Positions 1-64,000 of a stretch of DNA of 64,000 bases are shown here, one piece after another. Origin of the DNA: Limihaloglobus sulfuriphilus (GTDB lineage: Bacteria > Planctomycetota > Phycisphaerae > Sedimentisphaerales > Sedimentisphaeraceae); the NCBI RefSeq assembly GCF_001999965.1, contig NZ_CP019646.1, forward strand, positions 3,224,001 to 3,288,000, in the 5' to 3' direction. The notes under the pieces were generated by a model. It was not told where the DNA came from. It made no database searches and saw nothing but the letters and a program-made list of their open reading frames with translations. A program made the position numbers and the translations under genes. Every line of letters starts with the position of its first letter. Within the stretch, counting starts at the first letter, position 1.

Positions 1-873
1 ACCTATGATATCTTTTGCAATCTTTAATCCGGTTTGGTTGTTTGAAGCAAATGCAAAATGGAACAAAGGTACATTTTTTGAATTCCTTAAAACCAAAGGA
101 GATTTAGTTACATATGTGAAAATTTCTTTAAGTCTTCTGATGTATAGATTTATGATTTTATTTATAGGTTTGTCAACTTTAGATGTTACTTCAATTTCAT
201 CTTCAAAAAGAGTAGAGTGGCGGAATGTATGATAAAACTCCTCGCGAATTTCCTGTTCAGTCAAACCAAAGAAAGAGATCAGCTTCTCTAAATGAAGTAA
301 TTTACCTTCCCTATCAAGCAATCGATTTACTATTACACCTGTAGGTACAAGTATCCAAAGGTCTGTTCTGGTATTCTTGAGTTTTTCTATAGATTTCCAG
401 TTAATTTGCATCCCAAACGGGTCAAGAAGCACCAATGCAGCATATTTATTTGATGTTTTCATTATATCCGCTAATTCTAATAGAAATTTGTTACAATCTC
501 CTGAACGAAATTGCAATCGCTTTGGTTCAATATTGTTTATTCCTGAAAGCCGGGACTGTAGTTGTTCGATAGCATTTTTGTTTAAGTCAATAAAATAATA
601 CCAGTCAAATAACTGTTCTAAACTTAAAATTCTTTCTGCAGCACTTTGGTATAAATTTTCTTCTTCATTAGTAGCTGAAAAAAATAAGTCAGCCCTAAAT
701 GTCTCGTCTTTTTGACCTCTTTCACCACTACCGGCAAATCCGTCAAAATATATAGTTTCCCAGTTATATTTGGTTTTATTATGGTTAAGTATTGTTAGAT
801 AAGCATTAACATATTTTACGAAAGCCTCTAACTTTTGTTCTGTCCAATCTCCTCCCCATGAATTGTTAACCAT
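1..873 (-). CDS. tcmP: Three-Cys-motif partner protein TcmP (3' part beyond window)
   Basis: The minus strand is open from an ATG at 873 down to base 1, giving 291 codons with no stop; the C-terminus lies outside the window. The product begins MVNNSWGGDWTEQKL and carries FDGFAGSGE near residue 45 and LLDPFGMQINW in the middle. These resemble a methyltransferase-type nucleotide loop and a DP(F/P) motif, and the overall pattern matches the TcmP family. TcmP is normally encoded beside a three-Cys-motif protein (DUF5131, phage Gp37/Gp68-like, radical-SAM-like). No such gene lies on the upstream side here, so the partner, if present, should lie to the left of base 1. The role of the pair is not established. 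Low GC compared with most neighbours hints at an accessory gene. Family assignment is by recall of motifs. Confidence 0.72.
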   Translation of the reverse strand, partial: MVNNSWGGDWTEQKLEAFVKYVNAYLTILNHNKTKYNWETIYFDGFAGSGERGQKDETFRADLFFSATNEEENLYQSAAERILSLEQLFDWYYFIDLNKNAIEQLQSRLSGINNIEPKRLQFRSGDCNKFLLELADIMKTSNKYAALVLLDPFGMQINWKSIEKLKNTRTDLWILVPTGVIVNRLLDREGKLLHLEKLISFFGLTEQEIREEFYHTFRHSTLFEDEIEVTSKVDKPINKIINLYIRRLKEIFTYVTKSPLVLRNSKNVPLFHFAFASNNQTGLKIAKDIIG

Positions 874-957
874 GTTTGCGCCCTTTCGATAATGCAATAA
901 CCACACTCTTAACCGCAGTGATCATCTTTAAAGACATCTTAGCTTATTGTAGATTTG

Positions 958-986
958 ACTTTATCATATGATATGCATAATGTCAA
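958..986 (-). promoter_or_regulatory. Possible promoter of tcmP
   Basis: On the minus strand TTGACA (986-981) is followed after 17 bases by TAAAGT (963-958), about 85 bases upstream of the tcmP ATG. The -35 is perfect but the -10 is poor (4 of 6). The segment also contains a short palindrome around CATATGATATG. Weak call. Confidence 0.3.
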
Positions 987-1115
987 TTGAAAATGCGCAA
1001 TATTGAATGACCCCGATGGACGGTTTGCTGTTATAATCTTATGTTCACACTTCAGTGTGTTTGAAACAGTATAAGTCGTTTTTTGATCAGTCGATGCGCG
1101 AAATTCCCTGCCTGG

Positions 1116-1490
1116 CTACGAAATCCATTTTGCGCCGTTATAAACCTTCTCGACTTTCATCACAACGGCCGCCTCTTTGGGCAGCTTGTCCGAGACCCAT
1201 TTTTTTACTTCCTCGAACATTTCACCCTCTGTGAATCTCTGGGCCTTTCCTTTTATCTGGTAGGAACCCTTATCATCATCGTGGACAACAAACGATATAT
1301 TTCCGTTGCTCAATATATTTTTGCGGGTTTTGTCGAGGTAGTTGTCGGCAATAAGAATGGTTTCATCGTCCATGACCTTCAGGTAGGCGATGTAAACAAC
1401 ATTGGGCATGCAATCCTGGTCGCTGGTTGCAACCGGTATGACATCCTGTTTTTCAATAGCGGATTTTACTTCTTCTGGTAGTTTTGCCAT
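1116..1490 (-). CDS. Pyridoxamine 5'-phosphate oxidase-like FMN-binding split-barrel protein
   Basis: A 124-residue protein with the small split-barrel layout: an N-terminal helix (PEEVKSAIEKQDVIPVATSD), a strand pair reading MPNVVYIAYLKVMDDETILIAD, then KTRKNI and a C-terminal half with GSYQIKGKAQRFTEG. This is the pattern of stand-alone PNPOx-like or general-stress FMN-binding proteins, which usually bind FMN or F420 or act as flavin reductases of unknown substrate; it is too short to be the biosynthetic PdxH. The ATG at 1490-1488 is preceded on the minus strand by a GTAAAT stretch, so the ribosome site is weak. It stands alone: neighbours on the same strand are more than 200 bases away on either side. 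Family is fairly sure, substrate unknown. Confidence 0.72.
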   Translation of the reverse strand: MAKLPEEVKSAIEKQDVIPVATSDQDCMPNVVYIAYLKVMDDETILIADNYLDKTRKNILSNGNISFVVHDDDKGSYQIKGKAQRFTEGEMFEEVKKWVSDKLPKEAAVVMKVEKVYNGAKWIS

Positions 1491-1841
1491 GATTTACCTT
1501 ACTAATAAACTAAAACTTTTGAATTAAAGATAACAAGGGCAGGCGTTTACGCTTCAGTGATTACGCCGCGCAACTCGGTGCGGGCATATCATCTGTGTAT
1601 GTCAAACACATTACCTATAAATATACTACAGATATATTATATATAAATCAACCTGAAACATATTTTTTCTCGCCACTGGCAATATCAATGAAGATATATA
1701 AGGTAATAGCAGCCAGACTATGGAATAAAACAGAAGAGTTATATAATCAGTTTTTTATCTCTATCAGTTCTTAAAGGACTTATTACAATTATTGCGGCAT
1801 ATAATCGCAGCTAAACCTCTCGGTTCTGCTGCCTTGCGGTT
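1491..1841. other. AT-rich intergenic stretch
   Basis: No coding region, tRNA or convincing hairpin was seen. Around 1615-1655 there is a run of TATA-rich sequence that could hold a promoter for the minus-strand split-barrel gene, but no clear -35/-10 pair stands out. Confidence 0.5.
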
Positions 1842-3686
1842 TTATTCTATCGGGCGGACGGGTCTTTTGTTTACAGTATCGTCAAGCCACTGGCCAAAGA
1901 CCGTCTGAAAAGTTGTTTCGTCTGTCTTTAATGGTTCGCCGTCAATCTCCGAAGGCATGTTTTTACTGCCGTCTTTGAAACTGATCCCGTCAAAATATGC
2001 CCCGCTGCCCAGCTCAACATCCTTGACGCTCCAAGTGCCGCACGAGAGTACAAAACGGTTTACGCCGAGTTTGGCGTATGCGCCTGGTTTTCCGATTGCA
2101 TCATCATATAGTTCAGCCACGTTGGCGGTTATCTGGTGCCATGTTTTGGCTTGCCGGGGCAGGTTGAAATACAATCCCTGTTTTTTTCTGCCCAATTGCT
2201 GAAGATGCAGCCAGCTGCTGACACTGCCGGTTGTGTGGTACCCCACGGCTCTTGGGTAGTAATCACTATAGTATTTGGCAATTTCCCTGCCCCAATCAAA
2301 CTGCATGAAGAACTTCAGCTCGCCATCGTCTTCGGGGCCGCCGATCGCCATCAGGCTGTAATAGCCGCCGCCCAGCTCGGGCTCTTCTTCTATACGGTAG
2401 CTGCCTTTAAGTATCGGGTTATCGCCGGGAGACTCTATTATCTGGTAAAATTCGTTATACTCGTCCTGCAGCCAGTTTTTACCCATCGGAATTGTATAGA
2501 CATAACCTGAGTAAAGCCCGTCGGTTTTCCATTTCATCCGCCATTCATTATGGTAGCCGGTTTCCTCGTCGCAGTTGTAGCGGTAGGGCGTGTACCAACT
2601 CTTAAGGCAATCTTCAAAACTGCCGTTTTCAAGCTGCGGTTTTGCCGGCAGATTTACTATCGGCGAAAAGAGACGCGGCTCAATGTCATGCGTAAACTCC
2701 TGGAAGGTATCTGGGTAGACAAATTCTTTGTCAACATCCACAAGTCTGGCTTTTAGTGTTATATCCTCGCCGTCCACCTCTACTATAGAGTAGTAACCCC
2801 CTGCGTTGAGCCCTTTTTCGTATTCAGGGTATTCCTCGCCGAAGGGTCTGGGTGAAGTGCCGCTGGGGATAGTAACAAAGTTTATGCCTTTATATCTCCA
2901 GGCGGTTTTCTCGGAAACTTTTATGCCGTTATGGACGTGGCCGTTAAAAAACCACTTGACATTTCCATGTTCGCTCATTGCCTCAAGCAGGTCGTGCTTG
3001 AGCTCTGCCGAATGTGTGTACCACTCAAGCTGGCTCAACCCCATCGGCATGAAATGGATGTGTACCAGAACGATTGTCGGTTTGTCCTTGTTCGCTGCCA
3101 GGTCCTTGCGGAACCATTCCATCATCGGCTTAACCACCTCAAGACGGTCATAGTTGCCGAATTCAATATTTGCAGGCAGCGAGACGAAGTGCCATTTGCC
3201 CACATCAAACGAATAATACACACTGCGGATGCCGTTAACCTGTTCCTGGTAATCGCGGAATAGAGTGTATGGAGGGGAAGTGTCGTGGTTGCCGTGGTTT
3301 ATGATGTGGCGGCCCTTGGTGTACGGGCTGATCCTCTCTTCCCAGTTGTCCAGGCTTTTATTGTCGGGCACGTTTACAATATCACCGAGATGAATTATGA
3401 ACTTTATATCCCGGGGGTCTTTGTTAATCTCTTCTATAGTAGTCGAGAGAGCGTAGTTTGCGTTCAGGGCCAGATCTGAATTGCCCGGGTCGGCATGGCT
3501 CACCTGCGAATCAGCAATAATTGCAAAAGTGAACTTCTCCGGTATTTCTTTGAGCTCCGGCCAGGGGTTTGTTATTCCGTCCCATTCCGGATCAATGCCG
3601 AGGGGCCTCTGCTCCTGTGCCGAGATGTTTGCAGAAAAGGTGATCAGTACAACAGTCAACAGCAAAAAAATATTAGATATTTTCAT
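1842..3686 (-). CDS. Secreted calcineurin-like metallophosphoesterase
   Basis: A 614-residue exported protein. Residues 1-23 form a signal peptide (MKIS, hydrophobic core, ending ISAQ). The metallophosphatase motifs follow in order: D59 in AIIADSQ, GD at 101-102 in HLGDIVN, GNHD at 132-135, H209 and H211 in VHIHFMP, and GHVH at 249-252, so the dimetal site looks complete. After about residue 340 comes a second module of roughly 270 residues rich in Trp and Tyr, which looks like a carbohydrate-binding or jelly-roll-type domain. Natural substrates could be phosphodiesters, phosphomonoesters or phosphorylated polysaccharide. No operon partner is visible: the next genes are an unrelated split-barrel protein and a divergent sigma factor. 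The enzyme class is well supported, the substrate is not. Confidence 0.85.
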   Translation of the reverse strand: MKISNIFLLLTVVLITFSANISAQEQRPLGIDPEWDGITNPWPELKEIPEKFTFAIIADSQVSHADPGNSDLALNANYALSTTIEEINKDPRDIKFIIHLGDIVNVPDNKSLDNWEERISPYTKGRHIINHGNHDTSPPYTLFRDYQEQVNGIRSVYYSFDVGKWHFVSLPANIEFGNYDRLEVVKPMMEWFRKDLAANKDKPTIVLVHIHFMPMGLSQLEWYTHSAELKHDLLEAMSEHGNVKWFFNGHVHNGIKVSEKTAWRYKGINFVTIPSGTSPRPFGEEYPEYEKGLNAGGYYSIVEVDGEDITLKARLVDVDKEFVYPDTFQEFTHDIEPRLFSPIVNLPAKPQLENGSFEDCLKSWYTPYRYNCDEETGYHNEWRMKWKTDGLYSGYVYTIPMGKNWLQDEYNEFYQIIESPGDNPILKGSYRIEEEPELGGGYYSLMAIGGPEDDGELKFFMQFDWGREIAKYYSDYYPRAVGYHTTGSVSSWLHLQQLGRKKQGLYFNLPRQAKTWHQITANVAELYDDAIGKPGAYAKLGVNRFVLSCGTWSVKDVELGSGAYFDGISFKDGSKNMPSEIDGEPLKTDETTFQTVFGQWLDDTVNKRPVRPIE

Positions 3687-4168
3687 GGTCTGGGCCTCTT
3701 AAAAAGTAATTGTAAATATAAATACCGGCTTATTGTTTGCAGATAAATCATTCTATCTTAAAACAGTCTTTGCGTAATCCTTTTATAGAAAAGATTTTAA
3801 GTTTTAAGATTAACTTAACTGGAACAATATGTTATTTTTACAATGTAACATTATAATGTCTGGAGATGATCTGTCAAGCTGTTTTAATGCCGGTGTTTCA
3901 ACGGCCGCAGTGCCTATTTGAGCCCTGATTGGAAGATTGGTCATTATCGCAAGATTTTTTGTTCCGGGTAAAAACTCTCGCGCTGCCGTGGGGCAATAAA
4001 TTTTCTTTGTAATAAACTCTTTCATAATATATAATAATGTTTGAGGTTTAATATAGTTTATCGACATCAATGAGATTTAGTGCAATGAGCCTGCTTTAAG
4101 AAAGGGGTATTATGATATTCCTTTTTTTATAAGTCTTGGCTTGCATTGTTTATATATAAAAAGGTAAA
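3687..4168. other. Intergenic region between divergent genes
   Basis: This AT-rich stretch separates the phosphoesterase (minus) and the ECF sigma gene (plus) and must hold both promoters. A TATATATAA stretch lies just upstream of the sigma gene's AAGG ribosome site, but no -35/-10 pair with correct spacing was found. An 86-codon minus-strand open frame at 3810-4070 has no recognisable domain and is not called. Confidence 0.5.
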
Positions 4169-4780
4169 ATGACAAAAACAAAAGATAATTTCGAACAGGA
4201 ACTGGCCCGGCGATTCGTAAAGGGTGATCAGGACGCTTTTGAGAAACTGGTCAAGATCCACAAAAACGCCCTGTACGGGTTTCTGCGCAGATATCTTCCC
4301 AGCCAGGACCTGGTCGAAGACGCCTTTCAGGATACCTTTATGCAGTTTTACCTGAGCAGGGAAAATTTTGACCCGAGCCGTTCTGTCCGGCCGTGGCTTT
4401 TCACCATTGCCGCCAACAAGGCCCGCGATACCCTGAGAAAGAGAAAACGGGAAAGCACCGTATCCATAAATAAAATATCCGATTCCGCTGATATGACCTT
4501 TGACGACACCCTCAACAGTATTGTCTCGAGCAATATCACTCCCGATAAGCTCGCTTCAGACGAGGAAAAAAAGGCCAACGTGCGGGAAATTGTGGATAAT
4601 ATGCCGGATAATTTAAAAGAAATAATAATTTTGGCATATTTTAAGCAATTTTCTTACAAACAAATGGCAGACATACTTAGTATACCTATAGGTACTGTAA
4701 AAAGCAGATTGCATTCTGCAGTTGGATATTTTGTTAAAAAGTGGAAAAATACATATATGGACAAAGACAGCAATGAGTGA
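4169..4780 (+). CDS. ECF-type RNA polymerase sigma-70 factor
   Basis: A 203-residue sigma factor. Region 2 occupies roughly residues 20-95, with the helix FLRRYLPSQDLVEDAFQDTF typical of the core-binding and -10 recognition segment, followed by RPWLFTIAANKARDTLRKRKR. Region 4 lies at about 140-195 (MPDNLKEIIILAYFKQFSYKQMADIL, then IPIGTVKSRLHSA), the helix-turn-helix that reads the -35. There is no region 1.1 or 3, hence the ECF group. AAAGGT precedes the ATG closely. The stop overlaps the start of the downstream membrane gene by 8 bases, the usual arrangement for an ECF sigma with its regulator. Which signal it answers to cannot be told from the sequence. Confidence 0.9.
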   Translation: MTKTKDNFEQELARRFVKGDQDAFEKLVKIHKNALYGFLRRYLPSQDLVEDAFQDTFMQFYLSRENFDPSRSVRPWLFTIAANKARDTLRKRKRESTVSINKISDSADMTFDDTLNSIVSSNITPDKLASDEEKKANVREIVDNMPDNLKEIIILAYFKQFSYKQMADILSIPIGTVKSRLHSAVGYFVKKWKNTYMDKDSNE

Positions 4781-5810
4781 GCTTGAAACGAACAGAAAAA
4801 AAATGAGCATTGAATTGCAGCAGGACGTCTTTGACTATTACTTTAAATCCTGTGATGAAAACAAGTTAAAAGAAACAGAAAGAGTTCTCCAGGAATCTCC
4901 CCTGGCGTATGAGCTCTACAAAGCCATATCTGATAATCTCTACCCGCTCTCATCAGAGCTCGAAGAGCATGTTGAGTGCCCGCAAGAGCTTCTTGAAAAG
5001 ACACTGGTATTTGTAAGCCGACATAATGTTGATCAGGTACCCGGTCCCGAAAAGAATTCCATCTTTTACAGGTTTTTCCACTCTGGATTTGTCAGGGCGG
5101 CAGCGGTTATCTTTGTATGCTTCGTTGCCGCGGCGTGTTTTCTGCCGGCGACGGGTAAGATGCGCATGATAGCCGCCAAGATTGGCTGCCAGTCAAACCT
5201 GGCTGGGATATCTCGGGCGATCAGCTCTTACAGCAATGCCAACGCCAATATCTTCCCCTCTGTTGAACACAAACCGGGCTCGCCCTGGTGGAAAGTCGGC
5301 AGCCAGAGCGATGAGTACAGCTCAAACACCCGCAACTATTGGCTGCTGGTCAAACACGGATATATTACCCCGGAATCTTTCAGGTGTCCGGGCAGAGACT
5401 GCTCAGTGTCTCCGTGCGGCAAGGTTCAAATGGCTTCTCTTCGTGATTTCCCGACCAGAAAACATGTAAACTACAGCTTTATGATAGTTACCCCTGAAAA
5501 CGCCAAAGCATCTCTGCAGACCAGAACGGCCATCGCGGCAGATACTAACCCGATATTCGATTTTGCATCAAAGCTAAAACCCGATATCCAGGAAAAATTT
5601 CTCAAGCTCCATCTTACAGAGGCACACAGGACAGCGTTGAGCAAAAACCATAACTCACAAGGTCAAAATGTCATGTTCTCTGATGGAAGCGTGGACTTCA
5701 TATCAGGCAGAACTCTATATCAGGACGATATTTACACACTCCAAGATATATCAACATATCAGGGCAACGAAACCTCGCTTTGCACCGCTGATGTGTTCCT
5801 GGCACCATAA
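4773..5810 (+). CDS. Membrane anti-sigma-like protein with pseudopilin-type C-terminal domain
   Basis: The start chosen is the ATG at 4773, which overlaps the sigma-factor stop, rather than the upstream in-frame ATG at 4722 inside the sigma gene. The 345-residue product has a cytoplasmic helical N-terminus (about 1-100), one membrane segment at about 108-126 (VRAAAVIFVCFVAAACF), and a periplasmic part. The latter begins IGCQSNLAGISRAISSYSNAN and ends with HNSQGQNVMFSDGSVDF. That His-x9-Asp-Gly pattern and the N-terminal helix match the DUF1559/H-X9-DG pseudopilin-like domains that are abundant in planctomycetes. No zinc-finger anti-sigma (HxxxCxxC) motif is visible. Translational coupling to the sigma gene suggests it holds the factor at the membrane; that role is inference. 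Confidence 0.65.
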   Translation: MSELETNRKKMSIELQQDVFDYYFKSCDENKLKETERVLQESPLAYELYKAISDNLYPLSSELEEHVECPQELLEKTLVFVSRHNVDQVPGPEKNSIFYRFFHSGFVRAAAVIFVCFVAAACFLPATGKMRMIAAKIGCQSNLAGISRAISSYSNANANIFPSVEHKPGSPWWKVGSQSDEYSSNTRNYWLLVKHGYITPESFRCPGRDCSVSPCGKVQMASLRDFPTRKHVNYSFMIVTPENAKASLQTRTAIAADTNPIFDFASKLKPDIQEKFLKLHLTEAHRTALSKNHNSQGQNVMFSDGSVDFISGRTLYQDDIYTLQDISTYQGNETSLCTADVFLAP

Positions 5811-5841
5811 GATACTCATAACAAACCTCCTATATAAAGTT

Positions 5842-5872
5842 AAAGCCGCCCGTAAAAAGGCGGCTTTTTCTG
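5842..5872 (+). terminator. Rho-independent terminator after the sigma/anti-sigma pair
   Basis: The arms AAAGCCGCC (5842-5850) and GGCGGCTTT (5859-5867) pair perfectly across an 8-base loop and run into a T-rich tail, 32 bases after the stop of the membrane gene. Confidence 0.85.
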
Positions 5873-6057
5873 TTTTATCCAAAAACCTAACACTCTGGGA
5901 ATATGTCTATTTAATATTTAGCTTGAGAAAAACGCCAAAATCCATATAAAAGGCATCTGAAAACAGGTAACAGGGGTGTTTTTCCGGGGACACTCTTTAA
6001 AATATTTTGCCCTCCGGTCCGAAAGTCGGCCGCGGGGTGCTTATCTTGAGGTTATAA

Positions 6058-7185
6058 TTGAGTATCGGTAAATTCGAAATATTATGCAAAGACGCTAAAA
6101 GCAATGCCCGCAAGGGTTTATTGACAACCGGCCACGGAGATATCCGCACGCCGGTGTTTATGCCCGTCGGCACTCGCGGCTCGGTTAAGGGGCTTACTCC
6201 CGAGATGGTCAAAGATATCGGCTCTCAGATAATTCTTGCCAATACGTATCACATGTATCTGCGGCCGGGGATTGATGTTGTCGAGCAGCTCGGCGGCCTC
6301 CACAAACTCATGGCGTGGGACGCTCCGATACTCACTGACAGCGGCGGCTATCAGGTGTTTTCACTGAGCACGCTAAACCGGATCGGCGATGACGGCGTGG
6401 AGTTTGCCAGCCATATCGACGGACAGCGGATATACCTCGATCCGGCGATTGCCACGGATGCCCAGAACCGGCTTGGAGCTGATATCATCATGGCGTTCGA
6501 TGAGTGTGCGCCGTATCCGTGTGAGCGTGAGCGGCTTGTCAGCGCGACAGAGAGGAGCATCCGCTGGGCTAAAATATGCAAAGACAGCCACAAAAATGAC
6601 TTACAGCTTCTGTTTGCCATTGTCCAGGGCGGGATTGACCTTGAATTACGCTCGTATTGTGCCGACAAACTCGTTGAAATCGGCTTTCCCGGGTATGCTA
6701 TGGGCGGGCTGAGTGTCGGCGAGGGCTTTGACAATATGATACGTACAACCGCGCACACGGTGCGGCACCTGCCGGAGGATAAACCGCGGTATTTGATGGG
6801 CGTTGGTATGCCGGCAGACCTTATCGCCGGCGTGAGGGAGGGGATTGACATGTTCGATTGTGTTCTGCCGACGCGAAACGGCCGCAACGCCTCGGCGTTT
6901 ACCGAGGAAGGTCCGATAAAACTGCGGAACAGCGTCTATACCACGGATATCAGGCCGCTCGAGGAGGGGTGCGGCTGTTACTGCTGCCGAAATTTCAGCC
7001 GCGGCACGCTTCGCCACTTCTTTAATGTGGGGGAAATGCTCGGCCCGACACTGGTTTCTATACATAATATAACTTTTTTACAAAGAATTATGGACAAAAT
7101 ACATAAAAATATAGACAATAACACGTTTTCAGAATGGTCTGAAGAAAAGCTGAAAAAATATGCCGCGTGCGGATATGTCAGATAG
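6058..7185 (+). CDS. tgt: Queuine tRNA-ribosyltransferase (Tgt)
   Basis: This 375-residue enzyme exchanges guanine 34 of GUN-anticodon tRNAs for preQ1, a step in queuosine synthesis. Diagnostic stretches are PVFMPVGTRGSVKGL, LTDSGGYQVFSL (catalytic Asp region), MAFDECAPYP, IVQGGID, GGLSVGE and DMFDCVLPTRNGRNA. The zinc site is CGCYCC (Cys-x-Cys-x2-Cys) with a later His in VSIHNITF. Length fits bacterial Tgt. The frame opens with TTG at 6058, preceded by TTGAGG about 8 bases upstream; no ATG lies nearby upstream, so TTG is the likely start. It heads the widely conserved tgt-yajC-secD-secF cluster, here separated from yajC by 826 bases of repeats. Confidence 0.95.
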   Translation: MSIGKFEILCKDAKSNARKGLLTTGHGDIRTPVFMPVGTRGSVKGLTPEMVKDIGSQIILANTYHMYLRPGIDVVEQLGGLHKLMAWDAPILTDSGGYQVFSLSTLNRIGDDGVEFASHIDGQRIYLDPAIATDAQNRLGADIIMAFDECAPYPCERERLVSATERSIRWAKICKDSHKNDLQLLFAIVQGGIDLELRSYCADKLVEIGFPGYAMGGLSVGEGFDNMIRTTAHTVRHLPEDKPRYLMGVGMPADLIAGVREGIDMFDCVLPTRNGRNASAFTEEGPIKLRNSVYTTDIRPLEEGCGCYCCRNFSRGTLRHFFNVGEMLGPTLVSIHNITFLQRIMDKIHKNIDNNTFSEWSEEKLKKYAACGYVR

Positions 7186-7193
7186 GCGGCAGC

Positions 7194-7534
7194 GTAGAGC
7201 AAATTCACGAATTTGCTCAGTTTAAAAAGTTAATAGCTAAAAGTAATCAAATAGACATGATTAACAAGATTTGGATTTACCATGAAGAGCATGAAGGACA
7301 TGAAGAAAGGATATAATACAAACTTCAATTTCTTCAATAACTTCATGGTTAATAAAAAATTAATAGTTATGTAGGGCAAGCGTCCCCGCTTGCCGTTTCA
7401 ATGTCAACCGAGGACGGTTGAGCTACTTAGTAAGAGTACACGCTTTAACGTGCAAAACACCCCGTCTTTCGGGCACCCCTCTGTGAGAGGGTAATTTGAT
7501 TTGTGTCGGGCTGGAAGCCCGACCTACGATGAGT
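7194..7534 (+). repeat. Composite palindrome block, copy 1 (tgt-yajC gap)
   Basis: In order on the plus strand: a GTAG-headed palindrome with arms GAGCAAATTC/GAATTTGCTC; an AT-rich segment with three ATGAAG-type units; a GTAG-headed palindrome GGCAAGCG/CGCTTGCC; palindrome TCAACCG/CGGTTGA (GTAG on its minus-strand side); hairpin CACGC/GCGTG; hairpin CCCG-TCTTT-CGGG; a CCTCT-type hairpin; and palindrome GTCGGGCT/AGCCCGAC (GTAG on the minus strand). The same order recurs elsewhere in the window. No coding potential. Confidence 0.9.
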
Positions 7535-7891
7535 TAAAAAGTTAATAGCTAAAAGTAATCAGATAGACATGATTTACAGGATTTGAATTTACCATGAAGA
7601 GCATGAAGGACATGAAGAAAAGATATAATACAAACTTCAATTTCTTCAATAACTTTATGGTAAAAAAAAATTAATCTTGTCTATCTTGTAAATCCTGTCT
7701 AATAATTTTAAAAGTTACGATTTATGTAGGGCAAGCGTCCCCGCTTGCCGTTTTAATGTCAACCGAGGACGGTTGACCTACTTAGTAAGAGTACACGCTT
7801 TAGCGTGCAAAAACCCCGTCTTTCGGGCACCTCTCTAAAGAGGGGAATTTAATTTGTGTCGGGCTGGAAGCCCGACCTACGATGAGTTTAA
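7535..7891 (+). repeat. Composite palindrome block, copy 2 (tandem with copy 1)
   Basis: A near-identical second copy directly following the first, starting again at AAAAAGTTAATAGCTAAAAG about 310 bases downstream. It lacks the first GAGCAAATTC palindrome but contains a more complete AT-rich inverted repeat (7564-7701) and then the same series of hairpins up to AGCCCGACCTAC. The remaining 7892-8011 is AT-rich and presumably holds the yajC promoter; no clear promoter was found there. Confidence 0.88.
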
Positions 7892-8011
7892 AAGTTAAGT
7901 GTTATAGATTCCCGTTAAATCGGGATGGTTTTAAAAATAATTATACAGTATAGTATTTGCAATTTGCGATATAAGAAATAAGAATAGTTTAAATACAGAG
8001 GATTTTTAAAG

Positions 8012-8431
8012 ATGACAGAAATTTATAGTTTGATATCAGCAGCGATACTCGCCGAAGAAGGCGATGTAGTAACAGCAGAGGTTGCCGGCGAGGCACAAAA
8101 CCAGGTAAGCGCCGCGGCCAACGGTTCACCCCAGGGTGACGTTGAGTCTCAGGGCACACCTGAGCAGAAGCCGTTTAACCCGATGTCTCTGGCACTTCCG
8201 GTTCTGCTTTTTGTGGTTATGTACTTCATTCTGTTCCGCGGCCCGCGTAAACAGCAGAAAGAACAGCAGAAGATGCGAAGCAGTCTTGCCAAGAACGACC
8301 GTGTTGTTACAATCGGCGGCATGTACGGGATTATCCTTGATATAACCGATGATGAGGTAACCCTGAAAGTTGATGAGTCAAACAATACCAAAATCAAGAT
8401 GGCCAAAGCGGCTATCTCCAGGAAGGTATAA
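8012..8431 (+). CDS. yajC: Preprotein translocase subunit YajC
   Basis: A 139-residue single-pass membrane protein that associates with SecDF and SecYEG. After a variable, acidic N-terminal stretch comes the membrane segment at about 58-76 (MSLALPVLLFVVMYFILF), then the family signature RGPRKQQKEQQKM. The soluble domain follows with NDRVVTIGGMYGIILDI and DEVTLKVDESNNTKIKMAKAAI, all typical of YajC. The N-terminus is longer than in E. coli. GAGG lies about 9 bases before the ATG. The gene sits directly upstream of secDF, as in most bacteria. Confidence 0.93.
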   Translation: MTEIYSLISAAILAEEGDVVTAEVAGEAQNQVSAAANGSPQGDVESQGTPEQKPFNPMSLALPVLLFVVMYFILFRGPRKQQKEQQKMRSSLAKNDRVVTIGGMYGIILDITDDEVTLKVDESNNTKIKMAKAAISRKV

Positions 8432-8552
8432 CCGCTGCGAGGCCGAGCAGGCTTAACAGTGTTTACACAGATGAAATCTAAAAGCTGCCTCCGGTTGAGT
8501 TTATCTTAAACCCGGCTTTTAGCAGTATATTACTCTAATTACGGAATATGTT

Positions 8553-11500
8553 ATGAAAACAAATGATGCTTGGAAGAGAATACTTATTATAGCCGTAGTG
8601 ATCCTTGCGGTATTGATGGTTTATCCGCCCCGTGAAAAGCTCAAGCCCGGTCTTGACCTTGCCGGCGGCTCATCGCTGGTGTATCAGATCGATACGGAAG
8701 GCATGAGCAAGAGCGAGATCAACGGCCTTGCCGCGAACATGGTGCCTATCATAAGCCGCCGTATCGATCCCAACGGCGTTTCCAACCTTATTATCCGCCC
8801 GCAGGGCGATACGCGTATCGAGATACAGCTTCCGCTGGCATCCGAGGCGACTCGTAAACTTCGCCAGGATTACCGCGAGGCGGTAGATGCGCTGGAAAGC
8901 GGAAATATCAATATAGCCTCTGTTATACGGGCTCTGCGCGAAACACCGGAAAAGAGGGCGCAGATGCTTGCCGAGCTTGGCAACACAGATGAGAAGAAGG
9001 CCGTTCTCGATGAGCTCGCCGCCGCGTACGACGCACGTGAAGCGGCACGCGAAGAACGCGACCAGGCAGACGCCCGGAAAAGTGAAATCGCCGGTAAGCT
9101 CGCCGAGCTTAATGTTAATGAGCGTGTTCTCGAGTATAGACTTACAAGCTGGGTTGAGATGGAAGCCGATGAGCTTTCCGAGGCGATTGATAAGTTCGTC
9201 AACCCCGAAGGCGAGGAAGCCGAGCTCACAGAGGAGCAGAAGGCCCAGAACGCCCAGAAGAAAAACCTCATTCTCTCATATATGTCTGCGCACGAGAAGT
9301 GGGCAGATGCCGTTAACTCGCTCACAGGCGAAAACGGCCTCAACACTACCTTTGACCAGGCGGTTTCCAAAATAGCCGACCTGAATATCAACGTCGAGGC
9401 TTTCGAAAAGAAAATAGAAACTGCAAGCCGCAACGAACATATTGCCGAACTCAAAGAACGTTTTCCTGCACGCAGCGACGAGATCGACAATTTTATCGAA
9501 AAGTTCGATGTCTATAAAAACGTTCGCGGCAGGCTTGATGATCCCGAAGACCTCAAGAGAATGCTCCGCGGTGCCGGTGTTCTTGAGTTCCGGATTCTTC
9601 CCTACCCCGGCGACGGCACACTCGCAGAATATCAGGCGAAGTCGTATATCGATCAGCTCCAGAAACAGGGCCCGAAACTTGCTTCAGATGATAAGTTCGC
9701 CTGGTTCAGGATCGAGGACTATAACAACTGGAACAATCAGGGAGCAGTTTTATCACAGTTTGCCGATGAATGGTATGTGCTGGCCAGCAATGACCCCGAT
9801 GAAACTATGCTCAAGGGTGCCGGCGGCGGCTGGAAACTCGCCAAAGCCAAGGCCGATACTGACCAGTACGGACGGCGCGCTATCGGATTCATGTTTAACG
9901 AATCAGGCGCAAACCTGTTCTACAAACTCACATCAAACAATATTGACCGTGCCCTGTGTATCCTGCTTGATGACACTGCCATCTCTGCCCCGAATATCCA
10001 GTCGGGTATCCGCTCGCAGGGTATCATTACCGGCAGTTTCTCGCAGACCGAGCAGAGCGACATGGTAAACAAGCTCAACGCAGGCTCACTGCCGGCGCGT
10101 CTGAGCGAGGCTCCCATATCAGAGAAGACCATCGGTGCCACCATCGGTGAAGAATACCGCGACCAGGGTATCAAGGCGGGGCTTATCGGCCTTGTTGCCG
10201 TTGCCGCGTTCATGATCGTTTACTACATGGCAGGCGGTATTGTAGCTTCTGTGGCGCTGGTTCTAAACATCCTGTTTATCCTGGCTGTAATGGCCTTTTC
10301 ACGTGCGACGTTTACCCTGCCGGGTATCGCCGGTCTTATCCTGACTATGGGTATGGCGGTTGACGCGAACGTGCTTATCTTCGAGCGTATCCGTGAAGAG
10401 CTTAAATCCGGCACTTCGCTGAAAATGTCGATAGCCAACGGTTACCAGAAGGCATTCAGGACAATTCTCGATGCCAACGCGACGACGTTTATAACAGCTC
10501 TTATCCTTTATCTGGTTGCATCCGAAGAGATCAAGGGCTTCGCAATCGTGCTTATGTACGGTATCATATCGAGTATGTTTACCGCACTCTTTGTTACTCG
10601 CGTAATCTTCAACTGGATGATGGCTTCCGGTATGATAAAAGACTCGATTAAGATGCTTACGATTCTCCGCAATCCTTCCGTCAACTGGATGGGGCTTCGC
10701 AAGGTGTTCTTTGTTATTTCCGCGGTTCTGGTTATCGGCGGGCTTACGGTTTTCTTCACCCGCGACAACACACGCAGCAATAAATACGATATTGAGTTTA
10801 CCGGCGGTACAAGCCTCCAGATCAATCTGGTAGAAGATGCCGGGCTTGACCGTGTTGATGTCGAAAAGATGGTACGCCAAAAAGGCGAAGAGATCGGCAG
10901 CAGCGGGCTGATGAGTGCCAGGGTCTATACCGTAGGCGAGAGCGGCAATCAGTTTGAGGTCAACACGATCGAAACAAACAAGACGTATATAGATGTCAAA
11001 TTCTCTGATGCCTCGATGACCGCCGACATGGCGGCAGCTAAAATCAACGAGACTATCAAAAATGAGCAGCTTACTATTCTCAATGTTGATGTGGTTTCAC
11101 GTGAGGACGGCGCCCTGCGTATTTATACCAGCCAGATACCCAAATCTGAAATGAACACGCTGATAGCTGATACTTTTGAAGGCGTTGAATACGCCGCGGG
11201 CGAGCCGCAGGTAGAGCAGATTGTGAACGAAGCGGTTATTGACACCTTCGGTGATCTGCTCAAACGCCAGAGAGACCTGAGCCCTGAGATTGTCAAGGCG
11301 CAGATTATAGATGATGCTCTCGTAGAGGACAAACCCGAGCTGGCGCAGTTTTTCAGCGGTCTGCTGATTGAGTGCAAACTTGACAAGCAGGTCAGCGGCA
11401 AAGAACTCGCCGCCAGGTTCAACAGCCTCCGGTTCAAGTCAAATGTTGACGAGATGGCGTGGTATCAGTACGACCTGCTCAACACAGACGCAACTCCAAT

Positions 11501-12242
11501 CACTGATGAGAGCATGTTAGATTCGTTCTATTATATCAGTGTTCATCCGGATGCGGGTTACCGTGAGCTTGACGAAAACGAGCTGACAAGCTATATCTCC
11601 GGCGAAAAAGAAAAAGTCATCGCCGCCGCTTCCATGGAAAGCTCGCTTCCCAGAGTTACCCAGTTCAACCCGTCTATCGGTGCCGAGGCCAAGACAAAAG
11701 CCCTCATAGCGATTATCCTTTCGCTGCTGGCGATTATCGGTTATATCTGGATCCGTTTTGGCGAGGCACGTTTTGGTTTCGCGGCTATCGCGGCGCTTGT
11801 GCATGACGTTTGCATCACCCTTGGTGCGGTCACTGCCTGTACCTATATCGCCGAGACACCGCTGGGTGCGGCTCTTGGTATTCGCGATTTCAAGATCGAC
11901 CTGCAGATGATCGCGGCGTTCTTGACAATCATCGGTTACTCGCTCAACGATACGATTGTTGTTTTCGACCGTATCCGTGAGCAGAGAGGGCGCAGAGGCA
12001 TTATCCGCGCCAACCTCATAAGCGATAGTATCAACATGACAATTTCCCGTACTCTGCTTACATCGCTGACCACTCTGCTTGTTGTGGTTATCATGTACAT
12101 CGGCGGCGGTGTCGGGCTTCGCGGATTTACCTTCGCGATGATGGTTGGTATCATTGTCGGTACTTACTCGTCAATAGCTATCGCGGCACCGATTCTGCTG
12201 CTGGGCAATACTTCGAAAACACCTGAAAAGAATTCCAAATAA
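8553..12242 (+). CDS. secDF: Fused protein translocase SecD-SecF
   Basis: A 1229-residue fusion of SecD and SecF, the proton-driven RND-type motor that pulls exported proteins across the inner membrane. The SecD half starts with one membrane helix (about 9-25) and GLDLAGGSSL. It ends with a six-helix bundle containing MAVDANVLIFERIREE near residue 604. The SecF half begins near residue 700 (NPSVNWMGLRKVFF, then FTGGTSLQ) and ends with a second bundle holding YSLNDTIVVFDRIRE near residue 1130. Both periplasmic regions are enlarged: residues about 95-320 form an Ala/Glu/Lys-rich coiled-coil insert, and the SecF loop of about 220 residues is also longer than usual. The fusion point is clean, with no internal stop. 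Confidence 0.95.
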   Translation: MKTNDAWKRILIIAVVILAVLMVYPPREKLKPGLDLAGGSSLVYQIDTEGMSKSEINGLAANMVPIISRRIDPNGVSNLIIRPQGDTRIEIQLPLASEATRKLRQDYREAVDALESGNINIASVIRALRETPEKRAQMLAELGNTDEKKAVLDELAAAYDAREAAREERDQADARKSEIAGKLAELNVNERVLEYRLTSWVEMEADELSEAIDKFVNPEGEEAELTEEQKAQNAQKKNLILSYMSAHEKWADAVNSLTGENGLNTTFDQAVSKIADLNINVEAFEKKIETASRNEHIAELKERFPARSDEIDNFIEKFDVYKNVRGRLDDPEDLKRMLRGAGVLEFRILPYPGDGTLAEYQAKSYIDQLQKQGPKLASDDKFAWFRIEDYNNWNNQGAVLSQFADEWYVLASNDPDETMLKGAGGGWKLAKAKADTDQYGRRAIGFMFNESGANLFYKLTSNNIDRALCILLDDTAISAPNIQSGIRSQGIITGSFSQTEQSDMVNKLNAGSLPARLSEAPISEKTIGATIGEEYRDQGIKAGLIGLVAVAAFMIVYYMAGGIVASVALVLNILFILAVMAFSRATFTLPGIAGLILTMGMAVDANVLIFERIREELKSGTSLKMSIANGYQKAFRTILDANATTFITALILYLVASEEIKGFAIVLMYGIISSMFTALFVTRVIFNWMMASGMIKDSIKMLTILRNPSVNWMGLRKVFFVISAVLVIGGLTVFFTRDNTRSNKYDIEFTGGTSLQINLVEDAGLDRVDVEKMVRQKGEEIGSSGLMSARVYTVGESGNQFEVNTIETNKTYIDVKFSDASMTADMAAAKINETIKNEQLTILNVDVVSREDGALRIYTSQIPKSEMNTLIADTFEGVEYAAGEPQVEQIVNEAVIDTFGDLLKRQRDLSPEIVKAQIIDDALVEDKPELAQFFSGLLIECKLDKQVSGKELAARFNSLRFKSNVDEMAWYQYDLLNTDATPITDESMLDSFYYISVHPDAGYRELDENELTSYISGEKEKVIAAASMESSLPRVTQFNPSIGAEAKTKALIAIILSLLAIIGYIWIRFGEARFGFAAIAALVHDVCITLGAVTACTYIAETPLGAALGIRDFKIDLQMIAAFLTIIGYSLNDTIVVFDRIREQRGRRGIIRANLISDSINMTISRTLLTSLTTLLVVVIMYIGGGVGLRGFTFAMMVGIIVGTYSSIAIAAPILLLGNTSKTPEKNSK

Positions 12243-12268
12243 CAGCAGTTACACAGAATTGATTTTCC

Positions 12269-12306
12269 AAAGGCACTCCGTGTAAAATCGGGGTGCCTTT
12301 TTTTTA
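12269..12306 (+). terminator. Rho-independent terminator of secDF
   Basis: AAAGGCACTCC (12269-12279) pairs with the downstream GGGGTGCCTTT, allowing one G:T pair, across a short AT-rich loop. A run of T residues follows. It lies 27 bases after the secDF stop and before the convergent flavoprotein gene. Confidence 0.88.
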
Positions 12307-12336
12307 ACGTTTCAGTTTTCTCGTGTTATTTTCCGG

Positions 12337-13569
12337 CTATAACGCCGCACTCATGCCGGCGAGTCTGCCCGTAGAGAATGCGATCTGCAGGTTGAAGCCG
12401 CCGCACGGGCCGTCTATGTCGATGACTTCGCCGCACAGGTAAAGACCCGGGCAGAGCTTTGACTCCATAGTCTTTGGGTCTATCTGATCGTTTGCCGCGC
12501 CGCCGCGTGTGACGGTCGCAATTTTAAGCGGGCGTGTGCCGGTGATGGTCAGCTCAAGCGATTTGAGCAGCGATACTGTTCTTCGCCGCTGCGCCTTTGG
12601 CAGAACAGCTGCCTGAGTTCTGGGGTTGATGCCGGCAAGGTCAGCTATCACGTTGCCAAGCGAGCGGGGAACGTATTCACGCATCAGGCTGTAGAAATTT
12701 GATTTCGGGTTAGCTGTTATGCTTGCGGCAAATCTCTCGCCCAGCTCTTCGATATTCAGATCCGGCATAAGGTCTATAAACGCCTCGACGGGTGATTGTT
12801 CCAGCAGCGGCAGTATTTCGCGGCTGAAATTGAGAACTGCCGGGCCGCCGATGCCGGTATCAGTGAAGACCAGCCCGCCGGTAACGGGATGTTTTTTTGT
12901 TTGACGGCAGGAGATTGAAACCGCAGGCAGCGAAACCCCTGCCAGCCTGCTGACCCAGTTTTCTTTGACTTCCAGCGGAACCAGGCACGCTCTTGGCTCG
13001 GCTATTCTATGTCCCAGGCTCGCGGCAAGCGCATAGCCGTCTCCGGTGCTGCCGGTCTGCGGCCATGATGCCCCGCCGGCGGCGATTATCAACTTTCGGC
13101 AGGTGTAAGTGTCTTTGCCGCAGATAAGGCTGAAATGCTCATCTGATTTTTCAACGGCTTCGACTCTGCGTCCGTAAACCATGGAGGTTCCGCTGCGCCT
13201 GTTTTCCTCGAGCAGAGCCTCCAGAAGTTCATACGCCCTTTCGCCGGAGAGAAAAACGCAGTTGCTCTCCAGTACCTTTGTCTCAACACCCCGCTGTGTG
13301 AGAAACTCCATCAGTGCACGCGGCGGGAACGAATATATTGAATGACGCAGGAAGCGGTCATACGGTCTGCATCTGCGGAGAAACTCCTGCGGCTCAAGAA
13401 TGTTTGTAACGTTGCACCTTCCGCCGCCGGTAACCAGAAGTTTTCGACCCATAGAAGTATTTTTTTCAATGAGAGCGGTTTTTAGTCCACTCTCTGCCGC
13501 CGCTGCCGCCGCCATAAGCCCTGACGCTCCGCCGCCGATTACGCAAACATCATAATTATTAAAAGGCAC
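12337..13569 (-). CDS. NAD(P)/FAD-dependent oxidoreductase, HI0933/YhiN (BaiN-like) family
   Basis: A 410-residue flavoprotein. The N-terminus carries the Rossmann dinucleotide motif VCVIGGGASGLMAA followed by GRKLLVTGGGRCNVTN, the signature of the HI0933-like family. LIIAAGGASWPQTGSTGDG is the second nucleotide-contact stretch, and the C-terminal block CGEVIDIDGPCGGFNLQIAF closes the FAD site. Members are poorly characterised; one clostridial homologue (BaiN) was linked to bile-acid reduction, but that substrate should not be transferred here. The gene is convergent with secDF and followed 47 bases upstream on the same strand by a permease gene, so co-transcription with it is possible. Confidence 0.88.
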   Translation of the reverse strand: MPFNNYDVCVIGGGASGLMAAAAAAESGLKTALIEKNTSMGRKLLVTGGGRCNVTNILEPQEFLRRCRPYDRFLRHSIYSFPPRALMEFLTQRGVETKVLESNCVFLSGERAYELLEALLEENRRSGTSMVYGRRVEAVEKSDEHFSLICGKDTYTCRKLIIAAGGASWPQTGSTGDGYALAASLGHRIAEPRACLVPLEVKENWVSRLAGVSLPAVSISCRQTKKHPVTGGLVFTDTGIGGPAVLNFSREILPLLEQSPVEAFIDLMPDLNIEELGERFAASITANPKSNFYSLMREYVPRSLGNVIADLAGINPRTQAAVLPKAQRRRTVSLLKSLELTITGTRPLKIATVTRGGAANDQIDPKTMESKLCPGLYLCGEVIDIDGPCGGFNLQIAFSTGRLAGMSAAL

Positions 13570-13616
13570 AATAAGCCCTTTCTGTTATAGCCGTGATTTA
13601 TTTTTCATACCGGTAT

Positions 13617-15011
13617 TTACTTTTTGTCCTTGCCTTTAACAGGTGATGCCGCAATTCGCACGAAGTGGTTGAGCCTGTTAAGTGTCGGCCTTTGCAGCAG
13701 CATCAAAACCTGTGCCGTGGGTGTTTCTCCGGCAACGCGAAAACCCTTGCGAATGGAATGAGGGACAATCATCATCAGACTGCTCAAAATAAACAGCATC
13801 TGGTAATGGTTCATCCCCAGCGGCAGAACATCCGGCTGCAGGCCGCCTGTAAGCGTGAGAAAGAAACCGCCCAGCAGAGGCGCTACAGCTATCGAGAACG
13901 TCATAAATATATTTATGATAACAATCATTCCCTGTTTGTCCTCCGGCACCGCACTTAGCATATAACGAGTCTGGGCGATTCCGTTTCCGTGGTGGAATAT
14001 ACTGCGTGCGGCAACAGCAAACATGATGAAGATAAAAGATGCCGTGCTGTTGCCTATGAATATCCACGCCAGCAGTGAAACGCCGACACCCAGATGCGAG
14101 ATGCTCAGCAGTGCGCGGTTGCCGTAGCTGTCGGCGATTCTGCCCCAGAAACGAAGGCTCAATATCGCTCCGGCACTTATAGTAGCAGTAACGGCGATCA
14201 CATGCGCATCGCTGTAGCCGAGCTGTTTCATGTATTTTATCTGAAACGCTGATGATATAAACACCGCGAGGTTGTAGCTTACAATATACACCAGAAAACG
14301 CCGTATCCTGCCGGACTTGAGCGTCTCCATGAATCTGCGGCGTATAGAGGGTTTTTCGCTGTCGGGCAGTGGAGGTGCTTCATTCATGTTTTTAAGAAAC
14401 AGAACTGAGTACAGCATAATTAAACAGCTAAAGAGCAGAACAAAACCAATCCGCGTAAAACCGGCATCCTTGCCGAGAATGAACATCAGTGCCAGGTTAG
14501 CAGTCAGTGCCGCGATCTGCCATTTTGTTCTAAGCGAAGCAAAAAAACTGCCGCGTATCCGCGGCGGTACGTTGTCCTGAAGTATGGGGAACCAGCCTGA
14601 GCTGCCGATGCCGCTGAAGATGGAACGCAAAAGAAGTATCGGTATGATTGCCGCCAGGATAAGCCCGTAATGAAGTCTTGAGGCAGAGGCGAGAAATGCC
14701 AGAAGAGCAAACCCAAGAGAGATAACAAGGCTTATAGTCCGGCAGATTATCAGGCATTTTATCTTGCCGTATTTTTCGATAATCTTTATGCCGAAGATAC
14801 CGAAAAGACCGGCTGACCACAATATGAAATTTATCAGCCCCAAATAAAATTCACTGCAGCCAAGTTTTATCGCAAACAGCTGAAACGGCGGACCCATCAG
14901 GCAAACATTACCGGTTGTCATAAAGATAGAAACCAGGTAAGCCATACGAATTGTATCACGCCGTTTCGCGGGGCTGAGTCTCTCGGTGTTATTTTTCTTC
15001 GGTTCCGGCAT
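13617..15011 (-). CDS. Major facilitator superfamily transporter
   Basis: A 464-residue integral membrane protein with about twelve hydrophobic segments, including FILWSAGLFGIFGI, AIIPILLLRSIFSG and ISAGAILSLRFWGRIADSYGNRALL. The last resembles the MFS loop motif (GxxxDRxGxRxxL-like) between helices 8 and 9. Both termini are charged and cytoplasmic. Substrate cannot be inferred. Its 5' end overlaps the 3' end of the MscS gene by 23 bases, so the two are probably translated from one message. Some planctomycete MFS proteins of this kind lie near sugar-use genes, but nothing similar is adjacent. Confidence 0.82.
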   Translation of the reverse strand: MPEPKKNNTERLSPAKRRDTIRMAYLVSIFMTTGNVCLMGPPFQLFAIKLGCSEFYLGLINFILWSAGLFGIFGIKIIEKYGKIKCLIICRTISLVISLGFALLAFLASASRLHYGLILAAIIPILLLRSIFSGIGSSGWFPILQDNVPPRIRGSFFASLRTKWQIAALTANLALMFILGKDAGFTRIGFVLLFSCLIMLYSVLFLKNMNEAPPLPDSEKPSIRRRFMETLKSGRIRRFLVYIVSYNLAVFISSAFQIKYMKQLGYSDAHVIAVTATISAGAILSLRFWGRIADSYGNRALLSISHLGVGVSLLAWIFIGNSTASFIFIMFAVAARSIFHHGNGIAQTRYMLSAVPEDKQGMIVIINIFMTFSIAVAPLLGGFFLTLTGGLQPDVLPLGMNHYQMLFILSSLMMIVPHSIRKGFRVAGETPTAQVLMLLQRPTLNRLNHFVRIAASPVKGKDKK

Positions 15012-16116
15012 TCTGCTTGTCCATATATATTGTCTGGGACGGGAACGCGAATTCTATCCCTGCGCTTCTGAACCGGCGCATTATTTCCAGGTTCACTTGA
15101 TGATGGACTTCCATCGCCAGCCAGTAATCCGCGGGGCTCACCCAGTAGCTTATAAAGATATTCAGCGCCCAGTTGCCGAACGAGTTGAAATAAACCCTCG
15201 GGCCGCGGTTTTCAGGGTCTTCGTTGACCTCGGGTATTTCCAGGAGCAATTCTTTTATAATATTAACCGCTTTTTCTGCCCCTTCCGGCCCGCTGCCGTA
15301 GGTGATAGTCAGTGTGTCAGTGCGGCGGATCGCCGGCCTTTGGGATATGTTTTCGATATAGGCGTTTGTGATCACCGAGTTGGGTACGGTAACCAGATGT
15401 CCAAAAACTGTTCTTATCCGGGTACTGCGAAAGCCCACCTCTTCGATTGTGCCGGTAAACTCGCCGACCTTTATAAACTCACCGATATGGAAAGGTCTGT
15501 CGGCAAATATATTTACCGAGCCGAACAGGTTGGCAATAGTATCCTTTGCCGCCAGGGCGATTGCCATACCGCCGATGCCTGCACTGACCAGAAGGCCTTT
15601 GATGTTTTCAGCTCCGAAGATCACCTCGGCGATTATCAGAATTGCTATTATCGAGATAACAACACGAAGTGATTTGCGGACAATCGGCACCAGCATGTCG
15701 TCGAGCCGGTTGTCTGTTCTGCCGGCGAATTTCTTCATATAGTATTCAACTATATCAACCAGATGAAACAGGGCGTACGAGACAGCAATGGCAAAGACTC
15801 CCCGTATGACGTTGTCGGCGAATGCCGCGAGATTATCCGGCATGATTACAACCAGCCGGCAGTATTTAAGACCCGCCGCTATCATGATAACGTTGGCAGG
15901 TTTTGCCAGGGAGTTCATGGCTACACTTACAAGGCCGTGGCGGTTGTTTTCTTCGCGTTTTTTCGCGGCTCTGCTTAGGCAGTACTGAATAGTTTTGCCC
16001 GCAGCGAAGAAGGCAAGAAGCCCGATAAACATTATTATAAAACGCAGCAGTGTGTTCTCTCCTACGATTTTTAGATTAAGCGTTTCAATGATTCCCGATT
16101 CGGCGAGTATTGTCAT
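14989..16116 (-). CDS. Small-conductance mechanosensitive channel, MscS family
   Basis: A 375-residue protein with four or so N-terminal membrane helices and the MscS pore helix and beta domain. The segment GLLVSAGIGGMAIALAAKDTIANLFG has the Gly/Ala-packed pore helix. It runs into the conserved FADRPFHIGEFIKVGEFTGTIEEVGFRSTRIRT and VPNSVITNAYIENIS of the beta domain. The C-terminal alpha-beta domain ends near IEFAFPSQTIYMD. Such channels release osmolytes on hypo-osmotic shock. Only 12 bases separate its start from the stop of the upstream DRTGG gene, which implies an operon. Confidence 0.93.
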   Translation of the reverse strand: MTILAESGIIETLNLKIVGENTLLRFIIMFIGLLAFFAAGKTIQYCLSRAAKKREENNRHGLVSVAMNSLAKPANVIMIAAGLKYCRLVVIMPDNLAAFADNVIRGVFAIAVSYALFHLVDIVEYYMKKFAGRTDNRLDDMLVPIVRKSLRVVISIIAILIIAEVIFGAENIKGLLVSAGIGGMAIALAAKDTIANLFGSVNIFADRPFHIGEFIKVGEFTGTIEEVGFRSTRIRTVFGHLVTVPNSVITNAYIENISQRPAIRRTDTLTITYGSGPEGAEKAVNIIKELLLEIPEVNEDPENRGPRVYFNSFGNWALNIFISYWVSPADYWLAMEVHHQVNLEIMRRFRSAGIEFAFPSQTIYMDKQNAGTEEK

Positions 16117-16128
16117 TTTAAAATCCTT

Positions 16129-17229
16129 TTATTGGTCAAGCTGTTCAAGTATTGTGTCCAGTTTTATGTGTTCTTTTACCAGGTCGCGGGTGAGCGATAT
16201 TTTTTTCGCGTCTGAAGCCCTTATTTTAAACAGAAGCCCCTTCATACGTGAGCTGACAGTGTATGTATCCTGCGGTGTCCAAAGCACGGGGACTGTGCTG
16301 CTTTTTATCAGCTCCATGATAGGCTTATCCGGCTTGAACCCGCCGGTAAGGATAATACCGCCGCTGCTGAATTTTTCTTCGTAGTCGCGCAGATGGCAAA
16401 GCGTCAGCGAGAGCAGAATGTTGTCGATTCTGTCACCAGGAGTGATGATTAAACTGTTTTCTTTGATGTAGTGAAGCGCGTTCTGGGGTTCCATCGCGGC
16501 AACAACAATATTATTTATTTCGTTTGTCAGATGTTTGCGGCCGCTGAGCACCTCATAGTCGAACTCCTCTACAATCTGGCCGAGTGTGTATGCCTGCAGA
16601 GCTTTGCTGTAGGGGATTGCGCCTAAGAGCTGTGTACCGATATTTTTAAATCCCTTGGCGGCAAAATGGCATATCTTCTCATATTTTTCCGGCAGCACCT
16701 TGTTCAATATAACCCCGAGCACCTCAACATTGTTCTCTTTGAAAAGCGAGAGGTTGAGTGCTATCTCATCGATTGGTTTGCCGATCCCGCCTGGAGCTAC
16801 CATGATAACCTTGGAATTTGTAAGCTGCGCGACGCGTGCGTTGGAAAGCCCGAAACAGCTGCCCACCCCCGCATGGCCGGTACCCTCGACAAGTACAGGG
16901 TCATATTTTGCCTCGAGACGTGAGAAGGATTTCATAATCCTGTCCTCAAGCGGACGGACATCCGGGTTTTCGATGAATGTACGTGTGAAATTCCTCTCTA
17001 TCGCGATCGGGCTAAGGTCTTTAGGGTTTTGTACGCTCAGACCAAGGGCCTCGCAGAAAACTACTGCGTCCTCGTCGAGATTTTCGCCGCAATACTTTAC
17101 GTACCGCTGCCCGACAGGTTTGATATAACCGACCTTGTAGCCTTTCTCTATGAGGCATTGAAGTGTTCCAAGGGTAACGCTGGTCTTGCCGCAATCCTGT
17201 AATGTTGCAGCGATATATAATGGCTTCAT
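16129..17229 (-). CDS. BioD-like P-loop plus DRTGG domain protein
   Basis: The start is set at the ATG at 17229-17227 (MKPLYIAATLQDCGKTS), which has AGAGG about 8 bases upstream; an in-frame ATG at 17343 would add 38 residues lacking homology. The 366-residue product opens with a P-loop of the dethiobiotin-synthetase type (LQDCGKTS, then GYKVGYIKPVGQ). A nucleotidyl-fold core includes VEGTGHAGVGSCF, and a DRTGG domain begins near GDRIDNILLSL. This is the N-terminal architecture of phosphotransacetylase (COG0857) without the catalytic Pta domain. Such stand-alone proteins are thought to be regulators or metabolic sensors; the ligand is unknown. It appears to lead an operon with the MscS and MFS genes. 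Confidence 0.82.
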   Translation of the reverse strand: MKPLYIAATLQDCGKTSVTLGTLQCLIEKGYKVGYIKPVGQRYVKYCGENLDEDAVVFCEALGLSVQNPKDLSPIAIERNFTRTFIENPDVRPLEDRIMKSFSRLEAKYDPVLVEGTGHAGVGSCFGLSNARVAQLTNSKVIMVAPGGIGKPIDEIALNLSLFKENNVEVLGVILNKVLPEKYEKICHFAAKGFKNIGTQLLGAIPYSKALQAYTLGQIVEEFDYEVLSGRKHLTNEINNIVVAAMEPQNALHYIKENSLIITPGDRIDNILLSLTLCHLRDYEEKFSSGGIILTGGFKPDKPIMELIKSSTVPVLWTPQDTYTVSSRMKGLLFKIRASDAKKISLTRDLVKEHIKLDTILEQLDQ

Positions 17230-17433
17230 TTGTATAACCTCTTGTAAACGTTGTTTATATAAGATGATTAGATTACCACCCGCCGACGGAAAGTCAAGGC
17301 TCAACCGAAGATAAACATCATCCGGAGCCGTCCGGATGCGCATCTGGATACCGCTTTTGAAGCTGTTCTGCGTAAAAACCCTGAGAAACGCATGTCCCGA
17401 AGTGCATCGGGATGTCTCTACGCGGGTGTTTTG

Positions 17434-18672
17434 CTATGAGCTGTATTCGTGTACGGCCTCGAACATAGCGACGATGTTTTCCGGCGGCACCTCGGGCAGT
17501 ATATTGTGGACCGTGTTAAAGACGAATCCGCCGCCGGGGGAGAGTATCTCAATACGCTGCCGTACATGGTCTTTGACCTCTTGCGGCGAGGCAGTGTTGA
17601 GAATGCTTCGCGTATCGCAGCCGCCGCCCCAGAATGTGATATCTCTGCCGAATTCCTTTTTGAGCTTTAGCGGATCCATGTCGGCGCAGTTGGTCTGTAT
17701 CGGGTTGAACACGTCGTAGCCTGCCTCAATCATGTCCGGCATTAGCTGGTAGATTGAGCCGCAGCTGTGTATGTAGGTTTTCATCCGGCTGTTTTTGTGG
17801 ACGTATTCGTTGAGCCGCGTATGGTGCGGCTTGAACAGCTCGCGGTATATCTGCGGCGACATGAACGGCCCCGAATCCATGCCCAGGTCATCGCCGAACC
17901 GCAGAATATCCGCCACGTCGCCGACTGCCTGGCAGACCTTTTCCAGTGTTGTAAGATGAATCTCCATAAGGGCTTCGAGGAGTGCCTTAACCTGTTCCTG
18001 TTGGACAAATACATCCATCAGGAAATTGTCCATCCGCCTCAGAAACGTTCCCCATTCGAACAGGTTACAGCCGCAAACAACCACCAGTGCCCGGTCTGTG
18101 CTTTGGCGCAGGTTTATTGTCCGCTCACGAAGCTGCTTCCAGAAATCCGCCTCGCCGGCATGATCCCACGGGCTGTGTGCCAGAGCCGCCCAGAGTATTT
18201 TGCCCATCTCGCGGCTGAGGCCTTCAAAATTATCCGGATACCCGTCAATATAGGGAAAGTACGTCTGGTCGAAAAATGTTCCTCCGGCGGGCATACGTGC
18301 GATCGGTTTGCCGCCGACATAGGCCAGATATGAGCCGTCCGGTTGTTTTTCAGGTTTGAACCACGCGGGATATTGCGCCTTTTGTCCGTCTGCCATGGTT
18401 GTATCGTGCCAGTCAGTGCCGCGGTCGTTGAACGAGCGGCCGATATCAACCGCGTCTATCCCGAAGGTGTCAAGTATTACCTCTTCGGGCTGTGCCAGCT
18501 GTTGCACAACGTCGTATATTCTTGTATTGCCGGTGTTTATGTTCAGGTGTTTTTTCAGGTTTGTGTATGCAATCGCCGATATTCCCGAGCTTGGTGTCGC
18601 CCCCATATCAATCGGAATCCTGTCCGGCTCCTGGTGGTTTATCGCCGCGAGTACCCTCTGCCGTGAGTTCAT
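17434..18672 (-). CDS. Uroporphyrinogen decarboxylase-family (MtaA/CmuA-type) methyltransferase
   Basis: A 412-residue protein of the UroD fold. It opens MNSRQRVLAAINHQEPDRIPID, the standard entry of this family. It carries the likely zinc site in TYIHSCGSI (His-x-Cys) and a further Cys in FWGGGCDTRSIL, as in the corrinoid-dependent methyltransferases MtaA/MtbA/CmuA rather than true HemE. A haem-pathway role is therefore unlikely; methyl transfer from an O- or N-methyl compound is the usual inference for these expanded planctomycete paralogues. No corrinoid protein gene is next to it, so the donor is unknown. It is transcribed alone, with about 200 bases to the next gene on that strand. Confidence 0.82.
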   Translation of the reverse strand: MNSRQRVLAAINHQEPDRIPIDMGATPSSGISAIAYTNLKKHLNINTGNTRIYDVVQQLAQPEEVILDTFGIDAVDIGRSFNDRGTDWHDTTMADGQKAQYPAWFKPEKQPDGSYLAYVGGKPIARMPAGGTFFDQTYFPYIDGYPDNFEGLSREMGKILWAALAHSPWDHAGEADFWKQLRERTINLRQSTDRALVVVCGCNLFEWGTFLRRMDNFLMDVFVQQEQVKALLEALMEIHLTTLEKVCQAVGDVADILRFGDDLGMDSGPFMSPQIYRELFKPHHTRLNEYVHKNSRMKTYIHSCGSIYQLMPDMIEAGYDVFNPIQTNCADMDPLKLKKEFGRDITFWGGGCDTRSILNTASPQEVKDHVRQRIEILSPGGGFVFNTVHNILPEVPPENIVAMFEAVHEYSS

Positions 18673-18858
18673 TTGTTCTCCTTTTTTCTCTTATGGTCAA
18701 TTAAAAATGATGCTTCAGGCAATTTAATTATACATAAATCGAAGCAAAAATCATCATCATTTTTCATTTACCCAGCGACCTGTATGCGTTCGTGTGTACC
18801 ATTTTGGGGAGTGCGGCGGGAAACGTCATCGCGCACTTTTAAAATGTTTTATTCCGCC

Positions 18859-18974
18859 GTAGAGACGTATTGCATACGTCTCTCAATATTTTTGTGGCTT
18901 ATAGTTTCGATCTGCCCTAAATTCCTATTAGGGGGTTGTTTGTGTGCAGAGATACGCAAGCATTGCGTCTCTAC
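18859..18974. repeat. Two GTAG-headed AGAGAC palindromes
   Basis: GTAGAGACGTATTGCATACG with its closing arm TCTCT lies at 18859-18883. A diverged inverse copy, arms AGAGATACGCAA/TTGCGTCTCT followed by AC (so GTAG on the minus strand), lies at 18948-18974. They fill part of the 400-base gap 18673-19072, where nothing else was recognised. Confidence 0.8.
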
Positions 18975-19072
18975 GGGAATTGGGCAATAAATAATAATTG
19001 TACACCTTTCCAGCTCACCCGCAGGCTTGACTGCCGGGAAATAGTTGTTATGATAAATTCTGCAACTCCAAA

Positions 19073-19705
19073 ATGATGAATAACTGCTCCAATATAATTA
19101 TGACGGATAATCTGAAACAATACGATCTTACCCCGCTGGCGAAAGCCTGCCGAAAGGCCGCGTCGTTTGATCTTTTCAAATGCAGCAGCGGAAATATGTC
19201 CTGGCGCATCGACGATTCACACATGGCAGTAACCGCAACTCGCAGTTGGCTTGGCGAGCTGACAGCCGAACAGGTAGCCCTGTGCAGGCTTATTGACGGA
19301 GAAACCCTCAATAAGGTGAAGCCGACGGTAGAGGCGCGTTTTCATTTGGGAATACTTCGCTGCCGGCCGGAAATGAATGTTGTTTTGCATTTTCAGAGCA
19401 GATACGCCACGGCGGTTGCCTGCGGCGATTCCTCGTCGTATAACTTCAATGTTATACCGGAGATACCTTATTATATAGGCAAAATCGGCATCGTCCCGTT
19501 TCTGCCGCCGGGCAGCCCGGAGCTTGCCGAGGCGGTCATTGAACAAATGAAAACGCATAATCTGGCTGTGATGAGAAACCACGGGCTTGTTACCGTTGCC
19601 GAAAATTTCAACATGGCGATACAGAACGCGGTTTTCTTTGAGCTGGCGTGTTCGGTGTTGTTGACCCAGCCCAATCCCGTTTATATCGATGATTCATGGG
19701 TTTAA
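19073..19705 (+). CDS. Class II aldolase/adducin-family protein
   Basis: A 210-residue protein of the FucA/AraD fold. GNMSWR corresponds to the phosphate-binding loop. PTVEARFHLGIL holds the Glu that in FucA is catalytic (Glu73), VVLHFQSRYATAVACG holds the first zinc ligand, and MRNHGLVTV holds the third His. The usual His-x-His pair is His-Phe-Gln here, so one zinc ligand appears changed; either metal binding is altered or the family member is non-canonical. The start may be ATG 19073, the next ATG, or ATG 19100 (MTDNLKQYD); no strong ribosome site decides. The gene stands alone. Substrate (an aldol phosphate or a methylthioribulose-type compound) cannot be settled. Confidence 0.8.
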   Translation: MMNNCSNIIMTDNLKQYDLTPLAKACRKAASFDLFKCSSGNMSWRIDDSHMAVTATRSWLGELTAEQVALCRLIDGETLNKVKPTVEARFHLGILRCRPEMNVVLHFQSRYATAVACGDSSSYNFNVIPEIPYYIGKIGIVPFLPPGSPELAEAVIEQMKTHNLAVMRNHGLVTVAENFNMAIQNAVFFELACSVLLTQPNPVYIDDSWV

Positions 19706-19921
19706 CACCGGCACCGGAAATCACACACGTATATCAAACTTTAAAACTGCGGGAAAAAATCTGACAAATTATTTTAATGTTGTATAATATAGACGTACTG
19801 TTGCCCGGCGGCTCTAAGAGCAGAATACAAATTTTGACGAACCGTTCGAAAGCCGGCAGCGTAAAACAAAAGTTTAAGAAACAAAATTAAGTTTAAGAAA
19901 TTACTATAACAGGAGTTAAAT

Positions 19922-20743
19922 ATGTTTAGAAATAACAGGTCAATGGGCGGAATGTTTCGCAGTTCAAATCCGGCGATGAACGAGAGTGTCTTTGACCGTG
20001 TCGGCCGCTCGTCGTCGGCATCAACGGATGTGATGACCATAAACGGCAGTATTACCAAAACGGCGATACTGCTGGCAATAGCCTTTATTACCGCGGCGTT
20101 TGCCTGGGACCGCTTTTACCCGGCGGATTCCGCGCAGTCGGGCTTTGGGCTTCTGATTATCTGCCTTATTGCCTCGATCGTGGCGGCGATGGTAACGATT
20201 TTCAAGCCGACGGCCGCCCCCATAATCGCTCCGATATACGCGGCGTTCGAGGGGGTCTTGCTGGGAATAATATCAGCGATGTATGCCTCGAGTGCCTCTT
20301 CTGTCGATCCGCAGACCGGCCAGCAAAGCGCTTTTGGCCCGGGGATCGTGATAAACGCGATAATGCTGACCTTCGGCGTGTTGGCGTGTATGCTCATCGC
20401 TTACCGTTCGGGCTTGATACGGGCGACGGAAAAATTCAAAATAGGTGTGGTCGCCGCAACAGGTGCCATCGCATTAGTTTATTTGGCGTCGATAGTTATG
20501 GGTTTCTTCGGCGCATCTATCCCGATGATTCACTCCTCTGGTCCGATCGGTATCGGGTTCAGCCTGATAGTTGTAATTATCGCGTCTTTGAACTTGATAC
20601 TGGATTTTGACTTCATCGAGCGCGGTGCGGATTACGGAGCTCCTAAATATATGGAATGGTACGGCGCGTTCGGGCTTATGGTAACGCTTGTATGGCTGTA
20701 TCTGGAAATATTGCGGCTGCTTTCAAAGCTCAACCGCAGATAA
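19922..20743 (+). CDS. Bax inhibitor-1/YccA-like membrane protein
   Basis: A 273-residue protein with a polar N-terminus of about 40 residues and seven hydrophobic segments. Family features are TINGSITKTAILLAIAFITAAFAW after the tail, PTAAPIIAPIYAAFEGVLLGIISA in the middle, and ILDFDFIERGADYGAPKYMEWYGAFG near the end. The last is the segment with conserved acidic residues that in BI-1 homologues controls calcium leak. Members are membrane proteins of uncertain role in bacteria, linked to ion homeostasis or FtsH. AGGAG precedes the ATG by 6 bases. The DUF2905 gene follows after 12 bases, so the two probably form an operon. Confidence 0.9.
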   Translation: MFRNNRSMGGMFRSSNPAMNESVFDRVGRSSSASTDVMTINGSITKTAILLAIAFITAAFAWDRFYPADSAQSGFGLLIICLIASIVAAMVTIFKPTAAPIIAPIYAAFEGVLLGIISAMYASSASSVDPQTGQQSAFGPGIVINAIMLTFGVLACMLIAYRSGLIRATEKFKIGVVAATGAIALVYLASIVMGFFGASIPMIHSSGPIGIGFSLIVVIIASLNLILDFDFIERGADYGAPKYMEWYGAFGLMVTLVWLYLEILRLLSKLNRR

Positions 20744-20755
20744 CAGGAGAGACCG

Positions 20756-20980
20756 CTGTTTAGTTCAATCGCCAAAATACTTGTAACAGCAGGGGTTATG
20801 CTGATTGCTGCGGGTTTGATATTCTACCTGCTTAGCAAATTCGGCTTCACCCGTATGCCCGGGGACATCTCGGCAGAGGGCAAAAACTGGAAGTTTTACT
20901 TCCCCCTGGGAACATGCATACTCATATCGGTTGTTCTTACTCTGCTGTTGTGGCTGATTAACTATTTTTTACGTAAGTGA
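20756..20980 (+). CDS. DUF2905 small membrane protein, probable CTG start
   Basis: The family pattern (one hydrophobic segment, a loop with RMPGDIS, a YFPL segment and a second membrane helix ending LLLWLI) needs about 14 residues upstream of the first ATG at 20798. In that frame the only plausible start is CTG at 20756, with AGGAGA at 20744-20749 at good spacing. No stop intervenes, and no ATG, GTG or TTG is available in between. That gives 74 residues: FSSIAKILVTAGVMLIAAGL follows the start and continues into the known core. Function of DUF2905 is unknown. It lies 12 bases after the BI-1-like gene. Confidence 0.8.
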   Translation: MFSSIAKILVTAGVMLIAAGLIFYLLSKFGFTRMPGDISAEGKNWKFYFPLGTCILISVVLTLLLWLINYFLRK

Positions 20981-20995
20981 TTGCCTGGCAACCCT

Positions 20996-21079
20996 GTAGA
21001 GACGCATTGCATGCGTCTCTCTGTGCTCTTCATGGTAAATTTAAATCTTAAATTGAGAGAATTCGTGAATTCTCTCTAC
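20996..21079. repeat. GTAG-headed palindrome pair (AGAGACGCA and GAGAGAATTC types)
   Basis: GTAGAGACGCATTGCATGCG closes with TCTCT at 20996-21020. A second palindrome with arms GAGAGAATTC/GAATTCTCTC ends in TAC at 21055-21079, placing GTAG on the minus strand. Between them is CTCTTCATGGTAAATTTAAA, a fragment of the AT-rich module of the larger blocks. Confidence 0.85.
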
Positions 21080-21107
21080 TTGGGGGTGCGATCAGTTAAT
21101 ATATACA

Positions 21108-21152
21108 AAAGCCGGCAGTGAAAAGTTTTATGCTTCGCTGCCGGCTTTCTTT
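21108..21152. terminator. Bidirectional terminator between DUF2905 gene and catalase
   Basis: AAAGCCGGCAG (from 21108) pairs with CTGCCGGCTTT (ending 21148), with extra pairing of TGAA/TTCG-type bases near the loop. A-rich and T-rich flanks on either side would let it work for the plus-strand pair and for catalase on the minus strand. Confidence 0.85.
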
Positions 21153-21181
21153 ATGGGAAGTCTTACAAGATATTTTGTTTT

Positions 21182-22618
21182 TTACAGTCCCAGCTCTTTT
21201 GCCAGGCCGCCGCCGTAGGCCTTGTCGGCTCTTGAGAAATGGTCAACAATCTTCTGCTGGATTTCTTTTGGCACCTTCTTGAGACTGCCGCAGATATTCT
21301 TGATTAGCCTTTGCTGCTGCTCCGGCGTCATTAGTCTGAAGAGGTTGCCCGGCTGGATATAGTCATCCGCTACGCCGCGTTTCTGGTCATACCTGTCGGC
21401 ATCGCCGGAGATTTTGAGCGGGGGTTCTGCAAACGCAGAATCAGCTTTTGGCCCGCCGAACGAGTTCGGCTCGTAGTTGACCGATGAGCCGCCGTTTCCG
21501 TCAAACCGCATCGCGCCGTCGCGCTCGTAGTTGTGAACGGGGCATTTGGGGCGGTTTACCGGCAGGCTCTCATAGTTGGCGCCGAGACGGTAACGGTGGG
21601 CGTCGGAGTAAGATATGATCCTGGCCTGGAGCATTTTGCACGGCGAAAAAGATATCCCCGGCACAACATTTCCCGGCGAGAAGGCCGCCTGCTCAATCTC
21701 GGCGAAGTAGTTCTCGGGATTGCGGTTAAGCTCTAACTGCCCGACCTCGATCAGCGGATAGTCGCCGTGGGGCCATACCTTTGTCAGGTCGAAGGGGTTC
21801 CAGCGGTAGTTCTCCGCGTCGGTTTCCGGCATTATCTGCACGTAAAACGTCCAGCTTGGGAACTTTCCGTCTTTTATCATGTGGAAAAGCTCGGATGTAT
21901 GGTAATCGGGATCAACGCCGGCGATCTTGTCCGCCTCGTCCTGCATAAAGCACTCGATGCCCTGGTTGGTCTTGAAGTGGAACTTGACCCAGAACCGCTC
22001 ATTTCTCGCGTTGATAAAGCTGTAGGTATGGCTTCCGTAGCCGTTCATAAAGGGGATGCCTTTGGGTATGCCGCGGTCAGAGAACAGGATTGTTACCTGA
22101 TGCAACGCCTCGGGTACCTGCGACCAGAAATCCCACTGCATGGTGTCGTTTTTGGCGTTTGTCTGGGGATCGCGTTTCTGTGTATGGATAAAATCGGGGA
22201 ATTTTATGGCATCACGAACAAAGAAAACCGGCGTGTTGTTGCCGACCATGTCCCAGTTGCCTTCTTCGGTATAAAACTTTAGAGCAAAGCCTCTTACGTC
22301 ACGGACGGTATCCGCCGAGCCCTTTTCGCCGGCGACGGTTGAAAACCTGCCGACCATATCGGTTTTTTTGCCGATTTCGGAGAAAATCTTCGCTTTGGTG
22401 TATTTTGTTATGTCATGTGTTACGGTGAACGTTCCGAACGCTCCGGCGGCTTTGGCATGTACAATCCGCTCTGGAATGCGTTCTCTGTTGAAGTGGGCGA
22501 GTTTATTGAACAGGAAATGGTCCTGCATCAGCGTTGGGCCTCTTTCGCCTGCTGTTAGAGAATTCTGGTTATCGGGAACGGGGATTCCCACGGCGGAAGT
22601 GAGTTTTGGTTCTTTCAT
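21182..22618 (-). CDS. katA: Catalase (small-subunit, clade 3 type)
   Basis: A 478-residue monofunctional haem catalase. The distal His is H54 in [14 protein letters not shown], and the distal Asn lies in [20 protein letters not shown] (N127/N128). The haem-ligand Tyr lies in [17 protein letters not shown] near residue 335. The length of about 480 fits the small-subunit clade. The protein removes hydrogen peroxide in the cytoplasm; there is no signal peptide. Its presence next to a bat locus suggests an organism that meets oxygen at times. It is monocistronic, with a shared terminator downstream. An imperfect operator-like repeat lies in its upstream region. Confidence 0.97.
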
Positions 22619-22657
22619 GTTACACCCTGTATTAACTTTGTTTCTATAATTCCATAG

Positions 22658-22678
22658 ACTATACCAGAGTATTATAGT
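22658..22678 (-). promoter_or_regulatory. Possible operator upstream of katA
   Basis: ACTATA (22658-22663) and TATAGT (22673-22678) form a 21-base inverted repeat 40 bases upstream of the katA start, in an AT-rich setting. It is somewhat like Fur/PerR-type boxes but does not match the 7-1-7 consensus well. Confidence 0.3.
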
Positions 22679-22732
22679 TATTTAAGGCAAAATTGCAACA
22701 GAAATCGCGGCAAATCTTCAACTTGTTTTTAT

Positions 22733-22760
22733 TTGACAGGGCGGCTCTTGAGGCTATAAT
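22733..22760 (+). promoter_or_regulatory. Consensus sigma-70 promoter of the ATP synthase operon
   Basis: TTGACA (22733-22738) and TATAAT (22755-22760) are both perfect, with 16 bases between. The first gene downstream, the HEAT-repeat protein, starts at 22932, leaving a leader of about 165 bases. This is the clearest promoter in the window. Confidence 0.85.
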
Positions 22761-22931
22761 CAAAGGCTTGTTTGCGCTGGTGTAATGCGCATAAATACCG
22801 TTCGGGCAATATAAATTGTTTGCCTGTATTGGTTTAGATTTATTGTCGCCCTGGATCTGCTGTTTCACGGCATTTTCGGGAGAGGTAATTATAAAGTTAT
22901 TATATTATGTAATTAGCGGAGATAAGCTTAA

Positions 22932-24698
22932 ATGGGTAACTTAAGAAACATGCTTCCGGCAGCACTTGTGCTGTTTATTACAATCGCCCCCTCAATGGCT
23001 GAGCTGGAAAGCGACTGGAATGATTTCCTTCACTATACCGCGATAGGAAAGTTTGAACTGGCAAAGGGTTATGCCGACACTATCCTTGGCTCGGATCCTG
23101 ATCCGGTGGCTCTTTTGGCTCTGACCGAAGAAAACCCCCGGGCGTATTCACTGCTGCTCAATATCTACAACAATAATGACCAGCTGAAGGACACCGCCGG
23201 CGAGCTTATCGACCTGATCGAAAAGGGCCGCTACATGCGGCGGATTGACCCGGAGATCATCAGGCAGGAAATCGCCCGTCTCAGTACAACCATCCGCGGA
23301 CGCATGAAGGCCGAAGGGCGGCTCAAAAACGCCGGCGAATACGCCGTGCCGTTTCTGCTCGATGAGCTTGGTAAAAACGTTGACCAGGATCCGTTCGCTT
23401 TTATCGCCGGCGCAATGGCCAAGATGGACAATGATGCGTGCAGGCCGCTGCAGACAGCTTTGCAGATGAGCGATCCGGCTGTAAAAGCCGAAGTCGTAAG
23501 AGCTTTGGGCAAAATCGGTTATGAGCAGTCTCTGCCGTATCTGAAATATGTTTATGAGACAGAAGAGCTTGGCGATATCAGGGAGCTGGCCGGCAGAAGC
23601 ATCGAGAGTATTTCAGCTTCAGCGATGAAGGTTCCCGCGGCAGAGCTGTTTTACGGTCTTGCCGAGCGGTACTTCTATCACAATGAATCACTGCGTCCTT
23701 CGAGTGACTATGATATAGCCAACATCTGGTTCTGGAATGAGGATCAGGGGCGTATCGTCCGCGAAGAGGTGTCGAAGGAATACTTTATGGAGCTTATGGC
23801 GATGAGGTGCTGCGAATGGGCGCTCAAAGCCGACCCGGAAACGGGCAAGGCGATCTCGCTCTGGCTCAACTCGTTTTTCCGGGTAGAGAAAACCGGCCTG
23901 GAACTGCCCAAATATTTCGGCGATAACCACCCTGACGCCTCTACCTATGCCCGTACCTGCGGGCCGGAATACCTGCACCAGGCACTTTCCCGCTCTCTCA
24001 AGGACAACGACGCTTACACAGCGCTTGGACTGATAGAGGCACTGGTAACAAACGCCGGAGAGGCATCGCTGCTTTACCGGATTGGAACAGAACAGCCGCT
24101 GGTTACAGCGCTTAGCTTTGATGATATAAAGGTTCGCTACAGCTCTGCGATCGCAATCGGCAACGCCAAGCCAGGTAAGAATTTCGAAGGCAGCAGCCTT
24201 ATAATTGAGAATCTCTCCCAGGCATTGCTCGGCGAGCCGGTTGAAGGACTCGACGCCGATGCCGCCAATGAATACGCCTACCGCGCAATGGCGGTCCTGA
24301 CCGGACTGGCAGTGAGCGAAAATGAGCTGATAGATATCTCCAAAGCCCAGCAGCCTCTTGAGCGGATTCTAAGCCGCGAAGATGATGTTCTTCGTGTGCA
24401 GGCTGCCAATGTGCTTGCATATCTTGAGGCCGGCTCAGCCCAGCAGGCGATCGCGGCAGCGGCGCTTGATGAAAACCTCGCTCTCGAGGTTCGCGTTGAG
24501 CTGTTCTCGGCATTGAGCGATTCGGCAAAGATGAACGGCTGCTCGCTCGACGATAAAACTATTGATACCATATACCAGATGAGCGGTTCTAACGAGATCG
24601 AGCCCGCACTGCGATCAGCGGCTGCGGCGGCTTTCGGCTCGCTGAACCTGCCAAGCAGCAAGGTAAAAGACCTGCTGCTTGACCAGGCCGTCAGCTAA
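22932..24698 (+). CDS. Exported HEAT-repeat protein leading the ATP synthase operon
   Basis: A 588-residue protein with a likely signal peptide (MGNLRNMLPAALVLFITIAPSMA). HEAT/PBS-lyase-type repeats recur: AVPFLLDELGK, ACRPLQTALQMSDPAVKAEVVRALGKIG, SLPYLKYVYE, VKVRYSSAIAIGNAK-like and VLRVQAANVLAYLEAGSAQQAIAAAA. Such repeats form an alpha-solenoid used for protein binding. A consensus promoter precedes it and atpZ/I follows after 38 bases, so it is transcribed with the ATP synthase genes. No enzyme motif is visible. A role as periplasmic assembly or stability factor for the synthase is a guess from context; chance co-transcription is the alternative. Confidence 0.75.
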   Translation: MGNLRNMLPAALVLFITIAPSMAELESDWNDFLHYTAIGKFELAKGYADTILGSDPDPVALLALTEENPRAYSLLLNIYNNNDQLKDTAGELIDLIEKGRYMRRIDPEIIRQEIARLSTTIRGRMKAEGRLKNAGEYAVPFLLDELGKNVDQDPFAFIAGAMAKMDNDACRPLQTALQMSDPAVKAEVVRALGKIGYEQSLPYLKYVYETEELGDIRELAGRSIESISASAMKVPAAELFYGLAERYFYHNESLRPSSDYDIANIWFWNEDQGRIVREEVSKEYFMELMAMRCCEWALKADPETGKAISLWLNSFFRVEKTGLELPKYFGDNHPDASTYARTCGPEYLHQALSRSLKDNDAYTALGLIEALVTNAGEASLLYRIGTEQPLVTALSFDDIKVRYSSAIAIGNAKPGKNFEGSSLIIENLSQALLGEPVEGLDADAANEYAYRAMAVLTGLAVSENELIDISKAQQPLERILSREDDVLRVQAANVLAYLEAGSAQQAIAAAALDENLALEVRVELFSALSDSAKMNGCSLDDKTIDTIYQMSGSNEIEPALRSAAAAAFGSLNLPSSKVKDLLLDQAVS

Positions 24699-24736
24699 GC
24701 CGCGATTGCTGGGATACCGGATAAAAAGGCTGCAAA

Positions 24737-24982
24737 GTGGACAAGGATACCGGAGCGAAACAACAAGATGACCGAGATGAAGGCCAGATGGCAAAATGGT
24801 TTACTATCGGTATCGAGTTTACTCTTGTAGTAGTCGCGGGTGCGGCGATCGGGTATCTGCTGGATATGGTTTTTAACTCCCTGCCGGGGTTTATGATAAT
24901 GGGATTTTTCGCCGGCTTTGCCCGGATGATATATGTGATCCTGCTTCGGGCGGGTTATTTTGACCGGGACTCGAAAAAATGA
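24737..24982 (+). CDS. AtpZ/AtpI-type small ATP synthase accessory protein
   Basis: An 81-residue protein starting with GTG, preceded by a weak AAAGG. It has a charged N-terminal tail and two membrane segments: WFTIGIEFTLVVVAGAAIGYLLD, then LPGFMIMGFFAGFARMIYVIL. This is the hairpin layout of AtpZ (AtpQ-like, DUF of the AtpI superfamily), which with AtpI assists c-ring assembly or Mg/Ca transport in other bacteria. Its last four bases overlap the start of the next gene (ATGA), so the two are coupled. Exact orthology to AtpZ is not certain. Confidence 0.8.
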   Translation: MDKDTGAKQQDDRDEGQMAKWFTIGIEFTLVVVAGAAIGYLLDMVFNSLPGFMIMGFFAGFARMIYVILLRAGYFDRDSKK

Positions 24983-25398
24983 AACTAAAAGCGGCAGCAC
25001 TGATTTTGAAAGCATTGATACTGCTTATCTGCTGGCGGGCGAGTGAGCTGCTTTTTGAAGGTAAATACAGCAGAGAATGCGCAGCAGCAGTTTTTATAGT
25101 TGCCGCGGCGATGGCCTCGACTACAGTAACTGCTGCTGTTTTCGATAAAAAAAATACTCAACTGGCCGCTATGGCGGAGCTTTTTATAAATTTAACCGTA
25201 AGGTTTGTTATAGTTGCAGGCGGTGTGGTTGTGAGTTTTAGTGTAATGGAACTGCATAAGGGCGTGTTTGTGCTCTGGCTTCTCGGCTTATATCTTTTTA
25301 TGCTTATAACTGACAGCACCAGACTGTACAAAAAACACCGCCGCGGAGAAGTTTTCCATAAAGACTTTTTTGAAATTCGAGGCTCGAACGGGAATTGA
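24979..25398 (+). CDS. atpI: ATP synthase subunit I-like membrane protein
   Basis: A 139-residue protein with about four hydrophobic segments: AALILKALILLICWRASELLF, CAAAVFIVAAAMASTTVTAAVF, FINLTVRFVIVAGGVVVSFSV and GVFVLWLLGLYLFMLITDSTRL. It lies between the AtpZ-like gene and atpB, the normal place of atpI, and starts inside the upstream stop codon. Sequence identity in this family is low everywhere, so the call rests on length, topology and position. The charged tail HRRGEVFHKDFFEIRG is cytoplasmic by the positive-inside rule. Confidence 0.72.
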   Translation: MKLKAAALILKALILLICWRASELLFEGKYSRECAAAVFIVAAAMASTTVTAAVFDKKNTQLAAMAELFINLTVRFVIVAGGVVVSFSVMELHKGVFVLWLLGLYLFMLITDSTRLYKKHRRGEVFHKDFFEIRGSNGN

Positions 25399-25466
25399 TG
25401 TCTGTTTAGAGTTTTTATAATAAAAGTGATAGATTTAATGTAACTGGATAAAATCCAGGTGATGAT

Positions 25467-26246
25467 ATGTTTATCCTGGCAAATACAAATCCGCTCGAAG
25501 AGCTGACAAGTAAGCCGCTTTTCGAGATATTTGGAATAACCTTTACAAACCACATGTTTGTGGTTGCCCTTGCCGCGGCACTGCTGGGCATAGCGATACC
25601 GCTTAGTATGCGTTCGAGTTTGCTGGTGCGGTCGGGCCCGGGCAACATGATAGAGGCTATCTGCGTGTTCCTGCGCGATGATGTGGTAAAACCGTTCCTT
25701 GGAAAGCATACCGACCGATATATCCCCGTGCTCTGGACGCTGTTCTTCTTTATACTGACGCTGAACCTGCTTGGTATGGTGCCGCTGGATAAATTTTTCA
25801 CTCTGGCAAGCGGTCATACAAGCCATTGGGGCGGCTCGCCGACGGCGAATATATGGGTAACCGGTTCGCTGGCGTTTTTCTCTTTTGTGCTGTTCCACGC
25901 CGCGGGAATGTATGAAAACGGGCCGTGGAACTACATAAAAAACTTCACGCCCAAGGTGCCGATGCCGCTGATGCCGTTTATATTTTTTATAGAGCTTATC
26001 AGCTCATTTGTCAGGATGTTCTCCTTGTCGATTCGTCTTTTCGCCAATATAATGGCAGGGCATATAATGCTCGGGACGATAATGGGGTTTATATTCCTGT
26101 TCCAGAACATGGCGGCGGCGACCGCGTCGATCGCCTTTGTAGTGGCGCTGAGTATGCTTGAGCTCTTTGTTGCCTTTGTGCAGTCGTATATATTTGTGTT
26201 CCTGACGACAATATTTATCAGTTTCGCAGTACATCAGGAGCATTGA
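25467..26246 (+). CDS. atpB: F-type ATP synthase subunit a
   Basis: A 259-residue stator membrane subunit forming the proton half-channels against the c-ring. The essential Arg is R190 in FVRMFSLSIRLFANIMAGH. The preceding helix carries PFIFFIELISS, and the C-terminal helix holds LFVAFVQSYIFVFLTTIF with the conserved Gln. Five to six membrane segments are visible. The frame starts at ATG 25467. The stop TGA at 26244-26246 is followed at once by an array of GAATTAA heptamers and then by a foreign-looking gene, so the operon is interrupted right here before atpE. Confidence 0.95.
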   Translation: MFILANTNPLEELTSKPLFEIFGITFTNHMFVVALAAALLGIAIPLSMRSSLLVRSGPGNMIEAICVFLRDDVVKPFLGKHTDRYIPVLWTLFFFILTLNLLGMVPLDKFFTLASGHTSHWGGSPTANIWVTGSLAFFSFVLFHAAGMYENGPWNYIKNFTPKVPMPLMPFIFFIELISSFVRMFSLSIRLFANIMAGHIMLGTIMGFIFLFQNMAAATASIAFVVALSMLELFVAFVQSYIFVFLTTIFISFAVHQEH

Positions 26247-26540
26247 GAATTAAGAATTAAGAATTAAGAATTAGGAATTAAGAATGAAGAATTGAATGGA
26301 CATAATTTACAAGATTGACAAGAAGGTAAAAATTCAATGGAATCTGTCCACTTGAATTTAAAAGTTAAGATTTAAGTAGGGCAAGCGTCCCCGCTTGCCG
26401 TTTTAATGTCAACCGAGGACGGTTGACCTGCTTTGTGTCGGGCTGGAAGCCCAACCTGTGAAAATAATCAGCGAGAATCTGCGTAATCAGCGGATTTTCT
26501 GATTCCTGATTATTTAAAAGATAACTGTGGGGGATAAATC
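26247..26540. repeat. Repeat-filled gap after atpB
   Basis: Five GAATTAA/GAATTAG heptamers start immediately after the atpB stop (26247-26281). Then comes GAATTGAATGGACAT and a TTTACAAGATTGACAAGAAG stretch that recurs after the pilin-like gene. At about 26376-26456 follow GTAG-GGCAAGCG/CGCTTGCC, TCAACCG/CGGTTGA and GTCGGGCT/AGCCCAAC palindromes, and then an AATCTGCGTAATCAGCGGAT module. No coding region. Confidence 0.88.
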
Positions 26541-27953
26541 ATGAACAATGGACCAAAACAATTTAATAAAAAACGGCTAAAAGGTATAATAATGCCCTTT
26601 GTGGTGCTCGTTATGGGAGTGATGCTGGTGCTTGGCATGGGTATGCTCCGTTCAGCGTTGAGCGCCCGTATCATAGCCAATATCTACACATCTCGTGCTA
26701 TGGCGACGATGGCGGCGGATTCTGCGCTGGACCTGGCGATGTCGATGTCGTACCATATCAGAGATACAAGGGATACGGACCTGCTCGAGGATGACGATGG
26801 CACGACCGCCGGTCTCTTTGATAACTACCGGCCGGGCTGGGGAGAGCCGTCTGTTGCAGCCGCGGGCATAACCGGTTTCTTGCAAATTTCGAACGCGGCA
26901 TGGCTGGGAATCGGCGTGCCAGAGCCATTTCCGATGCTCGAAGGTGTACAGGGCTGGACTTACAGCTCCGATACATTCACGCTGAGAAACAGCAGTAAAC
27001 CCGCCTCGTACAGTTTCCAGATCAAAACAGATAAGAATTTCACACAGTTTGAGCTGGCGGCCTCGGGCAGGTGCGCCAATGAGACAAAAGACATCCATGC
27101 TCTGCTGGTGCCTCGCGGGCCGTGGTTTGGTATCGGCACAAAAAATGGGTTTATACTCCACGTTCATACGAGCCTGGGAACAGTGCCGTCCAATGCGAAG
27201 ATGGTTATGGCTACAAATTCAATCGTTAAAAATAGTGTGGAATTGAAAAACGGCGTGGTTGTACCCGGCGATATCGTGGTCGGGCCGGGCGCAAACCCCG
27301 ATGAGGTTGTGTCTTTAAAGCATGGTGCGGGCGTAACGGGCACAATCAGCACCAACTATGAGAAGATAGAGTTTCCCGATGTAGTTGCTCCGGTTCTGCC
27401 AAACAGGTCATGGCCTAAAACAAAAGGAAACAGTAACGAAATCGTTATTGATTCCAGTGGTGCTTATCCTGGTATCAAGACCAAAAACAGTGACGTTATA
27501 CGCATAGAGGGTGATGTTGAAATGGTCATTGACGGCGATTTCAGCCTCGGCAACGGCTCAGAAGTAAGAATATCAAACGGTTCCTCGCTTCGATTGTATT
27601 GCACGTCCAAATTTGAGGCGAAAAATGGTTCCGGAATAATAAATGAAAATTATTCTTCCGGCGGTTCAGATGAGTCGATTGTAAACGCGGCCAAAAGTTT
27701 TAAACTTTTCGGTACTCCATCCTGCAGCATCGTCAATCTCAAAAACAGCAGCGAGCTTGTAGGTTCGGTTTATGCCCCTGATGCCCTGCTTTTGCTGCAT
27801 AATAGTGCTGATTTTTACGGCGCTTTGCTTGGCGGGCTTATGGTAGATATCAGAAACTCCGGCACGTTCTATTATGTTGACGGACTGTATGAGCCCGACG
27901 ATGAATCGGTCGCGAGCTTGAAGCTCAAACCCGGAACGTGGTGGGAACGGTGA
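26541..27953 (+). CDS. Pilin-like exported protein of PilX/DUF7305 type, inserted in the atp operon
   Basis: A 470-residue protein. A short cytoplasmic tail is followed by one membrane helix at about 17-39 (IIMPFVVLVMGVMLVLGMGMLRSA), and the rest is extracytoplasmic. The helix and the following ALSARIIANIYTSRAMATMAADSALDLA resemble PilX-type pilus accessory proteins. The C-terminal two thirds is rich in Gly, Asn and Ser with repeating strands (KNGVVVPGDIVVGPGA, DGDFSLGNGSEVRISNGSSL, LKNSSELVGSVYAPDALLLL), as in DUF7305 or polymer-forming beta-helix domains. It has no known link to ATP synthesis. The gene separates atpB from atpE and is bordered on both sides by the same heptamer array and AT-rich repeat, which suggests insertion. 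Family call is moderate. Confidence 0.68.
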   Translation: MNNGPKQFNKKRLKGIIMPFVVLVMGVMLVLGMGMLRSALSARIIANIYTSRAMATMAADSALDLAMSMSYHIRDTRDTDLLEDDDGTTAGLFDNYRPGWGEPSVAAAGITGFLQISNAAWLGIGVPEPFPMLEGVQGWTYSSDTFTLRNSSKPASYSFQIKTDKNFTQFELAASGRCANETKDIHALLVPRGPWFGIGTKNGFILHVHTSLGTVPSNAKMVMATNSIVKNSVELKNGVVVPGDIVVGPGANPDEVVSLKHGAGVTGTISTNYEKIEFPDVVAPVLPNRSWPKTKGNSNEIVIDSSGAYPGIKTKNSDVIRIEGDVEMVIDGDFSLGNGSEVRISNGSSLRLYCTSKFEAKNGSGIINENYSSGGSDESIVNAAKSFKLFGTPSCSIVNLKNSSELVGSVYAPDALLLLHNSADFYGALLGGLMVDIRNSGTFYYVDGLYEPDDESVASLKLKPGTWWER

Positions 27954-28030
27954 GAATTAGGAATTAGGAATTAGGAATTAGGAATTAGGAATTAGGAATT
28001 AGGAATTAGGAATTAGGAATTAGGAATTAG
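27954..28030 (+). repeat. Eleven perfect tandem copies of GAATTAG
   Basis: The heptamer GAATTAG repeats exactly eleven times, beginning directly after the TGA stop of the pilin-like gene, and is followed by one GAATTAA variant. In the plus frame it would be read through all three phases, so it has no coding role. Confidence 0.95.
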
Positions 28031-28200
28031 GAATTAAGAATTGAATGGACATGATTTACAAGATTGACAAGAAGTTTAAAAATTCAATGCGATCCTGTAA
28101 ATCTTGTAAATCGTGTCTAATATAGTTTAATAGTTATGAGCGAAGCGAATTCCACAATTCCTAATTCCTAATTCTTCATTCTTCATTCTTCATTAAAAAA
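28031..28200. repeat. AT-rich inverted-repeat module before atpE
   Basis: GAATTGAATGGACATGATTT and the following TACAAGATTGACAAGAAG match the module after atpB. The segment GACATGATTTACAAGATT near 28047 pairs imperfectly with AATCTTGTAAATCGTGTC about 50 bases on. Near 28158-28195 an inverted version of the heptamer array appears (AATTCCTAATTCCTAATTC, then TTCATTCTTCATT). Confidence 0.85.
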
Positions 28201-28227
28201 AATAGAATAATTTAATCGAGGTACAAA

Positions 28228-28512
28228 ATGTTAAATATGTTATCGACAATACCGATGATGACAGCCGTTATTAACATCGAGCTTAATGACAAGGGCCTTG
28301 GTATGCTTGCCGGTCTTATTGCCTGCGGGCTCATAGTGATCGGTGCCGGCAAAGGCATCGGCAATCTTGCCGGCAAGGCAACCGAGGCTATCTCCCGCCA
28401 GCCCGAAGCCGGCGGCAGAATCTTCACGGCGATGCTGGTCGCGGCGTCGTTTATCGAAGGTATAGCCCTGTTCGCGCTTGTGATCTGTCTGGTAGCGATA
28501 CTGTTTGGATAA
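28228..28512 (+). CDS. atpE: F-type ATP synthase subunit c
   Basis: A 94-residue two-helix proteolipid. Helix 1 has the packed glycine pattern (GLIVIGAGKGIGNLAGKA), the polar loop is R57-Q58-P59, and the ion-binding carboxylate is E77 in AASFIEGIALFALVI. A sodium-binding ring would need a Gln/Glu partner in helix 1 and Ser/Thr after the Glu; here the Glu is followed by Gly and helix 1 has no such residue, so protons are the likely coupling ion. The N-terminus is some 15-20 residues longer than in E. coli. It is followed after 5 bases by atpF. Confidence 0.96.
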   Translation: MLNMLSTIPMMTAVINIELNDKGLGMLAGLIACGLIVIGAGKGIGNLAGKATEAISRQPEAGGRIFTAMLVAASFIEGIALFALVICLVAILFG

Positions 28513-28517
28513 TTGCG

Positions 28518-29138
28518 ATGTCACGTTTTAAACGCCTGACAATATCAGCCATTCTGATTGCCTGCACAGCCATAGCAGCTGCCGCGGAGCCTGCTGCGCA
28601 CGAAGCGGGTGAGGCCGGCGGTAAGGTAAACCTGTTTTCCGGAACCATCGCCGAGTCGATCTGGACTCTGGTGAGCTTTGGGATCCTGGTTTTTGTCCTG
28701 TACAAGCTGGCCTGGGGCCCGCTGCTGGGCTCACTGAAAAAGCGTGAGGAGAAAATAGCCTGCGATATATCCTCTGCCGAGCACACCAGAGCAGAGGCAC
28801 AAAAGGTTCTCGAGGAATACCGGCAGAAACTCGCCGCCGCTGACGAAGAATCCCGCCAGGCCGCGGCAAAGGCCCTCGCCCAGGCACAGGAAAAGGCCTC
28901 CGCGATGGTCGAAACCGCCAGAGAGCAGAGCTTCGAGCTGAAAAAACAGGCTCGGCAGGATATCATCAAAGCAACCGACTCGGCTCGCAGCGAGCTGGCC
29001 AGAGAAGCCGGCAGCATGGTGCTTGAGCTGGGCAGCAGTATCCTGGGCAAATCCATCTCGCAGCATGACAACCAGAAGCTCATTGATGAAGCGGTTGATA
29101 TTTACGCCAGAAAAAAACAAAACAAGGCCGCCGTTTAA
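28518..29138 (+). CDS. atpF: F-type ATP synthase subunit b
   Basis: A 206-residue peripheral-stalk subunit. The membrane anchor is at about 50-68 (IAESIWTLVSFGILVFVLYKLAW). It is followed by the usual long charged coiled coil (REEKIACDISSAEHTRAEAQKVLEEYRQKL and onward) and a C-terminal SMVLELGSSILGKSISQ that contacts delta. Before the anchor is an additional hydrophobic stretch, residues 1-23 (FKRLTISAILIACTAIAAAA), which looks like a cleavable signal peptide. Some bacterial b subunits have this. The gene follows atpE by 5 bases and precedes atpH by 2. Confidence 0.94.
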   Translation: MSRFKRLTISAILIACTAIAAAAEPAAHEAGEAGGKVNLFSGTIAESIWTLVSFGILVFVLYKLAWGPLLGSLKKREEKIACDISSAEHTRAEAQKVLEEYRQKLAAADEESRQAAAKALAQAQEKASAMVETAREQSFELKKQARQDIIKATDSARSELAREAGSMVLELGSSILGKSISQHDNQKLIDEAVDIYARKKQNKAAV

Positions 29139-29140
29139 CG

Positions 29141-29695
29141 ATGCAGACCAGAGAGATAAATCCAGCCGCGTGTGAGTATGCCGCCGCGGCGTTTGAGCTG
29201 AGCTGTGAGAATAATTCACAGCAGAAGGACTTTGAGCAGATACTCGCCGTCAGAGAGATACTCTCTGAAAACAGCGAGTTTCAGAGCCTGCTCTGCGACC
29301 CGTTCGAGAAACCCGGCAGGCTGATAGAGTCGGCGATGCGGGTTTTTGAAAAACGCATCAGCGAAACGGTCATGGGACTTCTGGCGGTGCTGATCAAAAA
29401 CAGGCGGATGAATATTATCGGCGATATCGCAGAAGAATATGAGAAACTCTTTGATAAGGATCGCGGAATAAGCCGCATAACGGTTACTCTGGCAAATGCG
29501 ATTGGCGATGATGAGCTTGAAGGTTTGAAAACGCGGTTCGAAAAGGCCTGCGGCGGTGAAGTGAAACTCAAGGTGCTGATAAACCCATCGATACTGGGCG
29601 GGATTATCATCGAGCAGGACGATATACTTATCGACAACAGCGTGCGGAGTTTCCTGGCCCAGGCCGCCGAGAAGGTGAAGAACAGGTACAAATAG
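29141..29695 (+). CDS. atpH: F-type ATP synthase subunit delta
   Basis: A 184-residue OSCP/delta subunit joining the stalk to the alpha-beta head. Features are the N-terminal six-helix bundle (AAAFELSCENNSQQKDFEQI; EFQSLLCDPFEKPGRLIESAM) and the C-terminal strand pattern AYGEVKLK-like CGGEVKLKVLINPSILGGIII with DDILIDNSVRSFL, the conserved end of the family. Length is normal. It starts 2 bases after the atpF stop and ends 39 bases before atpA. Confidence 0.93.
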   Translation: MQTREINPAACEYAAAAFELSCENNSQQKDFEQILAVREILSENSEFQSLLCDPFEKPGRLIESAMRVFEKRISETVMGLLAVLIKNRRMNIIGDIAEEYEKLFDKDRGISRITVTLANAIGDDELEGLKTRFEKACGGEVKLKVLINPSILGGIIIEQDDILIDNSVRSFLAQAAEKVKNRYK

Positions 29696-29734
29696 CAATA
29701 ATCTAAACGTTGTTTTCTCAATGCTGGATAAATA

Positions 29735-31261
29735 ATGAAACTTGATATAACAGAAATAAGCAGCCTGATAAAACAGGAGATCGCTTCATATAAACGCACT
29801 ACCGACACAGCCGCCTCCGGTAAGGTTCTCGAGGTTTCCGACGGGATCGCGCGCATTTACGGGCTGCAAAACGCCATGGCAAACGAGATGCTCGAGTTTG
29901 AGGGCGGTGTCTCGGGAGAGGTGTTCAACCTCGAAACGGACAACATCGGTGCGGTTATCTACGGCGACTTCCGCGGGCTGCACGAGGGCTCAAGCGTCAA
30001 GACCACCGGCAAGGTGCTCACCGTGCCCGTATCAGAGGAGCTGCTCGGGCGTGTGATAAACCCGCTTTGCGAGCCTCTTGACGGCAAACCCGCTGCCCGG
30101 ACGGATGAATACAGACTCGTCGATTCGCAGGCCTGCGGCATAGCCGACCGCCAGCCGGTAAAAGAGCCTCTGCAGACCGGCATAAAGAGCATCGATTCGA
30201 TGATGCCAATCGGCCGCGGACAGAGAGAGCTGATAATCGGCGACAGGAAAACCGGAAAAACCGCTATCGCCCTCGATACGATAATCAACCAGAAAGACCA
30301 GGATGTCGTCTGTATCTATGTTGCTATCGGCCAGAAGGAATCTACCGTCGCAGAAGTGGTCGAGACGCTGAATAAAAAAGGTGCACTGCCCTATACAATA
30401 GTTATATGCGCCTCGGCTTCTGATTCGGCCCCGATGCAGTACATAGCCCCGTATGCCGGCGCGGCAATCGCCGAATACTTCATGTACAAGCACGGCAAGG
30501 CAACTCTGTGTGTCTTTGACGACCTGAGCAAACACGCCGTGGCGTACCGCCAGCTCTCGCTGCTGCTTCGCAGGCCGCCCGGGCGAGAGGCGTATCCCGG
30601 TGATATCTTCTATCTGCACAGCCGGCTTCTCGAAAGAGGCGTAAAGCTCAAAGACGAGCTCGGCGGCGGGTCGATGACGATACTGCCGATAATCGAAACA
30701 CTCGAAGGGCAGGTCTCGGCGTATATCCCGACAAATATAATCTCTATCACCGACGGCCAGATATACCTCCAGAGAGATCTGTTCCTCTCCGGTATTCGTC
30801 CGGCGGTTGATGTGGGTATAAGTGTAAGCCGCGTAGGCGGAGATGCCCAGATACCGGCGATGAAAAAGGTCGCCGGCAGGCTGCGGCTTGACCTGGCGTC
30901 ATTCCGTGAGCTGGAAGACTTCGCCCGTCTGGGAACAGAGCTTGACCCCGCGGCGCAGAGACAGCTTGACCGCGGCTACAGAATGGTTGAGATTCTAAAG
31001 CAGCCGCAGTTCTCGCCTATTCCCGCGCCGGAACAGGTTGCCTGCATACTTGCCGGCACATCAGGCGTGCTTGATGATATGGATTTGACACGGGTCTCAG
31101 CGTTCCTTGAGGAGATGCTGATCTGGCTGCGGCTCGAGGCGACGGAATATTTAAAAGAAATAGAAGAAACGGGCAAACTCAGCGATGAGCTTTCGAAAGA
31201 GCTGGTAGAGGCGATGACCGTTTATAAGAATGTTTTCCGGTTCTCTTTTGCCGCGGAATAG
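29735..31261 (+). CDS. atpA: F-type ATP synthase subunit alpha
   Basis: A 508-residue catalytic-head subunit. The P-loop is [11 protein letters not shown] near residue 168, and the family signature [17 protein letters not shown] lies near residue 355, including the Arg that completes the adjoining catalytic site. [20 protein letters not shown] and [14 protein letters not shown] mark the beta-barrel and its hinge. The C-terminal domain ends with [15 protein letters not shown], slightly shorter than many. The gene follows atpH and precedes atpG by 62 bases; that small gap holds no recognised element. Confidence 0.97.
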
Positions 31262-31323
31262 CAGGAAAGAAAAATAAACCGGCAGCAGACCCGGATTGGA
31301 AAAATAAAAGTATAAGCTAAAAA

Positions 31324-32217
31324 ATGGCAGGAATACGACAGATAAAACAGCGCCACAGGGCGATATCGAATATCCGCAAGGTCACACGCACCATGGAGAT
31401 GATATCCTCTGCGCGCTACCGCCGCTATTACAAACGGTGGAAGAGCAGCCAGCCGTTTTTTGACGGGCTTGCGCAGCTGGCATATCTGATGGTAACTGCT
31501 GAGACGAAGATTGATGCGCCTCTGCTGGCCGACCACAGCGAGGGCGACCTGGCGGTACTGGTACTGGGCACGGACAGGGGGCTCTGCGGCGCGTACAATT
31601 CCAACCTGATGCATATGCTCGAGGTGCACGTGAAACGGGCAAAGCGGCTTCGCAAACGGCTGCGTGTGTATGTCAGCGGCAGAAAAACAGCCACCCAGCT
31701 GCGGGCAAGGCATATACCAATAGAAGAAGAGCTCACCGGCTTTGACGGCATACCCACCAATGAACAGTCGGATAAATTATCTGATGAGCTGATCGAGAGA
31801 TTTTGCGAGAAGAAAATCTGTTATGCCGGCGTGGTATATACGCGGTTTTATTCCAACGCCAGCCAGAGGCCCCAGACACTGACGCTGATGCCGCTGTATG
31901 AGCTGATAGACGATATCTGCACCAGGACAAACGTTATATGGCCGTGGGAGGCGACGTTCGAAGACTTCGAGGTAAGCCCGCCGCCGAAGGAGCTGTTCCC
32001 GGAAATCGCCAAAATGATGGTTCGCTCCGCGCTGGCGGAATGTTTTATCGACGCGGCGGCAAGCGAGAATCTCACCAGGGTAAACGCCATGAGAAACGCC
32101 TCGGTAAACGCCGATGAAATGCTTACCAATCTATCATCGGAATACAACAAGGCCCGCCAGGGGCAGATTACAAACGAGCTGATGGACATAGTCGGCGGCG
32201 TAGAGGCGCTGAGCTGA
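31324..32217 (+). CDS. atpG: F-type ATP synthase subunit gamma
   Basis: A 297-residue rotor shaft. The N-terminal helix (GIRQIKQRHRAISNIRKVTRTMEMISSARYRR) and the C-terminal helix (VNAMRNASVNADEMLTNLSSEYNKARQGQITNELMDI) are the two shaft helices and carry all conserved features. The central Rossmann-like domain includes GTDRGLCGAYNSNLM. Within the C-terminal helix ARQGQITNEL matches the most conserved patch. The stop is about 70 bases before atpD. Confidence 0.96.
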   Translation: MAGIRQIKQRHRAISNIRKVTRTMEMISSARYRRYYKRWKSSQPFFDGLAQLAYLMVTAETKIDAPLLADHSEGDLAVLVLGTDRGLCGAYNSNLMHMLEVHVKRAKRLRKRLRVYVSGRKTATQLRARHIPIEEELTGFDGIPTNEQSDKLSDELIERFCEKKICYAGVVYTRFYSNASQRPQTLTLMPLYELIDDICTRTNVIWPWEATFEDFEVSPPPKELFPEIAKMMVRSALAECFIDAAASENLTRVNAMRNASVNADEMLTNLSSEYNKARQGQITNELMDIVGGVEALS

Positions 32218-32253
32218 TGAGAACAAAGATACAATATTTATCGGCCGGATTAG

Positions 32254-33711
<1,458 letters not shown>

Positions 33712-34312
33712 CTTATTTAAGTGAAAAGCGAAAAGTGAAAAGTGAAAAATAGCGGAGTTCGCCCTCCGAGGCGGATTTTCAACTTCTCTCACAGATTTAA
33801 AAAAGAATATAAAGCCATGTAGAGCAAATTCACGAATTTGCTCAGTTTAAAAAGTTAAGAGATAAAAGTAATCAAATAGACATGATTAACATGATTAACA
33901 AGATTTGAATTTACCATGAAGAGCATGAAGGACATGAAGAAAAGATATAATAAAAACTTCAATTTCTTCAATAACTTCATGGTTAATAAAAAATTAATCT
34001 TATCTATCTTGTTAATCCTGTCAAATAATTAAAAAGTTAAGATTTACGTAGGGCAAGCGTCCCCGTTTGCCATTTAAATGTCAACCGAGGACGGTTGAGC
34101 TACTTCGTAAGAGTGCACGCTTCAGCGTGCAAAACATCCCGTCTTTCGGGCACCCCTCTAAAGAAGGGGGATTTAATATGTGTCGGGCTGTAAGCCCGAC
34201 CTACGAAGAATAATCAGCGAAAATCTGCGTAATCTGCGGATTTTCTTATTTTAAAATTAAATACACAAGATTAAAATCCTGTTAATCCTGTAATCCTGTC
34301 AAAATAAATAAA
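33712..34312. repeat. Composite palindrome block between atpD and atpC
   Basis: After a short GTGAAAAGCGAAAAGTGAAA stretch, the block runs from 33819 (GTAG plus GAGCAAATTC palindrome) to 34204 (AGCCCGACCTAC). It keeps the same module order as the tgt-yajC copies: AT-rich inverted repeat, GGCAAGCG, TCAACCG, CACGC, CCCG-TCTTT-CGGG, CCTCT and GTCGGGCT hairpins. An AATCTGCGTAATCTGCGGAT module follows at about 34213-34247. No coding region or promoter was recognised. Confidence 0.9.
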
Positions 34313-34780
34313 ATGCCACATAGAGCACCGACATTTGAGTTTAAGCTGATGACGCGCAGCCGCACACTGGTTGACTGCCGCGTATCGATGCTGATTGTAC
34401 CTGCCCACGACGGGCAGCTGGGACTGATGCGCAACCACAGCCCGATAATAACGCGGCTTGGTCTGGGCATCATGTACGCCAAGGGCGTAACCGACCACGA
34501 TTACAATCCGCTGCCTGAGAGCTTTCATCTGATCGACGATGGGATCGTGCGTATGAGCGACAACCGCGCCACCGTCCTTGCGTATGATGTTACCGGCCTC
34601 GAGGGTATGGAGATGGACAGGGTCGAAGAGATGCTCGAAGAGGCGAACAAGCTGCTTGCCGGTGATGCGTTCACAACACAGGCCCGCCAGCATCTGATCA
34701 AAAAGGCAAGCCTCATAAAACAGCTCGCCAAGCTGGCGGATCTTCCCCGACAAACACAACAGGTGTCCAAAACGGAATAA
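34313..34780 (+). CDS. atpC: F-type ATP synthase subunit epsilon
   Basis: A 155-residue protein. The N-terminal ten-strand barrel reads FEFKLMTRSRTLVDCRVSMLIVPAHDGQLGLMRNHSPIITRLGLG, the family core, followed by RMSDNRATVLAYDV. The C-terminal helical hairpin is VEEMLEEANKLLAGDAFTTQARQHLIKKASLIKQLAKL, somewhat longer than in E. coli. It belongs to the synthase operon but is separated from atpD by 601 bases of palindromic repeats, so its message must pass through several stable hairpins unless a promoter lies within them. Confidence 0.93.
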   Translation: MPHRAPTFEFKLMTRSRTLVDCRVSMLIVPAHDGQLGLMRNHSPIITRLGLGIMYAKGVTDHDYNPLPESFHLIDDGIVRMSDNRATVLAYDVTGLEGMEMDRVEEMLEEANKLLAGDAFTTQARQHLIKKASLIKQLAKLADLPRQTQQVSKTE

Positions 34781-34792
34781 CGCCCGACGCGG

Positions 34793-35614
34793 CTATCCGT
34801 CAACAAGCTCAAACGAGCTGATCGGAATCCAGGCATCATCTCCGCTGAACAGACGTATATGCGCCCATCTAATGCGTTTTTCAAGAAGCTCAAACTCCGT
34901 GCCCTCGTGCAGCGGCTCCGAGAAGCTCTCCGGGTAGTTCTCGCCGTTGCCCTGCCTGGCAGTAACGGAGTCGGCGAGTATCACGCCCGTTCGGCTCGCC
35001 CCGATACCAAAATGTTCAACAGCGGCAGAGCCGGCAAGGCAGATAAAAATTACAAACACCAGTCCCGCTGCCGGCACTGTCCAGCGGGCATTCGCGAATA
35101 ACAGCCTCGCCGCAATCAGCAGCATCAAAACTGCATACGAGATTACCGCCGCGGTGAACCTGCTGCGGAGGCTGAAATCATAATGCCAGAACAGAAGCCG
35201 CGAAAGAACCCGCCGCTCAACACGCACCTCGATTTTATCCACACGTTTGCTCAGTGCGTATTGCAGGTTTTTGTGTATCTGCGGATCGGAGCTGTCGAGT
35301 CTCTGCGCCCTGCGGTAATTGAGTATCGCCCGTCCGATATCGTCCGACATCAGATAGCAGTTGCCCAGGTTGTAATACAGCCCGGGATTGCTTATCTGCG
35401 ATTCGTTTATAATCTGCTCATACATGACCGCGGCTCTCTGGTACAGGTCTGCGGCTTCCCGTCCGTCTGCCGCGGCCGCCCGGCGGAATGTATCCTCTGC
35501 GCGGCTTAGCAGTGTTGCTGCCTCTTCGCGGCTGGTTTCGGGTGAATCCGCCGCCGCGGCAAAACCGGCACAAAACAATATTATCAGAAAGGCGCTTAGC
35601 AGTGCAGTTCTCAT
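34793..35614 (-). CDS. batE: BatE-like protein: TPR and SH3 domains
   Basis: A 273-residue exported protein. A signal peptide occupies about 1-21 (LLSAFLIILFCAGFAAAA). TPR-type helices follow at about 55-120 (NPGLYYNLGNCYLMSDDIGRAILNYRRAQRLDSSDPQIHKNLQYA). Two membrane helices come next (RFTAAVISYAVLMLLIAARLLF; WTVPAAGLVFVIFICLAG) and a C-terminal SH3-type domain (ADSVTARQGNGENYPESFSEPLHEGTEFELLE, ending DDAWIPISSFELV). This is the BatE layout. It is the last gene of the bat operon and overlaps batD by 4 bases, with atpC convergent 12 bases away. Precise function is not known for the family. Confidence 0.82.
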   Translation of the reverse strand: MRTALLSAFLIILFCAGFAAAADSPETSREEAATLLSRAEDTFRRAAAADGREAADLYQRAAVMYEQIINESQISNPGLYYNLGNCYLMSDDIGRAILNYRRAQRLDSSDPQIHKNLQYALSKRVDKIEVRVERRVLSRLLFWHYDFSLRSRFTAAVISYAVLMLLIAARLLFANARWTVPAAGLVFVIFICLAGSAAVEHFGIGASRTGVILADSVTARQGNGENYPESFSEPLHEGTEFELLEKRIRWAHIRLFSGDDAWIPISSFELVDG

Positions 35615-37419
35615 TTTACAGCCCTTTCTATCTCACGAATTATCTGGGTTACCCTCACACGCCACTGCGGAACGAACTCCACGCTGAGCGGGCTGTACTG
35701 AGACGCCTGACACGCCTCGAGTATCCGGGCGAATTCTTTTGCCTGCTCTTCCAGCCGGCACACACGGCCTATCAAATTTTCGCAGTCAACCGGAGTAACC
35801 GAGCCTGCGGACATATCAAACCTGCGTGCTATATATTCCCGCATCGCCTCGGCGAGGTGTTCTTTATCGTGTGATTTTTTAATCGCGTGATACGCCTTTG
35901 AAGCCGCGGTTTTTCTTAGCCTTTGTTTTTTCCGGTCTTCGCCGGCAGAGAAAAGCCTGCGGATAAACGCGGCCGCCGCCAGCAGTGTCGGCAGCGCCCA
36001 GAGCAGCACAAACGCCGGCTGGAAAACCGCCGCCGCAATGGAGAACCGGTAATCCTCGAGCAGCCGGCTGCCTTCGTAGTTGGCGGCGATACCCTGTTTC
36101 TGAACGACAACATCATGCGTTTGCGGCGATACACTGCCGCCTTCAATATCGGAAAGCGTCAGCTCTTTTGTCGGCGAAACCTCTAAGGGTATCGCATCAC
36201 TGTAAACCGTTATATACTCACCCCTGTCAACGTCGAAGTAGCTCAGCGGTATCGGCGGTATCTCGGTTACCTCCTCGGATTTTGCCCTGATAGTGGTGGT
36301 AAACGTCCGTGTGCCGGTACCGTCTTCTGATGCGGGTGTATCGCTGGAGATTATAAAGTCATCCTCGAAACCGTTAACAATCTCCGGATCAGGGCATTGC
36401 ACGGGACTGAGCAGAGAGCCGGTTATCCCGATTGTCAGGGTGATAGGATCGCCGACCTTGACCTGTACCGGCTGTGCGGAAGCGGATATGCTGTATCTGC
36501 CTATCAGGCCGTAATAGCCGGCCGGTTTGCCGCTCTGGGGCAGCGGCCGTACCTCAAGGGTCAGCGGCTCTGAGCCGGCAGTGAAAAGCCGGTATTCCTG
36601 GCCCCAGAAATCGCGAAGCAGAGATCTCGGAGTGCGTGAGGACTGTACCGCGACGTTTACGTTTACGGATACCGGCGATAGCTCAAACGTGCCCGCCGCC
36701 TGCGGCAGAACCATCTTCGAAAAAGAGATTTCGACAAATTCTTCTCCATTGCGTCTTACGCCGCGCTGCTCAACGCCGGCGGTGATGCCGCTTGCTTTTA
36801 TTATTTTATCTCCGGCGTTTTTGCCTTCCGGGTCATCTACCAGAAAATCATTATCAGTAAACAGAGGCACATTGAATTCATAGTCTCCCACAGCGCGGGC
36901 GATATCGGCGCGGACATACCATTTAACGGTGGCCTGCACCGGCTGGCCGACATAACAGCTCTGCTCCGAAAGCTCCCACTCGACAGCCAGTCCGTCCGAG
37001 CGGGCGGGGCGCTGCACAACTATATCAATACTGTTGGAGGTGTACTCTTTGCCGTCAACGGTTACGGTTACCGGCGGCAGTGTAAATGTTCCGCTTTTCG
37101 ATGCGGTCAGCCTGTAGCCGTAGAGATAGCGTTTTATGACACGGTCAGTGCGTTTGCCGTTTATGATTGTTGTTGATCTCTGCGAGACGTCTCTCTGGTT
37201 TGTCAGCTGCGGCGAATATTCCGCAAGCGGTGTTACGTCGATCGAATCGGCGCTGCTGCTTCCGTCAATATAAACAAAATAGTCAAACCCCACGCCCTGG
37301 TATATCGGCGTGTTATCCTGCACCTTGGCATAGACTTCGATGCCGCTCGCCGCGGAGACGCACATCAGCGTCAAAATCGCCGCCAGAAATATCCGTGTAA
37401 AAACAGAGTCCGCCATCAC
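35611..37419 (-). CDS. batD: BatD-family protein (aerotolerance operon)
   Basis: A 602-residue protein with a signal peptide (FLAAILTLMCVSAASG). Repeated beta-sandwich domains are typical of BatD: VYAKVQDNTPIYQGVGFDYFVYIDG; GYRLTASKSGTFTLPPVTVTVDGK; VQVKVGDPITLTIGITGS; and IPPIPLSYFDVDRGEYITV. One membrane helix lies near residue 460-480 (FVLLWALPTLLAAAAFIRRLF), followed by a cytoplasmic helical tail. The domain set is thought to sit in the periplasm with the VWA proteins BatA and BatB. It overlaps both neighbours by 4 bases, so the whole set is translationally coupled. Confidence 0.88.
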   Translation of the reverse strand: MMADSVFTRIFLAAILTLMCVSAASGIEVYAKVQDNTPIYQGVGFDYFVYIDGSSSADSIDVTPLAEYSPQLTNQRDVSQRSTTIINGKRTDRVIKRYLYGYRLTASKSGTFTLPPVTVTVDGKEYTSNSIDIVVQRPARSDGLAVEWELSEQSCYVGQPVQATVKWYVRADIARAVGDYEFNVPLFTDNDFLVDDPEGKNAGDKIIKASGITAGVEQRGVRRNGEEFVEISFSKMVLPQAAGTFELSPVSVNVNVAVQSSRTPRSLLRDFWGQEYRLFTAGSEPLTLEVRPLPQSGKPAGYYGLIGRYSISASAQPVQVKVGDPITLTIGITGSLLSPVQCPDPEIVNGFEDDFIISSDTPASEDGTGTRTFTTTIRAKSEEVTEIPPIPLSYFDVDRGEYITVYSDAIPLEVSPTKELTLSDIEGGSVSPQTHDVVVQKQGIAANYEGSRLLEDYRFSIAAAVFQPAFVLLWALPTLLAAAAFIRRLFSAGEDRKKQRLRKTAASKAYHAIKKSHDKEHLAEAMREYIARRFDMSAGSVTPVDCENLIGRVCRLEEQAKEFARILEACQASQYSPLSVEFVPQWRVRVTQIIREIERAVK

Positions 37420-38507
37420 CAGTCCTTCTCCACAGGTTTGTACTCTCCGATCATTCGAACCCGCTGGGAGCGGTTTTCACGTTCCTTGTTTATGATGTCT
37501 TCCGGCTCGGCGTGCTGCGGCTGGCCGTTCTGCTCTTGCTGTTGATCCTGCTGCGGCTGCCGTGGCTGCTGACTCTGTTCGTCCTGCTCCTGCGGCTGCC
37601 GGTCTTCCTGCTGTTGGCCGTCCTGCTTCTCGCCCTGTTCTTCTCCGTCTTCGCCGAGCTTTTTCAACGCCTCGGAAAGTTCATCGGCCGCCTGCTGCTG
37701 TGACTGTTTTGCCTGCTGCTGTTTCTCCGGCTCTTCGCTTTCCATCTGCTCACGCGCCTGCTGTTGTTTCTCGGCGGCCTTTTCCACGTCTTTGGCTGCA
37801 TCCTGCATCTGCTGGTCGTTGTACTTCTCGGCGTGTTCTTTCATCTGATCCAGCGTCTGCTGCGTATCTTCGGAGAGCTGCTGCTGCTGTTCTTTGCTCT
37901 GCTGCTCAGACGGGTCCTGCCCGCTGAGCTGCTGTTGTTTCTGCTGCTGGTTTTCGAGCTGATCCTGGATATCCTGTTTGGACTGCTGCTGCTTTTGCTG
38001 CTGCTGTTTCTGCTGTTCAAGCATCTTTCGCAGCATCTCCTGTTTGACTCTGGCAAGCTCAATATTGCGGGCGGTCTGTGATTTGTCATCTGTGAAACGG
38101 GCTGAATCGCGAAGAGTCGAGATGCAGCTGTCAAGGTCGCTGATCGCCGCCTCGGGGTCCTCTTTGGTTTTCTGCGAGGAAAGCTCATAATATGCCCGGG
38201 CGAGATTGCTGCGGATATCATGTTTTAGTTTTCCGCTCTGGTCTCCTGCCAGCGAGAGCGCCTGTAGATATGCGTTTACAGCGTCTTCGAGCCGGCCTTC
38301 TTTGAGGCGGGCATTTGCGAGGTTGTACGCCGCGACGGCAGATTCAGACTCCGCCGCCTGCTCATACAGCTCTGCCGCGCCGGGGTAATCCTGCTGGGCG
38401 TAGAGCCGGTTGCCCTCGTTTACAAGACTCCTGGGCGATTGCGCAAAACACACGCCCGCCGCCGCAGTCAGTATCATTATATATAAAGTTTTATTTTTCT
38501 TAGACAT
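37416..38507 (-). CDS. batC: BatC-like TPR protein with glutamine-rich region
   Basis: A 363-residue exported protein. After a signal peptide (IMILTAAAGVCFA) come TPR helices at about 22-110 (LVNEGNRLYAQQDYPGAAELYEQAAESESAVAAYNLANARLKEGRLEDAVNAYLQAL). The segment from about 170 to 345 is strongly biased to Gln, Glu, Lys and Asp (runs such as KQQQQKQQQSK and QEQDEQSQQPRQPQQDQQQ). That tail is low complexity, probably disordered, and prone to length change by CAG/CTG slippage. The TPR half matches BatC. It lies 23 bases downstream of batB and overlaps batD by 4. Confidence 0.82.
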   Translation of the reverse strand: MSKKNKTLYIMILTAAAGVCFAQSPRSLVNEGNRLYAQQDYPGAAELYEQAAESESAVAAYNLANARLKEGRLEDAVNAYLQALSLAGDQSGKLKHDIRSNLARAYYELSSQKTKEDPEAAISDLDSCISTLRDSARFTDDKSQTARNIELARVKQEMLRKMLEQQKQQQQKQQQSKQDIQDQLENQQQKQQQLSGQDPSEQQSKEQQQQLSEDTQQTLDQMKEHAEKYNDQQMQDAAKDVEKAAEKQQQAREQMESEEPEKQQQAKQSQQQAADELSEALKKLGEDGEEQGEKQDGQQQEDRQPQEQDEQSQQPRQPQQDQQQEQNGQPQHAEPEDIINKERENRSQRVRMIGEYKPVEKDW

Positions 38508-38530
38508 ACCAGAAAACAGTATAACAAAGC

Positions 38531-39553
38531 CTAATAATTGTTCAAGTTTCTGCGCCGGGCATCGCTGATCACGGTATCTGCCGCGAGCACCAGAAACGCC
38601 AGCACCAGAAATATCTGGAATTTTTCTTCGTATTCCATTCTAACCTCTTCTTCGAGCTGCCGCCGGCCCGAGCCTGAGGCGATTCCGTAATACATCTGCC
38701 CCAGATCAAACGTTCCCGTCTCCACCGGCAGGTAAACACCGCCGGCACTGGCCAGGGCGGTCTTTCTCAGGGTTTCGGAATCGAGTTTTGTACGCACGGT
38801 TTCGCCGTTGTGTTCGAGGTAGCGTTTCCGCCCATTCTCATCGACTACCGGTATCGGCGCTCCGTTTACCGGATCGCCCAGTCCAACCGCTATTATCCGC
38901 ACGCCCTCCGCGGCGGCGGCTTCGGCGGCCTCTACCGGCAGGCTCTCTTCCAGGTCTCCGCCGTCGGTGATGAGTATTATATCCCTGTAATCACGGGGCG
39001 TATTCTCGAAGACCTCGTTGGCGGCCTTGCGGATCGCGTCGCCTACGTTTGTGCCGCCGCGGAATACGCTCTCGGGGCCGAGTTCATCGAGTGCCATACG
39101 TAAAAACGAATAATCCCTTGTCAAAGGGCATTTTACAGAAGCGCTGCCGGCAAATGTTACCAGTGCCACCCTGTCGCCCTCAAGCCGCACGATCAAATCT
39201 TTTATAGCTATCTTTGCCCGCTCAAGCCGGTTTGGCTTGATATCCTCTGCCAGCATTGACCGCGACACGTCCAGCAGTATCACGACATCCCTGCCCAGCT
39301 GGGGGATCATTCGCGGCGTCGGGTTCCACCGCGGGCGGGTCATAGCGACAACTATCAGCACAAAAGCCAGTACAGCAAGCACCGCCTTGAGTGCTCTTCG
39401 GGCAGGGTTTATCTCTGCGTTTAGATGTGCCAGCATCGGGGCTTTTGCAAACCGCCTCAGCAGCCGTCGCCGCCGCCACGCCGCCCAGGCGAAAACCGGC
39501 AGGATAACAGCCGGCACTATAAACAGAAGCATTAGATATTTGTCGTTTACCAT
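38531..39553 (-). CDS. batB: BatB-like von Willebrand factor A protein
   Basis: A 340-residue protein with an N-terminal membrane hairpin (LMLLFIVPAVILPVFAWAAW; ALKAVLAVLAFVLIVVAM) and a VWA domain from about residue 85. The metal-ion site DVSRS in VVILLDVSRSMLAEDI is the DxSxS of MIDAS, and RGGTNVGDAIRKA holds the Thr. A final membrane helix (FQIFLVLAFLVLAADTVI) closes the protein. The VWA domain faces the periplasm. Its ATG shares bases with the stop of batA (TAATG-type junction), showing tight coupling. BatA and BatB are thought to form a complex supporting tolerance of oxygen or envelope stress. Confidence 0.9.
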   Translation of the reverse strand: MVNDKYLMLLFIVPAVILPVFAWAAWRRRRLLRRFAKAPMLAHLNAEINPARRALKAVLAVLAFVLIVVAMTRPRWNPTPRMIPQLGRDVVILLDVSRSMLAEDIKPNRLERAKIAIKDLIVRLEGDRVALVTFAGSASVKCPLTRDYSFLRMALDELGPESVFRGGTNVGDAIRKAANEVFENTPRDYRDIILITDGGDLEESLPVEAAEAAAAEGVRIIAVGLGDPVNGAPIPVVDENGRKRYLEHNGETVRTKLDSETLRKTALASAGGVYLPVETGTFDLGQMYYGIASGSGRRQLEEEVRMEYEEKFQIFLVLAFLVLAADTVISDARRRNLNNY

Positions 39554-40617
39554 TACGGGCTCTTCCTCAATACCGTATTGCTTAGAATTATCTCCGCCAG
39601 CAGAACCGCCAGCGCCGCGGCCGCCCAGGGCAGGAACTTCTCGTTGTAATCGTTGTATTCGAGGCTTTTTATCTCGCTTTTTTCCAGCTCGCCGATACGC
39701 TCATAAACCGCCTTGAGCTGTTCCGCGTCGTCGGCGCGTGCGTAGAAGCCGCCGGTTTCCTGGGCGATTGAATTGAGCAGGGTCTCGTCAAGCTGCGCAG
39801 CGCCGGGGATAGTGAACTGGTCCATAACCCGCACCGAGCCGGAGCCGATACCGATGGCGTAAATCTTGATGCCCCAGTCGGCGGCCATCTCGGCGGCTTC
39901 CTGCGGGCTGATCTGGCCCTGGTTGTTTATGCCGTCTGTCAGCAGGACAATCGCCTTGCTCTTTATCGTAAACTCCGGCGGTGTATGGGAATCCGTTCCG
40001 CTCTGCTCGGCGTTGGCTTTGTTAATTTCCTGCTCGGCGGAATGGAGCCTCGCCGCGGCAAGTGCTATCGCCTCGCCGATTGCCGTGCCGTCTTCGCTTC
40101 GCAGCCGAACCGTGTTGGTCTGTTTTAAAAACTCAACCAGAATTGAATGGTTTCGCACCAGCGGGCAGACAGTATCGGGATAACGGGCAAAGGTTACCAG
40201 TCCCAGCAGATCGCCGCTGCCCGCCTCGAGCCCGTCCGTTCTGGAGGTTATGAAATCTTCTAACACCAGTTTTACCGCTTCAAATCGGGAGAGCTCCTCG
40301 CCCTTGTAGATCATCTTTTCGTTCATACTGCCCGAGCGGTCAACGACAAGCTCCATCGCCACGCCGTCAATCGATATGTTCGAAATGCTCACCCCTTCAC
40401 GCGGCCCGGCAGCGGCAACAACCAGCAGTGCCAGGCAGAGCGCCCGCAATACCGCCGGCAGCGGCATCAGCCTGGAGCGGAGTGATTGGGGGATCCGGTC
40501 AAACACTCCCAGCCATGAAAACCTCAGTCCCGCGCGGCGAATCCTTGTGCGAAACAGAAATACTGCCGCGACAATCAGGAGAAGCCCAAACGCTAACGGT
40601 GAATGAAACTCTATCAT
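39553..40617 (-). CDS. batA: BatA-like von Willebrand factor A protein
   Basis: A 354-residue protein. N-terminal membrane helices are LAFGLLLIVAAVFLF and LRALCLALLVVAAAG. The VWA domain has MIDAS DRSGS in MELVVDRSGSMNEKM and DGTAIGEAIALAAARL, and LLTDGINNQG is the conserved second Asp. A C-terminal helix (AAAALAVLLAEIILSNTV) anchors it again. It opens with MIEFHSPLAF, the common BatA start. It is the paralogue of the next gene downstream and overlaps the upstream BatD-like gene by 4 bases. Confidence 0.9.
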   Translation of the reverse strand: MIEFHSPLAFGLLLIVAAVFLFRTRIRRAGLRFSWLGVFDRIPQSLRSRLMPLPAVLRALCLALLVVAAAGPREGVSISNISIDGVAMELVVDRSGSMNEKMIYKGEELSRFEAVKLVLEDFITSRTDGLEAGSGDLLGLVTFARYPDTVCPLVRNHSILVEFLKQTNTVRLRSEDGTAIGEAIALAAARLHSAEQEINKANAEQSGTDSHTPPEFTIKSKAIVLLTDGINNQGQISPQEAAEMAADWGIKIYAIGIGSGSVRVMDQFTIPGAAQLDETLLNSIAQETGGFYARADDAEQLKAVYERIGELEKSEIKSLEYNDYNEKFLPWAAAALAVLLAEIILSNTVLRKSP

Positions 40618-41639
40618 GCCGCCTCCTCCACAACTTCGTCGAATATCCGGGCCTGAGCCTCAGTTATCTGGCGCTCGGCATCGGCGGTCTTGTTGGCAAA
40701 CTCCTCGAGCAGGCTGCCGATATAGCGGATCTGCTCTTCGTCGGGCACGTAGCGGGCGAACTTGACCATGTCGCACTGCTCCATGAAATATTTCAGATCG
40801 CCCTTTGTCGCCGTATCGAGATCACTCGAATCGCGGAGGCTCTCGAGAAACTCCTCCGTTGTCATGTCGCGGGCACGCAGGTTAAACCGGTACTCTATAT
40901 AATAACGCAGAAGATTGCACACCGTCTGGTAGTACAGCTCATACTTGCCCCGCGAGGGCAGGTCAAGCCGGTTGAGCCTGACAACCGCGCTGTTGATCGT
41001 GTAATTTAGCGATACATATCTGATACGCCTGTCGCGCCGGCGTTTCCACCTTATCAGCAGATACACTATCGCCGCAGCGAGGATTATCCCGCCGGCAGCG
41101 GCCGCGGCTATGATGCGTTTATCGAACGGTATCGCGGCGACATCACGGACTTGCAGGCTCTCGTCTATCAGAGGATCGACGCCTTCAGTTTTGATAAGCT
41201 CGATATCTTCCTGCGTAAGTGCCGACACGACCGATACCTGTATCGGCTCAAGCTCCAGCTCGTTATCGCTGCCGGTGATTTTGACGGTGATCCCTTCCAG
41301 AACCGCCTCGCCGGCAGAGAGCGGCGCAAAACCGATTGAGTATGTCTTTACGATCATCTCGCCCTTAACCCGAGAACCGGATTGGCCGGGCTGTTCCACC
41401 AGGTCAAAATCAGCATCGTCCGGCTCATACGTTATCTCGGCATCAAACGTCTGCGGGGAGGTTACGGTTATTTTCAGCCGGTAAACATCGGCAAGGCTTA
41501 TCTGCTCATCGCTGCCAGAAACCGTCAGCGCAGCATCGCCAAGCCGGTATTGCCGCTCGTAAGCGAAAACCGACATCGCCGCGAAAAATACTATTATGTA
41601 AAATCGTTTTTTCAGCAAAATGTTTTTTCGCGGATTCAA
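40614..41639 (-). CDS. BatD/DUF4381-like membrane protein, start altered by IS30 insertion
   Basis: A 341-residue protein: signal peptide (FYIIVFFAAMSVFA), a beta domain (VYRLKITVTSPQTFDAEITYEP), one membrane helix near residue 177-197 (IIAAAAAGGIILAAAIVYLLIRW), and a helical cytoplasmic part with LYYQTVCNLLRYYIEYRFNLRARDMTTEEFL, as in DUF4381/BatD-type proteins. The open frame's first codon (TTG, 41639-41637) lies inside the terminal repeat of the IS30 element. GGGAG next to it also belongs to the element. Another possible start is TTG at 41618-41616 (LLKKRFYII), outside the IS. The original start and leader were probably displaced. First gene of batA-E and coupled to batA. Confidence 0.75.
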   Translation of the reverse strand: MNPRKNILLKKRFYIIVFFAAMSVFAYERQYRLGDAALTVSGSDEQISLADVYRLKITVTSPQTFDAEITYEPDDADFDLVEQPGQSGSRVKGEMIVKTYSIGFAPLSAGEAVLEGITVKITGSDNELELEPIQVSVVSALTQEDIELIKTEGVDPLIDESLQVRDVAAIPFDKRIIAAAAAGGIILAAAIVYLLIRWKRRRDRRIRYVSLNYTINSAVVRLNRLDLPSRGKYELYYQTVCNLLRYYIEYRFNLRARDMTTEEFLESLRDSSDLDTATKGDLKYFMEQCDMVKFARYVPDEEQIRYIGSLLEEFANKTADAERQITEAQARIFDEVVEEAA

Positions 41640-42747
41640 CTCCCAAGTGCAATTAAGTTAAATCCTGTTTTGTTATCCTGTTAGTTTTTTCCTCTTATAG
41701 AATACTTCATTTGGGGTTAAAAATCCAAGAGATTTTCTGGGTCGATTATTCAGTCGATTCATTATGTGCTCAATCTTCTGATTGGTCAGCATTCGGATGT
41801 CACTTCCTTTTGGTACATACTGACGGATCAAGCCATTGGTATTCTCATTCAAGCCCCGCTGCCATGCACTGTAGGGATCGGCAAAGAAGACCTTAATTTT
41901 AAGGTTATGGGCAATAGATTCATGGTTTGAAAATTCTTTGCCATTGTCCACTGTCAGTGTATAGGTTCGTCGGGGCAGCGTGCCGATCAGGGCGATAATG
42001 GTCCGTTCAACCGCTTCGGCGGTATAACGATCTACCTTACCGATCAGCGTCAGCTTGCTTTTGCGGTCAACCAGGGTTACCAGGGCTCCCTGATGGTTTT
42101 TCCCCACGACGGTGTCGCCTTCCCAGTCCCCGATGCGGTTTTTTCTCTCTACAACCGGTGGGCGTTTTTCGATACCAACCCTGTTTTTGATCGTTCCACG
42201 CCGGTCCCGGCTGTTTCTTCGTTTTCTTCTTTGTTTGGTCCCGGCAATCCGCAGATGGGTATACAGGGTTTCTCCCCGGGCTTTATCCTGCCAAATGTGC
42301 TGGTAAATCCGCTCATGACTGACGGCCGGCCCCTGCCAGTGGGGATCGGTTTTCATGCGTTTTGCGATCTGCTCCGGCGAATGTTGCTGCCGGAGGCGGG
42401 ATTCAATGTATTCTATCGTCTCCGGCTTCATTTTGACTGCTTTACGGGCGGCCATCCGTCGATATAAAGCCTTTTGCTGGGCCTGCTTAGGGCGATAGCC
42501 CCGCAGACCTGTATTGCGGGCCAGTTCCCTGCTGATCGTGCTGGGAGAAACGCCCAACGCCGCAGCTATTTGTTTTTGTTGATTTCCTGCTTGCTTCATG
42601 GCATATATTTCGATACGATCGTCTTCGGTGAGCTGCTTGTACGCTCTCATAAGTGTTCCTTTCGTTGAGGTCACCATAATTCAGTGAGAGAGTATACCAG
42701 CTCACCACAATTTTGGCGACTTAATTGCACTTATGAGTTGAATCCGC
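41630..42747. mobile_element. IS30-family insertion sequence
   Basis: The ends are 29-base inverted repeats starting GCGGATTCAACTC, with two mismatches (CC versus AT) before AAGTGCAATTAAGT: left 41630-41658, right 42719-42747 inverted. One intact transposase gene fills the inside. No convincing 2-3 base target duplication could be read at the T-rich flanks. The element lies between the DUF58 gene and the rest of the bat genes, and its left end reaches into the start of the BatD-like gene. Confidence 0.9.
41673..42650 (-). CDS. IS30-family transposase
   Basis: The start is set at the ATG at 42650-42648, preceded by AGGAAC, giving 325 residues (MRAYKQLTEDDRIEIYAMKQ). The N-terminal helix-turn-helix is QKQIAAALGVSPSTISRELARN. 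The DDE triad lies in GDWEGDTVVG, LTVDNGKEF and NENTNGLIRQYVPKGSD, and the C-terminal LNNRPRKSLGFLTPNEVF is the usual IS30 end. The frame is intact, so the element may be active. Confidence 0.95.
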   Translation of the reverse strand: MRAYKQLTEDDRIEIYAMKQAGNQQKQIAAALGVSPSTISRELARNTGLRGYRPKQAQQKALYRRMAARKAVKMKPETIEYIESRLRQQHSPEQIAKRMKTDPHWQGPAVSHERIYQHIWQDKARGETLYTHLRIAGTKQRRKRRNSRDRRGTIKNRVGIEKRPPVVERKNRIGDWEGDTVVGKNHQGALVTLVDRKSKLTLIGKVDRYTAEAVERTIIALIGTLPRRTYTLTVDNGKEFSNHESIAHNLKIKVFFADPYSAWQRGLNENTNGLIRQYVPKGSDIRMLTNQKIEHIMNRLNNRPRKSLGFLTPNEVFYKRKKLTG

Positions 42748-43203
42748 TTTTTTAATTATCAGACAGGATTAACAAGATTAACAGGATTTTGTTTAGTTAT
42801 TTTTAATCTTGTGTATTTAATTTTAAAATAAGAAAATCCGCAGATTACGCAGATTTTCGCTGATTATTTTCGTAGGTCGGGCTTCCAGCCCGACACATAT
42901 TAAATTCCCCCTTCTTTAGAGGGTTGCCCGAAAGACGGGGTGTTTTGCACGCTAAAGCGTGTACTCTTACTAAGTAGCTCAACCGCCCTCGGTTGACATC
43001 GAAACGGCAAGCGGGGACGCTTGCCCTACTTAGCTTCTAATTATTGGACAGGATTACAAGATAGACAAGATTGATTTTTTATTATATCTTTCTTCATGTC
43101 CTTCATGCTCTTCATGGTAAATGCAAATCTTGTTAATCATGTCTATTTGATTACTTTTAGCTCTTAACTTTTTAAATTGAGCAAATTCGTGAATTTGCTC
43201 TAC
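42748..43203 (-). repeat. Composite palindrome block, inverted orientation, copy 1 in the bat locus
   Basis: On the plus strand the modules occur in reverse order: AAATCCGCAGATTACGCAG module, GTAG-GTCGGGCT/AGCCCGAC (from 42872), CTTTAGAGG, CCCGAAAGACGGG, CACGCTAAAGCGTG, GTAG-CTCAACCG/CGGTTGA, CGGCAAGCG/CGCTTGCCCTAC, the AT-rich module, and GAGCAAATTC/GAATTTGCTCTAC (end 43203). Relative to the flanking minus-strand genes the order is the same as in the tgt and atp copies. Confidence 0.9.
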
Positions 43204-43239
43204 GCCGCGGCATTTGTCTAACCTGACCGCTCCATATTT

Positions 43240-43282
43240 CTTCACTTGTTTATCAATATTATCAGAATGTGAACAAGTGAAG
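43240..43282. repeat. Isolated 11-base inverted repeat between two composite blocks
   Basis: CTTCACTTGTT (43240-43250) and AACAAGTGAAG (43272-43282) pair perfectly over a 21-base AT-rich loop. No T-run follows on either side. It lies in the only part of 42748-43778 that is not covered by the repeat blocks, followed by ATTGCGTCATGCGATATTG, which itself recurs at 43717 and 57313. Confidence 0.7.
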
Positions 43283-43338
43283 AACGGCTCTGATTGCGTC
43301 ATGCGATATTGACTGAATCTTAACTTTTTAAACTCATC

Positions 43339-43716
43339 GTAGGTCGGGCTTCCAGCCCGACACATATTAAATTCCCCCTTCTTTAGAGGGGTGCCAGAAA
43401 GACGGGGTGTTTTGCACGCTAAAGCGTTTACTCTTACTAAGTAGCTCAACCGTCCTCGGTTGACATAGAAATGGCAAGCGGGGACGCTTGCCCTACATAA
43501 ATCTCAACTTTTTAATTATTGGACAAGATTAACAAGATAGACAAGATTGATTTTTTATTAACCATGAAGTTATTGAAGAAATTGAAGTTTTTATTATATC
43601 TTTTCTTCATGTCCTTCATGCTCTTCATGGTAAATTCAAATCATGTTAATCATGTCTATTTGATTACTTTTAGCTCTTAACTTTTTAAACTGAGCAAATT
43701 CGTGAATTTGCTCTAC
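43339..43716 (-). repeat. Composite palindrome block, inverted orientation, copy 2 in the bat locus
   Basis: A second reversed copy from GTAG-GTCGGGCT (43339) to GAATTTGCTCTAC (43716). It includes the full AT-rich inverted repeat, with CTTCATGTCCTTCATGCTC and TTCATGGTAAATTCAAATC. The remaining bases to 43778 hold the ATTGCGTCATGCGATATTG repeat and an AATTCGTAATTCGTAATTC run. Confidence 0.9.
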
Positions 43717-43778
43717 ATTGCGTCATGCGATATTGCCTGATTCTCAATTCGTAATTCGTAATTCTTTATTCCCACCTC

Positions 43779-44654
43779 TCACCTTCTGCTGTGGCGTATA
43801 TGGAAAAACTTCACAATATCATGGATATACGGTTTATCCGTCTGTACGGTTATGCAGTCGATGCCGGCGCTTCTAAATCCCGATAGCAGCTCGGCTCTTC
43901 GTTTGGCGGCGGCTGTTTCGTAGCTTTTTCTAAACCGTCTGCTGGAGGTATCGGCGAAGATCCTCTGGCCCGTCTCGGCATCTTTGAGCTCTATGATACC
44001 CGCGGCGGGCAGCTTTGCCTCTGCCGGGTCGTGTACCTCGACGGCGATCAAATCGTGTTTTCTGCCAAGCAGTGTCATATCACGCAGGTAGCCCGTCGCC
44101 ATGAAGTCCGATACCATAAATATAACCGCTTTTTTCTTGTTTGTTCGTGCCAGATGCTCGAGAGCCGCCTTGATGTTGGTTTTAACTCCCTGTTTCTTGA
44201 AGCCCAGCAGCTCGCGGATAATACGCAGTACGTGGCTGCTGCCCTTTTTTGGAGGCACGAACATCTCGACCTGATCAGTAAATATCAGCAGGCCGACCTT
44301 GTCATTGCTGCGTATCGCGGCGAACGCCAGCACCGCGCACAGCTCCGCGGCAAGCTCATTTTTACTACGCTCACCCGAGCCGAAATCACCCGAGCCGCTC
44401 AAATCAACCGCCAGGATTATCGTCAGCTCACGCTCCTCGACAAACCGTTTGATGTGAGCCCTGCCCGTACGGGCAGTTACGTTCCAGTCGATATCGCGGA
44501 TGTCATCGCCGGGGATATACTCGCGAACCTCCTCGAACTGCATACCCCGCCCGCGGAACACACTCTCGTACTGACCGGCAAACGCCGCGTTCACCGCGTG
44601 AGAAGTGTATATCTGTATCTGGCGTATTTTTGCTAATAGTTCGTGATCAAGCAT
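43779..44654 (-). CDS. DUF58 protein of the bat locus
   Basis: A 291-residue protein with the DUF58 signature VREYIPGDDIRDIDWNVTAR, followed by FVEERELTIILAVDLSGSGDFGSG, a VWA-like metal site (DxSxS). The C-terminal half has VIFMVSDFMATGYLRDM and LIAVEVHDPAEAKLP. DUF58 proteins normally sit directly downstream of a MoxR AAA ATPase at the head of bat operons. Here the upstream side is an ISAs1 element and an unrelated phosphatase, and the downstream side is two repeat blocks and an IS30, so it is cut off from both the MoxR partner and the other bat genes by mobile DNA. Confidence 0.9.
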   Translation of the reverse strand: MLDHELLAKIRQIQIYTSHAVNAAFAGQYESVFRGRGMQFEEVREYIPGDDIRDIDWNVTARTGRAHIKRFVEERELTIILAVDLSGSGDFGSGERSKNELAAELCAVLAFAAIRSNDKVGLLIFTDQVEMFVPPKKGSSHVLRIIRELLGFKKQGVKTNIKAALEHLARTNKKKAVIFMVSDFMATGYLRDMTLLGRKHDLIAVEVHDPAEAKLPAAGIIELKDAETGQRIFADTSSRRFRKSYETAAAKRRAELLSGFRSAGIDCITVQTDKPYIHDIVKFFHIRHSRR

Positions 44655-44764
44655 CGTTTAATCATCAAAAATCTGAAATTATAAATCTCAAAATCTTCCA
44701 TATTCCGTAAGAACGGTATTCTAATGGAAATGACTGATATTAAAAGAGAAAATTGTTTCCGCTT

Positions 44765-44774
44765 TGACAGTAAC
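44765..44774 (+). repeat. Target-site duplication, left copy (TGACAGTAAC)
   Basis: The 10 bases TGACAGTAAC immediately outside the left end of the ISAs1 element are identical to those outside its right end (46305-46314). An 8-10 base duplication is normal for this family, so the insertion is intact and probably recent. Confidence 0.97.
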
Positions 44775-44788
44775 CAGGGCAATCGCAT

Positions 44789-45940
44789 CTAAAGTCCTTT
44801 ATTTTGTTGTGTCAGCACGCGATATAGGTATTGCTCGTTCCAGCCGCAGCACAGCCTTCTGGTCTTTATGCCGACCTTGTGCTTGGTTTGCTGTTTTAGC
44901 AGATTCAGTGCTATTCGTGAGAGCCTTGCAAAATTTTCTGCTCCATAACCTTTTCTTATTCTCCTTTCATCGTCGGCAAAGCTGATATCTAAACACCAGT
45001 GCAAGGAGTTCTCTACCCCCCAGTGGCCCCTGATATATTTGAGTAAATTTGGCGGATTTTTGCAAGTCAGGCTTGATATGTAATACCGTTTCTCTACGCT
45101 TGTTTCATCTCCTATGCTCCTCTTTGCCTCCACACATATCAGGCTCTTGAGCCCGACCCAGTTCTTCTTTTCAGAGTTAAGGAATCCTACATTTGAAACA
45201 GCCCGCAATGTGCGTTCTTCAACCCTGCCGTGGCCTCCATCAGTTTCACTTGCAACAGTATATTGAATATTATAGACATTATCGTCTATACATTCATCAA
45301 AAAGGGTAACTGCATTTTTATGCAGGCCGGTCTGATTTGCCTTTAGCTGCAAGATATAGTCCCCATCATTTTCAATTACAGCATTAGCAATTTCCTTTTG
45401 GCAGCCCATAGCATCAGTTGTTACAACTGCACCATCTAAATCAATTAACTCCAAGAGCTTAGGTATAGCCGTTATCTCATTGCTCTTGGTTTCTGTTGCA
45501 ATCTGCCCAATGACCATTTTGTTGGTGTCGCACCAGGCATTTACCATGTGAACAGCCGCTTTTTCAGATGCATAATCAACGCTTCTACGCATAGTCTTGC
45601 CGTCAATGGCTATGAGCCTGCCTTCACTCTTTTGGGCTAAGGCATTGACCCATTCGAGGAAGCATTGTTCAAATGAGTCGGGTTTGAGAGAAGAAAATAC
45701 TCGTCCAAATGTGTCGTGAGAAGGAATGCCATTAGGCAAAGAAAGAAAACTTTTAAACCACTCTTCTTTGCACTGAGCGAACTCTTCAACCTGTGTCCAT
45801 CCATCAGCGCCACAAATTATTGCACAAATTGCAATGGATAAAATATCGCTAAGCTCATGCTTGCGAGTACGCTCGACTCTGGGGTCTTCAATTGTCGAAA
45901 AATAGTCCATTAATCTGCGTTGGTTTTGTTCTTTTTTCAT
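44789..45940 (-). CDS. ISAs1-family transposase
   Basis: A 383-residue protein. The N-terminal associated domain reads RLMDYFSTIEDPRVERTRKHELSDILSIAICAIICGADGW, followed by GIPSHDTFGRVFSSL. The catalytic core is LIAIDGKTMRRS, VVTTDAMGCQKEIA and, toward the C-terminus, RGHWGVENSLHWCLDISFADDERRIRKG, matching the DDE set of the family. GAGGAAAATT precedes the ATG. The reading frame is complete. Confidence 0.96.
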   Translation of the reverse strand: MKKEQNQRRLMDYFSTIEDPRVERTRKHELSDILSIAICAIICGADGWTQVEEFAQCKEEWFKSFLSLPNGIPSHDTFGRVFSSLKPDSFEQCFLEWVNALAQKSEGRLIAIDGKTMRRSVDYASEKAAVHMVNAWCDTNKMVIGQIATETKSNEITAIPKLLELIDLDGAVVTTDAMGCQKEIANAVIENDGDYILQLKANQTGLHKNAVTLFDECIDDNVYNIQYTVASETDGGHGRVEERTLRAVSNVGFLNSEKKNWVGLKSLICVEAKRSIGDETSVEKRYYISSLTCKNPPNLLKYIRGHWGVENSLHWCLDISFADDERRIRKGYGAENFARLSRIALNLLKQQTKHKVGIKTRRLCCGWNEQYLYRVLTQQNKGL

Positions 45941-45994
45941 AATTTTCCTCGTTTTAACGTTGCAAAGATATAGAATACTATATATTATACTATA

Positions 45995-46282
45995 ATGAAA
46001 AAGACAAAAAAAGCTATAAAATTATTAGAAAAAATCGCAAAAATAGAGCGAATGGAACGAGGGAAAATATGTCAGATGAAAAACCGGCAGCATTTCAACC
46101 ACCAAACGTGGAAAAATGGAGCCAATGTTGTGCGATATGTCCCAAAGGATGAGCTTGAAGCACTGCAGGCTGACATAGATAGTTACAACCAATTCATGGA
46201 CTTAGTGCAACAATATGCTGACGAAATCATACGGATAACACGCCTTGAAAGAAAAAAACTAACCGAAAAGCCTAAAAAATGA
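45995..46282 (+). CDS. DUF6788-like passenger protein inside the ISAs1 element
   Basis: A 95-residue basic protein encoded divergently from the transposase and wholly inside the terminal repeats. Its pattern is LLEKIAKIERMERGKICQM, then HQTWKNGANVVRYVPKDELEAL, then YNQFMDLVQQYADEIIRITRLERKK. This resembles DUF6788-type proteins, which often travel with transposons and plasmids; the usual Gly-Cys-His-type middle is weakly conserved. The ATG lies within a very AT-rich stretch (TATATTATACTATAATG) with no ribosome site, so the message may be leaderless. Function unknown; a regulator of transposition is possible. Confidence 0.65.
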   Translation: MKKTKKAIKLLEKIAKIERMERGKICQMKNRQHFNHQTWKNGANVVRYVPKDELEALQADIDSYNQFMDLVQQYADEIIRITRLERKKLTEKPKK

Positions 46283-46304
46283 TATTTTAGATGCGATTGC
46301 CCTG

Positions 46305-46314
46305 TGACAGTAAC
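46305..46314 (+). repeat. Target-site duplication, right copy (TGACAGTAAC)
   Basis: Right-hand copy of the 10-base duplication, identical to 44765-44774. Without the element, the sequence here would read TTTGACAGTAACTGCC and lie just downstream of the phosphatase gene. Confidence 0.97.
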
Positions 46315-46331
46315 TGCCGGGGCGGTTCTGG

Positions 46332-47150
46332 CTATTCCTCTTTGAGCAGGGCAAGCATGTCTGTGTGAACGCTTTTGTTCGAGGCGATGAATTGCACTTT
46401 TTGCGCCTGGTATGCCTGTATGTCGAACGGGAATATGTCCCTGTTGTGCCAGTCGGTGAGTGTTCCGCCGGCGAATACGTGCACAGCTCCCGCCGCGGCG
46501 ATATCCCAGAATTTAATCCTGTTTGACGCGGCGGCGATGAGACTCCCGTTTGCAACGTATGATATATGCAGGGCGGTCGAGCCGTAGTTTCTCAGCTTGA
46601 TAGAATCCACCATGTCCCAGAACTGTTCCAGCTCTGCCTTTTTACGGTCTATATCCAGTGCGATGCCGGCGAAGGGGTTTATCGGCTCATCACTGACGGT
46701 TATCCTGTGCTCGTTTGCCCAGGCTCCCGTCCCTTTCGTGCCGGCGTAAAAGGTTTGCGTATTTGGGTTATACACCACTCCGGCCATGGGCACCCCATCG
46801 GCAAACGCCCCGATACATACGGAAAACGACGGCAGCGAATGTGCAAAGCTGGTTGTCCCGTCAATCGGGTCTATCACCCACCACACACCGTTTGGTTCGG
46901 CGGGCGGTTTCTTGTAGAGCTTTTCGCCGTTGAGGCCTTCCTCGGCGAGGATTCCGCTATCTGGGAATTCACCCAGAAGGATATCCACGATCGCCGCCTG
47001 CGCCTTCGGGTCGGTCTCGGTGACGATCTCATCACTCGATTTGTTTGTAAACGAGCGGCTCCAGAAAGCCTCCATTATGATATCCGCCGCCGCAATCGCC
47101 GCTTTTTTGGCTGTTTTAATCAGTTTGTCTGTATTTTGTGTGTCTTTCAT
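46332..47150 (-). CDS. Inositol monophosphatase-family enzyme
   Basis: The start is placed at the ATG at 47150-47148 (MKDTQNTDKLIKTAKKAAIAA), 17 bases after the lipA stop, giving 272 residues; a longer frame from 47261 would overlap lipA. The metal-site motifs are complete: EEGLNGE, WVIDPIDGTTSFAHSLPSF and, near the end, FWDIAAAGAVHVFAGG. The family covers inositol phosphatase, PAP/CysQ nucleotidase and fructose bisphosphatase activities, and the sequence alone does not choose between them. It follows lipA closely, which suggests a shared message. Planctomycete homologues are often annotated as inositol monophosphatase. Confidence 0.88.
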   Translation of the reverse strand: MKDTQNTDKLIKTAKKAAIAAADIIMEAFWSRSFTNKSSDEIVTETDPKAQAAIVDILLGEFPDSGILAEEGLNGEKLYKKPPAEPNGVWWVIDPIDGTTSFAHSLPSFSVCIGAFADGVPMAGVVYNPNTQTFYAGTKGTGAWANEHRITVSDEPINPFAGIALDIDRKKAELEQFWDMVDSIKLRNYGSTALHISYVANGSLIAAASNRIKFWDIAAAGAVHVFAGGTLTDWHNRDIFPFDIQAYQAQKVQFIASNKSVHTDMLALLKEE

Positions 47151-47167
47151 ATGGTTTGTTTCATCAC

Positions 47168-48043
47168 TTAATTCTGTTTTTCTTCGGCGTGGTATGAGCT
47201 CCTTGTGAACGGGCTTGACATCACCCATGAAAAGCCGATCTGGCGGGCTTTTTGGGCCCACTGGTCGAATTTCTCCGGCGTTACGTACTCGGCGACTTCG
47301 AGCGATTCTTTGCTCGGTCGCAGGTATTGTCCCAGTGAAACCCTGTCACACTTGTGCCGCCGAAGGTCTTTTAGTGTCTGCAATACCTGCTCGTCGGTCT
47401 CGCCCAGCCCCAGCATGATCGAGGATTTTGTCTGAATCCGGGGGTATTTCTCCTTTACCATCAGCAGCAGGTTCAACGACCTCTGATAGTCGCCGCCCGG
47501 GCGGGCTATCGGGTATAACTGCGGTACAGTCTCTATGTTATGTCCGAATACAAAAGGAAACGCCTCCGCGAGGATTTCGATGGATTTTTCTTGGCTGTCG
47601 CGAAAATCCGGCACGAGCAGCTCAAACTGGATACCCTCAACCGCCTTGCGTGTTTCCAGCACGACATCCCTGAACTGAGATGCCCCGCCGTCTTGGAGGT
47701 CGTCGCGGTCAACACTGGTGATAACCAGGTATTTGAGCTTCATGCGTCTTGCCAGCTCGGCAACCCTCGCCGGCTCTGTCGGGTCGGGCGGCAGCGGTTT
47801 GCCGTGGCCTACCGAGCAGAACTTGCAGTTGCGTGTACAGATACCGCCGAGGATAAGTACCGTTGCCGTGCCGCGGCTCCAGCATTCGCCCTTGTTGGGG
47901 CAGTTGGCATGGTCGCAGATCGTCTCTATGCCAAGGCCGGAGATAGATTCGTTTGTCCGGCTGAACGTCTCACCGATGCCCATCGGGCGTTTGAGCCAGG
48001 GCGGAAGCCGGCGAACTGATTTATTTTCTTTTTCTACAGTCAT
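47168..48043 (-). CDS. lipA: Lipoyl synthase
   Basis: A 291-residue radical-SAM enzyme that inserts two sulfurs into protein-bound octanoate. The auxiliary cluster Cys are C43, C48 and C54 (CDHANCPNKGEC), and the SAM cluster is C69, C73 and C76 (CTRNCKFC). ITSVDRDDLQDGGASQF and KSSIMLGLGETDEQVLQTLKDLR are also typical, as is the C-terminal SPFTRSSYHAEE, whose Arg-Ser-Ser-Tyr supplies the serine ligand. Length is normal. No lipB or lipoate-ligase gene lies alongside; the phosphatase gene follows. Confidence 0.97.
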   Translation of the reverse strand: MTVEKENKSVRRLPPWLKRPMGIGETFSRTNESISGLGIETICDHANCPNKGECWSRGTATVLILGGICTRNCKFCSVGHGKPLPPDPTEPARVAELARRMKLKYLVITSVDRDDLQDGGASQFRDVVLETRKAVEGIQFELLVPDFRDSQEKSIEILAEAFPFVFGHNIETVPQLYPIARPGGDYQRSLNLLLMVKEKYPRIQTKSSIMLGLGETDEQVLQTLKDLRRHKCDRVSLGQYLRPSKESLEVAEYVTPEKFDQWAQKARQIGFSWVMSSPFTRSSYHAEEKQN

Positions 48044-48231
48044 TTACATTTATTTCCTGCTGAATATAATGAAACTGAAGGTGCCGAGCCTGTGCAGCGT
48101 TACGAAGTTAACTTTAGCGGCTATCCCGCGGCTGTCAACCTGAAAAATCCCGCCGGGAGGGCGAATCGAAACAGAACGTTCCCAAAGTATGCCGGCCGCC
48201 GGCACTGTTAACAGGTTTGCCCTGAATCAGC

Positions 48232-48645
48232 TCAAAGAAAATTTGTTGCCATCACATTGACCCGACTGAGCTTGACTCCTTTTAAAGATGCGATTTTTTT
48301 GCCGAGTTTTTCAATATCCGCGGCTTTGCCTTTCATTATAATCACTTCGAGGCAGTTGTCGTGGTCAATATGAACATGTGTTGTCGCGATAACGTCGAGC
48401 AGGTGGTTGTGCTGTATATCGATAAGTTTCTGTGTAAGTTTCGCTTCGTGATGATCATACATCAATGTTACCGCCGCCACACACTCGCGCTGCGGCTCGA
48501 GAAGCTGACGTTGAGAAAGACGCAGACGGATCATGTCCCTGACTGCCTCCGAGCGGTTGGGACAGCCTTCTTCGGCTATCAATTCGTCAAAAGCACTCAA
48601 AAGCTCCTGTTCTATCGATACGCCAATTCTTTCAATACGACTCAT
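48232..48645 (-). CDS. nikR: Nickel-responsive regulator NikR
   Basis: A 137-residue protein. The N-terminal ribbon-helix-helix reads RIERIGVSIEQELLSAFDELI, then GCPNRSEAVRDMIRLRL. The ACT-type C-terminal domain has the nickel ligands: His in YDHHEAKLTQ, HVHIDHDNC holding the His-x-His and Cys of the square-planar site. NikR represses nickel-uptake genes when nickel is plentiful. No nik transporter or nickel enzyme gene lies nearby, so its targets are elsewhere. ATG at 48645. Confidence 0.95.
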   Translation of the reverse strand: MSRIERIGVSIEQELLSAFDELIAEEGCPNRSEAVRDMIRLRLSQRQLLEPQRECVAAVTLMYDHHEAKLTQKLIDIQHNHLLDVIATTHVHIDHDNCLEVIIMKGKAADIEKLGKKIASLKGVKLSRVNVMATNFL

Positions 48646-48771
48646 AACTCTATCCTGCTAAAATAACTATAACTTATGTAAACACCATTATATCGGCTTG
48701 ACAAAAAAGTGAAAATAATTTATAGTCGGTATTACGATTTTAATATTATTATGCGCGAGGTAAATCTAATT

Positions 48772-49812
48772 ATGTTTTCGAAGAGTTTATCACCAAAACT
48801 GTTTATACTGCTTGTTTGTCTTTTCGTTTCTGCGGCTTTGGCCGAGGATGCGATTCCGGTAACACATTGGGAGTTTCAGGCGGTCAACCAGGACGGCAGC
48901 TCTGCGTTTGCAAATGATGCTAATTCTCCTTTTCAGGTGGTTCTTGAGGGTATTCTGCTCAACAATCCCGAGGATTGGCTCAGCCCTGAACCCGATTCAA
49001 CGCCCGGGCCGTGGCAGATGGGCGGCGAGTGGGAGATGTTTATCCAGGGCGAAGGTGAGGATATGGCCGGCACTGCCTGCTGGATGGGGCAGAATTACGG
49101 CAACGGCCCCGGAGAAGACAACTACACGCAGCAGCAGTGGCTCGATGAGATTTCCCGTTTAAACCGAGATCCGCAGAGCGGCTGGGTGTTCCACGCAGGC
49201 GACAGGGTACGGGTAACCGGCACATATCTCTTTTACGCAGGTAAACTTAACATAAACGAGAACCATCGAACCGAGCCGTTATTTGATTTTAAGGTTGAGC
49301 TTGTAAAACCGGCGGTTGGCCTGCCGCGTCCGGAATCTGTTACTATAAGCGAGCTTAAAAATCCCGATAACAGCGAAAAATTCGACTCGACAAGAATGAC
49401 CGGCTGTGAACGGTATCAGTGCCGGCTTGTCAGGCTCGAAGGTGTAACCATCGATGACCCGGAAAACTGGGGCAATGACAGCACCATAACAGTCAGCGAT
49501 GACAGCGGCTTGAGCTTCCCTGTGCACCTGGCACTGGGCAGTGGAATAAGCCGGCAAGAATGCCCCTCGGGCACAATCGATGTTGTCGGCGTTCTTAACC
49601 AGAAGGGCCCCGGGTACCCGCCGGATCCGACAAAGGGATACTATATTATAGTGATGGATTATGACGGCAACGGCAAGGTGCTCGGAGCAGCCCGTAATCC
49701 CAGAGGTAACTTGAGCGGCGATATAAACAGTGATTATGTTGTCGATCTCCAGGACGTTGCAGAAATCGCCGCCGGCTGGCTTGAAACCAGATCCGGCCTG
49801 TATCAGGAATGA
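48772..49812 (+). CDS. Exported protein with dockerin-like C-terminal repeat
   Basis: The start is taken at ATG 48772 (MFSKSLSPKLFILLVCLFVSAALA, a signal peptide) with GAGG 11 bases upstream; upstream ATGs at 48709 and 48751 are less likely. The 346-residue product has two similar halves with OB-fold-like features (WEFQAVNQDGSSAF; VRLEGVTIDDPENWGND). It ends GDINSDYVVDLQDVAEIAAGWLE. That closing stretch resembles one dockerin-like calcium loop (D-x-N-x-D-x-x-V-D), a common tail on secreted planctomycete proteins. Its stop overlaps the start of the next pseudopilin gene. Function is unknown. Confidence 0.7.
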   Translation: MFSKSLSPKLFILLVCLFVSAALAEDAIPVTHWEFQAVNQDGSSAFANDANSPFQVVLEGILLNNPEDWLSPEPDSTPGPWQMGGEWEMFIQGEGEDMAGTACWMGQNYGNGPGEDNYTQQQWLDEISRLNRDPQSGWVFHAGDRVRVTGTYLFYAGKLNINENHRTEPLFDFKVELVKPAVGLPRPESVTISELKNPDNSEKFDSTRMTGCERYQCRLVRLEGVTIDDPENWGNDSTITVSDDSGLSFPVHLALGSGISRQECPSGTIDVVGVLNQKGPGYPPDPTKGYYIIVMDYDGNGKVLGAARNPRGNLSGDINSDYVVDLQDVAEIAAGWLETRSGLYQE

Positions 49813-50471
49813 TGAAAACAAAGCATGACAAAGCGTTTACACTTATAGAGCTTCTGGTAGTAATATCGGTAATCGCCGTTATGATGGCGATTCTTCTGCC
49901 CTCGCTTTCCGCCGCTCGTCGGCAGGCAAAGGTGCTCGCGGTGAATTCCGACCTGTATCAGGTCAGCCTTGGTCTCGAGATGTACATGCAGAGCAACAGC
50001 GGCAAGCATCCGCCAACCCGCAAAGACTGTTCGATGGGCTGGGAAGACCACCAGCTGCCGCCGGAGCTTGCGCAGGGTAAATATCTGCCCGCGCCGCAGA
50101 CCAAAGACGGCACGACGGTAGGTATAAAGGACAGATTTCACAGAATAAACACGTATAAATACAGCTCAGTAGGTGAGTTGTACCAGAATAACCGGTTTAT
50201 GCCATATATAAAGGCTTCGTTGTATGTGCCGGCGAGTTTTCCTGATAATCAGGGACCGCCGCACGAGGATATCCGTTATAATGATCCGAAGACATCCCCT
50301 GTTACATGGGTGGTTTACAGCCAGGGGCCGGAATTTGACGAATGGAAACTGATAAAACAGCTTCACGGGCCGGTACCGGAGCGGACATGGTATTCCCCAT
50401 CGAAAAAGCAGGGTCTGATAGTCCGTATGCGGCTGAAAAACAGCGGGCATTATGGCTCGTTTGACAAATAA
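49809..50471 (+). CDS. Type II secretion/pseudopilin-type protein
   Basis: A 220-residue protein with a prepilin N-terminus: KHDKAFTLIELLVVISVIAV, cleaved before Phe, with the Glu at mature position 5. The single hydrophobic helix runs into PSLSAARRQAKVLAVNSDLYQVSLGLEMYMQ. The rest holds strands ending in MRLKNSGHYGSFDK, but no H-x9-DG motif. Two ATGs (49809 and 49812) are possible, both overlapping the upstream stop, so translation is coupled to the dockerin-type gene. Planctomycete genomes carry many such paralogues; the role may be in the cell surface rather than a classical secretion system. Confidence 0.85.
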   Translation: MMKTKHDKAFTLIELLVVISVIAVMMAILLPSLSAARRQAKVLAVNSDLYQVSLGLEMYMQSNSGKHPPTRKDCSMGWEDHQLPPELAQGKYLPAPQTKDGTTVGIKDRFHRINTYKYSSVGELYQNNRFMPYIKASLYVPASFPDNQGPPHEDIRYNDPKTSPVTWVVYSQGPEFDEWKLIKQLHGPVPERTWYSPSKKQGLIVRMRLKNSGHYGSFDK

Positions 50472-50494
50472 CAATTTTTTCAAGGATTTAAACA

Positions 50495-51949
50495 TTGAAG
50501 TACCTCATAAACCATAAATTTGGAATTTTCGTTATATTTTCGCTGATAATTTTTGGCGGTTTAGTCTGTGCAGATTCGATAGAGGACGGCGGCCATGTCG
50601 TGGTCGATACGGATATGGGGCTTGATGATGCCGCCGCATTGGCGCTTATTCTACAAAGCCCGCATATAAAAATCGAGGCGGTCATTGCTGCCGAGGGCGT
50701 TACAAACGCGGCAGACTGTGCCCGTCTATGCGGCAGGATGCTTGATATGTTTAACCGTCCGGACGTAAAACTCTATGAAACAGAGAGTAACAAAAATGCC
50801 CCTGCCCCTGGTTTTCGGCCGATAGCCAAAAACGCGATCGATTCAGCTTTGCCCGGTTCTCGCCGAGAGGTTTCGGTGAGTTTATTCACGCCTCAGTCAT
50901 ACACGGAACATGACGAGGAAACTGTAATACTCGCATTGGGGCCGCTGACGAATCTGGCCGCGGCAATAAAAGCAGACCCCGATATCATAGACCGGATTGA
51001 ACATATCATAATACCCGGTTCGCCCCGGTCAGAAGAAAACTGGAATATCAGCCGCGATAAAGATGCGTTTGAATACGTTCGCGCCTCGGGTGCCGAGATA
51101 ATTTTCATAAGTCCCGACCCAAACGCCGCGAAAAAAGGAAACATTTTCACCGAAGCACCGTTTGAGCCGGGGGCGAATACATCAATCGCCGAGCAATTCA
51201 TGCGAAAACTTCTGAAGGACAAATCAACTCTTGAGCATTACGCGGCATTGCCTTTTTTTGATGAGGCGGCATATATCTACCTGGTTGAACCGGAAATGTT
51301 CGAACTCACTGAAACAGATGGTGTTATGACAACCTCGCCCCGTGCTGACCTTAATGAGGGTTTCAAATATTACCTGTGCTTAGGGCGGCAGCACAAGCAT
51401 AATGTGGTTTTCAGGGATACGATGCTTCCCTCGTTTGTGTTTCAGCCGGATATCGCCTCACGTATCACGGATATGGTAGAAAAGAACGGTCAAACGGAGT
51501 TTTTTTCCCAGATGATCATGAACGAGCTGCACGACCATCTCGGTGCGTATTCTGTAATCGGGGTAAAGATGGGGCTGCGGGCGATGGAGCTGCTCAACTC
51601 ACCGCCGCATTCAATGAAAGTAACCACTCACGCGCCGGATACCCAGCCGGCAAGCTGCATAAAAGACGGCATTATCGTTGCTACCGGCTGCACACCCGGC
51701 CGAGCTTTGTTTTTTCAGGGACAGGTCGATGAAAAACGGATTAAAACCAGCTTCGAGTATAACGGCAGAGAAGTTACACTGGTGCTAAAATCAGAATACA
51801 CCGATAAAATACGCCGGACGATACAGGATATATTAAAGACATACACGCTCGAGGATCATGAGTATTGGGAAAATGTCCGCGAATTCGGGTTGGATATCTG
51901 GGAAAACTGGCACAGACTGGATCTTTTTGAGATGCTTGAAAACAAATAA
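50495..51949 (+). CDS. Exported nucleoside hydrolase-family protein
   Basis: A 484-residue protein starting at TTG 50495, preceded by AAGGA; no ATG suits. A signal peptide (GIFVIFSLIIFGGLVCA) leads into the catalytic Asp cluster VVVDTDMGLDDAAALALIL, the DxDxxxDD calcium-binding signature. LALGPLTNLAAAIKADPDIIDRI is also diagnostic. The last 130 residues (from KVTTHAPDT) exceed the usual family length and look like an extra domain. It hydrolyses the N-glycosidic bond of ribonucleosides; export hints at scavenging outside the cytoplasm. It lies 23 bases after the pseudopilin gene and converges on recG. Confidence 0.85.
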   Translation: MKYLINHKFGIFVIFSLIIFGGLVCADSIEDGGHVVVDTDMGLDDAAALALILQSPHIKIEAVIAAEGVTNAADCARLCGRMLDMFNRPDVKLYETESNKNAPAPGFRPIAKNAIDSALPGSRREVSVSLFTPQSYTEHDEETVILALGPLTNLAAAIKADPDIIDRIEHIIIPGSPRSEENWNISRDKDAFEYVRASGAEIIFISPDPNAAKKGNIFTEAPFEPGANTSIAEQFMRKLLKDKSTLEHYAALPFFDEAAYIYLVEPEMFELTETDGVMTTSPRADLNEGFKYYLCLGRQHKHNVVFRDTMLPSFVFQPDIASRITDMVEKNGQTEFFSQMIMNELHDHLGAYSVIGVKMGLRAMELLNSPPHSMKVTTHAPDTQPASCIKDGIIVATGCTPGRALFFQGQVDEKRIKTSFEYNGREVTLVLKSEYTDKIRRTIQDILKTYTLEDHEYWENVREFGLDIWENWHRLDLFEMLENK

Positions 51950-51955
51950 ACCCGC

Positions 51956-54052
51956 TCAGCCGATCCCGATGAGTCCGAGTTTTTCGCCGTATTTGTCGAT
52001 GATTGCTTCTCTGAGGTTGACGTTCTCCGGTTTTTCCAGCAGCGGGTCATCTTTTACGAACTGGGCGGCGTCTCGTCTGGCCATGCAGAGCAGGTCGAAG
52101 TCCTCGACGATGTTTGCCAGTTTGAGATCGGGCATTCCGTGCTGGCGCGTGCTGAACATCTCGCCGGGGCCGCGGATTGAGAGGTCAAATTCCGCGATTT
52201 CGAAGCCGTTATGGCTTTTTTCCATCATTGCCAGCCGTTTTGCGGCGATCTCGTTTTCCAGGTCGCCAAAGAGGAAGCAGTACGAATCACTCTGGCCGCG
52301 GCCGATACGCCCGCGCAGCTGGTGCAGCTGAGCCAGGCCGAACCGGTCGGCGGTTTCGATCACCATAATCGTGGCGTTTGGCACATCAACACCGACTTCG
52401 ATAACCACCGTAGATACGAGGATGTTGATCTTGCCGCTTCGAAAGCTCTCCATGATTTCGCTCTTTTCGGCGGCACTCATCCTGCCGTGCAGCAGGCCGA
52501 CCTCAAACTCGGGGAAATCCTTTATGCTAAGGCGTTTATGTTCGTAAAGGGCGGCTTTTACCTCGGTCTCGTCCTCGCTGGATGTGATCCGCGGATACAC
52601 GAAAAACGCCTGCTTACCCGCCTTGATGCGTGCGTGTATAAACTCTATCGCCTCATCACGCTTGCCCTGCTCTACAACACGGGTTTTTACCCTGCCCCGT
52701 CCCGGCGGCGAGTGTTTTATTACCGAAACGTCCAAATCTCCGAACGCTGTCATGGTTATCGTCCTGGGAATCGGCGTCGCGGTCATTACCAGTGTGTGCG
52801 GCAGAGCGCCTTTGCGGACGCGTGCCCGCTGGTCAACGCCGAATTTGTGCTGCTCGTCGATAACGACAAGTCCCAGCCGCCTGTATTCTATCTCGTCGTT
52901 AAGCAGGGCGACTGTGCCGACAACTATGTCGATCTCGCCGTCTTTTATCTGTTCGTGTATTTTTTGGCGTTTTTTGCCGGTGATGCTGCCGGTAACGAGC
53001 TTGATGTTAACCCTGCTGCCCTCAAGGTAGCGGCAGATATTGTCATAGTGCTGTTGTGCGAGTATCTCTGTCGGGGCCATAATTACCGCCTGGCTCTTGT
53101 TGGCAACCGCCATAAGTGCCGCATATACAGCGACTACCGTTTTCCCAGAGCCGACATCTCCCTGCAAGAGCCTGTTCATCGGGTGCCGCGAGAGCATGTC
53201 GGCGACTATCTCATCTATCACCGCGTCCTGGTCTTCGGTCAGCATAAAGGGGAACCTCCGCCGGATATGCGTATCGAGCTTTTTGTCCCAGCCCATGACA
53301 GAAATCGGGTTGGATTTTGCCACCCGGTTACGCCGCAGAGCCAGTCCAAGCTGCATCAGGAACAGCTCTTCATATTTGAGTGTGCGGAGTGCCTGGTCGG
53401 CTTCCTGCTGTTCCAGCGGCTGATGAATCTGGTGAAAAGCCGTTTTGCGGCTTAGAAGCTGTGTTTTCTGGCGGTATTGGTCGGTGAAAAACTCGGGGAC
53501 ATGCTGGCAGAGGGTCTCGAGCGAGTTTCGTATCAGGTATTTTATCTGGCCGGTGGTGAGGCCCTTTGTCGCGGGATAAACCGAGCCGCCAAGGGATTTT
53601 ACGTCCGCGTATTCGCCTTCTTCGAGTACCCTGAAACGCGGATTTGTCATCTGGAGCTGGTGTTTGTAGCTGCTGACCTTGCCGTAAGCCAGAAGCGGCA
53701 TACCGATATCTATCTGGTTGAGAATGTAGCCGCCGTTGAACCATACCAGCCGGAAATTACCGGAGTTATCAACGAGATAAACCTCGACAAACGGCGGCCG
53801 GCGAAACTGCTTGAAGTCTATCGATTCAATTATGCCCACGACTGAAGCGTCCATGCCTTTGCGCAGCTCGGAGATATATGCCGGCTCAGGCAGAAACTCC
53901 CAGCTGCGGGGGAAGTATTCGAGCAGGTCGCCGGCGGTTAAAACGCCAAGTTTGGCCAAAAGCCTTTGTCTATAAGGGCTTACGCCTTTTAATACGGTTA
54001 CGCCGGTTTTTAAAAAATTGCTGTTTTTTTGGTATTGGGAATCCATTTTCAT
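51956..54052 (-). CDS. recG: ATP-dependent DNA helicase RecG
   Basis: A 698-residue branch-migration helicase. The N-terminal wedge domain starts VTVLKGVSPYRQRLLAKLGVLTAGDLLEYFPRS. The helicase motifs are RLLQGDVGSGKTVVAVYAAL (I), MAPTEILAQQHYDN (Ia), VVIDEQHKFGVDQR (II), VMTATPIPRT (III), VSTVVIEVGVDVPNATIMVIE (V) and QLHQLRGRIGRGQSDSYCFL (VI). The C-terminal FEIAEFDLSIRGPGEMFSTRQHGMPD is the TRG region. RecG reverses stalled forks and resolves recombination intermediates. It starts at ATG 54052; its stop is 6 bases from the convergent nucleoside hydrolase stop. Confidence 0.97.
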   Translation of the reverse strand: MKMDSQYQKNSNFLKTGVTVLKGVSPYRQRLLAKLGVLTAGDLLEYFPRSWEFLPEPAYISELRKGMDASVVGIIESIDFKQFRRPPFVEVYLVDNSGNFRLVWFNGGYILNQIDIGMPLLAYGKVSSYKHQLQMTNPRFRVLEEGEYADVKSLGGSVYPATKGLTTGQIKYLIRNSLETLCQHVPEFFTDQYRQKTQLLSRKTAFHQIHQPLEQQEADQALRTLKYEELFLMQLGLALRRNRVAKSNPISVMGWDKKLDTHIRRRFPFMLTEDQDAVIDEIVADMLSRHPMNRLLQGDVGSGKTVVAVYAALMAVANKSQAVIMAPTEILAQQHYDNICRYLEGSRVNIKLVTGSITGKKRQKIHEQIKDGEIDIVVGTVALLNDEIEYRRLGLVVIDEQHKFGVDQRARVRKGALPHTLVMTATPIPRTITMTAFGDLDVSVIKHSPPGRGRVKTRVVEQGKRDEAIEFIHARIKAGKQAFFVYPRITSSEDETEVKAALYEHKRLSIKDFPEFEVGLLHGRMSAAEKSEIMESFRSGKINILVSTVVIEVGVDVPNATIMVIETADRFGLAQLHQLRGRIGRGQSDSYCFLFGDLENEIAAKRLAMMEKSHNGFEIAEFDLSIRGPGEMFSTRQHGMPDLKLANIVEDFDLLCMARRDAAQFVKDDPLLEKPENVNLREAIIDKYGEKLGLIGIG

Positions 54053-54164
54053 GTCAAGACAGTTTTAATTCAAAAGATAACTTGAATTACATCATAATAG
54101 CGATAAAATTATAAGATTGAATATGATTTTTAAAAGATAAGTCTTTTTTTTAATGGAGAAAATA

Positions 54165-55472
54165 ATGAGATTTATAAAAACTCTCATACTGATCGCTTTA
54201 GTAGTTTCTTGTGCAGATTTGTTTGCCGCATCGCAAGAGGAAATGGCAGACAAAGAACTTGGAGAGATTCAGGGCAGCAAGGTTTACATCCGCTCCGGTG
54301 CGGGCCTTAATTTCTACCGCTGCGCGATAATATCCGAGCCCGCCAAGGTGGTTATCGCCGGCGAGGAAATGGGCTGGTCTAAGATCTATCCGCCGGAAGG
54401 GCTTTTTTCCTGGGTCTCAAGGAATTATGTGGACGTTAGCGATATCGACCCGAGCAAGGGGATTATCAACCGCGACAACACGCGTGTCTGGACAGGTTCG
54501 GAATTTGTGCCTGCGATACACTGCTCTACCAATCAGGTAAACCTCAATAAGGGCGACGAAGTAAAATTCTACGATGACAACTCCGCGGAAGATGATTACT
54601 ACAAGATTGTTCCGCCGGAAGGTGCATTTGTTTGGGTAAATTCCGCTTATATCAAGAACCTGGGCCCGCTGTCTCAATACACGCCCCAGACCGCCGAACC
54701 AAAGCCGGCGGAAAAACCCGCACAGCCCAAAGAGCAGGCAGAGGACGAAGCCGAAACTGAAATGAAAGACACTGAAACGGCAGAAGAGCCCGCCGGAGAA
54801 GAACAGGACAGCCGGAAAGACAATGGCGAAGCAGAGCCTCTCGAAGACGCTGAAACCTCAGATGCTCAAGTTGAGGCAGAAAAACCGGCACAAGATACGC
54901 AGCCGGCTCCTAAGGTAGAAATCAAGGAAACAGAAACCGCTAAGATGATCAAAAAGTGCCTGGAGATCGGCAAGCAGCTTGACAGGGAGCTTTCCAAAGA
55001 GCAGGTTGATTTGAGTATTCTGCCTACGATGAAAGAAGAGCTGACCACTATTGTCAACCACCCCGAATCCGGCAAAGCCGGTAAGTACGCAGGGTATCTG
55101 CTCAATAAAATTAACAGCGTTGAGCTGGCACGAACCGCTATGAAGCAGGTTGAGCAACAGGACAAAGAGCTGGCTGAAAAACGAGCCAGAATCAGGGCAA
55201 ATCTCGACGATAAGCTCAGTAAAGTTGATCTTATCGCCAACCATACGCTTTCGGGTAAATTCTACCAGTCAGCGGTTTATCCCGAGAGATGGCTGATTAA
55301 AGACAGAAATAACAAGGTTATCGCTTACGGAATACCCGCCAAAAAAGAGATGATCCCCGAGCTTAAGCAGTTCATCGGCCGTGATGTAGCCCTGGCCGGC
55401 GATGCCCGCCCGGATGCGCATAACTCTCTGCCCCTGATTACATTTACAAAGATCACCCCGCTTGAGGACTAA
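54165..55472 (+). CDS. Exported protein with two SH3-type domains
   Basis: The start is the ATG at 54165, which has GGAGA seven bases upstream; an ATG at 54153 overlaps that site. The 435-residue product has a signal peptide (FIKTLILIALVVSCADLFA). Two related SH3-like segments follow (SKVYIRSGAGLNFYRCAII, ending LFSWVSRNYVD; and TRVWTGSEFVPAIHC, ending AFVWVNSAYI). Then come an acidic Glu/Pro/Ala-rich linker of about 80 residues, a coiled-coil stretch and a C-terminal domain (SAVYPERWLIKDRNNKVIAYGIP). It probably sits in the envelope or binds peptidoglycan. No operon partner is visible. Confidence 0.8.
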   Translation: MRFIKTLILIALVVSCADLFAASQEEMADKELGEIQGSKVYIRSGAGLNFYRCAIISEPAKVVIAGEEMGWSKIYPPEGLFSWVSRNYVDVSDIDPSKGIINRDNTRVWTGSEFVPAIHCSTNQVNLNKGDEVKFYDDNSAEDDYYKIVPPEGAFVWVNSAYIKNLGPLSQYTPQTAEPKPAEKPAQPKEQAEDEAETEMKDTETAEEPAGEEQDSRKDNGEAEPLEDAETSDAQVEAEKPAQDTQPAPKVEIKETETAKMIKKCLEIGKQLDRELSKEQVDLSILPTMKEELTTIVNHPESGKAGKYAGYLLNKINSVELARTAMKQVEQQDKELAEKRARIRANLDDKLSKVDLIANHTLSGKFYQSAVYPERWLIKDRNNKVIAYGIPAKKEMIPELKQFIGRDVALAGDARPDAHNSLPLITFTKITPLED

Positions 55473-55531
55473 GCAGCGGCGTTTATTCAGGTTTTTAGCG
55501 TTTCACAGCGTATTTGCGTAACCGCTCCACG

Positions 55532-55635
55532 TAGGTCGGGCTTCCAGCCCGACACAAATCAAATTACCCTCTCGTAGAGGGGCACCCGAAAGACGGGGTG
55601 TTTTGCACGCTAAAGCGGGTACTCTCACAAAGTAG
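55532..55635 (-). repeat. Left part of a composite block cut by the IS110-family element
   Basis: GTAG-GTCGGGCT/AGCCCGAC, CCCTCTCGTAGAGGGG, CCCGAAAGACGGG and CACGCTAAAGCG end in ACTCTCACAAAGTAG. In the intact copy at 57450-57490 the same text continues straight into GTCAACCGTCCCCGGTTGAC, which here is found only beyond the insertion, at 57249. Confidence 0.92.
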
Positions 55636-55787
55636 AAAATATGGAACGACCGGCCCCAACGGTTGCAAATCTCGTCATAAGCCGGATAATTACGGTTTAT
55701 GCGATAAGGTGTACGTAGCACCTGCCAATCGCGGGTTATTACACTGTGGCAACAGAGCCGCATACAATACGAAAGGTACCGGTCGTT

Positions 55788-56915
55788 ATGAACAATATTA
55801 TAACATATGTAGGAATGGATACACACAAAAAACAACATAAAGCTGCCATAAAATACCCTGATCGGGATAATGTTGTTGAATTTACAATCAAAAATACGCC
55901 CTCTGATATTAAACGGGCAGTAAAAAAGATAGCCCGTCAGGCACCTGGGCCGGTTGAATTCTGCTATGAAGCCGGCGTTTGCGGCTTTTCTCTCAAGCGC
56001 AGGATTGAGGCTCTGGGCTTTAAATGTGCGGTAATCGCCCCATCTCTGGTACCGGTAAAACCCGGAGTTCGTATAAAAACAGACCGCAGGGACGCAAAGA
56101 AGCTTCAGGAGTACTACAGTGCGGGCCTGTTGACCGAGGTTCACGCTCCCAATGAGAAACAGGAGGCAGATAGAGAGCTGGTGCGTCTTCGTGAGACAGC
56201 CCGAAAGGATGTCCAGAGAGCACAACATCACATACTCAAGTTTCTCAATCGTCATAGCTATATTTACCATCAGGGCAATCACTGGACAGATAAGCATATA
56301 ACCTGGCTGCGTGGTATAAACTTCGAAGAGCCCGCCCTGAATGAAGTCTTTGAGGCATATTTCGCCCAGTACATAAACTGTTGTGAAAGGCTCGACAGGT
56401 GTGATCGGCGTGTTGAGGCGCTGGCAGAAACGGATGACTACCGCGAAATGGTAGGTATTTTGAGTTGTTTTCACGGCATCAAGACCATCACGGCAATATC
56501 CATTCTGGTGGAAATTTTTGATTTTGCCCGTTTTGAATCAGCCCCGGCTTTTATGTCATACCTCGGTTTAACCCCTAAAGAGGACTCCAGTGGAGAATCA
56601 GAAAAAAAAGGCCCGATAACCAAGGCCGGCAATAAGCGGGTAAGGCGGCTGCTCAATGAAACTGCCCACCACTACCGGCATCGATATGTTCCATCTAAGG
56701 CCCTTAAAAAACGTAGAGAGAGCCGGCCGCAATGGGGAATAGAAATAGCTGACAGGGCCGGGCAGCGTTTGAGTTACCGGCACAGGTACCTTCGGGCCAG
56801 GGGCAAGATTCTGGTAAAGGCCAACATCGCAGTTGCCAGAGAGCTGGCCGGGTTCATATGGTTCACAGCAACCCAGTATTACGCAAGAAAACAGGCTCAG
56901 CCGCAGAAAGTTTAG
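55788..56915 (+). CDS. IS110-family transposase (DEDD type)
   Basis: The start is set at ATG 55788 (MNNIITYVGMDTHKKQHKAAI), giving 375 residues; the upstream in-frame ATG at 55746 lies in the non-coding end. The N-terminal RuvC-like DEDD domain includes VGMDTHKKQH, EFCYEAGVCGFSL and KTDRRDAKKLQEYY. The C-terminal transposase_20 domain holds GIKTITAISILVEIFDFARFES, YLGLTPKEDSSGESEKKGPITKAGNKRVRRLL. The frame is intact. Such enzymes use a bridge RNA from a non-coding end to choose donor and target. Confidence 0.96.
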   Translation: MNNIITYVGMDTHKKQHKAAIKYPDRDNVVEFTIKNTPSDIKRAVKKIARQAPGPVEFCYEAGVCGFSLKRRIEALGFKCAVIAPSLVPVKPGVRIKTDRRDAKKLQEYYSAGLLTEVHAPNEKQEADRELVRLRETARKDVQRAQHHILKFLNRHSYIYHQGNHWTDKHITWLRGINFEEPALNEVFEAYFAQYINCCERLDRCDRRVEALAETDDYREMVGILSCFHGIKTITAISILVEIFDFARFESAPAFMSYLGLTPKEDSSGESEKKGPITKAGNKRVRRLLNETAHHYRHRYVPSKALKKRRESRPQWGIEIADRAGQRLSYRHRYLRARGKILVKANIAVARELAGFIWFTATQYYARKQAQPQKV

Positions 56916-57248
56916 TTCATATACTTTTTATCACCCTGGGAAAAAAACATTTAAAATTTAATACAGAAAAACATGACAAATGGTGGCGTGGGTACGAAAA
57001 AACCACTTGCGATTGTCCTATATGACAGATATGCCTTATCGGTAAGTCTGACTCATGCCCGTAGAAAGCAAGGTTTGCGACGGAGTATTTCAATGTCGGC
57101 TCTGGCCAAAAGCTAATCCACGTATATCAGACTGAATCAACGTCGAAGAATCCCACGCTATCATGCGTCATTAAAATAAGATATGTAAAATTTAAAAAAA
57201 AGTAAATATAATCTCATTAAAACTATTGACAAAGGTCGTTCCATATCA
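56916..57248 (+). other. Non-coding 3' end of the IS110-family element, possible bridge-RNA region
   Basis: The 333 bases after the transposase stop have no coding frame. They contain short complementary stretches suited to hairpins around GGCGTGGGTACG and TTTGCGACGGAG. IS110 relatives carry a bridge RNA in their long non-coding end, and in the IS1111 subgroup this often lies downstream of the gene. Guide loops were not identified by eye. Confidence 0.45.
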
Positions 57249-57305
57249 GGTCAACCGTCCCCGGTTGACATTAAAACGCCAAGCGGGGACGCTTGCCCTA
57301 CGCCG
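57249..57305 (-). repeat. Right part of the interrupted composite block
   Basis: GGTCAACCGTCCCCGGTTGA and GCCAAGCGGGGACGCTTGCC followed by CTAC complete the block interrupted by the insertion element. A GCTCTGATTGCGTCATGCGA unit follows at 57306-57350. Confidence 0.9.
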
Positions 57306-57358
57306 CGGCTCTGATTGCGTCATGCGATATTGCCTGAATCTTAACTTTTAAACTCATC

Positions 57359-57718
57359 GTAGGTCGGGCTTCCAGCCCGACACAAAGTCCAATTCCGCCT
57401 TCTTTAGAGGGCACCCGAAAGACGGGGTGTTTTGCACGCTAAAGCATGTACTCTCACAAAGTAGGTCAACCGTCCCCGGTTGACATTGAAACGGCAAGCG
57501 GTGACGCTTGCTCTGCTTAGCTTCTAATTATTGGACAGGATTACAAGATAGACAAGATTAATTTTTTATTACCATGAAGTTATTGAAGAAATTGAAGTTT
57601 TCATTATATCTTTTCTTCATGTCCTTCATGCTCTTCATGGTAAATTCAAATCCTGTTTATCATGTCTATTTTATTTATCTCAAATCTCAAATTGAGCAAA
57701 TTCGTGAATTTGCTCTAC
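57359..57718 (-). repeat. Composite palindrome block, inverted orientation, after the IS110-family element
   Basis: A complete reversed copy from GTAG-GTCGGGCT to GAATTTGCTCTAC, including the AT-rich inverted repeat (57530-57670). It provides the uninterrupted reference, CACAAAGTAGGTCAACCG, for the insertion site next to it. Its orientation is opposite to the flanking plus-strand genes. Confidence 0.9.
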
Positions 57719-57799
57719 ACTGATGCATTTGTCTCAACTAACCGCTGACGGCGTTTTTGGTGCTGTTACGGCGGATTATAACCCCTTGTCCGGTATGCA

Positions 57800-58110
57800 T
57801 ATACAAAAAGAAACCCCCGGAGGAGGTGGCCGGGGGCGAATGAAAAGGAGTAGGTGTTTGGTAGTCTATTTAGTAAACCGCAAATCTGTCTGAGACATCC
57901 TTGCGGGTTGCTGGTAAAAAGGATGTCCCCCGTAGGAGGGACCGGGGGACTAAATGAAAAGGAGTAGGTTGTTTGGTTGTTGGTTTTGGGTCTTCTAGTT
58001 GTTGTGCTGTGTGCTGTGTTTTAGTTTAAATAAACAACCATAATAAGATTATGATGGCGGGTATAACACATCACTTTCAGCTGCCTCCTGGGGCAACCAA
58101 ACGTACACTC
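57800..58110 (+). ncRNA. Candidate structured RNA with two tandem similar units
   Basis: Two units start 113 bases apart. Each is a GC hairpin with an AGGAGG loop: CCCCCGG-AGGAGGTGG-CCGGGGG at 57814-57836, and GTCCCCCG/CGGGGGAC around TAGGAGGGAC at 57925-57950. A few bases later each has the identical 16-mer ATGAAAAGGAGTAGGT (57840, 57954). Downstream, GTTTGGTTG (57971-57979) can pair with CAACCAAAC (58094-58102), and TGGTTGTT (57974-57981) alternatively with AACAACCA (58033-58040). Both 16-mers open very short frames (17 and 14 codons). It is either a regulatory RNA or a leader; identity unknown. Confidence 0.5.
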
Positions 58111-58564
58111 TCTGGTATTAACTTTTTAAATTATTGCTGTCCAACGTCGTTTCATTATCCTTACGGGACGTGGGATTATATGTTCGAAAAAATTTTTATC
58201 AAATGCAAAAAAATTATTTTTTAATTTTTGACGTAAATCAACTGCTGATTTTAAATCTTATATGAACAAATGTCCGCCATCCTGATGTTTCTAAACTCAT
58301 TGTAGCAAGTATTTAATGTATGTACAGTAAAAAAATGAAATTCTTTCAAAATTTCTGCAAAATCATTGAAATTTTTATGAATTGGACAAAGAATTCCCTC
58401 AAAAAACCGCTTACACAGCAACTTTAAGCGTGCCGCAGAGACAAAATCTAAGCTGCTCCGCTTTCTGTTTTTTAACGGTGCCGGGCCGGCCGGATTTATA
58501 TAAATCTTGTAAATCCGGCATCTCTGTCTAAAATAACACTGTTAAACAACATGGAGAACAAAAA
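58111..58564. other. AT-rich leader region of pepD
   Basis: Mostly A/T-rich with no open frame of note. Near 58476-58520 is a GCCGGGCCGGCCGG stretch and a CGGATTTATATAAATC short hairpin. GGAG lies about 10 bases before the pepD ATG. No clear promoter pair was found. Confidence 0.5.
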
Positions 58565-60076
58565 ATGCAGGATACAGCGTTAAAAATATTTTCAGAAATC
58601 GCACAGGTTCCGAGGCCCTCGGGGCGTGAGGAAAAAATAATCGCCTGGCTCGAGGCGTTCGCGGCCAAACATAATTTCAATTATAAGAAAGACGCCGCGG
58701 GCAATGTACTGATGCAGGTGCCCGCCACCGCCGGCTATGAGAAATGCCCGCCGGTGTGTCTCCAATCGCATGTCGATATGGTCTGCGAGAAGCGCCCCGG
58801 TCTTGAGCATGATTTTGATAATGACCCGATCCGGCTCAAGACCGAGGGGGATCTGCTAAAGGCCGAGGGTACCACCCTCGGGGCGGATAACGGTATCGGT
58901 ATGGCGATGGCGCTTGCCGCGGCGGTCAGCCCGGAGTGTAAACACCCGCCGCTGGAGCTGCTCTTCACGGTCAACGAGGAGACCGGCCTGGTCGGTGCAT
59001 CGCTGCTTGAGCCGGAATTTTTCCAGGCGAAAACGCTTATTAACCTCGACGAGGAGACAGAGGGAACGTTCGTTATCGGCTGCGCAGGCGGCGAGGATAT
59101 CAACATCTCACTGCACAATCTCAAGCGCAGCCCCGTTACCGGATACGGCAGGCTCATTAATTGCAGGTTTTCCGTAACTTCTTTACTGGGCGGACATTCC
59201 GGCATTGATATCAACAAAAAAGGCCGTGCCAACGCCAACACGCTTGCCGGCAGGCTGCTGTATTCAATCTGGCTCAAGGTTCCCGGCATGTGGCTGATAT
59301 CGGTCAACGGCGGTGCGAGCAGAAACGCCATCGCCCGCGACTGCGTATGTGAATTTCTGGTGCCGGCAAAGCCAAAGCCGCTCAAGCCCCAAACGTCCGG
59401 TGATTTGACATTCTCGCCCGATTATTCCGCCCGCGGCACACTCGAGCCTCTGTTTGCTGAGCTTAAGCATCAGATAGAGAGGGAATACCCCAGCGAAAAT
59501 CTTACCGGGCTCAAACTCGAGCTCTGCGATGCCCCTGACGATACAGCCGCATTGAGCGAGGCGGACACCCGCCGGATTGTGGGCTTACTAAGAGCAATGC
59601 CCAACGGCGTTTACAGCTATTCGCCGGAGCTTGGCACTGTAGAGACCTCCAACAACCTCGGCACGGTATCACTGAGCCGCAGCGATTCTGTCTTTACCCT
59701 GGGCTCACTACAGCGGAGCAGCGACCCCAAACGCCTTGACGACATCCGCGACAAGATATTGGCTATCGGCGAGCTTTGCGGCGGTTCTATAAAATGCTCC
59801 GGCAGGTACGCCTCCTGGACGCCGGCAAAGGAATCAGCCCTTTTAACAAGGTGCATCGAGGTTTACAAAAAGCATACCGGCAATGAGCCGCGGGTGAAGG
59901 TGATCCATGCTGGCCTGGAATGCGGCGCTATCGGCTCGCGTATGGGCGGTCTGGATATGATATCGTTCGGGCCGGACATCTCAAGCCCGCACTCGCCAGA
60001 TGAAAATGTCAGCATCTCCAGCGTTAAGCGGATCAGGGAATTTCTTTTTGTTCTTCTTGAATCGTTCACTGAATGA
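58565..60076 (+). CDS. pepD: Aminoacyl-histidine dipeptidase (PepD, M20 family)
   Basis: A 503-residue zinc dipeptidase of the Xaa-His type. The metal and catalytic residues are in place: H69 and D71 in LQSHVDMVCEK, D108 in LGADNGIGMA, and E138-E139 in VNEETGLVGA. Also typical are LINLDEETEGTFVIGCAGGED and HSGIDINKKGRANA of the lid domain, and the C-terminal VIHAGLECGAIGSRMGGLDMISFGPDI with SPDENV. It cleaves short peptides in the cytoplasm. GGAG precedes the ATG. It is separated from the next gene by an isolated GTAG palindrome. Confidence 0.94.
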   Translation: MQDTALKIFSEIAQVPRPSGREEKIIAWLEAFAAKHNFNYKKDAAGNVLMQVPATAGYEKCPPVCLQSHVDMVCEKRPGLEHDFDNDPIRLKTEGDLLKAEGTTLGADNGIGMAMALAAAVSPECKHPPLELLFTVNEETGLVGASLLEPEFFQAKTLINLDEETEGTFVIGCAGGEDINISLHNLKRSPVTGYGRLINCRFSVTSLLGGHSGIDINKKGRANANTLAGRLLYSIWLKVPGMWLISVNGGASRNAIARDCVCEFLVPAKPKPLKPQTSGDLTFSPDYSARGTLEPLFAELKHQIEREYPSENLTGLKLELCDAPDDTAALSEADTRRIVGLLRAMPNGVYSYSPELGTVETSNNLGTVSLSRSDSVFTLGSLQRSSDPKRLDDIRDKILAIGELCGGSIKCSGRYASWTPAKESALLTRCIEVYKKHTGNEPRVKVIHAGLECGAIGSRMGGLDMISFGPDISSPHSPDENVSISSVKRIREFLFVLLESFTE

Positions 60077-60154
60077 GGTTATGATATTCGTGTGTTAAAA
60101 TTTTATTGTCAATAAATAAAGCTCTATTGTCGGCACCTTGCGTGAGAGCTTTTT

Positions 60155-60179
60155 GAGAGAATTCGTGAATTCTCTCTAC
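60155..60179 (-). repeat. GTAG-headed GAGAGAATTC palindrome
   Basis: Arms GAGAGAATTC/GAATTCTCTC ending in TAC, so GTAG on the minus strand. It is identical to the unit at 21055-21079, 39 kb away. Confidence 0.9.
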
Positions 60180-60262
60180 AATAATATCGCAGCCGCGAAA
60201 CGCTGTTTGTAGTATGAATTTTACACATTTTACTTTATAACTATCTTAAATAGTTACAACTT

Positions 60263-61750
60263 ATGGCTTTGCCCGGTGTTGATATGTCAGACAAGAAAAA
60301 CAGATTCCGTTTCCTGCCGAAAAAATTAGAAGACTGGCTCTATGATTCAACCGGCGAGATAGGCCGGCTCGGCGGGATGCTTATATACCAGTTCAAGCTC
60401 TGGCCTCTATGCGTAAAGCTGCTGAGGCGAAACCGCTCAAACCAGCAGGCCGCGGCGCTTGCCTACCACACGATATTTGGCATTATCCCGCTGGTTATCA
60501 TCATGTTCGTGATATTCCAGAGTTTCCCCTCTTATGAAAAAATCGGGGATCAGCTGCGGAATGATATCTATGAAAATCTTAATCTCGACCAGTTGACATA
60601 TCCCGATCCGAAAAATCCGGAGCAGGAGCTTCAGGTAACAGAGTATCTCGACGGCGTGATAGAGCGGTTTTTCGAGAGCTCCAAACAGGGCACCGCTACG
60701 ATTGTGAGCATAATCCTGGTGTTCTGGGCGGTGATGAAGCTGTTGACGACGATCGAAAAGACGTTCAACAATATCTGGAACGTTGCGTACGGGCGAACGT
60801 TTATCCAGCGTGTAATATCGTTCTGGACACCCTTGACGCTGGGGCCTCTGCTGATCGGTGGTGCCGTGTATCTAAAGACAAGCCCGTATGTTACGCGTAT
60901 TTTTGGCGGAGCCGGCAGCGAACACCTGCAACCGCTTCTGCCCTTTATTCTTACGGTGATGGCTCTCTTTTTCCTCTATATCGCCATGCCCAATACACGT
61001 GTTAAGGCCCTGCCGGCGCTGTGGAGTGCGATCATCGCCGCTCTCATCTGGTTTCTGCTGAAGCACGTTTTCAATATCTACATGGAAAAATTCATCCCCT
61101 ACAGCAAGCTCTACGGAGCTATGGGGCTGATTCCGCTGACCGTGTTTTATATTTATCTGACCTGGATGATAGTGATTTTCGGCGTGCAGCTCTCCTATAC
61201 CATACAAAACCTCAAGAAAATCGATTTTGAGGAGATGAAATCAGCTATGGAACGGGAGTCTGCCCTGCTGGCAAACGATATGCTGATTCTGCGGATTATG
61301 GGATTTCTGGCGTTTCGGTTTGTAAACGGCGACGGCCCGACACGCTACAGCCTGATCAGCCGGGTCTTTAATCTCCCGGGGACATTTGTGCAGGCAGTGA
61401 TGAAACAGCTTGCCGGCGAGGGTTTGGTTGTTTACGCAACAGACCCGGACGAGGGTTTTATGCTCCAGAGAACCCCCGAGAAAATAACCGTAAACCAGGT
61501 CTTAGACGCCTTTGCACTCGAAAAGGTCGGTCTTAGGGAACCGTATAAAAGCAGTGCTATAGAGGATTTAGTAAGAAAATCCAGAAAAAACGCCGAGAAT
61601 GTCACCGTACGTGATGTTTGCGATTCAATAAAACAGTTTGAAGCAACCGCCGCGAAAATAGAACAGCAGGCCGAGCTCCAGGACGAGATTGAAGAACAGA
61701 TAAATCAAGACAAGCCGGAAAACACATTAAACGATAAAGATTCCCAATAG
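60263..61750 (+). CDS. YihY/BrkB-family membrane protein with C-terminal winged helix
   Basis: A 495-residue protein. After a cytoplasmic N-terminus come about six membrane helices of the YihY type (AAALAYHTIFGIIPLVIIMFVIF; TIVSIILVFWAVMKLLTTIEKTFNNIWNV; FWTPLTLGPLLIGGAVYL; AALIWFLLKHVFNIYMEKFIPYSKLYGAMGLIPLTVFYIYLTWMIVIFG). Beyond residue 330 is a winged-helix-like domain (RYSLISRVFNLPGTFVQAVMKQLAGEGLVVYA) and an acidic tail. The family was once called RNase BN, wrongly. Start may be ATG 60263 or 60284 (MSDKKN). A glycosyltransferase gene follows 29 bases later. Confidence 0.88.
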   Translation: MALPGVDMSDKKNRFRFLPKKLEDWLYDSTGEIGRLGGMLIYQFKLWPLCVKLLRRNRSNQQAAALAYHTIFGIIPLVIIMFVIFQSFPSYEKIGDQLRNDIYENLNLDQLTYPDPKNPEQELQVTEYLDGVIERFFESSKQGTATIVSIILVFWAVMKLLTTIEKTFNNIWNVAYGRTFIQRVISFWTPLTLGPLLIGGAVYLKTSPYVTRIFGGAGSEHLQPLLPFILTVMALFFLYIAMPNTRVKALPALWSAIIAALIWFLLKHVFNIYMEKFIPYSKLYGAMGLIPLTVFYIYLTWMIVIFGVQLSYTIQNLKKIDFEEMKSAMERESALLANDMLILRIMGFLAFRFVNGDGPTRYSLISRVFNLPGTFVQAVMKQLAGEGLVVYATDPDEGFMLQRTPEKITVNQVLDAFALEKVGLREPYKSSAIEDLVRKSRKNAENVTVRDVCDSIKQFEATAAKIEQQAELQDEIEEQINQDKPENTLNDKDSQ

Positions 61751-61779
61751 ACGCGATTCCAAGTTGCAAGTCAGGTTAA

Positions 61780-62871
61780 ATGGCAAGAGATATTTTTTCA
61801 GACGAAAACATTAAACTCTTCGAGCTGCCCGGGTATTCACGGTTCTGCGAGAATAAACCCCGCACAAAGGCCCTTATAGTGCATACCGGCGGTATCGGCA
61901 AATGCCTGGGCTTGCTGAGGCTGGCGGATTTTCTCAAACAAAATCTCGCTGTCGCAGAGGTAGATTTTATCGGGCGGTGTGAGAAGATATCGTTTCTGCC
62001 GCGGCGAAGCCCCGTTGACCGGATAATTGATTTCGACAAACTTGGGCTCAAACGCCTTGAGTGCGAGCCGGCAGACTATGAACTGCCGGATAATGACGCC
62101 TTGGCGATGGAGCTTGCCGGCTACGAATGGGTGATAAACTTTGTCGGCGAAAAAGGCGGGCGGTTTGAACAGAATCTGATATATACTCTTTACCAGACGA
62201 CCTCGTCGGAAGTCGTAACCCTCTCTGTCTCTGCCCCTCGGGATTACAGCGGGCATATAAGCCGGTTTCACATTGAAGAATTTTACTGCGAGAAGGGCCC
62301 GTCGATTGAGGCGCTCTCTACAGGTGAGAAACTGAGCCTGGATATGGACGCGCCGGTTATACGGCCCGCCGCCGGAGATGCGGACCGCGGCAGGGAAATA
62401 CTGACCAAAGCAGGCTGTGAAAATCCCGAAAACGCGGTCATTCTGGCACCCGGCAGCGGCAAAGCGGAGAAAAACTGGGCGATTGAGAATTATATCGAAC
62501 TTGCCGCCATGTTATACGCCAAAGGGTATAGGCCTCTCTGGCTTATCGGCCCCAATGAGCACGGGCTGGTAGAGCGGATAAAATCATCCGGCGACAAAAA
62601 CCCGATTCTTCGCGGCATATCACTCGATCAGCTCGCGGCCGTCATTGCCGCCGCGGCAGGTTATATCGGAAACGAGGCCGGCACAACCCAGCTCAGCGCG
62701 ATGCTCGGGGCGCCCACGCTTGCCGTTTTTGGTGAAACAAACCGTATTCACTACGGTCCCCAGGGAGCAAGAACCGTTGTAAGTGTACAGCCTCGCAATA
62801 GTTTCAGCTCTCATTGTCCCGAACAGACAGCCGCGGTTTTAGACGCATTTTTTACAATTTTAAGCGAATAA
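61780..62871 (+). CDS. Glycosyltransferase family 9 (heptosyltransferase-like)
   Basis: A 363-residue protein with the two-Rossmann GT-B layout. The N-terminal half carries ALIVHTGGIGKCLGLLRLADFL (glycine loop). The C-terminal half has AVILAPGSGKAEKNWAIENYIELAAML, the GT9 donor-site stretch, then GYIGNEAGTTQLSAMLGAPTLAVFGETNRIHYGP, very like heptosyltransferases WaaC/WaaF. It probably adds sugars to a lipopolysaccharide core or other envelope glycan. It follows the YihY gene closely on the same strand. Confidence 0.87.
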   Translation: MARDIFSDENIKLFELPGYSRFCENKPRTKALIVHTGGIGKCLGLLRLADFLKQNLAVAEVDFIGRCEKISFLPRRSPVDRIIDFDKLGLKRLECEPADYELPDNDALAMELAGYEWVINFVGEKGGRFEQNLIYTLYQTTSSEVVTLSVSAPRDYSGHISRFHIEEFYCEKGPSIEALSTGEKLSLDMDAPVIRPAAGDADRGREILTKAGCENPENAVILAPGSGKAEKNWAIENYIELAAMLYAKGYRPLWLIGPNEHGLVERIKSSGDKNPILRGISLDQLAAVIAAAAGYIGNEAGTTQLSAMLGAPTLAVFGETNRIHYGPQGARTVVSVQPRNSFSSHCPEQTAAVLDAFFTILSE

Positions 62872-62914
62872 ATTTTAGCGGCATAAAGAAAAACTAGCCG
62901 TTATATGCAAATTT

Positions 62915-62999
62915 ACCGGTAAATTTCGAAATAGACTTTAAAAATTACCGGTAAATTTTGAAGTTAATGTTAAAAATTACTGGTAATTTTTGAAATAGA
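62915..62999 (+). repeat. Three 32-bp direct repeats upstream of the ATPase gene
   Basis: ACCGGT at 62915, ACCGGT at 62947 and ACTGGT at 62979 are exactly 32 bases apart, each inside a palindrome AAAATTACCGGTAAATTT or a near form. The segments between are also alike (GAAATAGACTTTAAAAATT; GAAGTTAATGTTAAAAATT). The third repeat ends about 20 bases before the ATPase start. They look like an operator or iteron series; too few and too similar throughout for a CRISPR array. Confidence 0.85.
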
Positions 63000-63016
63000 T
63001 GGTAAAATAATCCAGT

Positions 63017-64000
63017 ATGATAAAGAGAACTGCACAAAAAATAATAGAAGAAAGTCTGTACAAGGGCAAAGTAATTACCATATACGGTGCCAGACGGGTT
63101 GGCAAAACCACACTTTCCAAAGCAATCCTTGAAAGCCAGCGGGCTGCCGGCAAACGGGTAAATTATCTCAATTGTGAGTCATCAAATGTAAAAAACCGGC
63201 TGGAAACAACTAATGAGCTTCAATTAAAAGATTTTCTTGGTGATTATGAGCTGGTTGTTCTCGATGAAGCGCAAAATATCGAAAGGGTTGGTCATATATT
63301 AAAACTCCTGGTGGATACATACCCTGATATTCAGATTATTGCGACAGGGTCAAGCAGTTTTGAGTTATCAAATCAGGTTGGCGAACCGCTTGTAGGCAGA
63401 GGCAGGGAGTTCAAACTTCTGCCGTTCTCAACAGGTGAGTTAGCGGCAGATATGGGCATGATTGATCTCTCAGGCAGGCTGGAGAGTCTGCTCCGCTTCG
63501 GCAGTTATCCCACTGTTTTCGGCGTTTCAGAAACCGATGCAAAAGAAGAGCTTAATGATATAGCCGGCAAATACCTATACAAAGACATTCTGGCATTTGA
63601 AAATCTTCGTAATTCCGATTTGCTGCTGGATCTGCTCAAGCTGATAGCTCTACAAGTCGGAAATGAAGTGTCTTTGCATGAGATAGGCACAATATTAGGT
63701 CTGGCCGGCACAACAGTCAAACGCTATATTGACCTGCTGGAGAAGTGCTTCATTATCTTTCGGCTGCCGGCTTTGAGCAGGAATCTGCGTAAAGAGATAG
63801 CCAAGTCGCGTAAGATATATTTCTACGATCTGGGTATCCGAAATGCGCTGATCCAGAACTTCAACACGCTTGATATTCGTAACGATGTCGGCGCCCTCTG
63901 GGAAAATTTTTGCATTGTAGAACGGATGAAACGAAACGAGATTCGACGGTTCCGTCCAAATACCTACTTTTGGAGGCTCTACTCCGGCCCCGAGGTTGAC
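63017..64000 (+). CDS. AAA ATPase with DUF4143 domain (3' end beyond window)
   Basis: The frame runs from ATG 63017 to the window end without a stop (328 codons). The P-loop is GARRVGKTT at residues 24-32, Walker B is LVVLDEAQ near 78-85, and IIATGSSSFELSNQ is the sensor stretch. PLVGRGREFKLLPFSTGEL is the family link. The DUF4143 part begins after GSYPTVFGV, with a helix-turn-helix LHEIGTILGLAGTTVKRYIDLLEKCFIIFRL, then KIYFYDLGIRNALIQNF. These proteins are widespread and often multi-copy; their function is not settled, with toxin-antitoxin or DNA-mobility ideas in circulation. Three 32-bp repeats stand before it. Confidence 0.88.
   Translation, partial: MIKRTAQKIIEESLYKGKVITIYGARRVGKTTLSKAILESQRAAGKRVNYLNCESSNVKNRLETTNELQLKDFLGDYELVVLDEAQNIERVGHILKLLVDTYPDIQIIATGSSSFELSNQVGEPLVGRGREFKLLPFSTGELAADMGMIDLSGRLESLLRFGSYPTVFGVSETDAKEELNDIAGKYLYKDILAFENLRNSDLLLDLLKLIALQVGNEVSLHEIGTILGLAGTTVKRYIDLLEKCFIIFRLPALSRNLRKEIAKSRKIYFYDLGIRNALIQNFNTLDIRNDVGALWENFCIVERMKRNEIRRFRPNTYFWRLYSGPEVD

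Follow-up and report, generated by a model that had tools for sequence, protein, structure and literature searches.

A composite mosaic repeat of GTAG-tagged and other hairpins in intergenic regions of Limihaloglobus sulfuriphilus

Results

Composite blocks in the window

The window, a stretch of 64,000 nucleotides from the complete 3.87-Mb chromosome of Limihaloglobus sulfuriphilus (NZ_CP019646.1, positions 3,224,001 to 3,288,000), contains six blocks of a non-coding composite repeat of 330–390 bp, two of them in the gap between tgt and yajC and one between the genes for the beta and epsilon subunits of ATP synthase. The blocks combine short hairpins with AT-rich pieces, always in one order, and the following module names were used: A, the GTAG-tagged GAGCAAATTC hairpin; T, TTTAAAAAGTTAAGA; B-b and C, nested AT-rich palindromes; D, GTAG-GGCAAGCG; E, TCAACCG...CTAC; F, CACGC; G, CCCG-TCTTT-CGGG; H, CCCCTCT; and I, GTCGGGCT...CTAC. 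Of the GTAG-tagged modules, A and D read as GTAG hairpins, whereas E and I read as CTAC hairpins; other motifs accompany them, and the AT-rich part is made of two imperfect palindromes, one nested in the other. Homology often continues leftward into X-Y (CAATATCGCATGACGCAATCAGAGCCG plus a ACAAGTGAAGAA hairpin) and rightward into Z (AATCAGCGAAAATCTGCGTAATCTGCGGATT); F, G, H, and Y are hairpins without GTAG. The copies and their flanking pieces are listed below in window positions.

7194..7528, +, block 1: A, T, B-b, D, E, F, G, H, I, without C; tgt-yajC gap
7534..7882, +, block 2: T, B-b, C, T, D, E, F, G, H, I, without A; in tandem to block 1
26376..26462, +, partial copy: D, E, I, then a Z-like repeat; degenerate
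33819..34204, +, block 3: complete, A to I; atpD-atpC (ATP synthase beta-epsilon) gap
34212..34244, +, Z repeat, to the right of block 3
42870..43203, -, block 4: A, T, B, C, D, E, F, G, H, I, between AATAAAAA repeats the b half is lost; Z comes next, at 42835
43204..43336, -, X-Y spacer (CAATATCGCATGACGCAATCAGAGCCG plus ACAAGTGAAGAA hairpin) linking block 5 to block 4
43337..43716, -, block 5: complete, A to I
55531..55631, -, F, G, H, I of the copy that an IS110-family element splits
57250..57301, -, D, E of the IS110-split copy
57357..57718, -, block 6: A to I with a mutated D hairpin; X comes next, at 57306; antisense to the flanking genes

A first-pass annotation of this DNA had described eight modules in one order in six blocks, and we recovered all six, at 7194, 7534, and 33819 on the forward strand and at 42870, 43337, and 57357 on the reverse strand. 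The order was kept in each of them, but the full module set was not: the 7534 copy lacks the first hairpin (GAGCAAATTC), the preceding copy being joined to it via a TTTAAAAAGTTAA repeat, half of the AT-rich inverted repeat is missing from the 42870 copy, and in the 57357 copy the GGCAAGCG hairpin is mutated to GCAGAGCAAGCGTCACC. The partial copy at 26376 follows the same order (GGCAAGCG, TCAACCG, GTCGGGCT). A random arrangement of the modules would agree across the six blocks with a probability of about 1e-31, a value that, for homologous copies, shows common descent only. A search of the window against Rfam 15 returned no structured-RNA match at or above the gathering score, and a literature search with the AT-rich sequence gave no paper.

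Genome-wide distribution

In the genome-wide survey, the sequence regions around matches were examined, and approximately 20 large copies were found at 16 intergenic loci. Outside the window, composites were located at 3.042, 3.0435, 3.0547, 3.0568, 3.0603–3.0615, 3.165, 3.220, 3.438, 3.643–3.646, and 2.163 Mb. The same cyclic module order was observed at the 16 loci, with one partial exception, a rearranged copy at 3.2178 Mb, so that the non-random order noticed in the window holds across the chromosome. Blocks can be chained as I-T-X-Y-A, and a chain can start at A or at D. Fifteen of the 16 loci lie within 3.04–3.66 Mb, which corresponds to 16% of the chromosome, and an exhaustive search for D hairpins placed 22 of 25 copies in the same sector. 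A hairpins, unlike the sector-confined composites, are spread genome-wide. The whole block was not found in the 40 relatives searched or in 297 further members of the class, for which only two candidates per genome were scored.

Several other repeats were observed in the same chromosome. At 3560–3576 kb, roughly twelve PEP-CTERM-type genes, each about 1 kb long, lie in tandem, and after every gene comes a related mosaic that keeps the cyclic order but has changed hairpin stems (D' GGACAGGCATCCCTGCCTGTC and I' GTCGGCCAGGGATGGCCGAC). Three DUF7305 paralogues (3053122, 3055283, and 3250541, the last at window 26541–27953) are 55–74% identical to one another, and at least two of them carry a D-E hairpin pair upstream, which indicates joint duplication of gene and repeat. 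As a carrier of blocks, gene duplication was considered and set aside, being seen only at the DUF7305 genes 3055283 and 3250541. The 7-base tandem repeats GAATTAG/GAATTAC and the 9-base periodic repeats GATTAACAT, CATGAAGGA, and GCAGATTAC, all present at window 26242–28130, recur in many gaps, and related 9-base motifs also occur in other families of the order.

REP hairpins among the modules

Modules A, D, E, and I have the form of REP hairpins, i.e., palindromes of 20–40 bp with GTAG unpaired at one of their ends; in A, the final G of this tag can pair. Two of these families are extragenic, multicopy, and compensated in their stems, namely A (67 exact-pattern copies genome-wide, most of them outside blocks) and D (25 copies). 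The A stems GAGCAAATTC, GAGAAAATTC, and GAGAGAATTC each have matching partners, and 65 of the 67 copies are fully paired, two positions having been left free in the search. A-family hairpins also form inverted pairs of about 130–150 bp with GTAG outermost (3028218, 395024, 449156, 3833841, and 3525631), which are probable miniature elements in their own right.

Some modules also occur alone in other lineages. The D-E dimer is found by itself in Brocadiaceae, where stems covary from GGC/GCC to GAC/GTC and one genome holds 45 D-like hairpins, while the B-b palindrome stands alone in a genome (G009) of another family of the order. These occurrences indicate that the modules are older than the composite.

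Homology between copies, recombination, and module loss

Aligned copies mostly diverged by 3–7%, in hairpins and spacers alike, indicating that stretches were copied rather than single hairpins; the proposal that the modules travel together thus gained support from the shared spacers. Descent of all blocks from one local duplication could be ruled out, because tandem neighbours are mostly not nearest relatives: the copy at 3231194 (window 7194) is 92–93% identical to those at 3043743, 3054660, and 3060315 and 83% identical to its tandem neighbour at 3231534. A true tandem duplication was detected only at 3060315–3061480.

Variants in the left and right halves of the copies were uncorrelated (Mantel r about 0; the alignment misplaces a few ends), and all four gametes were present in 21–34% of informative site pairs. 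These patterns point to recombination among copies, with repeated mutation as an alternative.

In several pairs of copies with unlike flanks, homology begins within a few bases of the GTAG of A and ends at the CTAC of I. The block does not form a closed unit of eight parts: X, Y, and Z are often shared, the order is cyclic, A lies mostly outside blocks, and shorter frames, most of them running from GTAG to CTAC, exist alone. The latter include D-E-I at 3042000, 3043526, and window 26376 (degenerate), D'-I' at 3563–3571 kb, and D-E in Candidatus Brocadia; conversely, Y-A-B-b-C pieces terminate without CTAC. The D-I and A-C pieces that stand apart at 2.162 and 3.643 Mb were rejected as independent units, as they are copies split by IS110-family insertion.

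Module loss was observed at short direct repeats. The b half is absent from the copies at 3266870 (window 42870) and 2164523, between two AATAAAAA repeats, and the 7534 copy looks like the product of T-by-T recombination that removed X-Y-A. F-G-H is missing with three different junctions, the commonest of which, CTACT|GTGTCGG, is found at 3042216, 3043526, 3060800, and 3061175; this common form may be either the ancestral state or a deletion.

Gain at sites that are short in relatives

The tgt–yajC gap, which holds two blocks, measures 826 nt here and 25 nt in the family relative G003, where secDF follows. The corresponding values for atpD–atpC (ATP synthase beta/epsilon), with one block, are 601 nt here and a 1-nt overlap in the family relatives G002 and G004. 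A look for empty sites in related genomes, as the first-pass annotation had suggested, thus indicates that the blocks were gained here, inside two conserved operons, after the split from these relatives. The extra DNA exceeds the blocks and includes heptamer repeats, Z, and C-like pieces, so that these sites accumulate repeats in layers.

Operon setting and orientation

The genes flanking the composites are co-directional at all 16 loci (background 74%, P=0.009), and the blocks lie in the sense orientation at 14 of them (p=0.004), in agreement with the earlier remark that in most blocks the module order follows the transcription of the flanking genes. By comparison, single A hairpins were divided 10:10 between sense and antisense (Fisher 0.03 against the composites), and 20 of 34 were in co-directional gaps (Fisher 0.002). 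For these statistics, genes were open reading frames, Pfam-checked at some loci, and the p-values serve as guides, the copies being related. Replication strand was discarded as the cause of orientation: sense copies are found on both strands within 13 kb (3042216, +; 3054660, -), and transcription consequently predicts orientation better. The sense bias is best explained by selection.

Both strands of the block fold strongly and equally well, and no dinucleotide shuffle was as stable (z -7.9). Of the terminator-like hairpins counted over related copies, 14 were in sense and 2 on the opposite strand, and their tails were weak. Promoter-like sequences in the block showed no excess over shuffles.

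Y1 transposases and insertion elements

The mobility of GTAG-form REPs has been ascribed to RAYT or IS200-type Y1 transposases (PMC3733652, PMC2817692). The genome has five Y1 transposase genes. An A-family inverted pair adjoins the IS200-type gene at 3028660, on one side only, and the other four have no A, D, or I hairpin within about 1.5 kb. Given 67 A hairpins, the chance of an A pair near any of the five genes is a few per cent, so this vicinity only suggests a link. The ends of the composite, A and I, are unlike beyond GTAG/CTAC, and no flanking target duplication was seen; in these respects the block differs from a MITE.

Two insertion sequences were also present. An IS110-family (RNA-guided) element of 1618 bp occurs in five copies that are 99–100% identical (window 55632–57249; 2162909, 3444817, 3644083, and 3788427). 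In all five, the sequence on the left terminates in CT and that on the right opens with CTAC; three insertions lie exactly in the GTAG tail of a block D or E hairpin and one in a D-E array, resembling IS621 and other REP-targeting IS110 elements (PMC1525189, PMC11208160). Three ISAs1-family elements of 1.53 kb (3029087, 3065062, and 3268775, the last at window 44775–46304) are 99.9–100% identical, and one of them lies directly upstream of the IS200-type Y1 gene.

Discussion

Origin and spread of the composite

We rank first, at about even credence, the reading that all blocks derive from a single non-coding mosaic repeat of composite make-up, which spread by movement of GTAG...CTAC frames and was later recombined. 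Stretches would have spread mainly as such frames (A to I, D to I), perhaps moved by an IS200-like Y1 transposase of the REP-linked kind; homologous recombination among copies would then have shuffled variants, and blocks would have eroded at short direct repeats. Sense copies might be tolerated as transcribed, folded spacers or act as weak attenuators or stabilisers of polycistronic mRNA, and antisense copies may have been removed by selection. This reading is supported by the shared order with about 3–7% divergence in hairpins and spacers, the sharp homology ends at GTAG and CTAC, the lone GTAG-CTAC sub-frames, the dispersed and covarying A family, the Y1 genes, the empty sites, the sense bias, and the co-directional setting. 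It is weakened by the lack of a target duplication and of any excised or newly inserted copy, by two unlike end hairpins that one Y1 enzyme might not both recognise, by the frequent copying of X-Y and Z and the Y-A-B-b-C pieces that end without CTAC, by the few-per-cent chance of the A pair beside the Y1 gene, and by the confinement to one sector, which is unexpected for a free transposon. Ranked second, and somewhat less probable, is spread without a transposase, in which homologous recombination, gene conversion, and template switching at short repeats (T, B, and hairpins) copied an ancestral tandem array with a period of about 530 bp into repeat-bearing gaps of the same sector. The cyclic order and I-T-X-Y-A chains, the clustering of 15 of 16 loci, the uncorrelated halves and four-gamete pairs, the X-Y and Z flanks carried along, the tandem duplication at 3060315–3061480, and the losses at short direct repeats all favour it. 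However, the entered gaps are nearly absent in relatives (25 nt or an overlap) and would offer no homology unless smaller repeats came first, and the sharp ends at GTAG and CTAC in several pairs also speak against it.

That the block is a functional operon RNA (an attenuator, processing, or stability element) in which selection keeps block and module order is unlikely: the sense bias, co-directional setting, strong folding, and 14:2 excess of terminator-like hairpins are in its favour, but modules are often missing, the host genes are unrelated, orthologous sites in relatives carry no copies, both strands fold equally, the tails are weak, and the 14:2 count comes from related copies. Somewhat less likely still is a transcription-linked repeat that enters or survives only between co-transcribed genes, in sense, either because its copying involves RNA or is coupled to transcription (a single reverse transcriptase gene is present in the genome) or because it serves operons as a modular spacer RNA. 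Independent accretion, with modules inserted singly at each site and the order set by a target preference of repeat for repeat, could draw on the lone modules (A genome-wide, D-E in Brocadiaceae, B-b in G009) and on the IS110-family element, which does target a GTAG tail. It is nevertheless highly improbable, as the non-hairpin spacers common to sites at high identity refute it for the present copies; it may apply to the origin of the first block.

Comparison with known systems

The first-pass annotation had known of no described element with this mixture of hairpins, which was too strong a statement, since GTAG-tagged REP hairpins combined with other palindromes belong to the general kind represented by BIME, NIME, and BOX. 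The composite is BIME/BOX-like, with GTAG-tagged REPs as core modules, and is uncommonly elaborate among such repeats. The block has REPs in alternate orientation with other short motifs, as in BIMEs (PMC3733652, PMC2817692), with which it shares GTAG hairpins with inverted partners, extragenic, dispersed positions, clustering with short motifs, and targeting by IS110-family elements. BIMEs alternate one or few REP types, whereas the block brings no fewer than four different GTAG hairpins, together with hairpins lacking GTAG and a long AT-rich palindrome, into one ordered stretch of 330–560 bp. The BOX element of Streptococcus pneumoniae (boxA-boxB-boxC; PMC3049150), compared by layout only, likewise has fixed-order modules of variable presence and is transcribed and strongly folded; its terminal inverted repeats are linked to an IS (PMC3049150), while the block has more modules, GTAG ends, and no repeated middle module. 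Neisserial intergenic mosaic elements and mosaic regions with CGTC REPs (PMC3733652, PMC3049150) also bring several repeat families into one intergenic region, but the block differs in its fixed order and in stretches copied whole. REPIN/RAYT systems and IS200-derived miniature elements share the layout GTAG hairpin...hairpin CTAC, which the A-family inverted pairs of about 145 bp have, whereas the composite frame has unlike end hairpins and no cognate transposase was identified for the block.

The novelty lies in how the repeat is composed, in its operon setting, and in its sense bias, rather than in the general mechanism. Single REP hairpins, some of them common to distant planctomycete classes, can fuse into a large ordered composite, which, spreading as one piece, lengthens core-operon gaps by 600–800 nt. 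The sense bias of the composites, with none in single hairpins of the family, provides a testable handle on possible effects of such repeats on polycistronic mRNAs.
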